Part shown: positions 1 to 64,000 of the stretch, piece after piece
How the letters are laid out: the number at the start of each line of letters is the position of its first letter
How positions within the stretch are numbered: the stretch's first letter is position 1
Assembly (NCBI RefSeq): GCF_000478195.2
Contig: NZ_AUZM01000009.1
Coordinates: forward strand, 1-64,000
Direction: 5' to 3'
DNA: 64,000 nucleotides
From: Lyngbya aestuarii BL J
Lineage (GTDB): Bacteria > Cyanobacteriota > Cyanobacteriia > Cyanobacteriales > Microcoleaceae
Notes under the pieces: generated by a model
Told to the model about the DNA's origin: nothing
The model's input: only the letters and a program-made list of their open reading frames with translations
Database searches by the model: none
Made by a program: the position numbers and the translations under genes

Positions 1-356
1 TGAGTAATCTTGAAACTTCTATGATCATTTTCTGCTCACTCCACCATTACCAATAGGCGCAAAACTGAAGTTCATTCTATATTTAGGGGGGATGAAACGG
101 TACTACAGATTGTAGAGACTGTAAAGTTGTCATAGGGTAGGCGTACAAGATGCACATAACAAAGACCTTTGGGTTGAGTTATTACCATTGTGTATATCAC
201 AGTTGTGAAGCTGCAATGACTCTGCTGAAGGGAAGTTGAGGTGACTCTAGCAAGCAGATCTTAACAGAACTTTATAGAAGTCACTTGAAGTTGGGTGAAG
301 TTTTTGCGTACAGTAGTAATAAATAAAAGCGCATTGGGGAATGCTCAACTCAACTT
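1..356. other. Left-edge non-coding region
   Basis: No supportable gene is seen in this stretch. Short open frames at the left edge are interrupted within about 20 codons and resemble nothing I recognise. The last part must carry the promoter and leader of the gene starting at 357, but no clear -35/-10 pair or strong Shine-Dalgarno could be fixed by eye. Confidence 0.5.
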
Positions 357-1382
357 ATGAATCTAGAAGAACTTGATATCTGGTTTTCTGGGGATCAGCG
401 CCGAACTTTGACTTCTCTGTTGAGGAAGCGAGTCGGTTTAACTCGTATTAGAGCTGAGTATTTTGTGCGACTGTGGGTTTATTTATTAGTTAAACAAAAA
501 CAAGAACATCAACCTCACCTTAAACCCCCGCTGGCTGAGTTAGAATTTCCCCAAGAAGCGATCGCCTGTACTCAAAGAGAAGCAGCGAAATTATTTTATT
601 GCGACTCAGAACGAGGAAGCGATCGCGCCGCAGGAATGATGTTAGATAAATTAGAACGACTAGGACTAATTAAAAAGTTTTTTGATGGGACAACCACTTG
701 TATTGAAATTCAACCGATGTTGGATGTGATGAGTTTGTCTAATCCTCGACAACAACAACCACAGCAACCCGTTCAGGTTCAGCCAGATGCTTTTGATCCT
801 CGTTGTGATACTATTCCCATCGCCAACCAATTAGCGCCCTATTACAACTGGATGTATGGAACAACGGATGCTGTTCCTCATCGTTTGGCTCAACATCTGC
901 GTCATTTTGCTCAACAATATTCTACCGGAATGCGAGTATTGCGTCGTAGTGATAATTTACATCCAGTCGGTTTTTATCTATTATTTCCCACTGCGAAAAA
1001 ATCTGAAAATTTGTTTTTTACTCCACCCAGTCGCAGCATTAGTTTAGCCTTTTCGGATGTGGATGCGTTTGAGATGGCAAAACCGGGTGATGAAAATTGT
1101 TTATCTATATTTATTCGGAGTTGGATGATTGATCGCGTCTATCAGCAAGATTATCAAGTCATATTTTTGCAAGATGTTCAGCAAGTTTTGGTCAAGATGC
1201 AGCAAGATTTTCCGAATATTTGTGATTTGTATGCGTTGTTAATTCATCCGAGTTTTGAAGGATTGATCCAAGCTTTGGGTTTTCAAAAATTGGGAGGAGA
1301 TTCTCAATCTTCGATTAGTTGGATTTATTTACCTGTGGATCGCTTTTTAGCGTTGGATATTCAGCAAACATTAAAATCCTGA
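357..1382 (+). CDS. Conserved hypothetical protein, winged-helix-like N-terminus and GNAT-like C-terminus
   Basis: A 341-residue protein that I do not recognise as a named family. Residues 1-120 are mostly helical, with a pattern (RIRAEYFVRLWVYLL, then TQREAAKLFYCD and MMLDKLERLGLIKK) that fits a winged-helix DNA-binding domain. A Gln-rich linker (about 132-143, PRQQQPQQPVQVQ) separates it from a C-terminal half with alternating strands and helices ending in WIYLPVDRFLALD, which resembles a GNAT acyltransferase fold. No catalytic residues can be assigned. Codon use and HIP1 sites inside the gene look native. It stands alone, with remnant sequence downstream. Existence is confident; the domain reading is inference. 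Confidence 0.8.
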   Translation: MNLEELDIWFSGDQRRTLTSLLRKRVGLTRIRAEYFVRLWVYLLVKQKQEHQPHLKPPLAELEFPQEAIACTQREAAKLFYCDSERGSDRAAGMMLDKLERLGLIKKFFDGTTTCIEIQPMLDVMSLSNPRQQQPQQPVQVQPDAFDPRCDTIPIANQLAPYYNWMYGTTDAVPHRLAQHLRHFAQQYSTGMRVLRRSDNLHPVGFYLLFPTAKKSENLFFTPPSRSISLAFSDVDAFEMAKPGDENCLSIFIRSWMIDRVYQQDYQVIFLQDVQQVLVKMQQDFPNICDLYALLIHPSFEGLIQALGFQKLGGDSQSSISWIYLPVDRFLALDIQQTLKS

Positions 1383-1448
1383 AACGCAGTTCATCAAGAT
1401 TTACATCAATTCTATGAAGATTAGAAAATAAATATACGCCGAAAGTGA

Positions 1449-1610
1449 GTATTTTACTTGCAGTTACCAGAGGGAAAATACAACATTTGTACAAACTCTC
1501 TGGCGTTGAACGGGTTGCCGATTTCGGTGTTAGAAGAAACGTTAAAACGACTGGGCGAGGGAACTAATACCATTGCAGCCGCTTGGTTTACTCAACAAGT
1601 TGTTAACTGA
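1449..1610 (+). pseudogene. C-terminal remnant, possibly of a Uma2-type endonuclease
   Basis: An open stretch of about 50 codons without a credible start codon ends in TGA at 1608-1610. Its ending (LPEGKYN..., then LPISVLEETLKRL, then AAAWFTQQVVN) has the shape of the C-terminus of Uma2-family proteins, which are common and often decayed in cyanobacteria. The family assignment is tentative. Its last 25 bases recur almost identically at 2389-2413, on the other side of the toxin-antitoxin pair. Confidence 0.35.
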
Positions 1611-1753
1611 TCGAGTCCGAACAGTTAAAATAATAAACTGCGATGCCTTCTCTATTATTACTGTTAATGTTGGGGCGATCGCAATTTAAGTCTGATTCTC
1701 ATTTAATACAAACTGCTATAATCAATTAAGTAAACTGTTCAGGAGATACAATC

Positions 1754-2005
1754 ATGCAGGCATTTGAAGTCATGGGAACCGTTGATGAAAAAGGGCAATT
1801 GGTTTTAGATCAGTCCCTAGAAATAGGTCAGAAAAGTCGGGTGAAAGTCATTGTTTTAGTGACTCAAGAGGATGAATCTGAATCCGATCCGGATGATACA
1901 CCTGTCGAAGAAATTAAAGCCAGTTTAAGACGCGCGTTAAAGGAAATGAAATCTGGACAAAGAATTCCTTTAGAAAAAATGTGGGAGGGGATAGATGCAG
2001 AATAA
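1754..2005 (+). CDS. Type II antitoxin, RelN/RelB-like
   Basis: This 83-residue acidic protein is the likely antitoxin of the downstream toxin. The N-terminal half (FEVMGTVDEKGQLVLDQSLEI) forms short strands like the DNA-binding part of cyanobacterial RelN-type and related antitoxins. The C-terminal half is charged and helical (EEIKASLRRALKEMKSG), as expected of a toxin-wrapping segment. CAGGAG about 10 bases before the ATG is a good ribosome-binding site, and TATAAT at 1717-1722 is a plausible -10 box. The gene overlaps the toxin by 11 bases, so translation is probably coupled. Such pairs usually repress their own promoter. Confidence 0.8.
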   Translation: MQAFEVMGTVDEKGQLVLDQSLEIGQKSRVKVIVLVTQEDESESDPDDTPVEEIKASLRRALKEMKSGQRIPLEKMWEGIDAE

Positions 2006-2369
2006 TTCATCATTTGTTAGTATTGATTTAACGCCGGAGTATAAACGAAATTTAAAAGAGTTAGCCAAAAAATACCGAAATATTCGTTCTGATACTCAGT
2101 CCGTTATTACAGAACTACAAAAGGGGAATTTTCTAGGCGATCGCTTATCTGGCTTTGGGGAAAATTATTTCATTTATAAAGTCAGAGTGAAAAATAGTAA
2201 TATCAAAAAAGGGAAAAGCGCAGGCTATCGATTAATTTATTGTGTTGAATCTCCCACTTCAGTTTTATTGTTAACAATTTACAGTAAATCTGAACAGGAA
2301 GATATTGGCGTTAATGAAATCAATTCTATTTTATATGAATTTGAATCTAATGAAATATCTGAACAATGA
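1995..2369 (+). CDS. Type II toxin, RelE/ParE superfamily
   Basis: A 124-residue protein with the RelE/ParE layout: N-terminal helices (TPEYKRNLKELAKKYRNI, SVITELQKG) followed by a beta-sheet core (FIYKVRVKNSN, GYRLIYCVE, VLLLTIYSKSEQEDI). The GYRLIY strand and the YSKSE turn are typical of RelE-like proteins, most of which cleave mRNA on the ribosome. Its start lies inside the antitoxin gene, which supports an operon. The protein is full length for the family, with no visible lesion. The target (mRNA or gyrase) cannot be decided from sequence alone. Confidence 0.8.
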   Translation: MQNNSSFVSIDLTPEYKRNLKELAKKYRNIRSDTQSVITELQKGNFLGDRLSGFGENYFIYKVRVKNSNIKKGKSAGYRLIYCVESPTSVLLLTIYSKSEQEDIGVNEINSILYEFESNEISEQ

Positions 2370-2512
2370 AAAAATCAAAGTACAGCTACTTGGTTTACTC
2401 AACAAATTGTTAATTTATCCAACCCTTCGCGATCGCCATATTTCATCAAGCAGGTAATATAGTTAAAGAGAGATAATGCTATCACAAAGTTGGAAATGAG
2501 GAGATGCGAACA

Positions 2513-2824
2513 ATGGCTACAGACAAGGCATACCGCGAAGCAGAACAACGCATTGAAAAGGCACGGCAAGAGGGTGCAACCGAACTCGATCTTAGAAATC
2601 TGGGACTGACTGAGTTACCCGAGGCGATCGGTCAACTCTCCCAATTGCAGACGCTTGACCTCAATGACAACCAACTGACAACCCTACCGGAAGTGATCGG
2701 CAACCTCTCCCAATTGCAGTGGCTTAACCTCGATAACAACCAACTAACAACCCTACCGGAAGTAATCGGCCAACTCTCCCAATTGCAGTCGCTTAACCTC
2801 GATAACAACCCACTAACAACCTGA
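2513..2824 (+). pseudogene. Truncated leucine-rich-repeat (Roco/COR-type) gene
   Basis: The start ([19 protein letters not shown]) and the following leucine-rich repeats ([15 protein letters not shown], 23-residue period, about three copies) match the beginning of cyanobacterial LRR proteins. Those usually continue through many more repeats into Roc-COR GTPase domains. Here a TGA at 2822-2824 ends the frame after 103 codons. The frame continues past it as PESFGNLSNINSDSLWIK to a second stop at 2879-2881, and nothing Roco-like follows. GAGGAG at 2498-2503 favours the ATG at 2513 over the one at 2504. It is best read as a 5' gene fragment; a short functional LRR protein is the less likely alternative. 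Confidence 0.7.
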
Positions 2825-2888
2825 CCGGAATCTTTCGGCAACCTCTCCAACATTAACTCAGACAGTCTTTGGATCAAGTGAAAGGTAT

Positions 2889-3680
2889 TTACTTAATAAT
2901 TCCAATGACTGCACTTACAAAACTGATTATTGCTACTATCGCACTTATAACTGGGTTCTCTTTGATCAATTCAACAAATGCTGCTAAATAATTTCCATAA
3001 ATGTCTTTCCAGTTAGACTTAGTTTTAAGTGAGCCATCATCAACACGCTCAACGATTTTAGCAATAACATCTACTTTTCTCAAAGTCGATTGATGAAGTT
3101 TTACATATTCTTCATTGTCAAAAGCCTCAGCTTCGGCTTTTCCCTCTAAGAAGTCTTCACGTAACATTGAATTTTCTTCAGCTAGGCTTTTTAATCGAGG
3201 AGGTGGAATATAAGCATCACCATAGATATCTTTGAGTAATCGGGATAAGTCAACTAATTTGCTTTCATTAATTGGTTCAGGTTGACCACCGAGAACCTTG
3301 TAGCGATGAGCGATTGCAGGAAAACCATAGTTTATATCTCTCATCTTCCAGTGTAGCCAGATATAGGAACCATGACGGCGTACATAATCATAAAAATTAT
3401 CCAACATTATTTTTTCTAGTTGATTATAATGTTGCCCTAAACCACTTGCTGAATATCCTTCGATTTCCGCTACTTGATGAATGGAAAAAGAGGTCGTCTG
3501 ACCGGATTCTAGATTCCGAACGGCAATCGAAGTAATTCTTGGTGATGAGCCATCAGGTCTATCGTAGAAACTTTCACAAGAGTAGTGAATAACGATGACT
3601 TGATCCACTTTAGCCATCAAGTTATAAAGCTTACGTTTTGCCTGTCTATGCTTCTGTACTTTCTTCCAAGCCTGACCCAT
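2889..3680 (-). CDS. Hypothetical protein with possible RNase H/DnaQ-like fold and C-terminal membrane segment
   Basis: A 263-residue protein of unknown function. Residues about 25-155 alternate strands and helices in an order like DEDD exonucleases: VIVIHYSCESFYD, then ITSIAVRNLESG, then YIWLHWKMRDINYGFPAI, then LVDLSRLLKDIYG with RLKSLAEEN. The canonical DxE of the first strand is not clearly present (it reads CES), so catalysis is uncertain. Residues about 240-263 (NPVISAIVAIISFVSAVIGII) form one hydrophobic helix at the extreme C-terminus. A nucleic-acid-processing domain on a membrane tail, beside a toxin-antitoxin pair and a broken LRR gene, recalls defence effectors, but that is inference. 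Confidence 0.65.
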   Translation of the reverse strand: MGQAWKKVQKHRQAKRKLYNLMAKVDQVIVIHYSCESFYDRPDGSSPRITSIAVRNLESGQTTSFSIHQVAEIEGYSASGLGQHYNQLEKIMLDNFYDYVRRHGSYIWLHWKMRDINYGFPAIAHRYKVLGGQPEPINESKLVDLSRLLKDIYGDAYIPPPRLKSLAEENSMLREDFLEGKAEAEAFDNEEYVKLHQSTLRKVDVIAKIVERVDDGSLKTKSNWKDIYGNYLAAFVELIKENPVISAIVAIISFVSAVIGIIK

Positions 3681-3817
3681 TGTTAGTATTTATCTTAAAT
3701 TATTTTAATACATACTTTAACACAAGCTAAACGTTAGCGATTACTAAGAAAACGGATTATGGTCAAAGCTTATCACTGGCACTTGGAGACGGACTAGCTA
3801 TTGAAGTAGCACCTGCT

Positions 3818-4090
3818 TTAAGTCAATAAATCCTCGGACAATAATCTTCCTTCAAGGGGTTCATATTCGTCCTCTAATAGCCACAATTTAGCACTTTCAT
3901 AATTTTCGCTGGTAAAAATGACTTGATAACCTTTAGCGGGGTCATAGATTTGACATTTTCCCATTGCATCAGCTAACAGCAGTAACACATAGGGAGGCGT
4001 TAACATCGGATCAATCCAAACCTCAGTAAATTGCCAGTCATTCTGTACTAGGTTTTGTTCTTGGGATAACGTGATATTGGTCATGTTCAT
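3818..4090 (-). CDS. Conserved hypothetical protein
   Basis: A 90-residue acidic protein with no recognised domain, signal peptide or membrane segment. The pattern (FTEVWIDPMLTPPYVLLLLADAMGKCQIYDP, then YQVIFTSENYESAKLWLLEDEYEPLEGR) looks like a small alpha/beta protein of the sort found as single genes in cyanobacteria. There are two possible starts, the ATG at 4090 and another six bases downstream. It stands alone, with acnB starting 170 bases away on the other strand. The composition makes it a likely real gene. Confidence 0.6.
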   Translation of the reverse strand: MNMTNITLSQEQNLVQNDWQFTEVWIDPMLTPPYVLLLLADAMGKCQIYDPAKGYQVIFTSENYESAKLWLLEDEYEPLEGRLLSEDLLT

Positions 4091-4263
4091 CTATTATCAA
4101 CAGATATTTGTAACACAATTTGCCATCTAAATAACGAAATTTCTCTCAGTATGGAGAGTTGCGAATATTTCCACAAGAGAAAATAACCGTATTCCTGGCA
4201 TCTACAAAGTTGGGGGGTTTATCGATACCATAATCAAAGATACCTATATGGAGAACATCAACT

Positions 4264-6864
4264 ATGCTAGAAGCCTACCGTCAACACGCAGCTGAACGAG
4301 AAGCTTTAGGGATACCGCCGTTACCCCTCAACGCCGAACAAACCTCCGAACTCTGCGAACTCCTGAAAAACCCGCCAGAGGAGGAGAAAGAATTCTTAAT
4401 GGACTTGCTACGCGATCGCATTCCGCCCGGAGTCGATGAAGCCGCCTACGTCAAAGCGGGATTTTTAACCGCCGTCGCCAAGGGAGAAATTAACTGTCCT
4501 TTATTATCCCATCAGGGGGCGATAGACTTGTTGGGAACCATGATCGGGGGTTATAACGTTCAATCTCTGGTGGATTTCCTCAAATCCTCTGATTCTAATA
4601 CCGCCAGTGAAGCCGCCACCGCCCTCAGTACAATCACCCTAGCTTTTGACGCTTTTAACGATGTTCTCGCCCTTTCAGAAGTCAATCCCTACGCCAAACA
4701 AGTGATTGATGCTTGGGCGGAAGCAGACTGGTTTATTCGTCGTCCAAAAGTTCCTGAAACCATTACCGTTACTGTTTTCAAAGTTCCAGGCGAAACCAAC
4801 ACTGATGATTTATCTCCCGCCCCCCACGCCACCACTCGCCCCGACATTCCTCTCCATGCTTTGGTGATGTTAGAGTCGAGTATGCCGGAAGGAATTCAAA
4901 CCATTGCTGAACTCAAACAAAAAGGTCATCCGGTGGCTTATGTTGGTGATGTTGTGGGAACAGGTTCATCACGGAAATCAGCAATTAATTCGCTATTATG
5001 GCATATTGGCGATGATATTCCTTGTGTTCCGAATAAACGGGCGGGCGGTTATATTTTAGGTGGAAAAATTGCCCCCATTTTCTTTAATACTGCTGAAGAT
5101 TCTGGCGCTTTACCGATAGAATGTGATGTCACTTCTCTAAATACCGGAGATGTGATTACGATTCATCCCTACAAAGGCGAAATTACCAACGAATCGGGAG
5201 AAGTTATTTCCACTTTTGCGTTAAAGCCCGAAACCATATTAGATGAAGTTCGCGCCGGCGGACGAATTCCCCTATTAATTGGACGCAGTTTAACCGATAA
5301 AACTCGCGAAGCTTTGGGTTATCAACCCTCAACTTTATTCACCCGTCCAACGATGCCAGAAGATACCGGAAAAGGCTTCACTCTCGCCCAAAAAATGGTC
5401 GGAAAAGCTTGTGTTTTACCTGGGGTTCGTCCAGGAACTTCCTGTGAACCGATGATGACAACTGTGGGTTCTCAAGATACGACTGGACCGATGACGAGAG
5501 ATGAGTTAAAAGAACTCGCCTGTTTGGGTTTTTCTGCCGATTTAGTGATGCAAAGTTTCTGTCACACTGCGGCTTATCCCAAACCGGTTGATATCAACAC
5601 TCACAAACAATTACCCGATTTCTTCTCCACTCGCGGAGGGGTTGCATTGCGTCCCGGTGATGGGATTATTCACTCTTGGTTAAACCGGATGTTGTTACCC
5701 GATACTGTCGGAACTGGGGGCGATTCTCACACTCGTTTTCCGTTGGGAATTTCTTTCCCCGCAGGTTCAGGTTTAGTGGCGTTTGCTGCGGCTTTGGGCG
5801 TCATGCCGTTGGATATGCCAGAATCGGTTTTAGTGAAGTTTTCGGGCGAATTACAACCCGGTGTAACGCTGCGGGATATTGTCAATGCTATTCCTTGGGT
5901 GGCGATGCAACAGGGTAAGTTAACCGTTGGAAAAGAGAACAAACAAAATGTGTTCAACGGTCGAATTATGGAGATGGAAGGGTTGCCGGATTTAAAAGTT
6001 GAACAGGCTTTTGAATTGACCGACGCCACAGCAGAACGTTCCTGTGCGGGTTCTACAATTAAGTTAGGTGTAGAGACGATTTCTGAATATTTGCGGTCAA
6101 ATATTGCGTTGATGACGAATATGATTGCCCGTGGATATCAGGATTCTAAAACCTTAACTCGTCGGATTGCTAAAATGGAACAGTGGTTAGCGAATCCCGA
6201 GTTAATGGAAGCCGATAACAATGCAGAGTATGCTGATATTATCGAAGTGAATTTGAATGAAATCAAAGAACCGATTGTTGCCGCACCGAACGACCCGGAT
6301 AATGTTAAGTTAATGTCCGAATGTGCGGGGGATAAAATTGATGAGGTGTTCATCGGTTCTTGTATGACGAATATCGGCCATTATCGGGCTGCGGCGAAGG
6401 TGTTGGAAGGGGAAAAAGTGAAGGTTCGCCTGTGGGTTTGTCCTCCAACACGTATGGACGAACAACAGTTAAGAAATGAGGGGGTTTACGGTGTATTTGC
6501 CGCCTCGGGTGCAAGAACGGAAATGCCCGGATGTTCGCTGTGTATGGGGAACCAAGCAAGGGTTGAAGATGGCGCTACGGTGATGTCTACTTCGACTCGA
6601 AATTTCAACAACCGCATGGGTAAAGATGCGCGAGTTTATTTGGGTTCGGCTGAATTATCTGCGGTTTGTGCGTTGTTAGGACGCATTCCAACGGTTGAGG
6701 AATACAAGGAGATTATTACCAAGAAACTTGACCCGTTTGCTGCGGATTTATACCGTTATCTCAACTTCAATGAAATTGAAGGTTTTGAAGATGAAGGGCG
6801 CGTTATTCCGGTTGAGGATATGCCAAAAATTGAGGATATTTTAGGGATTCCTGCGTTGACCTAA
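4264..6864 (+). CDS. acnB: Aconitate hydratase B
   Basis: Aconitase B interconverts citrate and isocitrate through cis-aconitate and, in many bacteria, also handles 2-methylisocitrate. It acts in the cytoplasm in the TCA cycle. At 866 residues it is the usual AcnB length. The N-terminal HEAT-like domain (1-155, starting [18 protein letters not shown]) is followed by the mobile domain 4, which precedes the Fe-S domains in AcnB, unlike AcnA. The 4Fe-4S ligands are visible as GSCMTNIG and GCSLCMGN near residues 700-770. The GDSHTRFP motif is intact. A GGAG precedes the ATG. It is a single gene with a hairpin after the stop. Confidence 0.97.
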
Positions 6865-6885
6865 ACCTTCTAATCCCCCTCCTTA

Positions 6886-6913
6886 TGATAGAATAGGGAG
6901 GGGACTTTAATTT
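6886..6913 (+). terminator. Hairpin after acnB
   Basis: CCCCTCC at 6886-6892 pairs perfectly with GGAGGGG at 6907-6913 across a 14-base loop, 21 bases after the acnB stop. The following bases (ACTTTAATTTTA) are T-rich but not a clean run, so termination strength is uncertain. Confidence 0.5.
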
Positions 6914-6949
6914 TAGAATGGCTCTGTTTCAGTTGAGGTAGAAAGAAGA

Positions 6950-7819
6950 ATGTTTTATCTTGAATCTATACAAAAAAGAATTATAGATATGTTGACAGTT
7001 TTGGAAGTTTCTCTAAGAAATAGAGGGTTTCTTAATCTTCACGATCAAAATATTTTTTCTCAACGATTCATCGCCGAATTGTTAAATATAGTATTTGGGT
7101 ATAAGTTAGTAAATTTGGACTATCAAAAGAAAAATTACACAGCTATTGATTTGGGAGATTGGGAAAGAAAAATTGCTTTTCAGGTTACAGTAACAAAATC
7201 ATCTTCTAAAATCAAAGATGCAATCACTAAATTTATACGTTCTCAACAATATGTTTACTTTGAAAACCTAAAAGTTTTCATTTTAGCTCAAAAGCAGAAA
7301 AGCTATCGTTCTAATTTTGAAACAGAAGGTAAATTCAACTTTGATCCTAAAGTTGATATAATTGACATTCCCGATATAATTAAGAGAGTTCCTTCCTTGT
7401 CTCCAGAACAATTACAAGAAATAAACTCATTAATTAATCATGATTTTTTTGGATATTCATCAAGTGATGATAGTAAACCTTTAACTAGAGAGACAAATAC
7501 ACAAAAAGAAAATTATCAAGTCTTAAGGACTGTCTATCGTACAGAAGTGCCTCTTTACTCCGATCCCGAATGTCAATGTATTAGATCAGGGGTTTCAGGT
7601 GTAATTCTTGAAATTAGAGAGCAACCAGGTAATATTCTAAATGGATACACAATTCATCCGACGACTCGCAAACATTTTAAAGCAGGAATACAGGTTGCTT
7701 GGGAATGGAACATACATAACCGTTTTGATAAGTTATGGTATCGTGATCCAGAGACAGGAGAAATACGTTCTGCTTGGACTCAATCAGCAGAATTTGTAGG
7801 TCGAGCAATCAATAATTGA
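6950..7819 (+). CDS. SMEK-domain protein
   Basis: Residues 1-145 match the SMEK domain, a nuclease-like module often met in bacterial conflict proteins, by its order of motifs: N-terminal helices, FSQRFIAELLNIVFGYKL, NLDYQKKNYTAIDLGD, IAFQVTVTKSSSKI. The D-x-G-D and FQVT strands resemble the core of a PD-(D/E)XK fold, although the Lys of a classic ExK is replaced. Residues about 190-289 form a separate domain (VLRTVYRTEVPLYSDPE, then GVSGVILEIREQPGN, then WYRDPETGEIRSAW) that I do not recognise; SMEK proteins usually vary in this partner. AT-rich compared with acnB, which suggests transfer. Function is unknown; antiviral or regulatory cleavage is inference. Confidence 0.7.
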   Translation: MFYLESIQKRIIDMLTVLEVSLRNRGFLNLHDQNIFSQRFIAELLNIVFGYKLVNLDYQKKNYTAIDLGDWERKIAFQVTVTKSSSKIKDAITKFIRSQQYVYFENLKVFILAQKQKSYRSNFETEGKFNFDPKVDIIDIPDIIKRVPSLSPEQLQEINSLINHDFFGYSSSDDSKPLTRETNTQKENYQVLRTVYRTEVPLYSDPECQCIRSGVSGVILEIREQPGNILNGYTIHPTTRKHFKAGIQVAWEWNIHNRFDKLWYRDPETGEIRSAWTQSAEFVGRAINN

Positions 7820-7917
7820 GATCATCTTCAGTTAAATCAGTATTCCTCAGAATAACTTTTAATGTATTTTCATTGATTTTATCACAATTAATCTGAATTG
7901 GCATGGAGTTTAAAAAT

Positions 7918-7944
7918 GTTGGGTTTCACTGCGTTCAACCCAAC
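7918..7944. repeat. Interspersed palindromic hairpin (GTTGGGTT type)
   Basis: GTTGGGTT at 7918-7925 pairs perfectly with AACCCAAC at 7937-7944. This GTTGGGTTTC...CAACCCAACCTAC hairpin is a familiar dispersed repeat in filamentous cyanobacteria. It lies between the SMEK gene and the small antitoxin gene. Confidence 0.55.
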
Positions 7945-7997
7945 CTACAGGTTAATGAGTATAATGAGCTAAGAGCAATCATTATTTGTATCAACTT

Positions 7998-8246
7998 ATG
8001 CTAAAAACGGTTGAAGGGTTTTATCGAGATGGACAAATTCAATTAAGTGAACTACCGCAAGACATTAGTAATACCCAGGTGCTTGTAACCTTTCTCGATC
8101 CCGACAAAATTGACCCGGTTAAGTTACGCCAATTGATTGAACAGTTGGAAACAATAGCGGGAATTCAACAAGGCTTTGAGGAAGTCAACAGGGGTCAAAC
8201 TCGCCCAATGGGTAATTTTATCCAAGAAATGCAACATTTGAAGTAA
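7998..8246 (+). CDS. Small antitoxin-like protein
   Basis: An 82-residue protein starting MLKTVEGFYRDGQIQLSELP, the strand pattern of small cyanobacterial antitoxins that normally precede a PIN or RelE-type toxin. The acidic helical end (KLRQLIEQLETIAGIQQGFEE) could wrap a toxin. The ATG at 7998 is preferred to an upstream TTG. No toxin gene follows on this strand: the next sequence is a HicB-like remnant on the opposite strand and a terminator. It may therefore be an orphan antitoxin or a small regulator. Confidence 0.6.
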   Translation: MLKTVEGFYRDGQIQLSELPQDISNTQVLVTFLDPDKIDPVKLRQLIEQLETIAGIQQGFEEVNRGQTRPMGNFIQEMQHLK

Positions 8247-8254
8247 GAGGTAAA

Positions 8255-8358
8255 TTATAATTAAACTTAATCGGGAGTTTTTGAATAAAAATAGCCTCTT
8301 TAACCATTTCGATTAAATATTGGTAACTCTCACCCCAAGTATAAAAACCCGGTAACTC
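8255..8358 (-). pseudogene. HicB-like antitoxin remnant
   Basis: On the minus strand the frame ELPGFYTWGESYQYLIEMVK, followed by EAIFIQKLPIKF, resembles the core of HicB-family antitoxins (typically LPG...GdT..EAl.n.kEAI). A stop codon lies directly before it, there is no start, and the rest of the gene is missing. It is too short to be functional and overlaps the terminator region. Confidence 0.45.
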
Positions 8359-8378
8359 TTACGCGCACCGGGTTTTTT
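8344..8378. terminator. Bidirectional terminator between convergent genes
   Basis: AAACCCGGT (8345-8353) pairs with ACCGGGTTT (8367-8375) over a 13-base loop. T runs follow on both strands (TTTTTT on plus, TTTTTAT on minus). It lies between the convergent ends of the small antitoxin gene and the 984-residue repeat protein gene and could serve both. Confidence 0.8.
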
Positions 8379-8398
8379 AATCGGTATTTAATCGTTGA

Positions 8399-11353
8399 TT
8401 ACAAACCGTTGAAACCTTCAAAATCTGGCAGGTTGAGAATAGAGCTACCGTTTAACAGCTGCATATCATTGCTGTCAAAAGTTTCGTCAGCGCTAACATA
8501 CCAACCGCCGTCGCCATCTTCGATCAGATATTCATCCCCAATGGCTGCAACTACACCGGGTTGGTCTGAACCTCCTGCCATGAAATCAATATAATCCTCA
8601 ACGCTTTCAGCTTCGGACTGATTGCCAATAGCGCCACCGAAAATCAACATATCATCGTTGTCAACGCTTTCGTTAGCGCTAAGATAAAAACCGCCTTCAC
8701 CATCGCGAACAATATAGCTAGGACCAATATCTGCGACAGTACCCGGTTCATTGAAATCTTGGGGGACAGAATCAATCAAGCCTTCAATTCTTGCTTCCAT
8801 AGAATCAACAAAATTGTCGATATTAAACCCAATTTCACCTGTAAGGCTGTCAATTTGACTAACAGGATTGCTAGAACCTTCGGGCGCTTCGGTTTCACCA
8901 AAAGGATTGCTAGAACCTGAAGAAGTTTCGGTTTGACCAAAGGGATTACTAGAACCTGAAGAAGTTTCGGTGCCAAAGGGATTACTAGAACCTTCGGGCG
9001 TTTCTGTGCTGGTTGTTGGTTCGTCTCCTTCACCAAAAGGATTGCTATCGGTAAGCGGGTCCCAGTTAGCAAAGGGATTACCGCTACCTACACCACCGCC
9101 ACCGAAGGAACCGTTTCCACCACCGGCGCCGCCGACGTTACCAAAAATATCCTCAACGCCATCAACGCCATCAATATCCAACAAAGGACCAAAAGGACTG
9201 TTTCGCAGTTGGTCTAAAAGGGCGGAATCATCGGAACTCATATCGCTGTCAGAATCGGCTTGACCCTCTGTAGATTCTGAGGGTTGTTCCATCATACCTT
9301 CTGGGGAAGACTCTCCCATCATGTCGGGGATATCGGAGTCAGTAACCTCGTCTGGGTCTGATTCTTCAGATAATTCGCTCGTTGGGGTTTGTGTCGAAGA
9401 CTCTCCCATCATGTCGGGGATATCGGAGTCAGTAACCTCGTCTGGGGCTGATTCTTCAGATAATTCGCTCGTTGGGGTTTGTGTCGAAGACTCTCCCATC
9501 ATGTCGGGGATATCGGAGTCAGTAACCTCGTCTGGGGCTGATTCTTCCGACATTTCGCCGGTTGGGGTTTCTGTAGAGAACTGTTCGCTTTCGACATCCT
9601 CAACGTCAACATCGGACATCTCTCCAGAGGTTGGGATAAAATCTTCGGGGGTAAATGTCTCCGTGACGGGTGTGGAGTCGGCGCCGGAGTCGGAGTCGGT
9701 TTCTGTTGAGAAGGTCGCCATTACCCCGCCAAAACCTACATCACCGGTGTTAATCTCTGGGGAGTCACTACCCTCTAAACCGCTAAAGTCATAAGTGTAG
9801 TTGGGATCGCGAGCGGACGGATCGTCAACAAGTATAGTATTACCGTCGCTATCGGTTTGGAAATAGCGATCGCCGTTTCCATAGATACTTACATTATCTG
9901 CTGAGGTACTGACTCGGTTGCCTACAATGGTGGTACCAGTACCGGTTGGGCGATTGCCGTTTCCGGTAATGGTGTTTCCACTGCCGCTCGGACGGTTGCC
10001 GTTTCCGTTAATATTGTTGTTATCTCCGAAACTCCAGTTACCGTTACCTTCGATGGTGTTGTCGCCGCCGAAATTCCAGTTTCCGTTACCGTTGGTTTGA
10101 TTGTTGCTGCCGAAATTCCAGTTACCGTTACCGTTGGTTTGATTGTTGCTACTTTCTTCTAAATCTTCAATATCAATCGGTACGCCCCCTTCTGGCGCTG
10201 GTGTACCGCCACCGGCAAAGACGGGATTGTTTCCGCCAATTGATCCGAGATCGATGGGAACATCGCTTCCGCCTTCGGACGGTTCTAACGGATTTTCTCG
10301 ACCTTCAAAAATTTCGTTAAAACCCTCGCCGCCTTCGCCGAAGGAGCGGTTACCGTTACCTTCTGTTTGGTTGTTGCTGCCGAAGTCGGTGTTACCGTTG
10401 CCATTGGTAGAATTGCCATCCCCAAAAGCGTTGTTACCGTTGCCTTCTGTTTGGTTGTCGCTGCCAAAAGCAGAGTTACCAGTACCTAAATTTTCGTTAT
10501 TTTCGCCTGTATCGATGTTACCGCCACTGTTGGGGGTGTTGCTACCAAAGCCACCGCCGCCGCCTGAGTTCCCGCCGCCGAAGGAATTTCCACCGCCGAA
10601 GCCGTCTGAGTTCCCGCCGCCGAAGGAATTTCCACCGCCGAAGCCGTCTGAGTTCCCGCCACCGAAGGAATTTCCACCGCCGAAGCCGTCTGAGTTCCCG
10701 CCACCGAAGGAATTTCCACCGCCGAAGCCGTCTGAGTTCCCGCCATCGGGTTCAACAGGCATGGGGGCATCATCATCAGAGTCAACAGGTACTTCGGAAT
10801 CTTCGTCCATGTCGTCCATTCCACCGCCGAAGCCGTCTGAGTTCCCGCCACCGAAGGAATTTCCACCGCCGAAGCCGTCTGAGTTCCCGCCACCGAAGGA
10901 ATTTCCACCGCCGAAGCCGTCTGAGTTCCCGCCACCGAAGGAATTTCCACCGCCGAAGCCGTCTGAGTTCCCGCCATCGGGTTCAACAGGCATGGGGGCA
11001 TCATCATCAGAGTCAACAGGTACTTCGGAATCTTCGTCCATGTCGTCCATTCCACCGCCGAAGCCGTCTGAGTTCCCGCCACCGAAGGAATTTCCACCGC
11101 CCTCTGTCGGATTACCTCCGAAGGGGTTATCTTCTGGATCTAGATCTCCAAAGATGTCACCAAGATCATCAATATCCCCAACCCCAATTAATGGATCAAA
11201 CGGGGTCTGAGGAGTCTCTGAATCGCTGCTGAAGTCGTACTCGTAGCCTTCTGCCGGGGCAAGTGGATTACCATTACCCATTCCACCTCCTGCTTGAGTC
11301 GTCTGATTGGACATATTTAGATCTTCAGTTGATGTATTTTCGGATGTTGCCAT
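8399..11353 (-). CDS. Large Gly/Asn/Ser/Asp-rich repeat protein
   Basis: A 984-residue acidic, low-complexity protein of unknown function. In order: a short N-terminus (MATSENTSTED) without signal peptide; a block of 14-residue units GGGNSFGGGNSDGF interrupted twice by an acidic MDDMDEDSEVPVDSDDD spacer (about 85-270); asparagine repeats of the type NQTNGNGNWNFG and ITGNGNRP (about 280-480), which suggest a beta-solenoid; three 30-residue units with PDEVTDSDIPDMMGE; GSSNPFGETE repeats; and two C-terminal modules containing GTVADIGPSYIVRDGEGGFY and GVVAAIGDEYLIEDGDGGWY. The only conserved-looking folded parts are these two modules. The Asp richness suggests calcium binding. A structural, extracellular or sheath role is inference; without a signal peptide, secretion would need another route. 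Confidence 0.8.
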   Translation of the reverse strand: MATSENTSTEDLNMSNQTTQAGGGMGNGNPLAPAEGYEYDFSSDSETPQTPFDPLIGVGDIDDLGDIFGDLDPEDNPFGGNPTEGGGNSFGGGNSDGFGGGMDDMDEDSEVPVDSDDDAPMPVEPDGGNSDGFGGGNSFGGGNSDGFGGGNSFGGGNSDGFGGGNSFGGGNSDGFGGGMDDMDEDSEVPVDSDDDAPMPVEPDGGNSDGFGGGNSFGGGNSDGFGGGNSFGGGNSDGFGGGNSFGGGNSDGFGGGNSFGGGNSGGGGGFGSNTPNSGGNIDTGENNENLGTGNSAFGSDNQTEGNGNNAFGDGNSTNGNGNTDFGSNNQTEGNGNRSFGEGGEGFNEIFEGRENPLEPSEGGSDVPIDLGSIGGNNPVFAGGGTPAPEGGVPIDIEDLEESSNNQTNGNGNWNFGSNNQTNGNGNWNFGGDNTIEGNGNWSFGDNNNINGNGNRPSGSGNTITGNGNRPTGTGTTIVGNRVSTSADNVSIYGNGDRYFQTDSDGNTILVDDPSARDPNYTYDFSGLEGSDSPEINTGDVGFGGVMATFSTETDSDSGADSTPVTETFTPEDFIPTSGEMSDVDVEDVESEQFSTETPTGEMSEESAPDEVTDSDIPDMMGESSTQTPTSELSEESAPDEVTDSDIPDMMGESSTQTPTSELSEESDPDEVTDSDIPDMMGESSPEGMMEQPSESTEGQADSDSDMSSDDSALLDQLRNSPFGPLLDIDGVDGVEDIFGNVGGAGGGNGSFGGGGVGSGNPFANWDPLTDSNPFGEGDEPTTSTETPEGSSNPFGTETSSGSSNPFGQTETSSGSSNPFGETEAPEGSSNPVSQIDSLTGEIGFNIDNFVDSMEARIEGLIDSVPQDFNEPGTVADIGPSYIVRDGEGGFYLSANESVDNDDMLIFGGAIGNQSEAESVEDYIDFMAGGSDQPGVVAAIGDEYLIEDGDGGWYVSADETFDSNDMQLLNGSSILNLPDFEGFNGL
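9306..9575 (-). repeat. Three 90-bp tandem coding repeats
   Basis: Copies start at 9306, 9396 and 9486 with an exact 90-bp period and only a few base differences. They encode the 30-residue SDIPDMMGESSTQTPTSELS-type unit of the repeat protein. Near-identity at DNA level points to recent slippage or unequal exchange. Confidence 0.85.
10558..11100 (-). repeat. 42-bp tandem coding repeats inside a 231-bp duplication
   Basis: A 42-bp unit encoding GGGNSDGFGGGNSF recurs about nine times. Superimposed is a larger direct duplication: the acidic spacer and flanks at about 10741-10830 recur identically 231 bp later at about 10972-11061 (77 codons). Third positions are conserved, so the array is young or kept uniform by recombination. 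Confidence 0.85.
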
Positions 11354-11826
11354 GGGATCTCTCTAAGTTTTACAGATGGAATAAAAAGCTTAAATTTTTA
11401 CTGCGACAATTTTTCAGCGCAGACTAACACATTGGGTTTATTACCCAATAATTACGCTGTTAAAGTGAAAAGTTTTTTGCAGGCAAAAGCAAACGTTTTG
11501 AAAACGTATTACTACCCGCTCTGCATATAGATTAAAAAGATTTACTAATATTTGCTATGAATATTCTTTTGAATATCACACCGATCTTTCGCAGTCTGCT
11601 GATTGATATTATTTTTGGTTGATTAATTTTGTTATTGGGTAAAGTGGGTTTATATCAGTCAAAGATTACTCCGCCGTGAAACGACGGAGTAATCTTTGAC
11701 CGTTGGTCTCCTCGGAACCCGTCGCCGGTGTTGGGACGGGTTCTTCCTAAAGATATATTTTTCCAAAAATTAGTTAAATCAACCCACCCAGACTAAAAAT
11801 TTTTCTCTAATTATGATAGAAATAAA
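11354..11826. other. Intergenic region with promoter and tandem hairpins
   Basis: About 470 bases with no gene. The part near 11354 must hold the promoter of the minus-strand repeat-protein gene and is AT-rich (CAGAGATCCC precedes its ATG). The part at 11650-11750 holds two strong hairpins described separately. The remaining sequence shows nothing I can name. Confidence 0.6.
11658..11743. repeat. Two adjacent strong hairpins
   Basis: Hairpin 1: 11658-11677 pairs with 11681-11700 as a 20-bp stem (GTCAAAGATTACTCCGCCGT) with one mismatch and a 3-base loop. Hairpin 2: GAACCCGTC at 11715-11723 pairs perfectly with GACGGGTTC at 11735-11743. Neither has a clean T run. They lie downstream of the pentapeptide-repeat gene on the minus strand, so they could protect or end its mRNA, form a small RNA, or be a dispersed palindromic repeat. 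Confidence 0.7.
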
Positions 11827-12684
11827 CTATTTTTGTTGCAAATAGTCGAGTTTCTTTTTGAGGCGACTTCCTGCGGCTGCTATTGCTAATATACTGAGGC
11901 TAACCAGGAAAGAAGGTTCGGGGACGCTTGCCATTTTGTCGGTGATTTTTTCACCATTCAGGAGTGTGTCTGTTAGATTAACTCCAATCAGGTTAATTCC
12001 TGCTAGGTCAACTCCGGTGAGGCTGGCTTTACTGAGATTAACTCCTATAAAGTTACTGTCGGTGAGGTTAACTCCGGTGAGGTTGGCTTCACTTAAGTTG
12101 ACTCCCACAAAGTTACTTTCGGTCAAATTACCCCCTAAAAAATTAGCCCGTATCAGGTCAACTCCGGCAAAGTTTGTATTGCTGAGGTTGACTCCCACAA
12201 AGTTAGTCTCGGTTAAATTAGCCCCGAAAAAATTAGCATCTATTAGGTCAACTCCGGCAAAGTTCGTATTGGTGAGGTTGACTCCCACAAAGTTAGTATC
12301 GGTGAGATTAACTCCAAAAAAATTAGCACCTATGAGGTCAACTCCGGCAAAGTTCGTATTGCTGAGGTTGACTCCCACAAAGTTAGTATCGTTGAGGTTT
12401 ACCCCTTGAAAATTCGCCCCAATTAAATCAACTCCGGCGAAGTTAGCACCACCTAAGTTAACGCCAGAAAAGTTAGTATCGCTGAGGTTTACCCCTTGAA
12501 AATTTGCACCACCCAGGTTAAGCCCCGCGAAGTTCGCTCCAGCGAGGTTACACCCTACACAGTTATTCCCGTTTAAGACTCGCTCTAAGTCGGCGGGGTT
12601 AAAAGCGTGAGCGGGGGCAAAAAGCCCACCAATAAGGACAGAAAAAACTGTCGCTGATGCTGTTAGTATATTTTGCAGCTTCAT
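11827..12684 (-). CDS. Exported pentapeptide-repeat protein with PEP-CTERM anchor
   Basis: A 285-residue protein. Residues 1-27 are a signal peptide (LTASATVFSVLIGGLFAPAHA). Residues about 48-240 are pentapeptide repeats of the A(N/D)(L/F)xx class (ANFAGVDLIGANFQGVNLSD), predicted to form a right-handed quadrilateral beta-helix. The C-terminus has the PEP-CTERM signal: VPEP, a hydrophobic segment, then RLKKKL. In bacteria with exosortase this tail directs cleavage and surface placement. Two cysteines (CVGC) precede the repeats. The role is unknown; a cell-surface or sheath component is inferred. It lies next to the ebo operon, in the same direction but beyond a terminator. Confidence 0.9.
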   Translation of the reverse strand: MKLQNILTASATVFSVLIGGLFAPAHAFNPADLERVLNGNNCVGCNLAGANFAGLNLGGANFQGVNLSDTNFSGVNLGGANFAGVDLIGANFQGVNLNDTNFVGVNLSNTNFAGVDLIGANFFGVNLTDTNFVGVNLTNTNFAGVDLIDANFFGANLTETNFVGVNLSNTNFAGVDLIRANFLGGNLTESNFVGVNLSEANLTGVNLTDSNFIGVNLSKASLTGVDLAGINLIGVNLTDTLLNGEKITDKMASVPEPSFLVSLSILAIAAAGSRLKKKLDYLQQK

Positions 12685-12805
12685 TGATTTTATTAAGAAA
12701 CTTCATCTGGGAATTTTTCAGACCAATCCTTGAAAATTTACCGAAATTTTCCCGATTGTTCAAGAGGTCTTTCTGAGTATAACTAAATTGGGGAAATTTG
12801 GCAAT

Positions 12806-12840
12806 ATAAAAAAATCGGGGCGTTCATTTTTACCCCGAAT
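12806..12840 (-). terminator. Terminator of the ebo operon
   Basis: Read on the minus strand, TCGGGG and CCCCGA form a perfect six-pair stem followed by seven T residues, about 70 bases after the eboF stop. It separates the ebo genes from the pentapeptide-repeat gene. Confidence 0.75.
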
Positions 12841-12908
12841 TTATATCTTTAGATAGATGATCGCACCCAAGACGATATATCAATTTTTTTTGTTTAAATG
12901 TGGGTTAA

Positions 12909-14273
12909 TTAGTTAAAGATTTCTTTAAGAATCAGTTGGCTAATGTCTGTAGGTAACAGAGGGTTTTCTTCTGAAGGTTCTGCTTTTTGAGTAATAAAAA
13001 CAGGATGATCACAGGTATTCGGTGGAATACAACCGTGAGAACCTTTCACGAGGTTAGCATCGAGTGGAATAACGTCTAGTAAATAACGAAAACCTAATTG
13101 CTTTCTTAACAACGTCGAGGCTATTTTTAGCTTGGGTAAAGGGATTTTTGGGTCGATAAACAGTTCAACGGGGTCAAAACCGGGTTTGCGGTGAATATCA
13201 ACGGTGCGAGCAAAATCTGGGGCGCGTTTATCGTCTAACCAATAGTAGTAAGTAAACCAAGCATGAGGATCAGCGATCGCAACTAAATCACCGGATCGGC
13301 TATGATTAAGATGAAATGCTTTTTGATCTTCCTTGTCTAAAATGTAGTCAATACCATCAACATTTTCGAGGATTGATCGCACTTTAGAAATATTAGCATC
13401 AGATCGCACATAAATATGAGCAATTTGATGATCGGCGACAGCAAAAGCCTCACTAGCACCCATATCGAGCAATTCCAAACCCAATTCTTCTCGGACGGAT
13501 AATAAACCCTTTTCCCTCAATAATCGATTCAGATGAATGGGCTGAGAAACTGGAGTAATACCATATTCTGACAATACCACAATCTTGGCATTTTTTGCAG
13601 TGTAGTAGTCAATTAAATCTGCACAAACTTGATCGATAGCTTGTAAATCTTTTTGAATTTCTTCGGGTTTTGTTCCCACACTTTGCAAACAGTAATCAAG
13701 ATGAGGAAGATAGATCAATGTTAGCGTCGGATCTTGGCGAAGATCAACCCATTTTGCAGAATCTGCTATCCATTGGCTAGAGGCAATTGAAGTCGCTGGC
13801 CCCCAAAATTTAAACAGCGGAAACTGACCTAAATCGGATTGAATTTGCGATCGCAAATCACCGGGCTGAGTGTAAATATCGGGAATTTTTCGACCATCAG
13901 CCGGATACATGGGTCGAGGGGTAATTCCATAGTCTACCGACGAATTCATATTGTACCACCAAAACAGATTGGCGGTCGTACAATTGGGGGTAATTTCTTT
14001 AGCCATCTCCCAAATTTTCGGCGCCTGTACCAAACGGTTAGACTGTCGCCAAAACTTAATTTCATTTTCATCACGAAAATACCAACCATTACCAACAATA
14101 CCATGTTCACTCGGCCATTTTCCGGTTAAATAGGTTGTCTGAGCCGAACAAGTCACCGCAGGTAATACAGGTTTAATGGTATTAACTTGTTTCGCCCATT
14201 TCGACAGGTTTGGCATTGCTTTTAACAACGCAGAGGTCAGACCGACAATATTAATAACTACTGTTTTTTGCAT
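12909..14273 (-). CDS. eboF: EboF, alkaline phosphatase/nucleotide pyrophosphatase-like protein
   Basis: Last gene of the six-gene ebo cluster. The 454-residue protein has the alkaline phosphatase superfamily layout of nucleotide pyrophosphatase/phosphodiesterases: VVINIVGLT at the start, the nucleophile region PAVTCSAQTTYLTGKWPSEHGIVGN (near residues 37-62), a metal-site histidine in LPHLDYCL, and SHGCIPPN near residue 410. No signal peptide is seen, so it appears cytoplasmic. The substrate is unknown. Published work on Nostoc punctiforme ties the ebo cluster to export of the scytonemin monomer to the periplasm. It follows eboE by 38 bases and ends the operon. Confidence 0.88.
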   Translation of the reverse strand: MQKTVVINIVGLTSALLKAMPNLSKWAKQVNTIKPVLPAVTCSAQTTYLTGKWPSEHGIVGNGWYFRDENEIKFWRQSNRLVQAPKIWEMAKEITPNCTTANLFWWYNMNSSVDYGITPRPMYPADGRKIPDIYTQPGDLRSQIQSDLGQFPLFKFWGPATSIASSQWIADSAKWVDLRQDPTLTLIYLPHLDYCLQSVGTKPEEIQKDLQAIDQVCADLIDYYTAKNAKIVVLSEYGITPVSQPIHLNRLLREKGLLSVREELGLELLDMGASEAFAVADHQIAHIYVRSDANISKVRSILENVDGIDYILDKEDQKAFHLNHSRSGDLVAIADPHAWFTYYYWLDDKRAPDFARTVDIHRKPGFDPVELFIDPKIPLPKLKIASTLLRKQLGFRYLLDVIPLDANLVKGSHGCIPPNTCDHPVFITQKAEPSEENPLLPTDISQLILKEIFN

Positions 14274-14311
14274 GGATTAATTGAGAATAAAACTACAATC
14301 TTCAAAAGAGA

Positions 14312-15571
14312 TTAACTTGAAGCAGAAGAAACAGTCTGGTGTTGGTTTGAATAGAGATTAGAATGATCTTGGTAATGCTGAAGTACCCATTCATACTCTC
14401 TTTGAATAGAAGTGAGTAAATCAGTTTTGAGGTTTTCAGGAAGAACTTGAAACGTATAAGTTTCGATCTCTAGATGTTGACAAGGATAATCTTTCAACAA
14501 ATCTAATACCGTTAAAATATCATCTTGGGTAGACTGTAAAACGCCGTAAGTTTTGTTAAATATCGGAATGTGAAAATGAGTCCGCCATTCTTGAGCCGTT
14601 GTTTCTCTTAACTCTTGAAGTGCTTCGGGTAAATCAATATAGGATTGTAAAATACCGTCTGCATGAGCAGCAACGACTTGATGAAGATAAGTAGAATCAA
14701 CAAATTTCTGTAAATATTCAGCGAGGTAATCACGTTTAGATTGCTCTTGAGGAAGCTGATTTTTAATCGCTGCACTAATTTGAATTTTGCCAACTAAAAT
14801 TCCGGCTTGTTTAAACTGTTCAAATACCTGAGATGGCTTTTCATAAACAACAGAAAAATGGCAAGTATCATAACAGATTTGAATATGTTGTCGCAGAAGT
14901 TTCTCGGCTGTATTCAAATCAAGACTCAGTGTATCAGCGAGTTGTTTTCCACCGACAGGTAACAGCCAGTTCTCAAAAAAATCAATCACTTCGGCTGAAT
15001 TCTCAATTAACCCATTAGGTTCGGGTTCAAGGTCAACATGAATAAATTTACCCGTTTTCTGATGTAGTTTAATGAGTTCAATAACAACTTTAACCAGGTT
15101 AATTGTACTGTGTTTAAACACCTCATTGATATCAGATGAACTGTCAAACCAAGGCTTATAAGAAAGAGGCAGCGTTGAAATACTCCCATTTACACCTTCC
15201 GGTAACAGTTCGGCTAATATATAAGCAAGGTGCTTAGTGTAGTTAGTTCGTTCGGGTGTTGTCCAATCTGGTGCATAAACTTGATCTTTCACCACCTGAT
15301 TATGAAACCCTCCATAGGGAAATCCATTCAGGGTAAAAACATAAAGATTATGTTTGGCTAACCAAGCCTTAAATTCACTCATTTCTAAGGCTTTAAGTTG
15401 CGTTGTTGCCTGATGAGAAAGTCTTAAACCAATCCCAAAATATTCAGTCTTCAAGCGACTTTTTAAAGCTGGAATATATTGTTTTAAGTTGTCAAAAACT
15501 TCGGGCCAAGATTCACCAGGATGAATATTTGTACAGTAGGTTAAGTGAGCGTTATTTTCAGTAAGCTGCAT
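14312..15571 (-). CDS. eboE: EboE, metabolite traffic protein with TIM-barrel fold
   Basis: A 419-residue protein of the EboE family, related to xylose isomerase-like TIM barrels (sugar isomerase/AP endonuclease 2 fold). Visible features are the opening LTYCTNIHPGESWPEVFDNL, HVDLEPEPNGL near residue 180 and CYDTCHFSVVYE near 240, which place acidic and His residues at strand ends as in metal-binding barrels. The reaction is unknown. Its ATG overlaps the eboD stop as TAATG, so translation is coupled. A scytonemin-locus role is supported by context and by known linkage of ebo genes to precursor transport. Confidence 0.92.
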   Translation of the reverse strand: MQLTENNAHLTYCTNIHPGESWPEVFDNLKQYIPALKSRLKTEYFGIGLRLSHQATTQLKALEMSEFKAWLAKHNLYVFTLNGFPYGGFHNQVVKDQVYAPDWTTPERTNYTKHLAYILAELLPEGVNGSISTLPLSYKPWFDSSSDINEVFKHSTINLVKVVIELIKLHQKTGKFIHVDLEPEPNGLIENSAEVIDFFENWLLPVGGKQLADTLSLDLNTAEKLLRQHIQICYDTCHFSVVYEKPSQVFEQFKQAGILVGKIQISAAIKNQLPQEQSKRDYLAEYLQKFVDSTYLHQVVAAHADGILQSYIDLPEALQELRETTAQEWRTHFHIPIFNKTYGVLQSTQDDILTVLDLLKDYPCQHLEIETYTFQVLPENLKTDLLTSIQREYEWVLQHYQDHSNLYSNQHQTVSSASS

Positions 15572-16791
15572 TATAAATCAGCCTCCTTTAACATCATAAT
15601 AGCGAGGCGATATTTATCTAAATCAACTTGGTGAACTTCTAAGCCTTGACCAATGGTTGCGAGCAGCATTAAAGTCAACTCTCCGCCCAAATGTTCTTGA
15701 AATTCACTTAACCCTCGAAACAGAGAACGGGAATGTTCAGGTGAAGTGAAGTGAGAAGAAAGTTCAGCATCATAAAGACGAAATCCCAATGCTTTAAACA
15801 GGTTCAAAATTTCATTCAATTCTTGCTTGGTAATCAAACCTGACAAATAAGAATAAGTGCTGTCAAGACAAATTCCAATCGCCACAGCTTCTCCATGATA
15901 AAGACGGTAATTGCTGAGGTATTCTATCCGGTGTGCTGCCCAATGACCAAAATCTAGAGGGCGAGAACTTCCCATTTCAAACGGATCTCCGCCAGCAATA
16001 TGATCAAGATGCAACTTAGCACAACGGTAAACAATTTGCTGCATCGTATCTAAATCTCGGTTGACTAATGCTTCTGTATGATTAGCAATAAAATCAAAAA
16101 AAGCAGCATCTTTAATCAGTGCAACTTTCACCGCTTCAGCAATACCGGATCGCCAATTTCGATCATCTAATGTGGTTAAAAAATTGGCATCGTTTAAAAC
16201 CAAAGTTGGGGGTGCAAACGTTCCTAAAAAGTTCTTTTTACCAAAAGCATTAATCCCATTTTTTACTCCCACTCCCGAGTCACATTGTCCTAAAACTGTT
16301 GTCGGAACCCGAATTAACCGAATCCCTCGATGGGCTGTTGCTGCGGCGTAGCCCACTAAATCTAACATTGCACCGCCACCCACCGCAATCACATAAGAAT
16401 GACGACAAAGTTCGGCATCTGAAATCAGTTTTTGTAAGTTTTCAACGAGTTGAGGATTATTTTTCGCCGCTTCTCCCCCGGCAATTAAAGTTGAACCAGG
16501 TTTGAGGTTTAACGCATAGGAATGGCATTTACTATAGGCTTGAATTTGAGCCAGAATTTCAGTCTGTTGAGGGAGTCCACTATCTACAAATGCAATTGCT
16601 TTTTTTGTTCCTTCTCCGGTTGCGAGTAACACCTGTGCGAGTAAAGGATTATCGGGGTTAAATAAATCCCGAGTAAAATGTACATCATAGTTAAATGTAA
16701 CTTTTACCTCTTGTTTGAGAGAAGCATACTCAGTGGATGAACTCTTGGAAACAGCAGGTTGAGAAGCGGGCTTAGAAAGTGTAAAAGTCAT
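15571..16791 (-). CDS. eboD: EboD, 3-dehydroquinate synthase-like sugar phosphate cyclase
   Basis: A 406-residue member of the AroB/sugar phosphate cyclase superfamily. The NAD-binding GGGAMLDLVGYAAATAHRG and PTTVLGQCDSGVGVKNG segments are present, as are metal-ligand regions EAVKVALIKDA, FGHWAAHRIE and LYHGEAVAIG. The first 35 residues are an extension before the fold. It is the eboD type, not housekeeping aroB, judged by sequence character and position; the product formed is unknown. Because the locus has no separate aroB, a contribution to aromatic precursor supply cannot be excluded. AAGGAT precedes the ATG. Confidence 0.92.
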   Translation of the reverse strand: MTFTLSKPASQPAVSKSSSTEYASLKQEVKVTFNYDVHFTRDLFNPDNPLLAQVLLATGEGTKKAIAFVDSGLPQQTEILAQIQAYSKCHSYALNLKPGSTLIAGGEAAKNNPQLVENLQKLISDAELCRHSYVIAVGGGAMLDLVGYAAATAHRGIRLIRVPTTVLGQCDSGVGVKNGINAFGKKNFLGTFAPPTLVLNDANFLTTLDDRNWRSGIAEAVKVALIKDAAFFDFIANHTEALVNRDLDTMQQIVYRCAKLHLDHIAGGDPFEMGSSRPLDFGHWAAHRIEYLSNYRLYHGEAVAIGICLDSTYSYLSGLITKQELNEILNLFKALGFRLYDAELSSHFTSPEHSRSLFRGLSEFQEHLGGELTLMLLATIGQGLEVHQVDLDKYRLAIMMLKEADL

Positions 16792-16841
16792 TAAATTTTA
16801 TCCTTTTTTATCTATTTTTTTATTGCCTATTACCTGTAATA

Positions 16842-17759
16842 TTAAGTCATTGCAAACAAACGCACTAATCCCATTGACAAAAGCAAGAGTGCTAACACTA
16901 GCAAACCGTAAAGTCCGCCAGCAAAGCAAGAAGCAAGTGTTGCATTGACAATTACTAAAGATAATATTCCGGCTTGAACCGCACTGCGAATATGGTTAGC
17001 TTGGGGATGAGTCGCCGCTCGAACAAATGGGGGAAAAATGCGCCAAGTTAGTAACGCAACAAACAATAAAGCGCTAATCATATGAGCAGATGTAATTGCA
17101 CAGCCCAACAAAATAGCAATAACAACACCCATCAGTACAACCGAAATTTGTCCGGTGCGACGACTTCCCCCATACACTTCACCTTGACTAATAGCGGTAA
17201 TTGCACCAATGTACAAAATCGGAATAATGGCGAGATAAGTGGGATGAATTAATGAAAATCCATTCTCGAAAATATTGCTAAATACTGTCGGTAAAACGCT
17301 AATACCAAGTAATAAATTCCCCGCCCGACAAAACCCCATTGTTAACGGGCCGAACAAAGCGTGATGTTTTGCTATACTGTCGTAAATTAGGGTCGCCGCA
17401 GCAATTAGACTCGCCAATACTAGACTCAACCCCGAAACCTGGCTGGCTGCAAAAACTCCAACCGTTAACAAAAAACCGCCCAATATTGTCGCTTCTTGAG
17501 ATGAAACTGTACCCCGAGGAATTGGCCGTTCCGGGCGTTCTTCTGCATCTAACTCGGCATCAAAAACATCATTGAAAACAACCCCGCCCCCATAAAGTCC
17601 AGTTGTTGCTAGGAGTAACCACAATAAAGAACTAATAGAGGCGCTACTCCCCGCAATGGCATATCCGGCTAGGATATCCGCCCAAGCTGTGGGAATATTG
17701 GGGGGACGCATCAGTTGAAAATAGCCTGCTGTACGATTGCTTAAAATTGTTGTATTCAA
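16842..17759 (-). CDS. eboC: EboC, UbiA-like prenyltransferase
   Basis: A 305-residue integral membrane protein of the UbiA superfamily with about eight or nine hydrophobic segments. The diphosphate/Mg-binding motif NDVFDAELDAEERPERP sits near residue 62. The second Asp-rich motif is reduced to YDSIAKHH near 128, as in other EboC proteins. UbiA enzymes transfer prenyl groups to aromatic acceptors, which fits a lipid- or membrane-linked step, but the substrate is not known. The TTG start at 17759 is supported by AAGGGA upstream; an ATG at 17711 is the alternative. It lies 50 bases before eboD. Confidence 0.92.
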   Translation of the reverse strand: MNTTILSNRTAGYFQLMRPPNIPTAWADILAGYAIAGSSASISSLLWLLLATTGLYGGGVVFNDVFDAELDAEERPERPIPRGTVSSQEATILGGFLLTVGVFAASQVSGLSLVLASLIAAATLIYDSIAKHHALFGPLTMGFCRAGNLLLGISVLPTVFSNIFENGFSLIHPTYLAIIPILYIGAITAISQGEVYGGSRRTGQISVVLMGVVIAILLGCAITSAHMISALLFVALLTWRIFPPFVRAATHPQANHIRSAVQAGILSLVIVNATLASCFAGGLYGLLVLALLLLSMGLVRLFAMT

Positions 17760-17878
17760 ATCAATTCCCTTTTTGCTAGGATGAATAAATCTATATTTTT
17801 GGGGTTAAATCGGTTGTTTTTTGCATGAATCAATTGATATGAACCCGCCTCTACAATTGATGACGATTCAATCTGTCT

Positions 17879-18802
17879 CTACTGAATCACAACCGAATCA
17901 CGCAGGGTTTTTGCATCTGGATTTTGCCCTCGCAATACGCTATTACCATCAAACTGTGCTGTATGATCAACAGGTTTAGGTGTTAACCAATCGCTTTCTT
18001 TAAATTGACCGCTTTGACTGTAAGCTTTGAGTGCATTTTGATAACAAACTGTTCGCACATCTGTCTCAGAAATGCCTTCATCAAGCATCAATTGAGCGGT
18101 TTTTGGTACGGCTAACGGATCACTTAATCCCCAATCAGCACTACTATCAACAATAATGCGATCAGTACCGTATTTTTTAACAACTTCTACCATCCGAGCA
18201 TTACCCATTTTCGTCATTGGGTAAATCGTAAATGCAGCCCAAAATCCTCGCTCTAGAACTTCTTCAACGGTTTCTTCGTTGTTATGATCGATAATCACTT
18301 GAGACGGATCAAGACCATGTTCAATACAGCGATCCATACTGCGACTTGTACCCGCTTTTTTGTTGCGGTGCGGTGTATGAATCAGTACCAACATATCGAG
18401 TTCTTTGGCTAAAGCAAGTTGATCTTGAAAGTATTTATCTTCGGTTTCTGTCATGTCATCGTAGCCAATTTCACCAATGGCAACAACACCTTCTTTACAG
18501 GCAAATATCGGCAATAAATCCATTACAAGTTCAGCAACAGCCGAGTTATTAGCTTCTTTTGGGTTCAAACCAATCGTACAATAATGAGCAATGCCAAACT
18601 GAGACGCTCTAAACCGTTCCCAACCCACAAGACTGCTAAAATAATCTTTGAAACTGCCGGGGTTTGTGCGAGGTTGACCCAACCAAAAAGAAGGTTCAAT
18701 CACGGCAACAATACCATACTCTCGCATCACGAGATAATCATAGGTTGTCCGTGCAGTCATGTGAATATGCGGATCGATAAACATGAGATTGGTAGATTCC
18801 AT
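17879..18802 (-). CDS. eboB: EboB, TatD-family metal-dependent hydrolase
   Basis: A 307-residue amidohydrolase-fold protein. It opens with the metal-binding FIDPHIHMTART. A putative carboxylate ligand sits in VAIGEIGYDDM, with further histidines in LVLIHTPHRNKK and VIIDHNNEE and a C-terminal IIVDSSADWG. This order matches TatD-like hydrolases. The substrate is unknown and a DNase role is unlikely in this context. It starts 32 bases after eboA and ends 119 bases before eboC. The ATG at 18802 is used; an in-frame Met six codons on is an alternative. Confidence 0.92.
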   Translation of the reverse strand: MESTNLMFIDPHIHMTARTTYDYLVMREYGIVAVIEPSFWLGQPRTNPGSFKDYFSSLVGWERFRASQFGIAHYCTIGLNPKEANNSAVAELVMDLLPIFACKEGVVAIGEIGYDDMTETEDKYFQDQLALAKELDMLVLIHTPHRNKKAGTSRSMDRCIEHGLDPSQVIIDHNNEETVEEVLERGFWAAFTIYPMTKMGNARMVEVVKKYGTDRIIVDSSADWGLSDPLAVPKTAQLMLDEGISETDVRTVCYQNALKAYSQSGQFKESDWLTPKPVDHTAQFDGNSVLRGQNPDAKTLRDSVVIQ

Positions 18803-18834
18803 AGTGATAAAAATGTAGATGTCGGTATCTGTTT

Positions 18835-19755
18835 CTAGTTGGCTGTATTCGTGTTATTAGAATACAGATGATGTAATGTCCAAGTTTCCCAAGTCTGGGG
18901 TTTCTTACTCAGCATTTTAGGGCGAGACTCTAGCAACGACTTGATTTTTTCCGAATGGGAACTCATACAGGCTAAAGCACCTGCTTGTTGTTGCATCGGA
19001 TCGGGGTGATCTAGCACTCTCTCCAAATCTTCCGTCATGCTGTCAGTCGTGAAAGCCCCCATCGCCCGCCAAAGTTCGGGGGTAACACTGCGATCGGCGG
19101 CCCAACGTTCGTGGGCGTAGTCGAGCAGCATTTGGGATAAATTGGGGTTAGTCCGAGTGTCTAGACCGATAATTTTGTGCAAGGGACTATCGATAAAAAT
19201 CGCTTTCAAAACCATTTGGTTCCAGGCAAGTTCGGAAAGATAATTCGCCGGATAGGGGTTATGAAGTGCCACTGCATTGAAGACAACTGACATATTTGTG
19301 CGTATCCCTTCGGCTGCACGATCTTGGTATTTTTCCGGTGAGGGAAGTAGCGGCAACGTTTGATAAAGGGCGACTAACTCATCAATATCAGCAGCAGAAA
19401 AAAGCTGATCAAGAATGCTTTGATAGTCTTCGGAGTTGCCTTGAATTAAGGATAAAACGAACAATGTTCGAGCCAGCCCGTCAACTCGCCAGTGTTGAGG
19501 ATGCCAACCCGGGCAAATTTCTGTTGCTGCTTTTAAATCTTCATCAGCTAACACCGAATTTGCTTTACCTAAACGACGAGGAACTAAGCTGAATGCGATG
19601 AAAAATGATCTCTGGGTTGCTCCCTTTAACAGTTCAGACTGCTTTTGGGTTAGCCAAGCAAGCTGTTCGTTATCGAGTTGATTTGAGAGCCACTCAAAGA
19701 TTAGATTGATCGTCCGATTTAACTGAGTTGATTGATTGATAGATGCAAGAACCAT
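18835..19755 (-). CDS. eboA: EboA domain protein
   Basis: The 306-residue protein carries the EboA family signature: a helical protein with YPANYLSELAWNQMVLKAIF and SPLHKIIGLDTRTNPNLSQM near residues 165-205 and WRAMGAF near 230. No known catalytic motif, signal peptide or membrane segment is visible. It is the first gene of the ebo operon and is separated from scyF by 589 bases, so it may have its own promoter. EboA has no assigned biochemical activity; the family is known almost only from this cluster. Confidence 0.92.
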   Translation of the reverse strand: MVLASINQSTQLNRTINLIFEWLSNQLDNEQLAWLTQKQSELLKGATQRSFFIAFSLVPRRLGKANSVLADEDLKAATEICPGWHPQHWRVDGLARTLFVLSLIQGNSEDYQSILDQLFSAADIDELVALYQTLPLLPSPEKYQDRAAEGIRTNMSVVFNAVALHNPYPANYLSELAWNQMVLKAIFIDSPLHKIIGLDTRTNPNLSQMLLDYAHERWAADRSVTPELWRAMGAFTTDSMTEDLERVLDHPDPMQQQAGALACMSSHSEKIKSLLESRPKMLSKKPQTWETWTLHHLYSNNTNTAN

Positions 19756-20344
19756 GTCGCTAAATTTATTGATCGCTGTTCATCTTATTGTCTATTGTAC
19801 AAAACTTAACAGCTTTATTTCAAGGTGTTTTAATGTACAAAATTTTTAACTTCAATGAATAAACATCAAGCTGTTTTTTTACTTAATTTTGACAGTTTTA
19901 CCTACCTAAAAAGACGAGAATATTCTTAGGTAAAAAGATATTTTTGAACATTTGCACTTGACAAAATACTGCTTTTAACAGTCGTCTTACGCTTTTCTTA
20001 ATATCAAGTTTTAATCTCCAAATAGCCTTCGGCGATTATTAAATGATTTAGTTTTTAAACTGTTAAACCCTGCCCTGTTTGTACAGTTGGACAATTAGTT
20101 TTGACTTCCCCAGACTTAATATAGATATTAACAGTTTTTTTAGATGCTAGCTAGAGATGCTATGTGCCTACGCTATTATAAACAAAGTTTATTTGAACAA
20201 CAAATAAATTGCTCAAAAGCCCACACAATCAAGCGGATTGAGGGTGAGTCCCAACTTTGATCGGGCTTGGCATTTATACAGAAGTGCCTGAATAACAGCT
20301 TGATTAAGTTGTATCTGTCAAACACCTCTGTACAAATAAGACCA
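19756..20344. other. scyF-eboA intergenic region
   Basis: A 589-base AT-rich gap between two genes on the same strand. It is much longer than other spacings in the cluster, which suggests a separate promoter for ebo. AAGCCC and GGGCTT flank about 40 bases (around 20212-20270) and could pair, followed on the minus strand by TTTTG; this is a weak terminator candidate for the scy genes. No coding sequence is seen. Confidence 0.45.
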
Positions 20345-21526
20345 TTAACGAGTTATTCTACGCTTTTTGAGGATCTTCGTTGCCATCAAACCAACCCCTC
20401 CCAAAGCTAAGACTGACATGGGTTCAGGTACTTTTTCCGCATCGTCATAATTAATGCTGAGTACCTGTACACGACCTTGGAAGAAATCTCCCACATAGAG
20501 TTTATCATCATTGAGTCCCGTGCCACCCGTCCAGTTAAATGCACCGGGTCGCAGGTCGAGTTCGGGTCCAAAAGGCCCAGTAGAACCATCAGGGGGAGGC
20601 GGAGGGATAATTTCCCCATCTGGGGTACGGGCGGGTTCTCCATACACCGTTAACAAATTACCTTCTTTATCAAAAACCTGTACACGGCTATTGATAGAGT
20701 CAGCAACATAAATATTTTCTTCCTCATCGATTTCCAAGCCAATTGGTTGTAAGAACTGACCCGGTTCTGTTCCTTGCATACCAAACGCTAGAAGGGGATT
20801 TCCGTCTGGGTCTAACACCTGAACCCGGTTATTAAACTGATCAGCGACGTAGATATTGCCACTAACCGAAGAAATGCGGATACCCGCAGGGCCTTGAAAC
20901 TGTCCAGGTTCAGTTCCCGGAGTGCCGATGGTGTCAATAATTTCGCCCGATCCGTTAATTTTCAGAATGCGATCGTTACTAAAGTCGCCAACATAAACAT
21001 TATTGTCGGCATCGAAGGTAATCCCAGAAGGGCCAAAGAAAGCGCGACCTTCAATCAGTCCGCCAAATTCACCATCAGCAATAGTTTGAATATAGTTCCC
21101 TTCAGGATCGTAAACATTCACTCGGAGGTTAAAAACATCACCCACATAGAGATTACCCGTTTTCGGGCTAAACTCCAATGCTCCAGGTTCATCAAACTCG
21201 CCCGGGCCGGTACCGCCAGATCCAACTGCACCAATATATTCACCCTCGGGAGTAAAGATAGAAACTTCGTTACCCACTTCAAAGTTTGTCGTCCCGTCGG
21301 GGTTTCGTCCGCGACCATTGCCGACATAAATATTGCCCGTACTATCTTGAACCGAGACGCCTTGAGGCACAAATAATTGACCGGGTGCAAAGCCAGGTTC
21401 ACCAATTTGGCGATCAAATTCGAGAGTAACAGCCTTAACTTCAGTTGCGATCGCACCCAAAGAGATCAACGATCCCGCTAGTAGGGGTGTGAGGCTGGCG
21501 CCGACTGAGAATTTTTTGAGCTTCAT
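20345..21526 (-). CDS. scyF: ScyF, periplasmic NHL-repeat protein
   Basis: A 393-residue protein. It has a signal peptide (about 1-32, LAGSLISLGAIATEVKA) and then NHL-type beta-propeller repeats, each like GNIYVGDFSNDRILKI or NRVQVLDPDGN with a GxxGTEPGQF link. At the end (VPEPMSVLALGGVGLMA, then KKRR) is a PEP-CTERM tail. In the scytonemin pathway ScyD, ScyE and ScyF are the predicted exported proteins acting after ScyC on the monomer; their individual reactions are not settled. It follows scyE by 61 bases and ends the scy set. Confidence 0.92.
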   Translation of the reverse strand: MKLKKFSVGASLTPLLAGSLISLGAIATEVKAVTLEFDRQIGEPGFAPGQLFVPQGVSVQDSTGNIYVGNGRGRNPDGTTNFEVGNEVSIFTPEGEYIGAVGSGGTGPGEFDEPGALEFSPKTGNLYVGDVFNLRVNVYDPEGNYIQTIADGEFGGLIEGRAFFGPSGITFDADNNVYVGDFSNDRILKINGSGEIIDTIGTPGTEPGQFQGPAGIRISSVSGNIYVADQFNNRVQVLDPDGNPLLAFGMQGTEPGQFLQPIGLEIDEEENIYVADSINSRVQVFDKEGNLLTVYGEPARTPDGEIIPPPPPDGSTGPFGPELDLRPGAFNWTGGTGLNDDKLYVGDFFQGRVQVLSINYDDAEKVPEPMSVLALGGVGLMATKILKKRRITR

Positions 21527-21587
21527 AATAAGTCCTTAAGTTAAATTGACAATGGATGCTAGTTGCTTATCGGTCAATTGTCTTTTG

Positions 21588-22935
21588 TCACGGTGTAAAG
21601 TTTGCCTGTTTTCGAGCCGTCTTGAAAGCAAAAGAAAGCGTTCCCAGAAGACCCCAAACTAAAACGCCATAGGCTGAATTGGGTTCGGGGATATCAACAG
21701 CTTCCCCTTCGGGATCGATTTGGAAAATTGTTGAGTTCGGGCCATTACCTCGACCCGCAACATAAACCAAGCCATCTGTTCCGACGGTGAGATTTACTAA
21801 CAACTCAACCCCATCTACCTGGTTCCCGTCTAAAATGGTGGTCACTTTGCCATCGGTATCAATCTCGACGACTTTTCCGCGATCGCCCCCGAATGCCAAA
21901 GATTCAGTTGCCAAAACCGTGGCGTAAGCCTTGCCAGTGGGCGCAAAAGCAATATCAGTTAGCTGAGTCAAACCGTTAGCAAATGTTGTTTGTTGACCGT
22001 TGGCATCAATTTGAGTAATTTCTGACTTCCCTTGCGGGAACGGAAACCCTCCAAACTCAGCAACATAAAGATTGCCATCACCACCGACCGCAACGCCTGT
22101 CGGCACGTATTGGAGAGGAAAGAGGGGTTCTTCCGTTTCCGGCGCCTGAGTAGGATCGTTCGGTGCGGCAGGGGGCGGCCCTAACCCCTGGGGAAACTCC
22201 AGACTCTCAAGAGCAACTATTTCCGGGTCAAAGATGGCATTGAGTTGAAGCTGGTTTTCTCTCCGACTGTAGGCAAACAAATTATTAGCACCCGAGTCGG
22301 TAATATAGACTGTATCGCCGTCGATCGCGAGGCTATTGGGGTTGCTGTCAATATCGCCCCCAGTGGGGTTATTTTCCAGTTCATACCGTGCCAAATCAGC
22401 CAATTGAGTCAATTGACCTGTGACAAAATTGGCTTGGTAGAGACTGCCCAACTCCGAGGTGTCTAAAACATCGCTTTCCAAATAAGGATTACCCGCTAAG
22501 AGATCGGATCAACGTTTGATCACGCCGAGCCGGATCGCCCACCGATCCATACAGGACGTAGGGCGTACCAAACGCATCAAATCCGATATCTTGTGGGCCG
22601 ACAGCGTTGCTGCCATCTGCCAAAGCCAGAGAACTCAAGCCCGTTAGCACAGGTGTAACAGTGCCATCAGGGGAAACTTTACTGACGGCACCCGTATTGC
22701 CCAAATACAGGTCAAGACCAGGTATATTTGGCGAGGGGATAGAACTTGATGAAGTCGATCCTCCCCCAATTCCCGCTTCAGCAACGTAGAGTTCACCATC
22801 GGGGCCGAAAGTGAGTCCTCTGGCGTTTTGAAGACCCTCAGCAAAGCGAGTAAATGTTGCCGCTTGAGCGGTGTTAGTAATTGAAAAGAATAAACAGGTA
22901 ACTGCTAAAGAGCAAACCGAGTGGTTGATATTCAT
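21588..22935 (-). pseudogene. scyE: ScyE, periplasmic propeller protein, frameshifted
   Basis: Two adjacent frames together make one ScyE-like protein of about 448 residues. Part 1 (22489-22935) has a signal peptide ending AQA, then ATFTRFAEGLQNARGLTFGP and DGELYVAE, and stops after GDPARRDQTLIRSLSG. Part 2 (from about 22505 down to 21588) continues in another frame as DLLAGNPYLESDVLDTSELG and ends with a PEP-CTERM tail (DIPEPNSAYGVLVWGLLG). Removing one base near 22500-22510 joins them. The rest is intact, so this is either a fresh mutation or a sequencing error. The family is paralogous to ScyD. Confidence 0.85.
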
Positions 22936-23015
22936 CTGCGGAGGTAAAGTCGAGACGGTCAGATCGGGCTAGAAATTGCGACAGGATGCAATTAAAAATC
23001 ACACCCTAACTGCTT

Positions 23016-24446
23016 CTAATCCGCTTTTTTCAGTCCGTCTCGCTTGCCTTTTAAACCGAAAATGCTGGCACCGCCAAAGAACAATAGACCCAAAATAGTA
23101 CCGGGTTCAGGGACAGACTCAACATCGTCAAACCGGATCACAGAACCATTGGTACCGATACCATTATTAGCAACATAGATGCCACCATCGGGGCCAACTT
23201 GAATCCCTGTTGCTGAGAAGATGCCTTCTTGAGCGATTGTCGTGCGTTTACCATCCGGCGTGACTTTGACCACTGAACCGGGCAAATCTTTTAAGCTTCC
23301 TTCGACACTGTTTTTCCACTGGGCTTCATCGGCAAATTGCAGCACTAACAGGTTGCCATCCGCATCAAAGGTTAAATCTGTAATTTGGGTGAAACCCTCT
23401 GCAAAAACTTCCGGTTCTCCAGTTTCGGGGTTAATCCGGAGAACTCGGGCTTCGCCTTCAGGATAGGGATAACCCGTCAATTCAGCATAATAAGCTGCAC
23501 CATCAGGCCCAATTGTGATTCCGGTCGGTACCGACTGCAAGTCTAACGGGCCTTCTGGAATTTCAAAAGATGGCTGTTCAGGTTCTTCGCCCTCGGGGGG
23601 AAGTTGGCTCGGGTCGCCCCCTAAAACTGGGTTATCTTCACCCGAATTTTGAGGCGGTTCAAAAGGAGAAGCAGGAGGAAATTCTACGTTTTCAACTAAC
23701 TGAGTTGGGGCGGCAAAAGCATTCCGCAGTTCGCCATCAGCCAGACCGATATTGTAGATGACGTTAGCACCTGCATCAACTACAAAAGCTGAATCTTCTT
23801 GAATGGCGATCGCAAAGGGGTTACTAATGTAGTCGCCCCCGTCAAGGTTGTTCAACTGTTCGTATTGGGCAAAGTCAAACAGTTCGGTGAATTCTTGAGT
23901 GGCTAAATCGACTTTAAACAGTTTACCCAGGTTAGATACATTTAAAAGGTCGTTGGGATCTTCGGTCGGCGGGGCAATAAAGTCTTGTTCTGGGGGAAGT
24001 GAGGCATCTTGACTGAGTTCAAACAGACCGAGATCTCGGTTGCCTGGATATCCAGCATAGCCACTAACGAGGTAAGCATTACCCAAGAAGTCAAAGGCAA
24101 TCTCTTGGGGGCCTGCACCTTGCTCTAAAGTCGGCTGAAGTGCCAAGGAGTCAAAGTTATCAATCACTCTTGTCTGAGTGCCACTGATTAGATCTACTTT
24201 TGTCAGTGATCCCGTCTGACCCGCACAAATATTGGCAAAAGCAGCACTTGGAGAAGGCTGACAGTTTCCGTCGCCGCCTGTACCTGTTTCTCCGACATAT
24301 AGGCTACCGTCAGGGCCAAAAGTAATTCCGCTTGGATTGTTGAGTCCGCTAGCAACTGTTGTGAAATTTGCTGCTTTAGCAGGAGTTGCCGAAGCGAATA
24401 CGGTGGTAATAGTTAGAAGTGTATAACCAATTTGCTTAAGTTTCAT
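23016..24446 (-). CDS. scyD: ScyD, periplasmic propeller protein
   Basis: A 476-residue ScyD-family protein. The ATG at 24446 is chosen because it begins the signal peptide (MKLKQIGYTLLTITTVFASA, cleaved after PAKA); a start 87 bases upstream would bury it. Propeller-like repeats follow (SGITFGPDGSLYVGETG, GGIYVANNGIGT). A proline-rich insertion lies near residues 260-290. The C-terminus is a PEP-CTERM tail (VPEPGTILGLLFFGGASIFG, then KGKRDGLKK). ScyD is encoded in every scytonemin cluster, but a precise reaction is not established. It lies 80 bases before scyE. Confidence 0.92.
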   Translation of the reverse strand: MKLKQIGYTLLTITTVFASATPAKAANFTTVASGLNNPSGITFGPDGSLYVGETGTGGDGNCQPSPSAAFANICAGQTGSLTKVDLISGTQTRVIDNFDSLALQPTLEQGAGPQEIAFDFLGNAYLVSGYAGYPGNRDLGLFELSQDASLPPEQDFIAPPTEDPNDLLNVSNLGKLFKVDLATQEFTELFDFAQYEQLNNLDGGDYISNPFAIAIQEDSAFVVDAGANVIYNIGLADGELRNAFAAPTQLVENVEFPPASPFEPPQNSGEDNPVLGGDPSQLPPEGEEPEQPSFEIPEGPLDLQSVPTGITIGPDGAAYYAELTGYPYPEGEARVLRINPETGEPEVFAEGFTQITDLTFDADGNLLVLQFADEAQWKNSVEGSLKDLPGSVVKVTPDGKRTTIAQEGIFSATGIQVGPDGGIYVANNGIGTNGSVIRFDDVESVPEPGTILGLLFFGGASIFGLKGKRDGLKKAD

Positions 24447-24793
24447 TGTTCCCGTGAAATAAATAGTCGTAGCTTGTAACCGATCAGAAGAAAATAGAAA
24501 ATGCCGTTGATAGCCATCGAGTGACCGATCCATGATCAGTCCTCTAAACTTGGTACAAAATAGAAATAAAAGTCTGAACTAATCAGGATGAAAGCTTTGG
24601 AGCCATACTGATCCGGCAGAGTAAAAAATTTACTCTATACCCCTCATTTCTCAAACTCTTTATTGCAATGAAGTCTGTCTATCTTCCAGCTCTAAACCAG
24701 TCTAAACTCCCTGTCAGACTTGGTTTTCTTCTCTGACACCCAGATAACTTTAGATAAGCTAACACAGTAAAAGAGGTCAAAAGGTGTCATTTT

Positions 24794-24823
24794 TTTCGTA
24801 AAGATTTGACTTTTCTTACGAAA
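24794..24823. promoter_or_regulatory. Inverted repeat upstream of scyD, possible operator
   Basis: TTTCGTAA at 24794-24801 and TTACGAAA at 24816-24823 are a perfect 8-bp inverted repeat about 350 bases upstream of the scyD start. The right arm is followed by AATTTACGGA, which resembles the palindrome upstream of sigF (TCCGTAAATTTACGGA at 46399). A protein-binding site is inference. Confidence 0.35.
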
Positions 24824-24973
24824 ATTTACGGAGACAGATAAAAAAAATAGATCCATACAAGGGAGTTTATACTGAGAGTCTATCCTAAAAAAAGATAATA
24901 AAAATCGTTAAAAAAATCATGATCAATTTCAACAAAGTATGATATGAAATCTTCCAAAAATTAGACAGACAAA

Positions 24974-25033
24974 TTCCTCAGTTTTTGATCGAACTAAAAA
25001 GACAAAGCCTGTTTAGTCATAAAAACCGAGGAA
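24974..25033 (-). terminator. Long hairpin after scyC
   Basis: TTCCTCAGTTTTT at 24974-24986 pairs with AAAAACCGAGGAA at 25021-25033 (12 of 13). It starts about 50 bases after the scyC stop on the minus strand. It may attenuate transcription between scyC and scyD; there is no clean terminal T run. Confidence 0.4.
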
Positions 25034-25081
25034 CTGAATTCATTCAATTTATAAATCTTCAGCGAGCAGAGAGAATCTTCT

Positions 25082-26041
25082 CTAAACTGACGCTAGTGCT
25101 TTGGGCTGATAACTCATCCCTTGGGCGAAGCTCTCTAAGTTACCTGCTTTCGCTTCCAAGAACCGTTTGATATTCATACTCTCAGCCCCAAAGTCTTGAA
25201 TTTGCAGCTTACCGTGACGTAGGGGTTTGTCTAGAGGCCAGAACGTGATCCGATGTTGAATAAAGCCTTCAGCATCGGGATCAGCAAACGCATAAGAACA
25301 AGGGATAATAATAGAAGGGCTGCGTTGAGTAAAGTTGTAATCAGGATAATAAAAATCCTGCTCAATCAGATAGTATTTACTCAGCGTGTGCGATCGCAAC
25401 TCCACCTTCACCTTTTGATTATACTCATCTAAAAACTCACCCGAATTCGAGCCAATTTCTCCTTGAGGTCTGAGCAAATGCGCCCATTCATCCATCGTTC
25501 GCAGATCGCTGAGATACTCATATCCCATCTCTATTGGCGCATCCACAAAGATAGTATCAGTAACAATTTTATAACGACCGACAGCCGCTTCAGTTCGTCC
25601 AGCATTGCGCTCTAAAATCGCCTTGAGCGAACGACATTCAGAAGTATGAACTGTTTCAATCCCCTGCATAATCATCGGCACTCGTCGTTTCGGATCGACA
25701 AAACTTAACCAGTGAAAATAAACCCCCGACTCATCGGTTCCTGGCTCAATATATTCAGGCGGAAACAGCATCACCGGGTAAACCTGAAAATACTCTTGGT
25801 ATTTAATCCCACAATGCCACTCAATCCCCTTAAAAAAACCATTGTCAATTTTTTTGACATGATAGTACAAATTATGTTGATAACCGGAAGCCGTTCCCAG
25901 CCAAGTATCTTCATCAACTTGTTCGATCATCCGACTAAATAGCGTCCAGTCATCTAAATTTTTCAGACTACAAAGATAGTCAAACGCAGTATCGGTATCT
26001 GTCGCAATATAAGCAGACGTAGCAAAGGTATTCTGTTCCAT
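25082..26041 (-). CDS. scyC: ScyC, scytonemin pathway cyclase
   Basis: A 319-residue cytoplasmic protein without signal peptide. It shows two tandem SRPBCC/polyketide-cyclase-like halves, beginning TSAYIATDTDTAFDYLCSLK (residue 9) and TDTIFVDAPIEMGYEYLSDL (about residue 162). In Nostoc punctiforme, ScyC was shown in vitro to act on the beta-ketoacid formed by ScyA from indole-3-pyruvate and p-hydroxyphenylpyruvate, giving a cyclopentane-fused indole ring intermediate. Length and termini look complete. It is 57 bases downstream of scyB. Confidence 0.93.
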   Translation of the reverse strand: MEQNTFATSAYIATDTDTAFDYLCSLKNLDDWTLFSRMIEQVDEDTWLGTASGYQHNLYYHVKKIDNGFFKGIEWHCGIKYQEYFQVYPVMLFPPEYIEPGTDESGVYFHWLSFVDPKRRVPMIMQGIETVHTSECRSLKAILERNAGRTEAAVGRYKIVTDTIFVDAPIEMGYEYLSDLRTMDEWAHLLRPQGEIGSNSGEFLDEYNQKVKVELRSHTLSKYYLIEQDFYYPDYNFTQRSPSIIIPCSYAFADPDAEGFIQHRITFWPLDKPLRHGKLQIQDFGAESMNIKRFLEAKAGNLESFAQGMSYQPKALASV

Positions 26042-26098
26042 TTTTTCCTCTGGTAAAAATTTTCGGGTGTAGTTTTTCCGTATTTCTATTCGTTGAGG

Positions 26099-27157
26099 TT
26101 ATGCACTCACCAACATTTGAGCTTGTTCAGCCTGGGTAATACGTTCTTCAGCAAGCTGCATAGAAGCTTTATGAGTCGTCATTCCGGTCGTTTCAGCTTT
26201 CTTGAAAAGTTCGAGCAAAGTATCGTAAATACTATGAACATGACTAATTGCTTTTTTCTCTTGGTAGCCAATCAACTCGTGATAGACATTAATTAGCCCC
26301 CCCGCATTAATCACATAATCCGGACAATACAAAATGTTTTGATCCGTCAGCATTTCGCCATGCACTTGTTCATCTAAAAGCTGGTTATTCGCCGAACCTG
26401 CAATGATAGACGCTTTCATCTGAGAAATTGTTTGAGTATTGAGAATAGCTCCCATCGCACAAGGCGCAAAAATATCAACATCAAGTCCATAAACCTGCTC
26501 AGGTTCAACCGCAGTCGCCCCATATAACCGAGCAACTTTAGAGACTTTAGCTTGATTAATATCACTAACAAACAGCTTAACTTCATTTTGGTGTAGCCAA
26601 TCGCAAAGATGCTGTCCGACATTACCCAAACCTTGAACAGCCACCTTTAACCCTTTAAGATTATCAGAACCAAAACGGTATTTTGCGGCAGCTTTCATTC
26701 CGAGTAAAACACCAATCGCTGTCACCGGAGCAGGCCCACCCGATTTTTCTTGGGTACCGACAACATACTTCGTCTCCCGGTTAATTTGCCGAACATCTTG
26801 CGGCGTTAAATTAATATCTTGACCCGTGATAAATCGACCATTCAGGCGCTCAATGAATCGACCATAAGCCTGTAACAATTCGCAGGTTTTTTGCTCAGGC
26901 TTGGCGATAATTACCGCTTTACCGCCACCCATCGGAATATTGGCACAGGCGGCTTTGTAGGTCATGCCTCGGCTGAGACGCAGAGCATCGGTTAAGGCAG
27001 CAACTTCACTTTCGTAGGGCCAGAGACGAGTTGCCCCCATAGCAGCACCAAGTCGGCTGTCGTGAATCGCAATAATTGCTTTTAATCCAGAGGCTTGGTC
27101 GTTGCAGAATAAAACCTGTTCATGGCCGGCTGTGGCTGTTGTTTCAAATAGTTTCAT
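26099..27157 (-). CDS. scyB: ScyB, tryptophan dehydrogenase
   Basis: A 352-residue member of the Glu/Leu/Phe/Val dehydrogenase family. ScyB oxidatively deaminates tryptophan to indole-3-pyruvate, the first committed step to scytonemin. Visible features are the catalytic segment KAACANIPMGGGKAVI near residue 80, the NAD-binding GLGNVGQHL near 177, and NNQLLDEQVHG in the cofactor domain. Length agrees with leucine-dehydrogenase-like enzymes. It lies 110 bases after scyA on the same strand. Confidence 0.95.
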   Translation of the reverse strand: MKLFETTATAGHEQVLFCNDQASGLKAIIAIHDSRLGAAMGATRLWPYESEVAALTDALRLSRGMTYKAACANIPMGGGKAVIIAKPEQKTCELLQAYGRFIERLNGRFITGQDINLTPQDVRQINRETKYVVGTQEKSGGPAPVTAIGVLLGMKAAAKYRFGSDNLKGLKVAVQGLGNVGQHLCDWLHQNEVKLFVSDINQAKVSKVARLYGATAVEPEQVYGLDVDIFAPCAMGAILNTQTISQMKASIIAGSANNQLLDEQVHGEMLTDQNILYCPDYVINAGGLINVYHELIGYQEKKAISHVHSIYDTLLELFKKAETTGMTTHKASMQLAEERITQAEQAQMLVSA

Positions 27158-27267
27158 TGTGGTTTATTTATGCTTGAGTAAAAGGAATAAAAGTTGAGAG
27201 TAGGGAGATGGAAAGACAAATCAAGTCAATTTGCCTTTTGCCAATTGGCTGTTCCCTAAAATTCTGT

Positions 27268-29160
27268 TTAAGTCATCGGAAAAGAGACTTGCTCTTTTGA
27301 TGAACCATTGGTTGAGGTAGCCTCATCTAACGGATAGCCAATAGATTCAGGTTTTGGCTCTGCTTTCTCCGTTGAACGATTTGCTAAACTTTTGGTGCGT
27401 CCTTTCGAGGGGGCGTGGCGAGAAGGATCAATTTTGACATCAACCACAATCGGCCCATTGGCAGCCATCGCTTTTTGTAGAGCGCTTTCAAGCTGTGATT
27501 CTTCCAAGACCTGAATACTTTCGGCACCCATCCCCTGAGCAATCATGGTGAAATCAGTCTGAGGCATGAGTGCATCGGCTTTGAGTCCCAGCATTGCCAT
27601 ACCTTGGTAGCACATATTGTAGCGGGCATCGTTCAGCACAATCCAAACCGCAGGGATTTGGTATTTGACGGCGGTGCTGACTTCACTGTTCATCAACATC
27701 GAACCGTCACCAACAATCGCAACGGCTTTATGACCTTGACCGAGAGCCGCACCCAAAACCCCTGTTGTGGCATGACCCATCGAACCCACACCTGTACTAA
27801 CCCGATAACGATTTGACTCAGAAAAGCGTAATAGGTGAGTAGACCAAGTAAATGAATTACCTGACTCTGCTAGTACGACTGCGTTACTGCCTTCAACGAT
27901 AACTTTTTGAATCGTCTCCATCAAAATCTCGGGACGCACGAGGGTACTGGTCGCCTCTGCAATCGGTTCACGTTCAGGATTCGGTAAATTAACGATTGAG
28001 CGAGGATAGTGCGACAGATAGGGTAATAGTTGTCGCAGAAACGTACCGATATCAGCCTGAACTGGATAGGTTGGAACCGTTGGATAGCTGACTCCAATCA
28101 CACTCGGGTCAATATCGACTTGAATAAATCCTCGACTCGGTACCAAGTCGGTACTCCAAAATGAGGTCGGTTCACCCATACGAGTTCCCAGTACCAACGT
28201 TCTTAATGGCTTCACCGTGTTTAAATAGTTCAACACTGAACTGTGACCGCCTAAGCCTGTAACACCGACAAACTGAGGATGGTCTTCTCGAAAGAGTCCT
28301 TTTGCTCGGGGTGAACACATGACAGCGGCACCTGTGACCTCAGCAAGCTGCATCACTTCTTGAGTGGCTAAACGAGCGCCATAACCAACCCAAATCGCAA
28401 AGGGGCCTTCAGAGAGAAGTTGAACACAGTGAGAAATGACAGAATCGGTGGCTGCGATTTTGTTCTCTGTGACAGTGGCTCTGGGCAACTCTTTGGGCAT
28501 CGGCAATGATTGTACCCCTGTCGGAGTGCTGAGATGAGCGGTAAAGCCTCCAGGCTGAGAGACTCCCTGTGTGAGTCGTCTAGCAATTTGAGGAAGTTGC
28601 TCGGGACAATCAACGATAGTTGCGTAGTTATACAATGCTCCAGAGCTAAATAATCCATCTGTTGGCAGTGTTCGAGGGCTGGTTTCTTGAATTGCCCAAC
28701 GCTCTCGCTGTGATGTTGATGTACAGGCCGACAGGTGAATGACTTTGGCTCCTTCGCCTCGGGCGGCAAAGAGTCCGGTTAATGTATTTGTAATCCCAGG
28801 GCCGGCTGTTGAAAAGACGACAACGGGACTGTTGCTGACGAGAGACGCTTCGAGAGCGGCAAAGGCGGCACCCGATTCGTGACGACAGTGAATCACTTGG
28901 ATTTGACGGCTGTTAGATAAAGCATCCCATTGTGTTGCCATTGCACCGCCAGAAACGCCAAAAGCCCATACAACCCCCAAATCTTCCAATAGCTTGACGA
29001 TTGCTTGAGAGACTGAGGTTTCTTTTTTTACTGCTGATGGGCTGTTGGTTAATGTGTCATGGGAACCATTGGCAGACTCTCTTACAGACTGTTTATGAGC
29101 GGTTTTTGTATGTTTCTCTTGAGTGATTATGGTCGTAGATTCAGGCGATTTCTTGATCAT
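27268..29160 (-). CDS. scyA: ScyA, thiamine diphosphate-dependent acyloin synthase
   Basis: A 630-residue enzyme of the acetolactate synthase family. ScyA couples indole-3-pyruvate and p-hydroxyphenylpyruvate with loss of CO2. The catalytic glutamate lies in CRHESGAAFAALE near residue 95. The diphosphate-binding GDGSMLMNSEV, ending in LNDARYN, is near 483. A Ser/Thr-rich extension of about 45 residues precedes the first domain and about 35 residues follow the last; both are longer than in standard acetolactate synthase. It is the first gene of the minus-strand cluster and diverges from trpE across 651 bases. Confidence 0.95.
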   Translation of the reverse strand: MIKKSPESTTIITQEKHTKTAHKQSVRESANGSHDTLTNSPSAVKKETSVSQAIVKLLEDLGVVWAFGVSGGAMATQWDALSNSRQIQVIHCRHESGAAFAALEASLVSNSPVVVFSTAGPGITNTLTGLFAARGEGAKVIHLSACTSTSQRERWAIQETSPRTLPTDGLFSSGALYNYATIVDCPEQLPQIARRLTQGVSQPGGFTAHLSTPTGVQSLPMPKELPRATVTENKIAATDSVISHCVQLLSEGPFAIWVGYGARLATQEVMQLAEVTGAAVMCSPRAKGLFREDHPQFVGVTGLGGHSSVLNYLNTVKPLRTLVLGTRMGEPTSFWSTDLVPSRGFIQVDIDPSVIGVSYPTVPTYPVQADIGTFLRQLLPYLSHYPRSIVNLPNPEREPIAEATSTLVRPEILMETIQKVIVEGSNAVVLAESGNSFTWSTHLLRFSESNRYRVSTGVGSMGHATTGVLGAALGQGHKAVAIVGDGSMLMNSEVSTAVKYQIPAVWIVLNDARYNMCYQGMAMLGLKADALMPQTDFTMIAQGMGAESIQVLEESQLESALQKAMAANGPIVVDVKIDPSRHAPSKGRTKSLANRSTEKAEPKPESIGYPLDEATSTNGSSKEQVSFPMT

Positions 29161-29811
29161 TGTTGCGTACTATTCTTGCTAGACTTTTAGCTTTAAATTT
29201 TTTGTAGCTGGCTGTATCTGACACACATCATAAAGACATTTTTAAGGACATCGCTATGCACATTATTTCGGACGAGGTATCAATTCTTTAGATTTTTATC
29301 AGTTCTATTCAATCTCTTAATCGGCTCTAAGTTAGCTCTGGCAATACAGTAGCAGGGCGGAATTGCACTCTCAACAGCCTGGATTTTATAGCACTACGCA
29401 TTTAAGTTAGGACATTTCTAGATCCTAAAACCCTTTCACAGTCTACTGTTCCCTGTTCCCTAAGATTGCAAACTAAGTCTCGCCGGAAACCGCCGGGCCG
29501 CAAGGCAAGCGCTGTTCCCTGTTCCCGATTCAAGTAGCGCTATATCTTTATAAACTCTTTTTAACTTTTGCCTCTCAGCGCTTTTCTGATTTTAATTACT
29601 CTATCCTAAGATAGAGTTTTGTTAATCAGTCTATTTGCTGATATTTCAGGTTTAACACAGTATAAATGATGATTTCTGAGAAAATCTAAAGAAATGTAAC
29701 AGCATCCCGAAAAAATATCATTGAACTTTCTCTAGCAAGTTCTTTAAGCTCTAGAACAGTAACCCGTAATTTCACGGATACCTATCGCTAAATCATGGAG
29801 ATTTTCAAATA
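29161..29811. promoter_or_regulatory. Divergent scyA/trpE promoter region
   Basis: A 651-base non-coding region between the two arms of the scytonemin locus. It must hold promoters for scyA (minus) and trpE (plus). The middle is occupied by a MITE-like insertion (29387-29544), leaving about 225 bases on the scyA side and 265 on the trpE side. No binding site of a known regulator can be named. AT-rich stretches such as CAGTATAAATGATG near 29660 could be promoter elements. Confidence 0.6.
29387..29544. mobile_element. MITE-like element in the scyA/trpE promoter region
   Basis: The ends TATAGCACTAC (29387-29397) and GTAGCGCTATA (29534-29544) are inverted repeats matching at 10 of 11 bases. The 158-bp interior has no gene. 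It includes two TGTTCCCTGTTCCC heptamer stretches and a GC-rich CGCCGGAAACCGCCGG. The TATAGC ends are shared with two other elements in the window. Confidence 0.55.
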
Positions 29812-32058
29812 ATGACCTACAAGCCCCAACAATATCTAACAGATGGTGGTATCGAAATATTTCGACAGGTCGAACTTCTGCCAATGGAGACCGCTCTGGA
29901 TCGGATTTTACCGAAGTTGGATACTGTACGGGGTGGATTATTGACCAGCAGCTATGAATATCCAGGACGCTACAGACGATGGGCGATTGGATTTGTCAAT
30001 CCACCTCTGGAAATAGCAACACGAGATCATTGTTTTACCATCACAGCACTCAATGAACGTGGAGAAATTTTAATCAAACAAATTTCGAGCGCTTTGTATG
30101 ACTGTACTGATCTCAAAAATATTCAGCATAATCGTCAAAAAATAACAGGAACAGTCGCACCAGCCCATCGATTGTTCTCCGAAGAAGAAAGAAGCCAACA
30201 GCCCTCTGCATTCTCAGTTATTAGAGCCATTACGAATACATTTAAAAGCGATGAAGATGAACATTTAGGACTCTACGGAGCGCTAGGCTACGATTTAGTC
30301 TTTCAGTTTGAGCCAATCCCTCAAAAAATCAAGCGTCCCGACGATCAGCAAGATTTAGTGCTATATTTGCCGGATGAATTGATTGTCGTAGACTACTACC
30401 TCCAACAAGCCTTTCAACTTCAGTACGACTTTAAAACCGCCAACAATTCAACTGACGGACTGCCTCGAACGGGCGAGGTGATTGATTATCGCGGAAAACG
30501 TCAGCCCTTAACTCAAGTTGCTGACCATGCAGAGGGTGAATATGCTGACTTAGTAAAAACCGCCTTTGATTATTTCCGCAGAGGAGATTTGTTTGAGGTG
30601 GTGCCTTCTCAAAGCTTTTTTGAGAGTTGTGAAACCAATCCTTGTGAACTGTTCCATACCCTACAAACGATCAACCCCAGTCCTTACGGGTTTATCTTCA
30701 ACCTGGGTGGAGAATATTTGATCGGGGCTTCCCCAGAAATGTTTGTGCGAGTAGACGGGCGACGGGTGGAAACCTGCCCAATTAGTGGCACCATTGAACG
30801 TGGTGATGATGCGATCGAAGATGCCACTCAAATTCGACATTTACTGAACTCGCTCAAAGATGAAACCGAGTTGACCATGTGTACAGATGTTGATCGCAAT
30901 GACAAATCCCGAGTGTGTAAACCCGGATCAGTTCAGGTCATTGGTCGTCGTCAGGTCGAAATGTACAGCCATTTAATCCATACCGTTGACCACGTTGAAG
31001 GGGTTTTAGAAGACCAATACGACGCCCTAGATGCCTTTTTAACCCATACCTGGGCTGTAACCGTAACTGGGGCGCCCAAACGAGCGGCGATCGCTTTTAT
31101 TGAACAGCATGAACGCAGCGCCCGTCGTTGGTATGGGGGAGCGGTGGGTTATTTCAACTTTAATGGCAACCTCAATACAGGCTTAGTCTTGAGAACCATT
31201 CGCCTCAAAGACTCAGTTGCAGAAGTGCGCGTCGGAGCAACGGTACTTCATAGCTCAGTCCCAGAAGCAGAAGCCAAAGAAACGCTCACCAAAGCGGCTG
31301 CAATGCTGCAAGCTCTAAAACAAACTCAGCGCGATAAACTCAGTCCTAGCGAGTTGATATCCCCCGCTCAGACAACCCAGCGTCGCCGCCCCAAAGTATT
31401 GATTGTTGATTATGAAGACTCTTTTGTTCATACATTAGCAAACTATATTCGTTACTGCGGTGCTGAAGTCGTCACCCGACGTCACGGCTTTCCCCTAGAA
31501 GTTCTAGATCAAGAGCAACCCAATCTGGTTGTACTTTCGCCTGGGCCTGGGTGTCCTGCCGACTTCGGCGTGAGCAATATGGTGAATGCTTGTGTTGAGC
31601 GCCATATTCCTCTGTTTGGAGTCTGTTTAGGGTTACAGGGTATTGTCGAAGCCTTTGGCGGTACCTTGGGGGTTTTAGACTATCCGCAGCACGGTATTTC
31701 TTCGCAAATTACAGTTGTAGATTCAGATTCGGTTCTGTTTAAAGAACTGCCTTCAAGCTTTGAGGCGGGACGATACCACTCACTCCACGCCTTAACCAAA
31801 GCAATGCCTGCTGAACTCAAGGTAACAGCATTTTCCTCCGATCAGGTGATTATGGCGATTGAACATCGAGATCTGCCGATCACTGCGGTTCAGTTTCATC
31901 CCGAGTCACTGATGACGATGACAGGTAGTGCAGGTTTGAAGATGATTCAAAATGTGGTTGATGCTTATGGTTCAATATCGGCTGATGGCGAGACTACTCA
32001 AGTCGAGAATTCCCAAGAAGAAGTTGAAAACAGCTTTGTTGAGGCATTTGTTCGCTGA
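29812..32058 (+). CDS. trpE: Anthranilate synthase, fused TrpE-TrpG
   Basis: A 748-residue fusion that makes anthranilate from chorismate and glutamine. The chorismate-binding component I occupies about residues 1-510 ([33 protein letters not shown]-type core, [17 protein letters not shown]). A class I glutamine amidotransferase follows from about 523 ([20 protein letters not shown]), with nucleophile FGVCLGLQG near 604 and VQFHPES near 692. The fused form is typical of the extra trpE in scytonemin clusters. The feedback site LLSSSYE-like segment reads LLTSSYE, so tryptophan sensitivity is possible. It is first in the plus-strand operon. Confidence 0.95.
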
Positions 32059-32126
32059 GGTTTTTGGGGTCAATGCTCAGTTTTTTGACCTCAAATCGAT
32101 ACCGGGAAATTAGAACAAGTAGACTT

Positions 32127-33038
32127 ATGAAGATTCGTCGTTTGACAGAACTAAATACGGGTTATGAGATTGCGCCCCAACACTCAATTCCAGACAATAT
32201 TCTCGAAAAGATTATTTGGCAAAAAGAAGATGAAGTCTTGCAAATGAAGCAGGCGATGTCATCTTTAGAATCGGGTTCTGATTATGAAACATTGTTAAAG
32301 CCTTCTTCTGCTTTTAGCAAAGGGAGAGATTTTGCCAAAGCTTTAAAGCAAGGATCTCCGGCACTAATTGCTGAAGTGAAAAAGGCTAGCCCCAGCAAAG
32401 GTATTATCTGCCCCGATTTTGATCCCGTGAAAATTGCCCAAGCTTACGAACGAGGGGGCGCCGCTTGTTTGTCGGTTCTCACGGATGAAACCTTTTTTCA
32501 AGGGAGTTTTGAGAACTTACAACGGGTTAGAGACAGTGTATCGCTTCCTCTGCTCTGCAAAGAGTTTATCATCGACCCCTGCCAAGTGTTGATGGCGCGA
32601 TCAGCCGGTGCGGATGCGGTGCTGTTAATTGCTGCGGTGTTGAGTGATGCTGACTTGAGTGCGTTCTCAATATTAGCTGATCGCTTGGGAATGGATTCTC
32701 TAGTCGAAGTTCATTCTTTAACTGAGTTAGATCGGGTGTTAGCACTTCCTGAAACAGGCAAAAGTATTCGTTTAGTTGGCATTAACAACCGTAATTTAGA
32801 AAATTTTACCGTTGATTTGGCGATAACTGAACAGTTATTAAAAGCCCGAGGTGAAGAACTAACCGCGAAAAATATTGTTGTCGTCAGCGAGTCGGGGTTG
32901 AAGACATCCGACGATCTGATTCGGGTACATCTTGCGGGCGCAAATGCCGTGTTAGTCGGTGAATCTTTAGTGCAGCAAACCGATATTACTCAAGCCGTGC
33001 GAGCGATTATTCCTAAACAATTAGAACTACAAAGATGA
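32127..33038 (+). CDS. trpC: Indole-3-glycerol phosphate synthase
   Basis: A 303-residue TIM-barrel enzyme that closes the indole ring in tryptophan synthesis. [10 protein letters not shown], the catalytic lysine region [21 protein letters not shown] and SESGLKT are in order. The ATG at 32127 (MKIRRL) matches the start of other cyanobacterial TrpC proteins; a TTG at 32064 would add 21 unlike residues. Its stop overlaps the trpA start as ATGA, so translation is coupled. trpF is absent from the cluster, so phosphoribosylanthranilate isomerase must come from elsewhere. Confidence 0.95.
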
Positions 33039-33844
33039 AAACCAAGACTCAAAGCATTTCTGAATGTTTCCAAACGTTAAAAGGGCGGGGTGAATGTGCA
33101 TTAATTCCGTTTATTACCGCAGGCGATCCCGACCTCGAAACAACGACAAAAGCCTTACAAATCCTCGACCGCAGCGGTGCTGACCTGATTGAGTTGGGTA
33201 TTCCTTACTCCGATCCGTTAGCCGATGGCCCGGTGATTCAAGCCGCAGCAACTCGCGCTTTAGCAAGAGGGGTGACATTTGACCAAGTGTTAGAGGTTGT
33301 CTCCGATGTGGTTCCGACTCTGAAAGCCCCGTTGATTTTATTTTCTTATTACAATCCCATCCTTTATCGGGGGATTCGGGCGGTTTTAACTCGGTTTGCC
33401 GATGCCGGAGTCAAAGGGCTAGTTGTTCCTGATTTGCCCCTAGAAGAAGCTCAAACGCTGCTTGATATTGCCGCCGAGGTGGGGATTGAAATTATTCTTT
33501 TGGTGGCTCCGACAAGCCGCTCAGAGCGCATCCAGGCGATTGCCGAGAAGTCGCAAGGATTCATTTATCTGGTGAGCGTGACTGGGGTTACAGGAGTGCG
33601 ATCGCAGGTTCAGTCACGGGTTCAAACGTTAATTGCTGACCTGAAAAACAGCACAGATAAACCTATTGGCGTTGGTTTTGGCATTTCCGAACCGAAACAA
33701 GCCCAACAAATTGCCCAGTGGGGCGCCAATGCGGTGATTGTTGGTAGTGCTTTTGTAAGGCGTTTGGCTGAAAATTCACCCGCACAAGGACTCAAAGAGA
33801 TCGAACAGCTAGCGCAAGATCTCAAAGCAGCAGTTTCCAGTTAA
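33035..33844 (+). CDS. trpA: Tryptophan synthase alpha chain
   Basis: A 269-residue alpha subunit that releases indole from indole-3-glycerol phosphate and passes it to TrpB. The catalytic segment [17 protein letters not shown] (Glu and Asp) near residue 50 and the phosphate-binding GVRSQVQ and GFGISEP motifs are intact. It overlaps trpC by four bases. It is a pathway-dedicated copy by context; the housekeeping copy is presumably elsewhere in the genome. Confidence 0.96.
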
Positions 33845-33846
33845 AA

Positions 33847-33970
33847 GGGAACAGGGAACAGGGAACAGGGAACAGGGAACAGGGAACAGGTAAGATCTCC
33901 CCACCTCCCCCGGAACCCCACCTCCCCACCTCCTGACTCCTGACTCCTGACTCCTAACACCTAACACCTA
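33847..33970. repeat. Heptanucleotide tandem repeats between trpA and trpB
   Basis: Six exact copies of GGGAACA run from 33847 to 33888. A second heptamer block (TCCTGAC three times, then TCCTAAC and ACCTAAC variants) runs from about 33931 to 33970. Such short tandemly repeated heptamers are typical of filamentous cyanobacteria. They fill nearly the whole trpA-trpB spacer, ending about 20 bases before the trpB start. Confidence 0.9.
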
Positions 33971-33991
33971 GAAAAAAAGGATTTTTTGACA

Positions 33992-35242
33992 ATGGTTAGT
34001 TTGAATGAACGTCCAACGGTTTCTAACAGCAAAAATCAACGACCCGACGCACTCGGACGGTTCGGACGGTTTGGGGGTAAATATGTCCCCGAAACGTTGA
34101 TGCCTGCCCTGGCTGAGTTAGAAACAGAGTTTCATCGCTATATTGATGACCCGGATTTTAACCGAGAATTAGACGGTTTGTTGAAAGATTATGTGGGTCG
34201 TCCCAGTCCGCTCTATTTTGCCGAGCGCCTGTCCGAACGTTATGCCAAAGCTGACGGTACCGGGCCGCAAATCTATCTGAAGAGGGAAGACCTCAACCAT
34301 ACCGGCGCCCACAAAATTAATAATGCTCTTGGTCAAGTGTTGCTTGCCAAATGTATGGGTAAACAGCGCATTATTGCCGAAACCGGAGCGGGTCAACATG
34401 GCGTCGCCACGGCTACAGTTTGCGCTCGGTTTGGTTTGGAGTGCGTGATTTATATGGGCGTACACGATATCGAACGGCAATCTTTGAATGTGTTTCGGAT
34501 GCGGTTGTTGGGGGCGGAAGTTCGTCCGGTGGAAGCGGGAACGGGTACTCTCAAAGATGCCACATCGGAAGCTATTCGCGACTGGGTAACGAACGTAGAA
34601 ACAACCCATTATATTCTCGGTTCGGCGGCAGGCCCGCACCCCTATCCGATGATTGTCCGAGATTTTCATGCGGTTATTGGTCAAGAGACTCGCGCTCAAT
34701 GCTTGGAAAAATGGGGCGGTTTACCCGATATTTTAATGGCTTGCGTCGGTGGCGGATCGAACGCGATCGGTTTATTTAACGAATTTGTTGACGATACCAA
34801 CGTTCGGATGATCGGCGTTGAAGCCGCAGGTGTTGGCGTCGAAACTGATAAACACGCCGCCACCTTAACTAAAGGCCAAATTGGGGTTCTGCACGGTGCG
34901 ATGAGCTACCTACTGCAAGACACCGAAGGTCAAATTGTTGAGGCTCATTCGATCAGCGCCGGACTCGATTATCCTGGCGTTGGCCCGGAACACAGCTACC
35001 TCAAAGATCTCGGTCGCGCCGAATATTATAACGTCACCGACGAGCAGGCGTTAGAAGGTTTTCAAATGCTGTCGTCTCTAGAAGGGATTATTCCAGCATT
35101 AGAAACGGCTCACGCGATCGCCTATTTAGACACTCTTTGTCCGAGTTTAACAGGCAGTCCCCGCATTGTTCTCAACTGTTCTGGACGGGGTGACAAAGAC
35201 GTGCAGACAGTCATTCAAGCCCTCGATCACGGTAAACAGTAA
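33992..35242 (+). CDS. trpB: Tryptophan synthase beta chain
   Basis: A 416-residue PLP enzyme that condenses indole with serine to tryptophan. The PLP lysine lies in [10 protein letters not shown] near residue 100, the phosphate-binding loop is GGGSNAIG near 246, and the C-terminal NCSGRGDKD is present. The ATG at 33992 is chosen over a TTG six bases upstream. It follows the heptamer repeats and precedes trpD by 22 bases. It is the standard TrpB1 type that pairs with TrpA. Confidence 0.96.
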
Positions 35243-35264
35243 ACACTGATCACGGTAAAATCCC

Positions 35265-36392
35265 ATGACAACATTAATTTATCCCAAAACAAACCTCCCC
35301 TCGTCGCAGGAGGTGCCATCTGCCCCAACACAATACAACTGGCCGGAGTTACTGACTCAGCTATTAGATCGGCAGTCCCTCTCGGTTGAACAGGCATCTG
35401 TTCTCATGCGGGGCTGGCTAACTGAGGAAATTCCCCCCGTCATCTCTGGGGCAATATTAGCCGCCATTCAGTCGAAAGGGGTTTCGGCCAGTGAGTTAGT
35501 CGGTATGGTGAAAGTTCTGCGCCAACAAGCGCTTAAGTCGAATTCCCCGACCGATACTTTGCCGATGATTGACACCTGTGGCACGGGCGGTGATGGTGCA
35601 TCTACGTTTAATATTTCCACAGCAGTGGCTTTTGTTGCCGCAGCAGCCGGGGTAAAAGTCGCAAAACATGGCAACCGCTCCAGTTCGAGTAAAGCGGGGT
35701 CTGCTGATGTCTTAGAAGCGTTGGGTTTAAACCTATCGGCTAGTCCCGAACGAGTAGAAGCGGCGGCCCGTGAAGTAGGCATTACCTTTTTATACGCCCC
35801 CGGTTGGCATCCGGCGTTTAAGGCGATTATGCCTCTGCGTAAAACTCTAAAAGTTCGCACGGTTTTTAACTTACTCGGCCCGCTCTTGAACCCGATGCAA
35901 CCCACCGGACAGGTGATCGGGGTTTATGACTCGTCTTTGGTTGAGACGGTTGCCCTGGCTTTGACTCAGCTTAATATCCGTCGGGCGGTTGTGGTTCACG
36001 GACGCGAAGGACTCGACGAAGTGGGTTTGGCTGATCTCACCGATGCCGCTTTTGTCAGCAAAACCCCAAACGGCGCGAACAGCGAACACACGGTCAATCT
36101 TACTGTTATTTCCCCGACTGATTCTGGCATTGCTACTGTCCCGACAGCAGCCCTCAAGGGCGGCGATGTCAATACGAATGCTGAGATTCTCAAAGCAGTA
36201 TTGCAAGGCAAAGGTACACAAGCCCAACAGGATGTGGTAGCCCTAAATGCGGCGATGGCGCTTTATGTGGGTGAATCTGTGTCCTACGCCGAAAGCATCT
36301 CAAAAGGTGTGGCTACCGCTAAAGAGATTTTAGCGAGCGGACAAGCTTGGAAAAAGTTAGAAGAACTCAGTCAATTTTTACAGGAAAGTTGA
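35265..36392 (+). CDS. trpD: Anthranilate phosphoribosyltransferase
   Basis: A 375-residue enzyme that transfers phosphoribose from PRPP to anthranilate. The PRPP-binding [17 protein letters not shown] near residue 105 and the [21 protein letters not shown] segment are typical, and [10 protein letters not shown] lies near 245. It has an N-terminal extension of about 25 residues ([14 protein letters not shown]) before the helical domain. It sits between trpB and the DAHP synthase gene on the same strand. Confidence 0.95.
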
Positions 36393-36459
36393 CCGTTTGA
36401 TTGACCACAAAACGACTAGCAAACAAGTACAAATCACAAATCACAAACAGGAGTAAATT

Positions 36460-37494
36460 ATGATCGTTATTCTCAAACCCGGTATCCCCAGTTCTGAAGT
36501 TGAAATCATTAGCGAAGCCCTGTCTGAACAGTGGAACGTTAAAGTTGAAAAAAGTGTCGGTCAGCATAAAACCGTTTTGGGTTTGATTGGTGAAACGGCT
36601 TTGCTTCATAAAGACCAAATCCAAAATATGAATCCCTGGATTGAACAGGTTTTACGCATTGAAGAACCTTTTAAACGGGCAAGTCTAGGGTTTCGTCATG
36701 GGCAAGCCAGTACGGTAAAAGTGTCTACACCCAATGGTGATGTTGATTTTGGTAAAAATCATCCGTTGGTGATTGTGGCCGGGCCTTGTTCGGTGGAAAA
36801 TGAAGAAATGATTGTCGAAACCGCCAAACGGGTGAAAGCCGCAGGTGCTAAGTTTTTGCGGGGAGGCGCTTATAAACCCAGGACTTCTCCCTATTCTTTC
36901 CAAGGTCACGGTGAAAGTGCTTTAGAGATGCTGGATGCGGCTCGTTCTGCCACTGGGTTGGGCATTATTACCGAAGTCATGGATACGGCAGATTTAGAGG
37001 CGGTTGCTGAGGTTGCGGATGTGCTGCAAGTGGGCGCCCGCAATATGCAAAACTTCGCTTTACTTAAAAAAGTGGGCGCTCAAGATAAGCCCGTATTATT
37101 GAAGCGGGGGATTTCGGCGACGGTGAAAGATTGGCTGATGGCGGCTGAATATGTGTTGTCGGAGGGCAACCCAAATGTAATTTTGTGTGAACGGGGGATT
37201 CGGACTTTTGATCGCCAATATACCCGCAATACTCTTGATTTATCGGTTATTCCCGTGTTGCGAACTCTGACTCATTTGCCGATTATGATTGACCCCAGTC
37301 ATGGTACGGGTAAGTCTGAGTTTGTTCCTCCGATGGCGAAAGCTTCGGTGGCGGCAGGTACCGATGCGTTGATGATTGAGGTTCATCCCAATCCGGCGAA
37401 AGCACTCTCTGATGGGCCGCAATCTATGACCCCAAATCAGTTTGATGCGTTGGCCGCTGAACTTCTGCCTCAACGAGTTCCGGCTCTGGTTTAA
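36460..37494 (+). CDS. aroG: 3-Deoxy-7-phosphoheptulonate (DAHP) synthase
   Basis: A 344-residue type I-beta DAHP synthase, the entry enzyme of the shikimate pathway (phosphoenolpyruvate plus erythrose 4-phosphate). An N-terminal ferredoxin-like regulatory domain (1-70, [20 protein letters not shown]) precedes the TIM barrel with [22 protein letters not shown]-like ([12 protein letters not shown]), DPSHGTGK and [14 protein letters not shown]. In scytonemin clusters this gene is usually called aroG, though the protein type is closer to Bacillus/Thermotoga aroF. AGGAG lies seven bases before the ATG. It raises precursor supply for the pigment. Confidence 0.93.
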
Positions 37495-37721
37495 TTGGGC
37501 TTTGAGGAGTTTAGGAGTTTACAAGTTTAGGACTTTAGGAGTTGGGAGATTGTGATTAGCTGATAGAAGTTCAGGAGTTTACCAGGTCAGAATTCTCTAA
37601 AAAAAGTGAGAACTGAAAACTAAAATCTTTGCTGAATACTTCCTATTGACTGAACACTTTTCCCAACTCTCTTTTTTATATTCCCTGGAGTATATTTCAA
37701 CTTAGCGATGAGGACAGAATT

Positions 37722-38888
37722 GTGTTTTGTTCAAAATCTACGGCAAAGTTAGCAGAAATTGACCGTCAGCTTGTCAAGTTGCTCGGAGAACGGATCGCGG
37801 CAATGGCTGACTCAACCGATGAGATTGATTCTACAACGCTCAAAACGGAGTTAGCGCGTGCGGGTGTACCGGAGTTTGTTTGGCGGAGTTTATTAACCAG
37901 TGCGGCAGCCGCAGCTACAATTACTCAGTCTGATGAGTTAACGTCTTCAACGGATTTCCCTAAAACGGATTCGCCTAAACGGGTGACGCTGATTGGCGGT
38001 ACGGGTAAGATGGGTCTGTTTTTTGCCGATCAACTAATTGATGCTGGACATCGGGTGCGGATTATGGGTCGCGATGATTGGCAAGATGCCGAGGTGTTTT
38101 TGGGAAATGCTGATCTGGTGATGGTTTGTGTACCGACTGATCAGGCGGTGAGTGTGATTGAAAAGGCGGTACCTTACCTCAGACAGACGACAGCTTTGAC
38201 GGACATTATTAGTATTAAAGCACCCATTTTGGAGGCAATGCTGACTCATCATTCTGGCCCGGTAATGGGACTACATCCGATGTTTGGCCCGGGGACTCGT
38301 TCTTTTTTATCTCAGAATGTTGTGGTTTGTCCGGGTCGAAAGGTGAGCGCTTTTGATTGGCTGTTGAAGTTGATTGAACGCAATGGTGGTAAGCTGAGAA
38401 CCAGTGAGGCTGACGAGCATGATCGAATGATGGCGACGGTTCAGGGGATTCGTCACTTTATGACGTTTGGGTTGGGGGTGTTTTTGGCGACTGAGGATGT
38501 TGATGTTGCTCGGAGTTTGGAGTTGTCTAGTCCTCTGTATCGGTTGGCGATCGCGACGGTTAGTCGTTTTTTTGCCCAAAGTAGTTCTCTTTCTCTAGAA
38601 ATTATGATCGGTTCCGAGCAGAGTCGTAGCATTTTACAGCGATTGTCTACAACTTATGCTCAACTTGCTTCTGCTGCAAGCTGTCATGATCTCGAATGTC
38701 TCAAAAGTGCTTTTGAAACTGCTCATCAAACTTTTCAGACGGTAATGCCTCACTCCCGACAAGAGACTGATCATATGATCGAAAGCCTGAGTGTATTTTT
38801 GGCGGCCTCCAAAGTTGAACCGCTTGAGGTTGATTGTGAACAAGAATCTATACAATGGTCTAGACCAGTAGACAGAATTGTTAACTGA
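37722..38888 (+). CDS. tyrA: TyrA, chorismate mutase/prephenate dehydrogenase
   Basis: A 388-residue bifunctional enzyme. An AroQ-like chorismate mutase helix domain (about 8-65, EIDRQLVKLLGERIAAMADS) is fused to a prephenate dehydrogenase with Rossmann motif LIGGTGKMGLFFADQL near residue 90, MGLHPMFGPGTRS near 185 and QGIRHFMTFGLG near 240. It yields p-hydroxyphenylpyruvate, the second substrate of ScyA. The GTG start at 37722 follows GAGG with good spacing. This fusion resembles enteric TyrA and is unlike the short arogenate dehydrogenase of cyanobacterial housekeeping metabolism. Confidence 0.93.
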   Translation: MFCSKSTAKLAEIDRQLVKLLGERIAAMADSTDEIDSTTLKTELARAGVPEFVWRSLLTSAAAAATITQSDELTSSTDFPKTDSPKRVTLIGGTGKMGLFFADQLIDAGHRVRIMGRDDWQDAEVFLGNADLVMVCVPTDQAVSVIEKAVPYLRQTTALTDIISIKAPILEAMLTHHSGPVMGLHPMFGPGTRSFLSQNVVVCPGRKVSAFDWLLKLIERNGGKLRTSEADEHDRMMATVQGIRHFMTFGLGVFLATEDVDVARSLELSSPLYRLAIATVSRFFAQSSSLSLEIMIGSEQSRSILQRLSTTYAQLASAASCHDLECLKSAFETAHQTFQTVMPHSRQETDHMIESLSVFLAASKVEPLEVDCEQESIQWSRPVDRIVN

Positions 38889-38921
38889 ATTCTTGACACA
38901 TATATATAGGCTTGAAAAGAA

Positions 38922-39150
38922 TACTATAGCAGTTCTCGCGCCTTGTGAGGTACAAAACTTTATGCTTTAGGCCATAGGCAAAAGCGCAAAGTGCGGCGAT
39001 CGCGGTCACGCCTGCGTAGAGCGCGAACTCCGTTGCGCGGGTTCCCCGCGTTGAAGGAAGTTCGGGTATAGAGCAACTTTGCAATCTTAGGCGCTCTTGC
39101 AAAAGGTAAGAGGACAAATCTGTACCTCATGGATCTGAGAAACGTTATAG
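38922..39150. mobile_element. MITE-like element after tyrA
   Basis: The outer 30 bases are imperfect inverted repeats: CTATAGCAGTTCTC...TGAGGTAC at 38922-38951 against GTACCTCA...GAGAAACGTTATAG ending at 39150. The 229-bp interior contains a GCGATCGC site and the GC-rich CGCGGGTTCCCCGCG palindrome region seen in many cyanobacterial dispersed repeats. A minus-strand frame across it encodes a peptide often mis-annotated as a gene. Confidence 0.65.
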
Positions 39151-39592
39151 AATTGATCTGAATATAAGGGGTAATAACCCTCACCATTTCAGAAACTTTT
39201 GTCACTCCTAGTTTGTTAAAATAAAATTAAATATTTGAATTTTTTTGGTGATCAAATCATAAATTCAGTAAATCTTAAATCCAAATCTATGTTCGCCTAT
39301 ATCTTAAGCTGTTCTTAACTCTGGCTACTATACACAATTGTGATTATTTTTTCTAGCGTTGACTAATTTATGGGTAAAGCGTTACAATAATTAAGGATTG
39401 ATTTTGATCGATAGTTTTGAAGTAAATTACTTCAGAAACCAACAATTATTAATCTATTCAACTGAAAGCCGCTTAATTTGAATGGCCTTTGACAGAATTA
39501 AGCCCATACTTTCAGGTGCAAACATCTGTCTTTTTTTGACTAAAAATAAGTCGAATAGACTGCTGTTATTATTAAGTAACTTACCTGAACCC
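39151..39592. other. Upstream region of the response-regulator gene
   Basis: About 440 bases, AT-rich, holding the promoter listed at 39359-39388 and a leader of about 200 bases before the chosen ATG. An in-frame open stretch from 39482 adds 37 residues but has no family support. Confidence 0.5.
39359..39388 (+). promoter_or_regulatory. Predicted sigma-70-type promoter of the response-regulator gene
   Basis: TTGACT at 39359-39364 and TACAAT at 39383-39388 are separated by 18 bases, close to the consensus for the principal sigma factor. It points toward the response-regulator gene on the plus strand. Confidence 0.45.
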
Positions 39593-40459
39593 ATGACAAC
39601 CATCCCAGCAAAAATAAGTGCATCTTCTAAAAGTGTATCTTCTGCAAAGGTTTTAATTGTTGAAGACGAATATCATGCTCGACAGCTATTTGTTAATAGT
39701 TTGGAAGCTGAAGGATTTTGTCCCATTGAAGCAGAAAATGGTGTGATTGGGCTTGAGCTTGCTCGTAAATATTTGCCTGAAGTCATTATCTGCGACATCA
39801 TTATGCCAGAACTAGATGGTTATGGTGTTTTAAACTCTCTGCGAGAATGTCCTGAAACTGCAATTATTCCATTTATTTTTGTGACGGGTAAATGGGAGAA
39901 AGATAATATTAGGCAGGCGATGGTGCTTGGTGCAGATGACTACATAACAAAGCCTTTTAAAATTCAAGATCTAATCGAAGCGGTCGTCTCACAGATTAAA
40001 AAGCGCTCTATTTTAGAGGAGGGGTATGCTCTGAAATTTAGTAATACTCCAACTAGCAGTGAATCACAAAAAGTCGAGGACTCAGAAGAGGTTAACTTAG
40101 AAGAAACAACAGCTTTTAATTGTCCTTTTGAAGAATCACTTAACAAGGTCTTTAACTTTATTGAAGCCAACTATTGGCGATCCATTACCTTAGCTGAAGT
40201 CGCTGAGTATGCAGGCTATTCACCGGCTTATTTAACCAGCCAAGTGGGATCTTTAACTGGAAAAACAGTGAATCGCTGGATTATTGAGCGACGAATGAAA
40301 GCCGCACGTTCTCTACTCCAAGAAACCAGCTATACTGTAGAACAAATTGCTCGCAGGATTGGCTATCAAAGCTCTTGTCACTTTTCTCGACAGTTTCGTA
40401 AGCATCATGGAGTTGCTCCACAAATTTGGAGAAACCAACAAACCAATAGTGATCAGTAG
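39593..40459 (+). CDS. Response regulator with AraC-type DNA-binding domain
   Basis: A 288-residue two-domain regulator. The receiver domain (about 18-140) has KVLIVEDEY, the phospho-acceptor Asp in ICDIIMPELDG, FVTGK, and the lysine of ITKPFKI. After a Glu-rich linker, an AraC/XylS domain of two helix-turn-helix units (about 190-285) contains LAEVAEYAGYSPAYLTSQVG and EQIARRIGYQSSCHFSRQFR. The ATG at 39593 is preferred because the upstream 37 residues look non-native. No histidine kinase gene is next to it. Its place at the end of the scytonemin arm makes it a candidate activator of the locus under UV-A, which is inference from context. Confidence 0.92.
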   Translation: MTTIPAKISASSKSVSSAKVLIVEDEYHARQLFVNSLEAEGFCPIEAENGVIGLELARKYLPEVIICDIIMPELDGYGVLNSLRECPETAIIPFIFVTGKWEKDNIRQAMVLGADDYITKPFKIQDLIEAVVSQIKKRSILEEGYALKFSNTPTSSESQKVEDSEEVNLEETTAFNCPFEESLNKVFNFIEANYWRSITLAEVAEYAGYSPAYLTSQVGSLTGKTVNRWIIERRMKAARSLLQETSYTVEQIARRIGYQSSCHFSRQFRKHHGVAPQIWRNQQTNSDQ

Positions 40460-40894
40460 AGTAAGTCTGAGATTATTCTAAAGCATTTCCTTCCGTTCAA
40501 AACGAAGTTTATACCCAAGTTATAGAACCTGTATCGATCACAAGTTTGGCGGTTGCCAAATCATAACTCTTCTTTAAATAAATTGAATAAGTTTTTGTTG
40601 ATAGCTGTTTACAGTTTGATCAAAAATCTCTATCTTAAATCTCAGAATTCAGCCTTAAAATTAAATTAATTTTCCTTTAACTATTGAGCCGTTTTTTTGA
40701 ATTCTAAATAAAAACTTTCTTTATAGAGGTTATTTTGGGATTTATTCGATAGATGAGTCATATAGCAATCCGATTGCGGTTGTGTAGAATATTTGCTTGT
40801 AAAAGCCAAGAGGTAAAATCATTTCAGACTTTTTATCTGTTTATAGATTTTTCACGCATCATTTAGGATTGCTATAGCCACTTAATCTGCGGAA
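40460..40894. other. Intergenic region with a MITE-like element
   Basis: A 435-base gap between the convergent response-regulator and cyanophycinase-like genes. Apart from the TATAGC-ended element at 40761-40876 it shows no gene or clear terminator. Confidence 0.5.
40761..40876. mobile_element. Short MITE-like element with TATAGCAATCC ends
   Basis: TATAGCAATCC at 40761-40771 and GGATTGCTATA at 40866-40876 are perfect 11-bp inverted repeats bounding 116 bp with no coding capacity. It lies just after the cyanophycinase-like gene end. TATAGCAATCC-ended repeats are common in filamentous cyanobacteria. Confidence 0.65.
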
Positions 40895-41911
40895 TTAGAA
40901 CAGTTCTTTTCTTAATCCAGACTTCCCACCGATTGTGTACCAATATTCCCAATGTCCACCGCTAGCAGTAGACCAATCATTCAAATCAAAAGAACCACTT
41001 CCTTCTGGATCACCAGAAATTCGATAAACTTTTACAGCCTTTCCTGAGTTATTCCAAATCATTGGCCAGCCCGGTTCCATTTGTTCCGGTAAACCTCCAT
41101 TTGTTTGTAAAAAGTAAGCATCTTGTCCAATATGTGTTCCATTTCCAAAAACTTTAGCAATGCCTTTTTCATCAATTGCCAAAAAAGCTCCTTCTTCTAC
41201 GCCAATAGCATAATGATCGAGTTGACTGTTATCCTCATAAATCACCTTGGCGAGTAAGCCTAATAATCTTCCATATCTCGTTTCAGGATTAACCGAATTA
41301 ATCCGATCCAAATGAGTATCAGTAATCACCCGTTTTAGATAAGGAACTTGAATAAAGTTACTTCGATGAATACTTTGAGTATTATAGTGAAAAGGATCAT
41401 TGAGAATTTCTGAACTGATCACCCCCTGATGTTCAGGAGCATAATAATAGTCTCCTAGAATAGCCATTCCAGCACTCGTACCCGCGACGGGAATTTTCTT
41501 TTCATTAATCAAATAATTAAGAGCGTTCTCGGTTTCGGTTCCTTCCCAATATTCTTTATATTTATTTTGATCTCCCCCGGCTATGAACAGAGCATCGGCT
41601 TCTTTAATGTATTCGACAACTTCTGAGTCATTTGCTGCTTCCCGACTATTAATCGAAAGTTCAGCCGCCGAATGAATCCAATCTCGATAATGACGACAAA
41701 TCCAGTCAGCTTGACTCCCTATTTTACCAACCCGAAGCACTAAGTATTTCCCCCCTTTTGCTCTTTCTAAAAACCATTGACTCGCTTCATGTTCACCTGA
41801 TTTGTTCCCTTCTGCTCCCCCAATCAATAAAATCCCGGGTTGAGAATTGATTGAAACCCGTTCTCTACTTCCACAAGCAAAATAATAATCAAAATCGGAT
41901 CGACTTGACAT
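40895..41911 (-). CDS. Cyanophycinase-like serine peptidase (family S51)
   Basis: A 338-residue protein of the cyanophycinase/peptidase E class. The catalytic serine is in the nucleophile elbow VAGTSAGMAIL near residue 148; DALFIAGGDQNKYKEYW precedes it and a possible histidine follows in ITDTHLDRI. Cyanophycinases cut multi-L-arginyl-poly-aspartate into dipeptides. It is longer than standard CphB (about 270 residues), with an extra C-terminal beta-rich end (GSGSFDLNDWSTASGGHWEY), and no cyanophycin synthetase gene is beside it, so the substrate may differ. AGGGG before the ATG at 41911 decides the start. Confidence 0.8.
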   Translation of the reverse strand: MSSRSDFDYYFACGSRERVSINSQPGILLIGGAEGNKSGEHEASQWFLERAKGGKYLVLRVGKIGSQADWICRHYRDWIHSAAELSINSREAANDSEVVEYIKEADALFIAGGDQNKYKEYWEGTETENALNYLINEKKIPVAGTSAGMAILGDYYYAPEHQGVISSEILNDPFHYNTQSIHRSNFIQVPYLKRVITDTHLDRINSVNPETRYGRLLGLLAKVIYEDNSQLDHYAIGVEEGAFLAIDEKGIAKVFGNGTHIGQDAYFLQTNGGLPEQMEPGWPMIWNNSGKAVKVYRISGDPEGSGSFDLNDWSTASGGHWEYWYTIGGKSGLRKELF

Positions 41912-42359
41912 AATTAATACCCCTTTTTTGCTCAACTTTTTAAAAAGTTAAAAATCTTAGATATCATACTCCAAATTTATGGCTCTCAATGAGCCTCTTT
42001 TATAAATATTTATAAATCTGAGGCTCTAAACGAGAGTGTAGACTAACTTCCTCCCATGAGTTGTCCCCTAGTACATCCCGATGAGACAATTAAAAGTTTA
42101 TACACTTTTCCTCTGATCCATTATTTTTCCTTGTTTAAATAAAGTCATCAACAGAAACCAGATGAGGATCAAATCACGGTTTTAACATCTGCTGAATTAA
42201 AATCATAAGGGAAGAATGAGTCATATTCACAAGGGAGAATTGGTCATTTGTAATTGAGTTGAGATCTAAATTGATACTGTATCTCAATCTTTAACTAACC
42301 TTGTTCTCATGATTTGATATGATGGGTGACGATGTTCAATTCTCAACCCAGAAGATCGC
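41912..42359. other. Divergent promoter region
   Basis: About 450 bases between the divergently transcribed cyanophycinase-like and PfkB-kinase genes. GGCTC-TCAAT-GAGCC at 41981-41995 is a small perfect hairpin followed by TCTTTTAT on the plus strand, of unknown role. No coding sequence is seen. Confidence 0.45.
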
Positions 42360-43376
42360 ATGAGCGAAAATAATCAAGCTTCAAAGCCCAAAGGTGTTTT
42401 TGGTGTAGGAAATGCCTTACTCGATATTTTGGCATTAGTTGATGATAATTTTATCCAAAACCATAGTCTAAATCGAGGTGCAATGACCTTGATGGATGTC
42501 CAAAACCAGGGTAAATTATTACAAGAGTTGGAAAATCAATCTCTAGAATTGCGCTGTGGAGGGTCTGCGGCGAATACGATGATTGCGATCGCCCAAAGTG
42601 GAGGAACAGGCTACTATACTGGAAAAGTGGCTGAAGACACCAATGGCGAATTTTACCGTCAGGATATGGCGGCGTTAGGGATTGGGTTTGAAGTTGCTCC
42701 TCATCTTCACCCAGATAACCCCACTGGAACTTGTTTAGTGTTGACAACTCCTGACGCTGAACGAACCATGTGTACAAACCTGGGTGTTGCAACGCAGTTA
42801 TCGGTTAGTGATATTAATCTCGAACATTTGAGTCAGTGTCAATATAGCTACGTTGAAGGTTATCTTTGGGATGCAGCCGATCCTCGTAAAGCCTGTATTG
42901 AAACAATGGAACAGTCTAAACGTCATGGCGTCAAGGTTGCGTTTACTTTCTCGGATGGGTTTTTATTAGATCGCTTTACTGACGATTTTCACAAGTTAAC
43001 ATCAGAATATTGTGATGTGGTCTTTTGTAATGCCGATGAAGTGCGTCACTTCTGTCAAAGTGAGTCTTTAGAAGATTGTGCCAGCAAACTGGGTAAAATT
43101 GTCGATTTAGCTTTTATTACCGATGGTGACAAAGGCTGTCTTGTTGTGGAGAAGGGACAAATCACCCCAGTTGCGGGATTTCCGGTTAAACCTGTTGATA
43201 CTGTCGGTGCAGGAGATGCGTTTGCGGGTGGAGTTCTCTACGGACTAACCAATGGTTTAACATTACAACAAGCCGCCCGTTGGGGAAATTATTTCGGTTC
43301 GTTAGTCGTGCAAATTCATGGCCCCCGTTTACCGAAATCTCCAGTTGATCAACTGAAAACCGTAATTGCGGGATAA
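42360..43376 (+). CDS. PfkB-family carbohydrate/adenosine kinase
   Basis: A 338-residue ribokinase-fold protein. Features are GNALLDILALVDD at the start, RCGGSAANT near residue 62 (sugar-binding), and the ATP/anion-hole signature DTVGAGDAFAGGVLYGL near 280, with the catalytic Asp. The closest functional class is adenosine kinase or fructokinase-like sugar kinase, which cannot be separated by eye. It is full length. A weak hairpin follows before the convergent rplY gene. Confidence 0.9.
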   Translation: MSENNQASKPKGVFGVGNALLDILALVDDNFIQNHSLNRGAMTLMDVQNQGKLLQELENQSLELRCGGSAANTMIAIAQSGGTGYYTGKVAEDTNGEFYRQDMAALGIGFEVAPHLHPDNPTGTCLVLTTPDAERTMCTNLGVATQLSVSDINLEHLSQCQYSYVEGYLWDAADPRKACIETMEQSKRHGVKVAFTFSDGFLLDRFTDDFHKLTSEYCDVVFCNADEVRHFCQSESLEDCASKLGKIVDLAFITDGDKGCLVVEKGQITPVAGFPVKPVDTVGAGDAFAGGVLYGLTNGLTLQQAARWGNYFGSLVVQIHGPRLPKSPVDQLKTVIAG

Positions 43377-43386
43377 TCAACTACTT

Positions 43387-43420
43387 CCCCCTCGCTTTCT
43401 AGGACATAGGGTTAGGGGGA
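43387..43420. terminator. Hairpin between convergent kinase and rplY genes
   Basis: CCCCCT at about 43387-43392 pairs with AGGGGG at 43415-43420, followed by AGAGTTTGAAT. It is placed between the two stop codons and could act for either gene; the T run is weak. Confidence 0.35.
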
Positions 43421-43431
43421 GAGTTTGAATC

Positions 43432-43731
43432 TTATTCAGCCTTTACTGCAAAAAAGCTAAAGTGATAGGGTAAGGGTTTCCAAGGATGAGCCTGAACTTC
43501 ATGGAGTACCGTTTTACCATTCCAGGATAGATGAGGAATGCTGAGTTCGATCACGGTTTTGTTGACTGTCGCAGTCTGCATTAACTGAATTGCCTTTTTT
43601 TGATCAAGGGTGAGTTCAATAGACTCCGTTCCCTGATGACCATACAAGACAGCCGGAATTAAACCCTCACGACGCAAGGCTTTGGGCTTAGTGCCTTCGG
43701 CTCGTTTTTGACATTCGATTGTAAGTGCCAT
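43432..43731 (-). CDS. rplY: Ribosomal protein bL25 (short form)
   Basis: A 99-residue 5S rRNA-binding ribosomal protein. It opens with the L25 signature [20 protein letters not shown] and [19 protein letters not shown], and the typical beta barrel follows ([20 protein letters not shown]). It lacks the C-terminal CTC extension, as in many cyanobacteria. It stands alone on the minus strand. Confidence 0.93.
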
Positions 43732-43987
43732 TGTTCAGTAATCTCTATAAGCGTTAACATTATACGGGTCAGCCTGTAAAATTGTTTTCTGCAACGATAA
43801 CGCGATCGTCTTTTATTTCAGACAGGCACAACCTACAACTATATCAACAATAGGGGATTGGTTGCAAATTGATCGCGATCTTTCTCAAAAAAGTAGAGTT
43901 AGGGTGCGTTAGACAAGCAAACGATTGGTTTAACCCGAAGGTTAATGTTCTGACGCAACACAGTATTCTAATGTGATTCTGCAAAAA

Positions 43988-45127
43988 TTAAGAAAGAAAT
44001 TTGGTAACTATTCCTGTCAAACTCTGGAAATCATTTATATCGGTTAATGCCAAATCCTTAAAAAGTGTTTTAGCCTGCTTATGATAGGTTTTGAATTTTG
44101 ACTGTAACAGTTCTTCTTGTTCAAGTTTACCACCCTCAGAAAGTATAGAATTAACAGTTGCTAACATAGCCAGAGTAATAACAACTGCTACACCTGCTGC
44201 TGCGGCATCAACAATTCCTGTTGGGGGAAGAAAGGACTTAACAACCAAAAACAAATTGGAACCCACAGTCTGAGACAAAAATGTAGGAAGAATTGCAATA
44301 GCTGCCGTTTTAGGGAGAATCTGACCCTTATATAGATAATACAAAGATCCAATAGCTACTGCCTGCGTTGCTGTTATATAAACCGCACTACCCGGAATAA
44401 ATGCTTCAGCCGCGACTGCTACTAAAGCCCCAGCAATGATTCCAACAGCATAAGACTTTTTCTCAGCCATGTGTCTTGCGAGCAATAAGTCCTTTCCCTT
44501 TTTTTCGAGGAACTCCTCAATATCCTTACGAAGCTGATAAACGCCTCTAATATCCATTTTGGGGAGACGACTTTTAGGATCATAACCTTTTGCACAAGTT
44601 GGATATATTTTATCTACTTTTAAGTCATTTTTCCACTGATTTATTACCTCATCAAGAACTGTTGAATCGAGGTCATCCCATTCATCAATCTTGTTGAGAA
44701 CTACAAAAATTGAATCACAATGTTTTCTCAAATCATCTAGATTTTTTTTCTGAGAAGCATCTGATGATCCTGTGACGACAAAAACTCCTACATCAATATG
44801 CTTGAGGAAATTTCGAGTGACTTTACTATTTTCCGCACGGATATCATCAAGTCCTGGTGAATCAATCAGACAGACTTTTTCATCAAGTTTTAAGATGGTT
44901 AAATCTTTTGTAACTCCTGAAATTGCTCCCACTTTTGCCATTTCTAAACCTTGTCTTCGGCTGTGCTGTAATAAAGCATTGATTAAAGAACTTTTTCCCG
45001 AGCTAACTTTGCCAATAATAGCAATGTTTAAAGTCTTAGATAAATCGGGTGCTTTTTCAGTAAACTTGGCTTTAACTCTATCAAAGAAACTATTATCGTC
45101 TAAACCATCAAAAGCTGAAACACTCAT
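43988..45127 (-). CDS. Membrane-associated dynamin/Era-like GTPase
   Basis: A 379-residue P-loop GTPase. G1 is IIGKVSSGKSSLINALL near residue 37, G3 is LIDSPGLDDI near 86 and G4 is VVLNKIDEWDD near 145. After the G domain, hydrophobic stretches (AVGIIAGALVAVAAEAFIPG, then VDAAAAGVAVVITLAMLATV) make two or more membrane segments like those in DUF697-type GTPases. The C-terminal helix is charged. Function is unknown; membrane remodelling or stress adaptation is suggested by related families. Single gene. Confidence 0.88.
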   Translation of the reverse strand: MSVSAFDGLDDNSFFDRVKAKFTEKAPDLSKTLNIAIIGKVSSGKSSLINALLQHSRRQGLEMAKVGAISGVTKDLTILKLDEKVCLIDSPGLDDIRAENSKVTRNFLKHIDVGVFVVTGSSDASQKKNLDDLRKHCDSIFVVLNKIDEWDDLDSTVLDEVINQWKNDLKVDKIYPTCAKGYDPKSRLPKMDIRGVYQLRKDIEEFLEKKGKDLLLARHMAEKKSYAVGIIAGALVAVAAEAFIPGSAVYITATQAVAIGSLYYLYKGQILPKTAAIAILPTFLSQTVGSNLFLVVKSFLPPTGIVDAAAAGVAVVITLAMLATVNSILSEGGKLEQEELLQSKFKTYHKQAKTLFKDLALTDINDFQSLTGIVTKFLS

Positions 45128-45454
45128 TTCGTAGTAACTCCCACAACTAATGAAGTAGCAAATGACATCAACTTAATTGCTACTTCTACTATCAAGATTA
45201 AACTTTAAACATTTGATAGTCAAGAGAAGAATTACTGAACTTTTAGAAATATTTAAGTATCAAGCTACAAGATTTTTCTCCGTAAAAATACTGTTTTTGT
45301 ATGTTTAGCTTTTAATATAATGACTGTACAGCGTGTTTGGAAAACTCAAACTCATTGTTAGCCATATTGCGATAAATTTCTTTAATTTCTAACGTCAAGT
45401 CGCTATCAGTTATTCAATTTCTGATCTCAGACTGAAAAAACATTGATACAAGAA

Positions 45455-45519
45455 TCGGGTTAGGTGCATCAGACCACTAATTTTAACGGTAACGTTAAGA
45501 GTCTGACACACCCGATAAA
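45455..45519 (-). terminator. Hairpin downstream of sigF
   Basis: Read on the minus strand, TCGGGTGTGTCAGAC just after the sigF stop can pair with GTCTGATGCACCTAACCCGA, with an inner CGTTACCGTTAAAA. The stem is interrupted and lacks a T run, so this may be a terminator or a dispersed repeat. Confidence 0.35.
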
Positions 45520-46299
45520 TTATTCGTCTTCTGAACCTGTCATAATTCTCTGAAGTAGATTGAGGCCCTTTTTGACGCGACGAGAAACCGTAACCGCACT
45601 AATTCCTAAGCGTTCGGCGGTTTCTTTTTGAGTTAAATCGTAAAGGAAGACAAACTCTAGAACTTTCCGAGTTCCTTCTTCTAACTTTGATAACCCTTGT
45701 TGTAAGCGAATTTGATCTTCTTGGGCGAGTTGAAAGCTACGGTAGCGGTTATCGGGAACCAGTTCTCCGAGACAGGTGGTGCCTTCGTTTTCATCTTGGA
45801 CAGGAGCATCCAAACTCAAAAGGGAACGATTATAACCTGCGAGTTTGACTTGACTCCATTCCGTTTCTGAGATATTCAACCCTTCAGCGATTTCTGTATC
45901 AGTGGGCTGTCGCTTCAGTTTAACTTGGAGTTCTTGAGCCAGTTTCATTCCCTGTCGTTGGAGTGTCAACCAATGGCGGGGAACTCGAAGCGGAAGACTC
46001 TTATCTCTGAGGTAATGTTGGATTTCTCCGCGAATATACGGAATCGCAAATGAACTAAACGCATGACCCTTAGACAAGTCAAATCGTTCAATCGCCCGAA
46101 TTAAACCAATACAGCCGACTTGTAGTAGGTCATCATAGTTTTCGGTACATTGATTAACCCAGTGGTGGACTTCTTTGCGAACAAGTCCGATATTAAGCTG
46201 TACAAGCTGATTACGGAGTTCTTTTGAGTGAGAACACTGATAGTCACGCAGTAGTTCTAGAGTTTCGCACTTGATGGTGTTGGTGGCTTTGGCTAACAT
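45520..46299 (-). CDS. sigF: Group 3 RNA polymerase sigma factor, SigF-like
   Basis: A 259-residue sigma factor of the SigB/F/G class. Region 2 is clear (LVQLNIGLVRKEVHHWVNQ, then YDDLLQVGCIGLIRAIERFD and FSSFAIPYIRGEIQHYLRD), followed by region 3 (LKRQPTDTEIAEGLNISE) and a region 4 helix-turn-helix (TQKETAERLGISAVTVSRRV). It lacks region 1.1. In Synechocystis SigF governs type IV pilus and motility genes; whether that holds here is inference. Upstream are palindromic sites that could be operators. Confidence 0.92.
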   Translation of the reverse strand: MLAKATNTIKCETLELLRDYQCSHSKELRNQLVQLNIGLVRKEVHHWVNQCTENYDDLLQVGCIGLIRAIERFDLSKGHAFSSFAIPYIRGEIQHYLRDKSLPLRVPRHWLTLQRQGMKLAQELQVKLKRQPTDTEIAEGLNISETEWSQVKLAGYNRSLLSLDAPVQDENEGTTCLGELVPDNRYRSFQLAQEDQIRLQQGLSKLEEGTRKVLEFVFLYDLTQKETAERLGISAVTVSRRVKKGLNLLQRIMTGSEDE

Positions 46300-46750
46300 A
46301 GGTAGTCCTCTCGTTGGTAGAGCAGGCTTCTGGTAAAGTTTCCAGATGATTTCAGTCTTGTGATCAAACTGATTGGTGAATTATTGTTTTTTTAATGTCC
46401 GTAAATTTACGGATATCAACTTTCTAAAGATTAGAAAATTTCCATAAATTCACGTAGGTATAACAGTGTTTATATACAACTGTCGATAAATGGAGTCCTC
46501 ATTGATTCCTCCAATGTCAAGTATAAACCAAAACTTCGTCAGAGACAAGGATTAACTCAATTTTAACACATGAACATCAGCTAGGATTTGACCGATAAAA
46601 TTCATAATCTCAACGCTTAAATTACGGTGAAAGCCGTTTATAAAACTCTAACTTTAAGCAAAGTTTATTTAATTATCACGTCAATGAAGTGGAAGTGAAC
46701 AGATAGCTGAACATCAACTCAGTGAATCATTAAAAGCTGAGAACTGCGAC
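46300..46750. other. sigF upstream region
   Basis: About 450 bases without a gene between the sigF start and the psbO terminator. It holds the sigF promoter and the palindromes listed separately. AT-rich otherwise. Confidence 0.5.
46399..46455. promoter_or_regulatory. Palindromic sites upstream of sigF
   Basis: TCCGTAAATTTACGGA at 46399-46414 is a perfect 16-bp palindrome. A related sequence, TCCATAAATTCACGTA, lies at about 46440-46455. They sit roughly 100-155 bases upstream of the sigF start, a usual distance for operators. A repressor or activator site is inferred; the protein is unknown. Confidence 0.5.
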
Positions 46751-46779
46751 AAAAAAGAGGGACAACTTGTCGTCCCTCC
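46751..46779 (-). terminator. Terminator of psbO
   Basis: On the minus strand GAGGGACgacAAGTTGTCCCTC forms a strong hairpin directly followed by TTTTTT, about 90 bases after the psbO stop codon. A classic intrinsic terminator. Confidence 0.85.
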
Positions 46780-46868
46780 CCAGCTTGAATCTGATTTGTC
46801 GATTGAACAGCAAACCCCTCGGATTGGGGAAAAAGAAGCTGTTCAACCCCACTAATCGCTCTATCCGA

Positions 46869-47705
46869 TTAGGTAGTCGGTTCTACACGAGCATAAAATA
46901 AACCGCGAATTTTTACTTCAACAGCCTCTTTCGCGCCTAAATCTGAATCTGAAGGTTGTTCGCTTTCAAAAACTCCGGCAATTTCTCCGGTCTCTCCATC
47001 CACCTTAGACACTTGTAGAGAAATCTTACCTGCATCAACTTGGGTATCTGCAAGCTTAATATTTGCTTCGGCGAAATCTTCCCCATCTGCGGTTGCAGGG
47101 AGAGCCACAGCGTTATCATAACCTGTCGCTAAACCTCTACCTTTAGGATCTAGGAAAGTAGAACCCCGATAGGAAGGAACATTAAATACTCCTTCTAGAT
47201 CAGTAGACGTATTAATGCTCGATAAACCCGCTTGACTTTGAGCGACTAATCCTTTAATCGTAAACAAGAAAGGAACTTGTTCGCCACCGGGAAGCTGAAC
47301 CGTAATCGGCTGAAAATCAATGCCGTATTTTTCTTGAAAGGTGAGAACACCGTTTTTATCAAACTTTAACGAGCCACCGACTTGATCAAGACTATAAGTA
47401 AATCGAGTTAACAATCGACCCGGAACAAATTCCGCTTCTTTGCGCTTGCTAGTGGGTTCTTCCTTGACAAAATAAGTCGTCGGTTGCAAACATAAACCCG
47501 AAATTTCATAAGAAGTGCTAGAATCCAGTGCTATCGAACCCCGAGCTGTTTCTGGTAAACTCGGACAGTTGACTGCTAAACCTGTGTTAACGATATCATC
47601 ATAGGTCAGTAACTCTGGATTTTTTGTTTCTGGCCCTGACGAGCAAGCCGTTAATACACTCAAGCACAACGCTAAAAGTGTAGCAACTAAAGCACGATAT
47701 TTCAT
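46869..47705 (-). CDS. psbO: Photosystem II manganese-stabilising protein PsbO
   Basis: A 278-residue extrinsic lumenal subunit that stabilises the Mn4CaO5 water-oxidising cluster. The N-terminal export signal ends LSVLTACSSG, a lipobox-like cleavage site. The mature protein carries LTYDDIVNTGLAVNCP, the second disulfide Cys in ISGLCLQPTTYFV, and GRGLATGYDNAVALPA, all hallmarks. Length is normal. Single gene with a strong terminator; the protein is abundant in thylakoids. Confidence 0.98.
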   Translation of the reverse strand: MKYRALVATLLALCLSVLTACSSGPETKNPELLTYDDIVNTGLAVNCPSLPETARGSIALDSSTSYEISGLCLQPTTYFVKEEPTSKRKEAEFVPGRLLTRFTYSLDQVGGSLKFDKNGVLTFQEKYGIDFQPITVQLPGGEQVPFLFTIKGLVAQSQAGLSSINTSTDLEGVFNVPSYRGSTFLDPKGRGLATGYDNAVALPATADGEDFAEANIKLADTQVDAGKISLQVSKVDGETGEIAGVFESEQPSDSDLGAKEAVEVKIRGLFYARVEPTT

Positions 47706-48124
47706 TTTTAACCTCTATATCCCCAATCAATATGTGACATATATTGAGTGATCTGTCACCGTTGCCATTAACTTCTGAGATCACAATTGACACTCTCACC
47801 CACAGTAGAAGGATCTGTATTTTTAAGCTAGAACACTTCTGGTCTGGTTTTTGCAATTTTTCCCGAACAACGGGAAATCTGATCACAGACTTTATCGCTT
47901 GTGCAATCGGGACTTTCAATGATCGCCCAATAGAGAATTGTACATGGCTTGTGACTTTTTTTGTTGCTTAGAGTATGAATTTATAACAACCTAAGCTAAA
48001 CTACTTAAGTTGATTTGCTTAGGGCTTTAGACTCCTAGAAAATTACCGACAAGCCGATCAAGCTGGCCAGATCTTCCCCAAAAACCCGAGAATTGAGAAA
48101 GAATTGAGCAACCTGTACCGAATC
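47706..48124. other. Divergent promoter region psbO / small conserved gene
   Basis: About 420 bases with no gene that I can support. It must carry the strong psbO promoter (minus) and that of the plus-strand genes beginning at 48125. Short open frames here lack family features. Confidence 0.5.
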
Positions 48125-48448
48125 ATGGAACACGAAATCGACTTTGAATCAGAACCCTTTAAGTCTCAGTTAGAATCACTCTCGCTGACGATTCGCGACT
48201 TGAGCCAAGAAGTTCAGGGGAATACCGTCGCACTGTTGGCGATACTTCGCACCTTAGAACTCTTGCATCGAGAAATTCGAGAGGGCTGGTTTCGAGATGC
48301 TTTACCTGATAATCGTCAGGCTCTTTATGCTTTACTGAAAGAAATCGAAACCTATGGAGGCTGGCCCTATATTCCCCGAGCTTCCTTGCGATCGCTTTCG
48401 GAAAAGCTCTCTGCTGAACCTGAAGATCCCCCGAGTTCCAATCAATAA
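48125..48448 (+). CDS. Conserved small hypothetical protein
   Basis: A 107-residue acidic helical protein without signal peptide. Residues about 10-60 (FKSQLESLSLTIRDLSQEVQ and ALLAILRTLELLHREIREG) predict a coiled coil; the segment ALPDNRQALYALLKEIETYG with GGWPYIPRASLRSL is the likely conserved part. Unknown function. The ATG at 48125 is preferred to a TTG 21 bases upstream. It precedes folC by 40 bases and may share its transcript. Confidence 0.7.
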   Translation: MEHEIDFESEPFKSQLESLSLTIRDLSQEVQGNTVALLAILRTLELLHREIREGWFRDALPDNRQALYALLKEIETYGGWPYIPRASLRSLSEKLSAEPEDPPSSNQ

Positions 48449-48488
48449 TGATTCAATTAAATCCCGACTCACTCATTAATCATTAATC

Positions 48489-49808
48489 GTGACTGTAGAC
48501 CTGATTTTACAACGCTTTCAACGCTTTGGGGTACATCTCGGCTTAGAACGAATTCAAACCTTACTCGCCTGTTTGGGTAATCCTCATCATCAGGTTCCCA
48601 TCATTCACGTTGCGGGAACCAACGGTAAAGGTTCTGTTTGTGCTTATCTTTCCTCGATTTTGACTCAGGCAGGCTATCGAGTCGGACGCTATACTTCCCC
48701 TCATTTGGTAGACTGGACAGAACGGATCTGTATCAATGAACAGCCTATTTCTCGAAGCGATCTCGAAGGAGTGCTTTTAGAAGTTGAAGCGGCGATTAAT
48801 CCCAGTCAACCCTCTCCGACTCAGTTTGAGGTGATTACCGCCGCAGCATGGCTTTATTTCGCCCAGCAACAGGTGGATATTGCGGTGATTGAAGTCGGTT
48901 TAGGAGGACGACTGGATGCGACAAATGTTTGCGATCGCCCTTTAGTCAGTGCTATCGTTTCAATTAGCCGCGAACATTGGCAACGTCTAGGCCCAACTCT
49001 GGCTCATATCGCCACAGAAAAAGCAGGAGTTCTCAAAGCCAGATGTCCGGCTGTAATCGGTCAACTTCCCCCAGAAGCAAAAGCCGTTGTAGAACAGCGT
49101 ATTGATCAATTAAATTGTCCGGCGGTTTGGGTAGAAGCAGCGACTCCAACTCACCAAAAAACATCAGACGGGTTAACAACTGCAATTTATCAAGAGATTG
49201 AATATCCTTTACCGTTGTTGGGACAGGTTCAACTGATTAATTCAGCCATTGCGATCGCGACGATCAAATTATTACAACAGCAAGGATGGCAGATTTCCCC
49301 CGCAGCAATTTGGCAGGGAATGACAAACACTCGCTGGTTGGGGCGGTTACAATGGACAAGTTGGCGCGATCGCCGATTGTTAGTTGATGGCGCTCATAAT
49401 CCAGCCGCTGCTCAAGTTTTGCGTCAATACGTTGATAGTATAGACGTTCAATCTGCCGAAGATGTCAACCCCCGACAACCGATTACTTGGGTAATGGGAA
49501 TGTTATCAACAAAAGATCATGCAGATATCTTTGAGGCTTTGCTACGTTCTGGAGATCGGTTGTATTTAGTTCCTGTCCCCGAACATAGTAGCGCCGAACC
49601 GGAACAATTAGCAGTTTTGAGTCGTAGCGTTTGTCCGAGTTTAGCGTGTTCTCAAGCTTATCCTGATTTGATTGTCGGTTTAGAGGCGGCGCTTGATCCG
49701 ACTGCATCCTCCAATGACGTTGTTTTGTGTGGTTCTCTTTATCTCGTTGGTTATTTTTTCAGCCTTCAGAATTCGACTGTTTCTTTGGAAAATAGCTCTA
49801 AAACCTGA
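48489..49808 (+). CDS. folC: Folylpolyglutamate synthase/dihydrofolate synthase
   Basis: A 439-residue Mur-ligase-type enzyme that adds glutamate to dihydropteroate and folates. The P-loop VAGTNGKGSVCAYLSSIL lies near residue 40, followed by YTSPHLVDWTERI, FEVITAAAWLYFA, EVGLGGRLDATN and, near 300, LLVDGAHNPAAA. The GTG start at 48489 gives the right N-terminus (VDLILQRFQRFGVHLGLERI). Domains and length are complete. Confidence 0.95.
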   Translation: MTVDLILQRFQRFGVHLGLERIQTLLACLGNPHHQVPIIHVAGTNGKGSVCAYLSSILTQAGYRVGRYTSPHLVDWTERICINEQPISRSDLEGVLLEVEAAINPSQPSPTQFEVITAAAWLYFAQQQVDIAVIEVGLGGRLDATNVCDRPLVSAIVSISREHWQRLGPTLAHIATEKAGVLKARCPAVIGQLPPEAKAVVEQRIDQLNCPAVWVEAATPTHQKTSDGLTTAIYQEIEYPLPLLGQVQLINSAIAIATIKLLQQQGWQISPAAIWQGMTNTRWLGRLQWTSWRDRRLLVDGAHNPAAAQVLRQYVDSIDVQSAEDVNPRQPITWVMGMLSTKDHADIFEALLRSGDRLYLVPVPEHSSAEPEQLAVLSRSVCPSLACSQAYPDLIVGLEAALDPTASSNDVVLCGSLYLVGYFFSLQNSTVSLENSSKT

Positions 49809-49829
49809 TACTTTTGATTAAGTAGTGTT

Positions 49830-50153
49830 GTGTTTATTTCTCTATTTATTCTGATTATTGGCATCAGTCCAGCATTTATTTATTGGTGGTTTCGACGACA
49901 AATAGAAACCCGCACGATTAGTCAGATTTCAACAGTCGGAACGGGTGTTGCTGTTACCCACTGGCGTAGACCCGACTTACCTCCCGATGCCCAATATATC
50001 GAGGGAGTGGGTTATTTAATTGGTGATCTTTCTTGCCAGTATAATGCACGTTCGTCCTATGTTCGTTGTGCGGTGAATCCTTCTGGCCCTTGTGACAATT
50101 GTCGTTTTTATCAGGAAAAACAATCGGTTTCAGACGAAACAAATAAACCTTAA
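49830..50153 (+). CDS. DUF6464 family membrane protein
   Basis: A 107-residue protein with one N-terminal transmembrane helix (FISLFILIIGISPAFIYWWF) and a soluble part with YIEGVGYLIGDLSCQYNARS and a conserved four-cysteine pattern (LSC, VRCAVNP, GPCDNCRFY), which could bind metal. It resembles the cyanobacterial DUF6464 family, whose function is unknown. GTG start. Follows folC by 21 bases. Confidence 0.75.
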   Translation: MFISLFILIIGISPAFIYWWFRRQIETRTISQISTVGTGVAVTHWRRPDLPPDAQYIEGVGYLIGDLSCQYNARSSYVRCAVNPSGPCDNCRFYQEKQSVSDETNKP

Positions 50154-50278
50154 GCATTAAAGAGAACAATCAATATTCGGAAAAAATCACCTGAATGGGG
50201 GAAGTCTCTACCCCTGAAAATTTTGTATCTTCAAAGATGTTCAGACAGAATACGATTAAAAAAAAGGAGTAGAGACAA

Positions 50279-50452
50279 ATGAATAAAGCTAAATCCATTC
50301 TAGTATTCACCATGCTTCTCACCCTAGCGTTTGTTCAACCCGGTTTCGCCTCTGAACAAAAAAGCAACGAGACTTCTAGAGAAACTCAATCTTCGACATC
50401 TTCTGACGAGAGAGTTCCCATACAATACTATCCGCCTCCAGGACATTATTAA
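50279..50452 (+). CDS. Small secreted peptide
   Basis: A 57-residue open frame with a strong ribosome-binding site (AAAGGAGTAGAG, ending eight bases or so before the ATG). Residues 1-24 form a clear signal peptide (ILVFTMLLTLAFVQPGFA). The remaining 33 residues are Ser/Thr/Glu-rich and end in IQYYPPPGHY. No family is recognised. The signal peptide and Shine-Dalgarno make it a likely real gene despite its size. Confidence 0.65.
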   Translation: MNKAKSILVFTMLLTLAFVQPGFASEQKSNETSRETQSSTSSDERVPIQYYPPPGHY

Positions 50453-50483
50453 AGCAAAATGTTCTCGAATGAGATCATCCAAC

Positions 50484-51209
50484 TTAAATTAACTGGGAAT
50501 GATGAGATCGATCCATTTGAATAATTGGTTCCCAATTCAGTACATCATGGAGTAAGCTTTGATAACCCATTGTGTTTGGGTGTAAACCATCTACACTCAA
50601 ACGCGATTTCCACCAAGTTTCACCTTGTTTTAGCCAATGTTCAAAAATATCAAGATAGGGAATATTTCGCTCTAAACACGCTAAACGAGTCGCTTCTTTG
50701 TAGAGATATTGGTTTTCGTGATTGTAATACAAACAATCTTGAAATGGCATTTTCATTTCATCAACCGGAACCATTCCCACAAACAAAACCGGACAAAGAT
50801 TTTGAGCGCTATCGAGTAAACTATTGATTACCGTTTGAAATTGTTCAAAATCAGTGTAATTGCGTCCTTGGGGAGATTGAATTCTCGCGCAGTCATTCAC
50901 ACCAACCGATAAAATAATCACATCAGGAACCCGGTTTCTCAGTTCACCGCGATGACGAAATTCATGTTCTAGGCGATCGCGAACCTGTACGACTCGATTT
51001 CCTCGAACTCCTAAATTATAAACCACATGACCCGGACTACCCGGTGACATCCATTGTCGTCGTAGTCGTTCAACCCAACCTCCACCTTCAGGATCACCAT
51101 AGCCATAAACTAGACTATCGCCCAAAGCAACAAGCCTCAGAGAATGACGATGGACTTGGGGTAAGCGAATAATTGATGATTGGGAACTCCAAGCGACTGA
51201 TGCTGGCAT
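50484..51209 (-). CDS. SGNH/GDSL-type hydrolase
   Basis: A 241-residue esterase/lipase-fold protein. Block I ALGDSLVYGYGDPEGGGW holds the catalytic serine (near residue 32). The oxyanion glycine and asparagine are in YNLGVRGNRV and LSVGVNDCAR. Block V DGLHPNTMGY holds the Asp and His. There is no signal peptide, so it appears cytoplasmic. The substrate is unknown; related enzymes cleave acyl or acetyl esters. Convergent with the small secreted peptide gene. Confidence 0.9.
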   Translation of the reverse strand: MPASVAWSSQSSIIRLPQVHRHSLRLVALGDSLVYGYGDPEGGGWVERLRRQWMSPGSPGHVVYNLGVRGNRVVQVRDRLEHEFRHRGELRNRVPDVIILSVGVNDCARIQSPQGRNYTDFEQFQTVINSLLDSAQNLCPVLFVGMVPVDEMKMPFQDCLYYNHENQYLYKEATRLACLERNIPYLDIFEHWLKQGETWWKSRLSVDGLHPNTMGYQSLLHDVLNWEPIIQMDRSHHSQLI

Positions 51210-51355
51210 AGGTAATTTTAGATTCGGGTTTAACTGATCTACTTCAGAGAGCTATATACAACAGAATTGATCAACAGTCTATTACAAAAATTTAACACTT
51301 ACCAGTGCAATATTAAATTAATCAGGAGTTTCAGAGGTATTCGCTTCTCGAAAAA

Positions 51356-51385
51356 GGGGATTGAGCTAGTCGATATCAAATCCCC
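51356..51385. repeat. Hairpin upstream of rpoZ
   Basis: GGGGATT at 51356-51362 pairs perfectly with AATCCCC at 51379-51385. It lies about 58 bases before the rpoZ start. It may be an mRNA leader hairpin or a dispersed palindrome. Confidence 0.4.
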
Positions 51386-51442
51386 CAAGTTGTTCGTTAG
51401 GATATAGTAGTATGATGATTAACTCAGAGTAAAACTAACTGT

Positions 51443-51673
51443 ATGCAAAAACGTTCTACCATCGATTCTACCGAAATTACTTGTCGGGCGGCTGATTTAG
51501 TTAGTGCAGCTTCTAACCGTTATCGCATCACCGTACAAGTCGCCAACCGAGCCAAACGCTGTCGCTATGAAGATTTTGACAGTATAGACGAGAATATTAT
51601 GAAGCCCGTGTTGCGGGCGATTATTGAAATGTCTGATGAACTCACTCAACCGGAGATTATTGTAGATCGTTAG
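51443..51673 (+). CDS. rpoZ: RNA polymerase omega subunit
   Basis: A 76-residue omega subunit, which helps assemble RNA polymerase by holding the beta-prime subunit. The pattern [20 protein letters not shown] and [10 protein letters not shown] followed by [14 protein letters not shown] is that of cyanobacterial RpoZ. Length is normal for the phylum. It precedes a conserved protein gene by 71 bases. Confidence 0.93.
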
Positions 51674-51744
51674 TTGATTCATTTGAAGATAGAACTGACG
51701 GATTACGATCAATTCAGATAAAATTTAGCTAGTCCTGAATCAAA

Positions 51745-52422
51745 ATGCTTAAGCATAAATTGAGAATGGCGATTATTCAATGTGATCAGCGATGGTATCG
51801 TTCTGTACTCTTGGCGTTAGGTGTTAGTGTTCTAACGGTGTTTGCTAGTGGGATAGAATTCAGTCACTTTCAGGGACTAGCTAGAATCAGTGGGTTAACA
51901 ACTCCTGCGGCGATCGCCCAACAACCCCCAACTCGCGTTGTTAGAATTCGAGATGTTTGGCAACAAGTTTATCAACAATTACCCGATCTCCCCAAAGAAA
52001 ATAATTATGTTTCCTTAGAAAACGGAGAAGTCGCCGCAGAGGATACATTAATTGGGCGATTAATTCGCTATCATGTTTATGTCAAAGGACGTTCTCCCTT
52101 ATCTCGATTTGATTGGAAGCTAACATTAGCTGATTATTTGGGTGTTAATGAAGCAATGTTAGAATCTCAATATCCAGGGGCTGATTCATTGCAAAAAAAT
52201 CCCCGTGATGGCGATCGCGAAACTGTGAGAACCTTTAACCGCAGCCAAAGACAGGAGTTAGTCGATACACTTGTTAATTCCTTTGATCCAAACTCTTCGG
52301 AGAATGCGTCAGATTCCCCCGACGGTTCATCAGAAGAAACTACTCAAACCTCACCCAAAAATGGAAGTTCGCCCTTACCTCCCCTCCCTCAACCTGGAGA
52401 TGCCGAATTATTGCAACTCTAA
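51745..52422 (+). CDS. Conserved hypothetical protein with N-terminal membrane anchor or signal
   Basis: A 225-residue protein. Residues about 20-58 contain a hydrophobic segment (SVLLALGVSVLTVFASGIEF) and then TTPAAIAQQ, a possible signal peptidase site. The middle part (RIRDVWQQVYQQLPDLPKEN, LIGRLIRYHVYVKGRSPLSRFDWKLTLADYLG) is the likely folded domain. The end is Ser/Asn/Pro-rich. It looks like a cyanobacteria-specific exported or thylakoid-associated protein; function unknown. Confidence 0.75.
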   Translation: MLKHKLRMAIIQCDQRWYRSVLLALGVSVLTVFASGIEFSHFQGLARISGLTTPAAIAQQPPTRVVRIRDVWQQVYQQLPDLPKENNYVSLENGEVAAEDTLIGRLIRYHVYVKGRSPLSRFDWKLTLADYLGVNEAMLESQYPGADSLQKNPRDGDRETVRTFNRSQRQELVDTLVNSFDPNSSENASDSPDGSSEETTQTSPKNGSSPLPPLPQPGDAELLQL

Positions 52423-52434
52423 AACAGTAAGGTT

Positions 52435-52800
52435 GTGAATCAGATTCTCAAAACGGGAGTAGGTTGGCGTCTGGGTTGGAATCCTAACGCTACAGAATAT
52501 CAGGGGTTAGTGGGCGGTGATGATTGGGCGATCGAGTTAACCGAGGCGGAGTTGAATGATTTTTGTCGTCTGCTTACCCAACTGGCTGACACGATGACTC
52601 AGATGACGAGTGAGTTGATGGATGAAGAAAAAATTACCTGTGAAGCCGAAAGTGAGTTGATTTGGATGCAGGTTGAAGGTTATCCTGATGATTACAATTT
52701 GCAGTTTATTCTCAATACCGGGCGACGAGGAGAAGGAAGTTGGCCGGCTGAAGTTGTCCCCGCAGTCATTCAGACAACAAAAATATTATCTGTTTACTAA
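52435..52800 (+). CDS. DUF1818 family protein
   Basis: A 121-residue soluble protein of the DUF1818 family, present in nearly all cyanobacteria. Typical parts are TGVGWRLGWNPNATEYQGLV, WAIELTEAELNDFCRLL, and GEGSWPAEVVPAV at the end. GTG start 12 bases after the previous stop, so probably co-transcribed with it. Biochemical role unknown. Confidence 0.85.
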   Translation: MNQILKTGVGWRLGWNPNATEYQGLVGGDDWAIELTEAELNDFCRLLTQLADTMTQMTSELMDEEKITCEAESELIWMQVEGYPDDYNLQFILNTGRRGEGSWPAEVVPAVIQTTKILSVY

Positions 52801-52835
52801 TCTGTGTTCATCATGCTATACTAAGTGAATATGTT

Positions 52836-52909
52836 CGGGGCGTAGCGCAGCTTGGTAGCGCACCACTTTGGGGTAGTGGGGGTCGTGGGTTCAAATCCCG
52901 CCGCTCCGA
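52836..52909 (+). tRNA. tRNA-Pro (anticodon GGG)
   Basis: A 74-base cloverleaf. The acceptor stem CGGGGCG (52836-52842) pairs with CGCTCCG (52902-52908) with one G-T pair. The D arm is GCGC...GCGC, the anticodon stem CCACT/AGTGG with loop TTGGGGT gives anticodon GGG, and the T arm is GTGGG-TTCAAAT-CCCGC. The discriminator base is A; CCA is not encoded. The 3' end is the attachment site of the adjacent element. Confidence 0.96.
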
Positions 52910-52911
52910 TT
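52888..52911. mobile_element. attL of the tRNA-Pro element
   Basis: These 24 bases, from the T arm through the discriminator base of tRNA-Pro plus TT, are repeated exactly at 55475-55498. The flanking bases differ on both sides. The tRNA is left intact by the insertion, as usual for integrases that use tRNA 3' ends. Confidence 0.9.
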
Positions 52912-53491
52912 TCGCCTAACGGCGTAAATACGGCACTTGCAGCACTCTCATCTCCGACTAGCCTACTGGCTTCTATCTAAAATCTATCCAAATTCAAATT
53001 TAGCAAGAATGTAGTTAACTGCCTAGATTGCCTAGTAAATCAACGAGCATATAACTGTAATCCTGTCAAATCTATACTTCACTCTGTTTCTACTACTTAC
53101 CCCCCCAACCTGAACTCTTAAGCCTACCAATGTCGCTCTATCTGTCAAGGTCAAGCCTACGGTGCTACGCAACCCTGACAGCCCTCACTAGCCATTGGTG
53201 TCTTGAGTTTGTCAGGTTATGGGGGAAGGTCTGTTAAGGGATTATTACAACAATCACATCACCACCTATTTTGAGAGTCACTAGCTCGTAACCTACCTTT
53301 TGCATGACCTCTCGATTTTTGGTTGTAACCTGGCAATAAAAACAGATTCTAGAGTCAAAGTCAGGTTTTAACTGCGATATCGTTTTGGAACAAAAATGAA
53401 AATCGACTAATTCTGTTATCTCGTGACTTAATTCTGTTTTTTTGATTTCTCTGTTGTTACATCTCTCTAACAGTTGATAGCTACACACACC
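52912..53491. other. Non-coding left part of the element
   Basis: No supportable gene. The motif CTGTCA/TGACAG recurs (about 53141, 53175 and, as GTCAGG, 53211), and CCAATG/CATTGG are inverted across about 70 bases near 53127-53198. These could be arm-type integrase binding sites or a structured RNA; neither can be decided here. Confidence 0.4.
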
Positions 53492-53523
53492 AAAAACTCC
53501 CACAAGCTATGTTATATGGGAGT
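53492..53523 (-). terminator. Terminator inside the element
   Basis: On the minus strand ACTCCCA and TGGGAGT form a perfect 7-bp stem over a 14-base loop, followed by TTTTTG. It lies about 300 bases beyond the recombinase stop and would end its transcript. An open frame that starts inside this hairpin was not accepted as a gene. Confidence 0.7.
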
Positions 53524-53531
53524 TCTGATGG

Positions 53532-53558
53532 TTATATAAGGTTGCTTATATAAGGTTG
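53532..53558. repeat. 13-bp direct repeat in the element
   Basis: TTATATAAGGTTG occurs at 53532-53544 and again at 53546-53558, one base apart (period 14). It is iteron-like and could be a binding site for an element-encoded protein. Confidence 0.65.
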
Positions 53559-53686
53559 GTTAGTAGACTTTCATAGCTTTTCTTTTAACTTCGATTCTTT
53601 AGCAGGATACAAAACCTCTATTCTCTCTAGCCTGCCGACTTAACTAAATCAGATATCACGTTGTCAATTAGTTTCGAGATGTCGCA

Positions 53687-53758
53687 CTCACCCCTAGCTT
53701 TTGCTAACTCTGAATCTTATATAAGAAATCCTATATAGGATGTGAGTTAAGGGGTGAG
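53687..53758. repeat. Nested palindromes in the element
   Basis: CTCACCCCT (53687-53695) and AGGGGTGAG (53750-53758) are inverted arms. Between them are two adjacent perfect palindromes, TCTTATATAAGA (53715-53726) and ATCCTATATAGGAT (53728-53741). The recombinase stop lies 60 bases further on. Operator, recombination or replication sites are all possible. Confidence 0.65.
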
Positions 53759-53818
53759 GAGTTGTTAAAGGGGTTAGTAGAACTCAAGTTTGAATTAAAA
53801 ATTTGATTTTTAAGAGTC

Positions 53819-54958
53819 TTACTTAATTCTGACTACCTTATCGCTACCTTGTAGATTCTGAATTATCTCTTTCAGGTTCATATTTTCCCGCTTCGAGAAA
53901 GCTAACAGTTCTTGCAATCTAGCGTTCTCAGCTTTCAATCGTTCATTGTCATTCCTTAGCTGTTCTATCCCGTTGATATCCCTTGTCAGCAAGTCTAAGC
54001 TAGCGTCAATAGTCTTATGCTTGTTGTAACGCTCATTCATTGCCTTAGAGTGTCCTAGAGTTAAAGCTCGTTGGTCGTCTGTTAGCCCTGATAACGTACC
54101 GTGTAAGTTAGCTAGATGTCGAAGTGCATGGGTTTGACTGAAGCCTAGTCCGCATTGAGTTACCCATCGTCCTAATTTTCTTGACATACCTCTGAGGTAG
54201 CAATCTTTAATTGTTCTAGGTTTAGAAGTGCTTTTGGGATTTAATGTCGGTAAAGAAATATCAGGATTTTTGATGTCTAACATTTTAATCAAATTAGGGT
54301 AGTCAGGATGTACCATTGGACGCGCTAAACGACCCTTAGTTTTGATGGTTATTTTGTGAATATTACCACTGTCGTCTATGACCTCATGCCAATCATTCAG
54401 GACTAGAATATTGTTTTTATTGTTTGAGTCATACAGAGCCGGAATAACACGCTTCCCAACGGTTACGGGTTTATCAAGGTTAGCAATAGCTTTGAATTCT
54501 TGACCTCTGAATCCATAAATTAAATTGATTGATAACGCTTTAAACCATTGTTGTCTAGTTTCGAGGTTGTTGGCTTGTATCTTGCTTAAAGTGTAACCAC
54601 CAAGTCCTAGTATTCGATTTCTGAAATCAAGAAATAAATTAATATCTATCTCTTGCACCTCTATTTTTTGTGTAACTTCTATCTTCCCATAGTGTTCTAT
54701 CCATTTTTGAAGTTCTCCGTGTTGTTTCGTCTCTCTCAATAGCTTACAAATTGCAGCGTTAGCGTTCTTGTACCCCTTACGTCCCTTAAGGTGTCCCCAA
54801 ATGCTGTCAAACTGAGTTATCAAGGCTGAAGCGTTACAGATTTTAGATTTGTCTAGCTTCTTATAGAACATCCCATAAGTGGTATCCCAGTTAGCCTCCG
54901 TGTTTGACTCAAACCCTTTCTCATTACGTTTTAAACTCCGTTTGTCAGTTGCCTCCAT
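53819..54958 (-). CDS. Tyrosine recombinase (integrase), catalytic part
   Basis: A 379-residue frame with core-binding and catalytic domains. Active-site residues appear in order: Arg in YGFRGQEFKA (near 151), HALRH (near 278), LGHS (near 302) and the nucleophile in ERYNKHK (near 311). A predicted coiled coil (about 335-378, LRNDNERLKAENARLQELLA) forms the C-terminus. The same frame continues upstream of this ATG through two TAA codons into the 102-codon frame at 55076-55384, which supplies the arm-binding domain. Whether the short form is active is unknown. Confidence 0.85.
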   Translation of the reverse strand: MEATDKRSLKRNEKGFESNTEANWDTTYGMFYKKLDKSKICNASALITQFDSIWGHLKGRKGYKNANAAICKLLRETKQHGELQKWIEHYGKIEVTQKIEVQEIDINLFLDFRNRILGLGGYTLSKIQANNLETRQQWFKALSINLIYGFRGQEFKAIANLDKPVTVGKRVIPALYDSNNKNNILVLNDWHEVIDDSGNIHKITIKTKGRLARPMVHPDYPNLIKMLDIKNPDISLPTLNPKSTSKPRTIKDCYLRGMSRKLGRWVTQCGLGFSQTHALRHLANLHGTLSGLTDDQRALTLGHSKAMNERYNKHKTIDASLDLLTRDINGIEQLRNDNERLKAENARLQELLAFSKRENMNLKEIIQNLQGSDKVVRIK

Positions 54959-55075
54959 GTATCGTTCCTTCCAAAGCTTAATCGCATCCTCAATAGTTAT
55001 TAGGTCATTTTTAATCTGACTTTTTTCTTCAATTTATTGACTGTACCATTGCCAAAAATCAGACTCATTCTCAAA

Positions 55076-55384
55076 TTATTTAAGCTTGTCAGCAACCTTG
55101 AAAGATTTGATTAAAGCATTGATTAACCCATCTTTATTGAATATCTCGTTACACGGGTTATCCTTGTCCGCTCTTGGATGACTCGCAGTCTTGAATCTTA
55201 GATATAGTCGATTAGATTTTTTAGCACTGTAAGAAATACTTACACCCTTAGGGGTTGACTTTTTACATCCTGTAAGATATACTTGCAAGCTTTCAAAATA
55301 AACAAGCTTTGATGTGTCTATACCGTTTGATAAAAACCATTGGTTAAGGGTATCCAATGCTAGAACGCTATAATCCTTGTTCAT
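55076..55384 (-). pseudogene. N-terminal arm-binding part of the integrase, cut off by stop codons
   Basis: A 102-codon frame starting MNKDYSVLALDTLNQWFLSN. Its second half (GVSISYSAKKSNRLYLRFKT, then NPCNEIFNKDGLINALIKSF) has the strand-strand-strand-helix pattern of integrase arm-type DNA-binding domains. It ends in TAA at 55076-55078. The frame then reads FENESDFWQWYSQ, a second TAA (55034-55036), and IEEKSQIKNDLITIEDAIKL joined without shift to the catalytic frame. Both stops are one C-to-T change from CAA (Gln). Separate use as a small DNA-binding protein is possible. Confidence 0.7.
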
Positions 55385-55474
55385 TTCTACCTATTTTCTA
55401 CCTAAAATCTGCATTCGGTAGACTAGGTGAGGTTTACAGCGTCTTCGTTGTGACCTCATTTTTTATGACTATGC

Positions 55475-55498
55475 GGTTCAAATCCCGCCGCTCCGATT
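55475..55498. mobile_element. attR of the tRNA-Pro element
   Basis: Exact 24-base copy of the tRNA-Pro 3' end (GGTTCAAATCCCGCCGCTCC followed by GATT). Upstream sequence has no tRNA similarity, so it is a fragment and not a second tRNA. Confidence 0.9.
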
Positions 55499-55547
55499 GT
55501 TTTTAGGGATTCGGTCTAAACACCAGACCCATTTCAGTCCCAATATT

Positions 55548-55802
55548 TTAACATTTATATTTCTTCTGGTTCGCTTCCAGAAGGCTCTGATATCTGGCGA
55601 TCGCTTTCTGATGAGCCATTTGGTCATGGCGGTTGGCCTGCCAGTCTCGCAGCAGTTCCAAGTTGTACCGGACGACACGGGAGTTGATCGGTATCCAGTG
55701 AATTCCTTCTATCCACTCCTCCCCGGCTCGATATCTTCGGATGGTGGCATCGCAGCAGGAAAGACATTCACAAGCTTGATGTTTATCTACGAACTGATAC
55801 AT
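55548..55802 (-). CDS. Excisionase-like helix-turn-helix protein
   Basis: An 84-residue basic protein beginning MYQFVDKHQACECLSCCDAT and continuing IRRYRAGEEWIEGIHWIPINSRVVRY. The layout (KxxAcexLgccxxTIxRYRxGxEW, then a wing with NSRxVRYNLEL) is that of MerR/excisionase-type small proteins common beside mobile genes in cyanobacteria. It lies 50 bases outside attR, so it is not inside the present element but could be the relic of a neighbouring one. Confidence 0.65.
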   Translation of the reverse strand: MYQFVDKHQACECLSCCDATIRRYRAGEEWIEGIHWIPINSRVVRYNLELLRDWQANRHDQMAHQKAIARYQSLLEANQKKYKC

Positions 55803-57176
55803 TTTTTACCTGCAATCATCTTCTGGGTGGGCAATTATCCCCGCAGGGATTGTCCAAAAAGCATTCTGTGTTCTTGGCTAACCATTCGTTGGTAGCGGTC
55901 TTTTTTGCATGGCATTTGACCAAACCCTCTCATAGTTGGGCAAAGTTTGGAAGGTTGCAGCCAACGGTAGTTCCAAGACTTGACGGGTACATTGAACGTT
56001 CATCCGATGAAGAATATAACCCTTTTCCTCCGAGAAAAAATTGGGGCGAGGAAATAAGCGTTGCAATCTGAAGGGATTTTCCGATTCAAGAAACAAGAGT
56101 TGGGGGGTAACAAAATCTTCCTCCTGAATTTTTCAAAATTAATTAATGTGTAGAGTACACCCGATGAAGAGAAGTGCATTGTTAGAAAATATTCTAACAT
56201 TTTTTTTTGCTACTGTGATGCCAATTCCCAAAGGAAATTGATAACCAATAGAAGATTGGACGTTGGATGATAATACTAATCGGCGATGGGAGACTTATCC
56301 ATCTGTTTTTCAAATAAATTTTTGAGACTTGATTGAAAGATCAGACGGGCAACAAAGAAGCTTTCCCCAACTCTTAACGTTGAGAGTTTCCTAGTTGGGT
56401 TTTCTCAAGATTTAACGGGAAATATCCAAAGTCCGGGTTGGCTACCGCAGTGAATTTGGCTGTATTTTGGTGCGGATTGTCGGATTTGAGGATGAATAAA
56501 GGGTTGTTGATTCTCGCGCTTGTTAGACCGTTTAAGTCTAATATTTGAATTTCCAATTGGCAAGCTACCTCTAATGTTGTGTGAGTAATTGGAGGTGATT
56601 TGCTGTTGTTTTACTGCTAACTGTAAGCTGTAAATTTTGGCTGAAGGATAATACATAGTTTGGCTCCGGGTGAATGTTTGAGTCCGCTTTCATCCGAGTT
56701 CCCCTAAAAAATTGATCTTCGGCTTCGAGTTCTACTTCGATGTTAGTAATTGAGTAAAATTGAACCGATAAATTTGGATTATAGCCAATTTTTTAGGAAA
56801 TCTGTCCGCTTTTAATTATGAGATTCTTCTCATTTGGGGTAAAATTGGGCAACTGCACGGTTTTCATGGCATTGATGTGATGCCGCTATTTTGGGAGTCC
56901 CGTTTAAATAGCCACGCTAAAAAATTTGCCCAAGATATTTCTCGTCGGGTTATCTACCGAATCCATTCTCATAAAAGTTGATTGATTCGCTCAAGATTGG
57001 GGATAAAGTTTTCACGCTTTGAAGCCTATTTAACTTCAATTTATATAGACCAATTGTGAAGGGAGAACGATGATAATTGATTGAAATCTCGACGGTTCGG
57101 GGTGCAGAGTGCATACCTCTTGGAACTAGAGACATATATTAAAAGTGAAGTAACATCTACCCCAACCCAAACTCCC
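55803..57176. other. Decayed region beyond the element
   Basis: About 1.37 kb without an intact gene. Fragments of frames remain, including one near 56255-56330 (EDWTLDDNTNRRWETYPSV) and the remnant at 56772-56981. Near 56369-56388 AACTCTTAACGTTGAGAGTT is an almost perfect 20-bp palindrome (18 of 20). The end contains the promoter region of the TPR-CHAT gene. Confidence 0.5.
56772..56981 (+). pseudogene. Gene remnant of unknown family
   Basis: A 69-codon open stretch without a start codon, ending in TGA. It reads GQLHGFHGIDVMPLFWESRL, then NSHAKKFAQDISRRVIYRI. Base composition and sequence look coding-derived, but I recognise no family. Probably the C-terminal end of a lost gene. Confidence 0.35.
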
Positions 57177-59957
57177 ATGTTGAACCCGAAAGCCCTAACC
57201 CTGGCGGTGGTGATTGGTGTATTGGCTCCCATTGTACCGATGAACGTTCTGTCTGAGTCCTCAGTTCTCGCCCAAATCCCTAATGAACGAAAAGCCGAAG
57301 CAGATCGATTATTACAGGAGGGTATTCAACAATATAAAACCAGCCAGTTTCAAGAATCATTACAATCTTTTCAAGAAGCCTTGAAAATTTATCGAGAAAT
57401 AGGCGATCGCAGCAGTGAAGCTGATGTTTTAATTGCTGTGGGCATTGTTTACAGAATTTTAGGACAGTATCAGCAGGCGATTGAATTTTCTCAACAATCT
57501 TTAACCATCAGACAGGAACTTAATGATCGTGCTGGAGAAGGCGATTCTCTTCTGGGTTTGGGTCATGTTTGTTCACTTTTAGGGCAATATCGAAAAGCAA
57601 TTGATTTCTATCAGCAGTCTTTAGCTATTTTTCAAGAAATTGGCGATCACAATGGAGAAGCCTGGACTCTAGGCTATTTGGGCGACACTTACTCTAGCTT
57701 AAGCCATTATCAGCAGACCATTGAATTCTATCAGCAGGCTTTAGCTATTTTTCAAGAAATTGGCGATTACAATGGAGAAAGCAGCTATCTGCATAGTTTA
57801 GGCGTAATTTACCAAAGTTTGGGGCAGTACCAAAAGGCAATTGAATACTACCAGCAATCTTTAGACATTGAAAAAGAAATCGGAAATCGCCAGAAAGAAG
57901 CTTTTTCTCTAAGTAGTTTGGGTAATGCCTACGCTATTTTAAAAGATTACCAAAAAGCAATTAAATTTCATAAACAATCTTTGGCGATTGCGCGAGAAAT
58001 CGGCGCTCGTCATGGGGAAATTATTTATCTGCGTCGTTTAGGTAATACTTACTCCGACTCAGAACAATATGAACAAGCGATTGAATCCTATCAGCAATCT
58101 TTAGCTATTGCACGAGAAATCGGCGATCGCAAGGGGGAAGCAAGATCTCTGGGCAATTTAGGCTATGTTTACCATCGTTTAAAAGATGATCAAAAAGCGA
58201 TTGAATTTCATCAGCAGTCTTTAACTATTGAGCGAGAAATAGGCGATCGCAGAGGGGAAGCTAATTCTCTAAGCAATATTGGTGAAGTGCTAGAAGAACA
58301 AAATCAACCACAGTTAGCAATTACCTTCTTGAAGCAATCTGTTAACGTAACAGAAGCTATTCGCCAAGATCTTCGAGGTTTATCAAGAGAACTTCAGCAA
58401 TCCTATATAGATAGTATTTCTGGGAGATATCGCCGTTTGGCGGATTTATTGTTAAAAGAAAATCGGTTGTTAGAAGCGCAGCGAGTCTTGGATTTACTGA
58501 AAGTTCAGGAGTTGGAAGATTATCTCAAGAATGTTCGGGGAAATGCTAACACTGCTGGCGGAATCGAATTTTATCAACCGGAACAGGAAATTCTCGCCCG
58601 TTACAACGAACTGCAACAGAACGTGATTGAAATTGGGGAAGAACTGGCACAACTGCAACAGAAGGAAAATTTAACGCTCTCTGAACAACAACGGCGCAAT
58701 CAATTGGATAAAATATTGACGGAAGTTAAACAACAATTTAACGAGTTTGCCCGAAGTTCAGAAGTTCGCGCATTAATTGAACAACTCAGTTTTGAAGCCC
58801 AAGAACAAACTTTATCTCTGGGTGCGTTAGACCGTTTGCGGGATAAATTGGGAGAGTTGGATGCGGTATTATTCTATCCTTTGATTCTAGAAGATCGCTT
58901 GGAATTAGTCATCACAACACCCAATTCTCCCCCATTACGCCGCACTGTTAGCGTAAGTCGAGAAGAATTATATCGGACAATTGTTCGGTTTCGTTTGGCG
59001 TTACAAGACCCAAGTAAAGATGCGGTTGCACCCGCCCAAAAACTCTATCGCTGGCTGTTTGAAGCCCTCGAAGATGACCTTAAAGCTGCCAATGCTGAGG
59101 TGATTATTTATGCGCCGGATGGAGTTTTACGCTATATTCCGTTGGTGGCATTGCACGATGGTGAAGAATGGCTAGCCGAACGTTTTCGAGTCAATAATAT
59201 TACCGCAGCTTCCCTAGAAGAAATTGATACCCAGCCCCAACCCCAACCTCAAGTTTTGGCGGGGGCGTTTGCAGATGAGTCGTTAATACGTTCGGCAAAA
59301 ATAGGTCAACGGGATGTACAATTTGTGGGTTTACCCTTTGCGGGAATTGAAGTGGCAGTATTACAAAATACCCTGACCAATACAACCGCTTATGTAGATG
59401 AAGCCTTTAATTTAGAAACGATGAAACCCAAAATGAACGGTTACAACGTGCTGCATTTTGCCACCCACGCGGCGTTTGTTCCGGGCGACCCTTCGGAATC
59501 TTTTATTGTGTTTGGTGAGGGGGAAAATCCGACATTGCGGGATGTGGAAAATTGGTCACTATCAAATGTAGATTTGGTGGTATTGAGCGCCTGTGAAACG
59601 GGGTTGGGTGGCTTTGATAATAACGGCGAACAAATTCTCGGACTCGGCTATCAATTCCAAAATCAGGGGGCGAGGGCTGTGCTGGCGTCGCTGTGGAAAG
59701 TTAGCGATGGTGGGACTCAAGTATTGATGAATATTTTCTATCATGCCCTGCAACAAGGATACAGTAAAACTGAAGCGTTACAAATCGCCCAACGGAGTTT
59801 AATTGCTAAAAATACCTCAACCGTTGTCAGTCAGCGATCGTCCGATGGTACAATGGTTTTTGTGAGTGCTGAAATTGAACTTCCCGCTAATATTCGTAAT
59901 AATCTCGATCACCCCTATTATTGGGCATCGTTTATTTTAATTGGAAATGGTTTATAG
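57177..59957 (+). CDS. Secreted TPR-CHAT protein
   Basis: A 926-residue protein. The ATG at 57177 is chosen because a signal peptide follows (LTLAVVIGVLAPIVPMNVLS, cleaved near VLAQ). Eight or so tetratricopeptide repeats of 40 residues come next (AIEFYQQSLAIFQEIGDHNG pattern, about 35-400), then a coiled coil (about 470-560), then a caspase-like CHAT domain (about 640-926). The CHAT dyad is visible as His in FATHAAF (near 761) and Cys in LSACETGLGG (near 804). TPR-CHAT proteins are frequent in filamentous cyanobacteria. Proteolysis of a partner sensed by the TPRs is the family model; the partner is unknown. Confidence 0.92.
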   Translation: MLNPKALTLAVVIGVLAPIVPMNVLSESSVLAQIPNERKAEADRLLQEGIQQYKTSQFQESLQSFQEALKIYREIGDRSSEADVLIAVGIVYRILGQYQQAIEFSQQSLTIRQELNDRAGEGDSLLGLGHVCSLLGQYRKAIDFYQQSLAIFQEIGDHNGEAWTLGYLGDTYSSLSHYQQTIEFYQQALAIFQEIGDYNGESSYLHSLGVIYQSLGQYQKAIEYYQQSLDIEKEIGNRQKEAFSLSSLGNAYAILKDYQKAIKFHKQSLAIAREIGARHGEIIYLRRLGNTYSDSEQYEQAIESYQQSLAIAREIGDRKGEARSLGNLGYVYHRLKDDQKAIEFHQQSLTIEREIGDRRGEANSLSNIGEVLEEQNQPQLAITFLKQSVNVTEAIRQDLRGLSRELQQSYIDSISGRYRRLADLLLKENRLLEAQRVLDLLKVQELEDYLKNVRGNANTAGGIEFYQPEQEILARYNELQQNVIEIGEELAQLQQKENLTLSEQQRRNQLDKILTEVKQQFNEFARSSEVRALIEQLSFEAQEQTLSLGALDRLRDKLGELDAVLFYPLILEDRLELVITTPNSPPLRRTVSVSREELYRTIVRFRLALQDPSKDAVAPAQKLYRWLFEALEDDLKAANAEVIIYAPDGVLRYIPLVALHDGEEWLAERFRVNNITAASLEEIDTQPQPQPQVLAGAFADESLIRSAKIGQRDVQFVGLPFAGIEVAVLQNTLTNTTAYVDEAFNLETMKPKMNGYNVLHFATHAAFVPGDPSESFIVFGEGENPTLRDVENWSLSNVDLVVLSACETGLGGFDNNGEQILGLGYQFQNQGARAVLASLWKVSDGGTQVLMNIFYHALQQGYSKTEALQIAQRSLIAKNTSTVVSQRSSDGTMVFVSAEIELPANIRNNLDHPYYWASFILIGNGL

Positions 59958-60031
59958 TGATTTTAGGGTTTAGAATTACCTTGGGACTGAATAATAACAA
60001 CTTAGCGCCCTTTTTCCTCGTAAACTTGTTC

Positions 60032-61423
60032 TTAACCTCGGCTAATTGGTAAATTCAGCCAGTCACTTAATTCGTGAGCAAGCCAATCGATTTCCGGAGG
60101 AGTTAAACCGTTTATAGTATTTGACGTGCATTTTTTTACCCCCACCCAAATATTAATCTTAGGATGAACTTTAACCGGATTTCCATCCGAGTCTTTTTGA
60201 TAGGAAACCGGGGAGATTTCAACTTTTGTAATATCCGAGCGATGGCTGATAAAGGGTTGGCCGTATTGAACTCCAAATATTTTTGAAATTAGAGAAATTT
60301 TAGCCGGAGTAATCCGAAGTGTTGTGACTCCGAATAAACTAAAGGGAATGTATGCAATCATCGAAAGACCAGGTATTGAAAAAAACGTGAAAAACACTAA
60401 AGCAAAAAACAATCCTGTCCAACTAAAATTGGAAAGCATAGCCCACAATAAGGACGCGGTAAAAGAGTTCCATACAATTGCCAAGGGAATTAGGAAAATT
60501 AGAGACAGATCAAAACCTCGTGGCGGAATGAAAATCTCGAACATCTCCTCAGTCTTTGTAACTATGACCTTGCTACCAGTCGGTTTGGTCACGAACAACT
60601 GATTTTGTCGGAAGTTGGAATTTTCTAAAGCTTCTAATGCCTGTTTTGCAGATTGAAATCGGAGTTCAACACTGGGTTCGGTCATCAATTTCAGCCAGTC
60701 TATCATATTAAGACTGAGGTGAACTCGATTTTCAAACCCGATACGCATTTGCTGTTGGGGTAATTGATCGGGATGCTGTCCGGTTGCCAGATAAATTAGG
60801 GTAGCCCCCAAAGCATACAAATCCGAAGCCGATGTGGTGTGTCCGCCAAATTGTTCGGGAGGCATATAGCCATAAGTACCCACAATGGTTCGGGTGCCGC
60901 CATGTACCACCGTCTGAACCGAACCCAAATCAATCAGATAAACTTGCCCGACGTTATGACCACTGCGATCGCCCAATAAAATATTACTGGGTTTAATATC
61001 CCGATGAATAACTGGGGGTTTGCGGCGATGCAAATAATCCAAAATTTCTAATAGCTGTTTGGCGATCGCATCTGTATCGGCTTGGCTAAAAGTACGACCC
61101 GATTCTATCCACTTCAGCAACGATTTGGCTTCAATATAAGTTTGAACGAACGCAAACCCCTTTCCCCATTCCATCTCCACCTCGAAGTCATCCAAGTATT
61201 GAGGAATAGCGGGATGATCCAAAGATTTCAGCACTTCGGCTTCCCGTTCAAATAGTTTTAAATATTCCCAAGTGAAATCCGGGCTAAATAATAGTAATTT
61301 CACCACAACCGACAAACCCGTTTGTAAATCATGCGCCAGAAAAGTTCTACGACCGACTTGACCACCGAGTAGCGATTCAATGCGATAGCGATCGCCTAAA
61401 ACCTGACCAATAAATTGCTCCAT
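60032..61423 (-). CDS. Membrane Ser/Thr protein kinase
   Basis: A 463-residue protein. The kinase domain (about 10-270) shows the glycine-rich LLGGQVGRRTFLA, Lys in VVVKLLLF, catalytic HRDIKPSNILL and GTYGYMPPEQF. The DFG motif is DLGS (LIDLGSVQTV), an accepted variant in cyanobacterial kinases. Residues about 300-375 hold two or three hydrophobic segments (LIFLIPLAIVWNSF, WTGLFFALVFFTFFSIPG), so the C-terminal part is membrane-bound, with a soluble tail. Targets are unknown. Convergent with the TPR-CHAT gene. Confidence 0.9.
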   Translation of the reverse strand: MEQFIGQVLGDRYRIESLLGGQVGRRTFLAHDLQTGLSVVVKLLLFSPDFTWEYLKLFEREAEVLKSLDHPAIPQYLDDFEVEMEWGKGFAFVQTYIEAKSLLKWIESGRTFSQADTDAIAKQLLEILDYLHRRKPPVIHRDIKPSNILLGDRSGHNVGQVYLIDLGSVQTVVHGGTRTIVGTYGYMPPEQFGGHTTSASDLYALGATLIYLATGQHPDQLPQQQMRIGFENRVHLSLNMIDWLKLMTEPSVELRFQSAKQALEALENSNFRQNQLFVTKPTGSKVIVTKTEEMFEIFIPPRGFDLSLIFLIPLAIVWNSFTASLLWAMLSNFSWTGLFFALVFFTFFSIPGLSMIAYIPFSLFGVTTLRITPAKISLISKIFGVQYGQPFISHRSDITKVEISPVSYQKDSDGNPVKVHPKINIWVGVKKCTSNTINGLTPPEIDWLAHELSDWLNLPISRG

Positions 61424-61590
61424 AACTGTTACCCTAAACTGATGGCTTGTCTGACTGAGAATCTAATCTCAAGCCAGACTGCGGCATTACTACTTATCTC
61501 GGAAGGTTATTAACTTATGCACTTTTTTTCTACACCCCAATAAATCCTGAAAACTCTCCCGACCATTCCGGGAGATTCTTAAACCTTGGT

Positions 61591-62310
61591 TTACAAGAAA
61601 GGATGTCTATAGGCTGGGTGAAGTAAGGGTAAATAAGTTAAAGCCGCATTCCACAAGACTTTTCGGGCAAGTTTCCGTTCTTGGCGGGTCAAAATCTTGT
61701 GCTTTTCTAATAAATTCAATGCCCATAGGGAAGTCCAGATTTCATCTAGAAAAATCCATAAACGACCCATCCAAATCAATACACCCAAAAGCATTATTAA
61801 ACAGGCGACTAAAGCTCCAATAATCGGAACGACCAAGACGGCTATTTGGATTGAGAATAACTGACTGACCCCTTTCAAAAATAGGGGAATTAACATCGGA
61901 AATTCTCGGGCGGGTGAGTAGTATATGATTGGGGATTGTCTTAACAAATAACTCAGTTTTTTCAGGGGTTCTGGTTGATAGACGTGGCCGACTTCATGGG
62001 CGGCGATCGCGGAGGCAATAACGGAGCGAGAATAATAAATATCTTCAGATAAATTAATCCAATTTAACCCCGGAAGATAGGAGTTCTGCTTGTTTTGATT
62101 GAAACAGACCAGAACATTTTTGAGCTTACATTTTTTCAGAAGTGTTTGAGCAACTTCAGCACCCGTCATCTGAGACTGACTATCTTCAAGCAGAATACGC
62201 TTCTGGCTTTTCAGCAATTGAGGCATCAGTCGGTCAACCATTTTGTCAAGGTATCTTCTAGAATCCTCGATATTATATTTCCCGGAAACCGAAAAGTTAG
62301 ACTCGCTCAT
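61591..62310 (-). CDS. YugP-like zinc metallopeptidase
   Basis: A 239-residue membrane protein. The zinc motif HEVGH occurs in IAAHEVGHVYQPEPLKKLSY near residue 110, preceded by INLSEDIYYSRSVIASAI, the pattern of the YugP/neutral zinc metallopeptidase family. Hydrophobic helices follow (IQIAVLVVPIIGALVACLIM and LLGVLIWMGRLWIFL). The ATG at 62310 is used; an upstream TTG would add four residues. The substrate is unknown. 168 bases upstream of the kinase gene on the same strand. Confidence 0.8.
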   Translation of the reverse strand: MSESNFSVSGKYNIEDSRRYLDKMVDRLMPQLLKSQKRILLEDSQSQMTGAEVAQTLLKKCKLKNVLVCFNQNKQNSYLPGLNWINLSEDIYYSRSVIASAIAAHEVGHVYQPEPLKKLSYLLRQSPIIYYSPAREFPMLIPLFLKGVSQLFSIQIAVLVVPIIGALVACLIMLLGVLIWMGRLWIFLDEIWTSLWALNLLEKHKILTRQERKLARKVLWNAALTYLPLLHPAYRHPFL

Positions 62311-62385
62311 CAACGTCCCCAATCAATCTCTATTGTTCTTCATCTGTTTCGGAGACAATTCTCATTTTTATGAAAAAATACTGAT

Positions 62386-62613
62386 GTGGGGTTGAATGCA
62401 ATAATTCAATTAAAAAATCCTACCCAACGCTGGATTATGACTCAAGCAGTTTCAGACAAAGGAGAATCATTTGATTGTGCTGAAACAACTCAACAAACGC
62501 CAATTTCTTGTGTTCTCCCATCGCGGGGAACTTATGAGGTTAAGTTATTTACAAATAATGAACGTTACGGTCGGTTTGACTATGTGGGAGCGCTGGAATT
62601 TAACAGAAAGTAG
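62386..62613 (+). CDS. Small hypothetical protein or gene fragment
   Basis: A frame of 75 codons from a GTG, with an ATG 17 codons later. The part YEVKLFTNNERYGRFDYVGA, ELRLF-like, and ISCVLPSRGTYEV resembles the last domain of transglutaminase-like extracellular proteins. No ribosome-binding site or signal peptide supports an independent gene, so it is probably a C-terminal remnant. Low certainty. Confidence 0.35.
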   Translation: MGLNAIIQLKNPTQRWIMTQAVSDKGESFDCAETTQQTPISCVLPSRGTYEVKLFTNNERYGRFDYVGALEFNRK

Positions 62614-62648
62614 AATCGGGTTGTTTTTAAGTTAGTATTCTGTAGTGT

Positions 62649-63515
62649 TCAAGTTGAACCCTTGCGCCACAACTGGGCGTGGTCTGTAATGTAGTCTCGC
62701 ACGTCGAGAGGCTTTCGACCTAAAAGCCGTTCTAGTGTAGGATCGACCGTTTCTGCTTGTCCGAAGCGCAGCCCCAGATGAAGAAGGGTTTGGACAAGAA
62801 TTTGCGCCCCGGGCAGGTTCTGACGTTGAAGATGGCGTGCATAACCCCAGATACTTGCCGAGTCATAACGAATTTTACGACCCAACGACGAGGTTAGACA
62901 CTCCGCCACCTCCTCAAAGGAAAATGCTTGAGGGCCTGTCAACGTATATGCTTTACCTTGATGAGTTTTCCATGAGACTAGGGCATCTGCGGCAACTTGT
63001 CCGACATCTCGCAAGTCTACAAAGGCAACTCGTCCCCGACCCGAAGGCAGGTACAGGCGATCCTCGTTCCTGATATCCGAACGGTATGCGCTACCGAGAT
63101 TTTGAGCGAAGAAGCCGGGACGCAGAATTGTCCAGTCGCCCGGATGGTTTTGCAGGTGTTGTTCGACGGTATAATGAGGTATGATCGGATTGCGATCGGC
63201 TCCGGCTACCGACAGAAAAACGATTTGTTGAACTCCCACTTCACGAACCGTATCAATAAATCGGTTGAGAGTCGCCTTCATATTGCTGATGGCGGGGGGA
63301 CGAAGCAAAAACACGGACTGGCATCCGGCGATCGCATTAAGATAGGTCGTTGGATCTTCAAAGTCAAGATAAACAGTGTTGGGGTTTTGTTGTTCCCCAA
63401 GCGGCACCGGAGAACGACTGGCAATGCGGATCGTTGCGGGTTTATCCTTCAAGCTGCGAAGGACTTCTCGACCGACGTTTCCCGATGCACCCGTAACCAG
63501 AATAGTTTGACTCAT
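62649..63515 (-). CDS. NmrA/SDR-type NAD(P)-binding oxidoreductase-like protein
   Basis: A 288-residue atypical short-chain dehydrogenase of the NmrA class. The Rossmann motif ILVTGASGNVGREVL starts at residue 4, followed by IRIASRSP, FLLRPPAISN, IVFLSVAGAD and ILRPGFFAQNLG. The ATG at 63515 gives the normal start; nine extra upstream codons are unlikely. NmrA-like members act as redox-sensing regulators or quinone/flavin-type reductases; the choice cannot be made here. Confidence 0.88.
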   Translation of the reverse strand: MSQTILVTGASGNVGREVLRSLKDKPATIRIASRSPVPLGEQQNPNTVYLDFEDPTTYLNAIAGCQSVFLLRPPAISNMKATLNRFIDTVREVGVQQIVFLSVAGADRNPIIPHYTVEQHLQNHPGDWTILRPGFFAQNLGSAYRSDIRNEDRLYLPSGRGRVAFVDLRDVGQVAADALVSWKTHQGKAYTLTGPQAFSFEEVAECLTSSLGRKIRYDSASIWGYARHLQRQNLPGAQILVQTLLHLGLRFGQAETVDPTLERLLGRKPLDVRDYITDHAQLWRKGST

Positions 63516-63612
63516 GTTCGCTTTCAAAAAGTAAATCAGCAATGCGCCCCAGAATCGTTTAAAGCCGGAGAATTAATCCCCCGACTCGTCTTTATTAATG
63601 GTACAGAAAACT

Positions 63613-64000
63613 TCAACTCATTGCGATCGTTTTCGGCTGTTGATGGGGTTCAAAAGGATTAACAACCTCAAGAAAATCCTTGGGTGGAGAGAGTACCGCA
63701 TCAGAAGAAGGTGCGGGTTGAGTCGGACGAGCCTCACCCATTCCTAATTCTCCTTTCTCCAATGTTCCAACGACTAAAGAGCCAATATAATCGGCACTAT
63801 TGTAAGCCGCTTCAATACATTGGTGAATATTTTCTAAATCTTCATCATCAACAATACCGTTACTGGTAGCCTTATAAAACTGCACGGTTACACGAATGGG
63901 GTAGCGTTCATCCCGTTCGAGTTTGTAACCGCCCAATTCTAAATGTTCCCCTTCATCTTCACCGTGTCCAATCACCGCATCTTCAACATCGCTAGACTCT
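63613..64000 (-). CDS. Conserved hypothetical protein, 5' part outside the window
   Basis: The frame is open from 63613 to the right edge (ESSDVEDAVIGHGEDEGEHL is the first visible stretch), so the true start lies beyond 64000. A GTG at 63975 is the first possible internal start. The visible 128 residues include YPIRVTVQFYKATSNGIVDD and ENIHQCIEAAYNSADYIGSL, then a Pro-rich tail (ARPTQPAPSSDAV). No family is recognised with certainty. Confidence 0.65.
   Translation of the reverse strand, partial: ESSDVEDAVIGHGEDEGEHLELGGYKLERDERYPIRVTVQFYKATSNGIVDDEDLENIHQCIEAAYNSADYIGSLVVGTLEKGELGMGEARPTQPAPSSDAVLSPPKDFLEVVNPFEPHQQPKTIAMS

Follow-up and report, generated by a model that had tools for sequence, protein, structure and literature searches.

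Several kinds of mobile elements that settle in tRNA genes have been described. Islander-type islands consist of an integrase gene, a tRNA gene rebuilt at one end and a displaced tRNA fragment at the other; the program relies on PF00589 to find integrases and discards any candidate shorter than 2 kb (PMC4383910). Tycheposons are cargo-carrying elements of 4-200 kbp that occupy 7 tRNA genes in Prochlorococcus by means of a tyrosine recombinase (PMC10872708). Lambda-type integrases have three domains and act on paired arm sites flanking the core (PMC8138268). In mycobacteriophage Ms6, which uses tRNA-Ala genes, strand exchange was suggested to occur in the tRNA T-loop, and a change of the core permits the use of another tRNA gene (PMC1762012). 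Moreover, the suicidal integrases of Thermococcales, belonging to pT26-2-type integrative plasmids of archaea, target 14 tRNA genes, as cited in PMC8371274.

The locus considered here lies in Lyngbya aestuarii BL J, within a 64,000-nucleotide stretch of DNA that was analysed as a whole (the window). It resembles the Islander-type islands in overall layout; unlike them, the window protein and three relatives match no PF00589 profile, and some members measure 1.7-1.9 kb, so under the rules given in that description Islander would miss such elements. Cyanobacterial hosts, a tyrosine recombinase and several tRNA targets are shared with tycheposons, whose published description nevertheless sets them apart, since the elements considered here span 1.7-9.3 kb and no metabolic cargo was found among the proteins scanned. 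The predicted three-domain fold and paired arm sites flanking the core are lambda-like, whereas no excisionase was found and the members tested (the window protein and three relatives) match no Pfam, NCBIfam or PHROGs integrase profile. The presumed T-loop strand exchange and target switching by core change recall Ms6, but here nine tRNA isotypes are represented among 14 elements, and ten if a Trp relic is included. One integrase family spread over many tRNA genes is also the pattern of the pT26-2 type; those are archaeal plasmids, however, and the ones with 14 targets carry suicidal integrases.

Judging from its sequence, this 2.6-kb locus quite probably represents a small tRNA-targeting element that integrated here and has since decayed; the best reading makes it a degenerate member of a family of minimal T-arm-targeting elements that has drawn little notice. 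Its features are as follows.

52835-52910, plus strand: tRNA-Pro(GGG), the target gene (ARAGORN; Rfam RF00005)
52888-52911, plus strand: attL core, 24 bp, from the T-arm to the tRNA 3' end and the following base (exact repeat)
52973-52990, plus strand: L-arm heptamers CTATCTA and CTATCCA at an 11-bp spacing, a degenerate pair here (sequence; P=0.137)
53107-53222, no strand assigned: nested inverted repeat (hairpin), DNA fold z -3.95 on the minus and -2.50 on the plus strand
53680-53760, no strand assigned: strong palindrome, not aligned in the C74 copies, DNA fold z -5.53
53819-55384, minus strand: tyrosine integrase gene, interrupted by two in-frame TAA codons (ORF and translation, alignment, fold)
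53822-54958, minus strand: 379-aa open part with core-binding and catalytic domains, residues R151, K206, H277/R280, H303 and Y311 (ORF list, alignment, fold)
55079-55384, minus strand: open part of 102 aa that corresponds to the arm-binding domain (ORF list, alignment with the intact L085)
55387-55404, plus strand: R-arm heptamers CTACCTA and CTACCTA, 11 bp apart, adjoining the integrase start codon (sequence, shuffle test)
55417-55428, minus strand: inverted copy of the arm-type motif (read from the sequence, without statistics)
55475-55498, plus strand: attR core, 24 bp (exact repeat)

The att core, GGTTCAAATCCCGCCGCTCCGATT, occurs in exact copies at both ends and brackets a 2.6-kb element (52888-55498). 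Nowhere else in the 64 kb does the core find a match, even with 3 mismatches allowed, and none arose in 100 shuffles. A whole tRNA gene and a displaced tail thus flank an integrase gene, as in tRNA-borne genomic islands. The original prediction, that exact 24-bp att repeats and a tyrosine recombinase define both ends, is confirmed by the repeat search, the shuffles, the conserved residues and the predicted fold.

The integrase belongs to the tyrosine recombinase superfamily by its catalytic residues and predicted fold. R151, K206, R280, H303 and Y311 are invariant in all 19 aligned rows, the window copy included, and the HxxR position holds either H or Y across the aligned integrases, giving the motif R-K-(H/Y)xxR-H-Y (HxxR in the window copy). 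In the VIA comparison of the predicted structure of the window open part, the first 34 matches are all tyrosine recombinases, the best being 3nkh_A (Z 11.0, rmsd 3.7, 166 aligned); Foldseek gives modest TM-scores, between 0.25 and 0.49 for the leading 14 rows whichever length is used. The predicted structure of L085 matches full-length lambda Int (1z1b_A) over residues 13-431 (Z 13.1, 310 aligned, rmsd 12.4). Its predicted N-terminal arm-binding domain comprises three strands and a helix at residues 28-79, the lambda Int match starting at residue 13; the prediction of this domain rests on L085, the equivalent in the window copy being severed by the stops. At the profile level, the window protein has no integrase match in the libraries searched, including PF00589 (E up to 1), the relatives L080, L051 and L078 have no PF00589 match (E up to 0.1), and a PDB sequence search with L080 as query gave nothing useful. 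Because the HxxR position can hold Y as well as H, protelomerases (telomere resolvases) were considered but not favoured: TelK and TelA rank structurally below the integrases, with VIA Z of 5.9 for the window part and 7.7-8.4 for L085.

In the frame running from 55384 to 53819 on the minus strand, premature TAA codons occur at codon 103 (55076-55078) and codon 117 (55034-55036). The break in the integrase is a feature on which the original prediction was silent. Because of these two stops the window copy is probably immobile: as read from the DNA, no full-length integrase can be produced from it, and any movement would require integrase supplied in trans.

A second conserved component is a set of repeated heptamers, which are putative lambda-type arm sites. 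Around the integrase start, an element-specific heptamer is repeated in tandem at a spacing of exactly 11 bp in 14/14 bracketed elements, compared with no more than 2/14 for each of the other spacings between 7 and 19 and at most one in each of 500 shuffled sets (shuffled in two-base blocks). The 14 elements are not fully independent, since they include the window/C74, two Met and Leu/Ser pairs. Judged against shuffles that again used two-base blocks, the opposite (L) arm carries a matching heptamer pair at P <= 0.0055 in 11 of the 14, so that candidate arm sites repeatedly flank the core in the lambda manner. The window copy is not among these 11; its L-arm pair reaches P=0.137, compared with 0.001 in the C74 relative. 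Together with the two premature stops, this value leaves no sign of current activity here. The apparent arm-site code is very regular, with one heptamer per element, pairs at 11 bp and usually both sides occupied.

The left half of the element is non-coding. Iteron-like repeats and nested palindromes had been proposed for it; the palindromes held up, two of three stretches folding significantly and the third, 53500-53570, not (z -1.31), while the meaningful repeats lie at the ends (52973-52990 and 55387-55404) and not in the middle. The hairpin block at 53107-53222 recurs in the same genome on C74 (two copies), on C26 and partly on C8. An RNA gene in the left half was considered and rejected, having no Rfam match; over the whole window sequence Rfam returned nothing beyond tRNA, apart from one sub-threshold snoRNA row outside the element. 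Viral contigs queried with A2, A3 and the 34-nt hairpin motif gave no lead. The view that the element is very small and without evident cargo proved accurate: a single 89-aa ORF, with no family above the cut-off, is the only other one of at least 50 aa listed inside it.

Relatives place the element in a wider family. The integrase search returned 91 ORF rows from 79 locus ids, several places being fetched twice and many rows coming from Arthrospira or from contig ends; elements with a T-arm repeat at a tRNA numbered only 12 in this set. Eleven further bracketed relatives were found in other cyanobacteria, at Gly, Val, Thr, Asn, Leu, Met, Ser and Pro tRNAs. L203 (17-bp repeat, tRNA-Lys) was excluded because its repeat is not T-arm; the repeat of L191 is only 16 bp, and an Arthrospira element in L091, with a 37-bp repeat and no tRNA called, stands outside the 14. 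In Arthrospira PCC 9108, one of the 20 loci fetched (of 33 matches in the genome) lies at a called tRNA with a repeat. The window protein alone gave no lead against the genome contigs.

The tRNA-Pro(GGG) gene itself lacks a second tail in 20/20 relatives (19 with about 10 kb downstream, one with 1.8 kb), which supports the proposal that a minimal element with an integrase occupies the tRNA gene. The gene is present in all 20 loci, with an ARAGORN call in 5. In one, G010, the tRNA shows 6 differences, and ~48 kb downstream on the same contig lies a 45-nt, 87% fragment of the tRNA 3' end, which may mark a different, larger island. As for the suggested check for an empty tRNA-Pro in other genomes, the second tail was missing; the right flank proved unconserved across the 39 relatives searched, so a base-exact empty site was not seen.

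The small size of the element could have arisen by deletion from a larger plasmid-like or satellite element, with replication genes lost between the left end and the integrase. This origin is a serious candidate, though short of probable, and it is compatible with the reading as a decayed tRNA-targeting element. The C74 relative is 5.9 kb long with three extra ORFs, some larger relatives encode replication-type genes, namely VapE (L078, L197), a PrimPol-helicase (L199) or a D5-type helicase (L193), and the non-coding left half of the window copy is longer than in integrase-only elements. On the other hand, the window copy retains no trace of replication genes in its ORFs or the family scan, and the integrase is the only ORF of at least 80 aa in 4 of the 14 (L080, 1.67 kb; L195, 1.7 kb; L191, 1.9 kb; L085, 2.2 kb). 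All catalytic residues are kept in three of these, the exception being L195 (tRNA-Met), which is truncated and lacks the H and Y boxes; a small element is thus not necessarily the product of recent deletion. None of the integrase-only members has a second ORF of that size that might be an excisionase. A satellite-like nature, as first suggested, gained no support: phage and plasmid records gave no match by protein or DNA, and VapE or primase genes, a replication type known from satellites and plasmids, occur only in some larger relatives.

Within the same genome, an 88%-identical relative occupies tRNA-His, a more distant 1.67-kb relative lies at tRNA-Leu(CAA), and end relics are found at tRNA-Pro(CGG), Pro(TGG) and Trp. 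The left end is 96% identical between tRNA-Pro(GGG) and tRNA-Pro(CGG), compared with 79% for the tRNAs themselves, and the right end up to the attR core is kept in C74 (two copies) and C16. The joined-ends (attP-like) junction on C74 has a 23-bp core equal to the tail of tRNA-Gly(CCC), and the neighbourhood of that tRNA gene, out to about 1.5 kb, contains no right end. Each close relative bears the tail of the tRNA it occupies, so the lineage has changed targets.

Such relics would also be expected of a non-autonomous, MITE-like element that kept its ends, lost its integrase and was spread by another integrase in trans, and the TAA at codon 117 is common to the window (C9) and C74 copies. This alternative is nonetheless unlikely. 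The C9 and C74 integrase genes show a dN/dS of 0.10 at a dS of 0.53, indicating divergence under selection for function, and just one uninterrupted integrase of the wider family turned up in the genome (C66), with a different arm heptamer. The shared stop could stem from gene conversion, as codons 41-120 (240 nt, including it) differ at 8 positions compared with 12% overall, though other stretches are equally similar. It is highly improbable that the gene works as a split integrase, with an arm-binding peptide and a core-binding and catalytic protein both in use: the stops do fall between these domains in the alignment to L085 and purifying selection downstream is strong (dN/dS 0.09), but where the second part opens with ATG, the C74 copy has ATC, and the other 18 alignment rows are single open chains. 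That there is no element at all, and that the repeat is a chance tRNA fragment or a tandem duplication of the tRNA, can be dismissed, for although short fragments such as partial tRNA-Pro matches do occur in genomes, shuffling predicts none here, integrase and arm sites are similarly placed in 14 elements, and related ends lie at five tRNA loci of this genome.

The reading as a decayed T-arm-targeting element thus draws on an integrase related to the three-domain lambda type, a core that equals the target tRNA from its T-arm to its 3' end, and paired arm sites, all seen in the sequence. In an intact member, the integrase would bind the arm sites through its N-terminal domain, and crossover would fall in the T-loop part of the core. 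Excision would release a circle with joined ends, while on insertion the tRNA tail carried by the element would rebuild the gene, so that the 3' end of tRNA-Pro(GGG) would come from the element under the usual integration scheme. As the R-arm sites overlap or adjoin its start codon, the integrase probably also restricts its own expression.

The original prediction matched the element to no described family, which is fair: the family is delimited here, and no description of it was found in the literature as judged by titles and the openings of abstracts. Tentatively, it may be an undescribed family of insertion-sequence size (down to 1.67 kb, integrase only) that hops between tRNA genes within one genome through the universal T-arm and adopts the tail of each target; any tRNA gene would then be a safe harbour, and the window copy a recent casualty. 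The analysis defines a small, testable tRNA-targeting family that profile-based annotation and Islander-type searches would overlook and whose integrase-only members represent natural minimal integration systems. Moreover, because closely similar copies sit at different tRNA genes, the long-standing problem of how an integrase switches its tRNA target can be tested directly.

The window element is real but broken. The exact 24-bp repeats by which the original prediction defined its ends are present at both positions, and they correspond to the tail of tRNA-Pro(GGG) from the T-arm onward. A single recognisable gene lies between them, and its frame is interrupted twice. The features of the locus are as follows:

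52888-55498: integrase-bearing element between the repeats
52912 to ~53818: no convincing gene; an 89-aa ORF here has no family match above the cut-off
53107-53222: nested hairpin at the left end, its sequence also kept in the left-end relic on contig C26
55384 to 53819, minus strand: integrase frame, starting 90 bp from attR, with in-frame TAA at codons 103 and 117
55475-55498: attR
55548-55802, minus strand: 84-aa ORF just beyond attR; its helix-turn-helix match is weak (E 0.039, below cut-off), and in one relative's genome (G010, locus L147) a 34%-identical relative lies ~1.3 kb downstream of that tRNA

Profile searches gave no integrase match for the window protein and three relatives in Pfam, or for it and two or three relatives in PHROGs and NCBIfam, and a PDB sequence search of one relative gave none either. 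Nevertheless, the tyrosine recombinase active site is visible in a 19-row alignment and is complete in the window copy, whose 379-aa part carries R151, K206, H277-x-x-R280, H303 and Y311, which, from established knowledge, we take to be the catalytic set. An AlphaFold2 model of this part (mean pLDDT 75.9, pTM 0.62) was compared with known structures by Foldseek and VIA; tyrosine recombinases rank first (3nkh_A, Z 11.0), among them Tn1549 Int, lambda Int, XerH and Cre. In Chlorogloea purpurea, the 462-aa relative L085 is uninterrupted; its model (pLDDT 84.1, pTM 0.54) matches the whole lambda integrase, including its N-terminal arm-binding domain (1z1b_A, Z 13.1, 310 aligned), with domains placed differently, given the rmsd of 12.4. 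In the alignment, both window stops fall between the N-terminal part and the core-binding part.

The same genome holds further copies and relics, a DNA search of the assembly giving 13 matches including the window itself. One of them, a 5.9-kb relative on contig C74, sits at tRNA-His(GTG) and is flanked by a 26-bp att repeat; its integrase gene is 88% identical to that of the window and has the codon-117 TAA and no other internal stop. On C66, a more distant, uninterrupted integrase occupies a 1.67-kb element (L080:6080-7753) bracketed by a 30-bp repeat at tRNA-Leu(CAA), in which the 468-aa integrase is the sole ORF of at least 80 aa. This element is the best candidate for an activity test. 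The smaller remains are:

C8: left-end relic adjoining tRNA-Pro(CGG)
C26: left-end relic adjoining tRNA-Pro(TGG)
C16: right end fused to a tRNA-Trp(CCA) tail within a tRNA array
C84: integrase fragment

The C16 array (L013:7165-9394) contains duplicated Leu, Ser and Trp pieces, with the family's right-end scar on the tRNA-Trp tail. The C74 copy (L009:4188-10143) is composite, with an inverted second left end and an inverted right end. Inside it, a right end meets a left end at a 23-bp core that is the same as the tail of tRNA-Gly(CCC), and this attP-like arrangement looks, by sequence, like the junction of an excised circle. The tRNA-Gly(CCC) gene on C25 has no right end within ~1.5 kb.

The window and C74 integrase genes align without gaps over 1566 bp, with dS 0.53, dN 0.054 and a ratio of 0.10; both therefore descend from functional genes. 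The codon-103 stop is absent from C74. The codon-117 stop common to both may be explained by local gene conversion. Their divergence is patchy: codons 41-120 carry 8 changes in 240 nt, compared with an overall 12%, although other short stretches are equally similar.

In the window, tRNA-Pro(GGG) adjoins a DUF1818 gene, and the stretch carrying both finds matches, whole or partial and some covering the tRNA alone, in all 40 genomes searched, own included. A second tRNA tail downstream (22 nt, at most 4 mismatches) is found in none of 20 relatives' loci, over ~10 kb in 19 and 1.8 kb in one. The right flank of the element matches only the own genome (1 of 40), and so the exact empty junction was not seen. 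In G010, one of these 20, contig C103 holds a tRNA-Pro(GGG)-type gene (3458-3921) and, ~48 kb downstream of it, a 45-nt, 87% tRNA 3' fragment (52242-52286); the two perhaps bracket a larger island of another kind.

Beyond this locus, the window integrase is matched in 13 of 59 genomes (own plus 58 relatives), the own genome being one of the 13, with 33 family matches in Arthrospira sp. PCC 9108 alone. At E ≤ 1e-10, a profile recovers the family from 18 of 386 cyanobacterial genomes, again counting the own one. A scan of 91 integrase ORF rows (79 locus ids, some places repeated) yielded 12 separate elements in which a T-arm repeat accompanies a tRNA, making 14 with the window and C74. The tRNAs of the 12 are Gly(TCC), Val(GAC), Thr(CGT), Asn(GTT), Leu(CAA) of C66, Gly(CCC), Met(CAT) twice, Thr(TGT), Leu(TAG), Ser(TGA) and Pro(GGG). 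The integrase gene of each of the 14 begins 76-111 bp after the att repeat and is oriented toward the tRNA. The integrase is also the sole ORF of at least 80 aa in L195, L191 and L085; all catalytic residues are kept in L080, L191 and L085, while the L195 protein is truncated, without the H and Y boxes. Larger elements, and L051, carry further genes:

L078, L197: VapE
L199: PrimPol and DUF3987
L193: D5-type helicase
L051: tail-fibre-type S74 protein

A 9-kb relative at tRNA-Gly(CCC) (L208:3716-12722) bears a row of small genes; 7 of its 10 non-integrase ORFs of at least 80 aa were scanned (Pfam and/or PHROGs), with only weak AAA-type rows. Among 20 Arthrospira loci fetched (L044-L063), only L051 has a tRNA with the repeat. 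Nine of 14 copy ends read there are AGCGTC|TAYATAGCC at diverse places with no called tRNA, and five are T-arm-like; for two copies the far end was checked as well, and neither has a direct repeat.

The elements also carry paired putative arm sites. Within 75 bp around the start of the integrase gene, each of the 14 has a 7-mer that recurs without mismatch 11 bp away, about one helical turn; any other spacing between 7 and 19 is seen in no more than 2 of 14, and 500 sets shuffled in two-base blocks give at most 1. The heptamers vary by element (CTACCTA, TTACCCA, TTACTCA, CTATCCA, TCACTCA, TCTCTCA, TTGCTCA, TGATGCA, TCGCTCA and others), some being shared. The same pair recurs in the opposite arm of 11 elements (P ≤ 0.0055, two-base-block shuffles), with some cross-element comparisons scoring equally well, since different elements can have similar or even identical heptamers. 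It lies 46-82 bp from the core in nine of these, and 23 and 152 bp in two. The Gly(TCC) element is borderline (P 0.049), and the opposite-arm pair is not significant in Leu(CAA) (P 0.128) or the window copy (P 0.137). It is this agreement between an element's two arms, at a fixed spacing, that points most strongly to a lambda-type mechanism. Because the pair overlaps the integrase start codon or lies within ~10 bp of it, the integrase probably represses its own gene.

Targets change between close relatives. The tree built from the 14 integrases places the window beside C74 (91% identity over 479 columns) despite their different tRNAs, Pro and His; it also joins Leu(TAG) to Ser(TGA), and puts the second Pro(GGG) element with these two rather than with the window. 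Four right ends in the own genome are conserved up to the core, which itself differs and follows the tRNA wherever one is present. Tyrosine-integrase islands in tRNA genes are well known. T-loop cores can be given a new target by altering the core, as mycobacterial Ms6 shows (PMC1762012), and pT26-2-type archaeal suicidal integrases are reported at 14 tRNA genes (PMC8371274); target diversification as such is thus already known. Islander, which relies on PF00589 for detection and drops any candidate shorter than 2 kb (PMC4383910), would miss the smallest members, and probably further ones, since four tested gave no profile match. Tycheposons are given as 4-200 kbp (PMC10872708), whereas the bracketed elements here span 1.67 to 9.3 kb. 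The literature searches, judged mostly by titles and abstract beginnings and with subscription journals poorly covered, turned up no apparent description of the family. The window element offers a good way into a family that is minimal, regular and for the most part unannotated.
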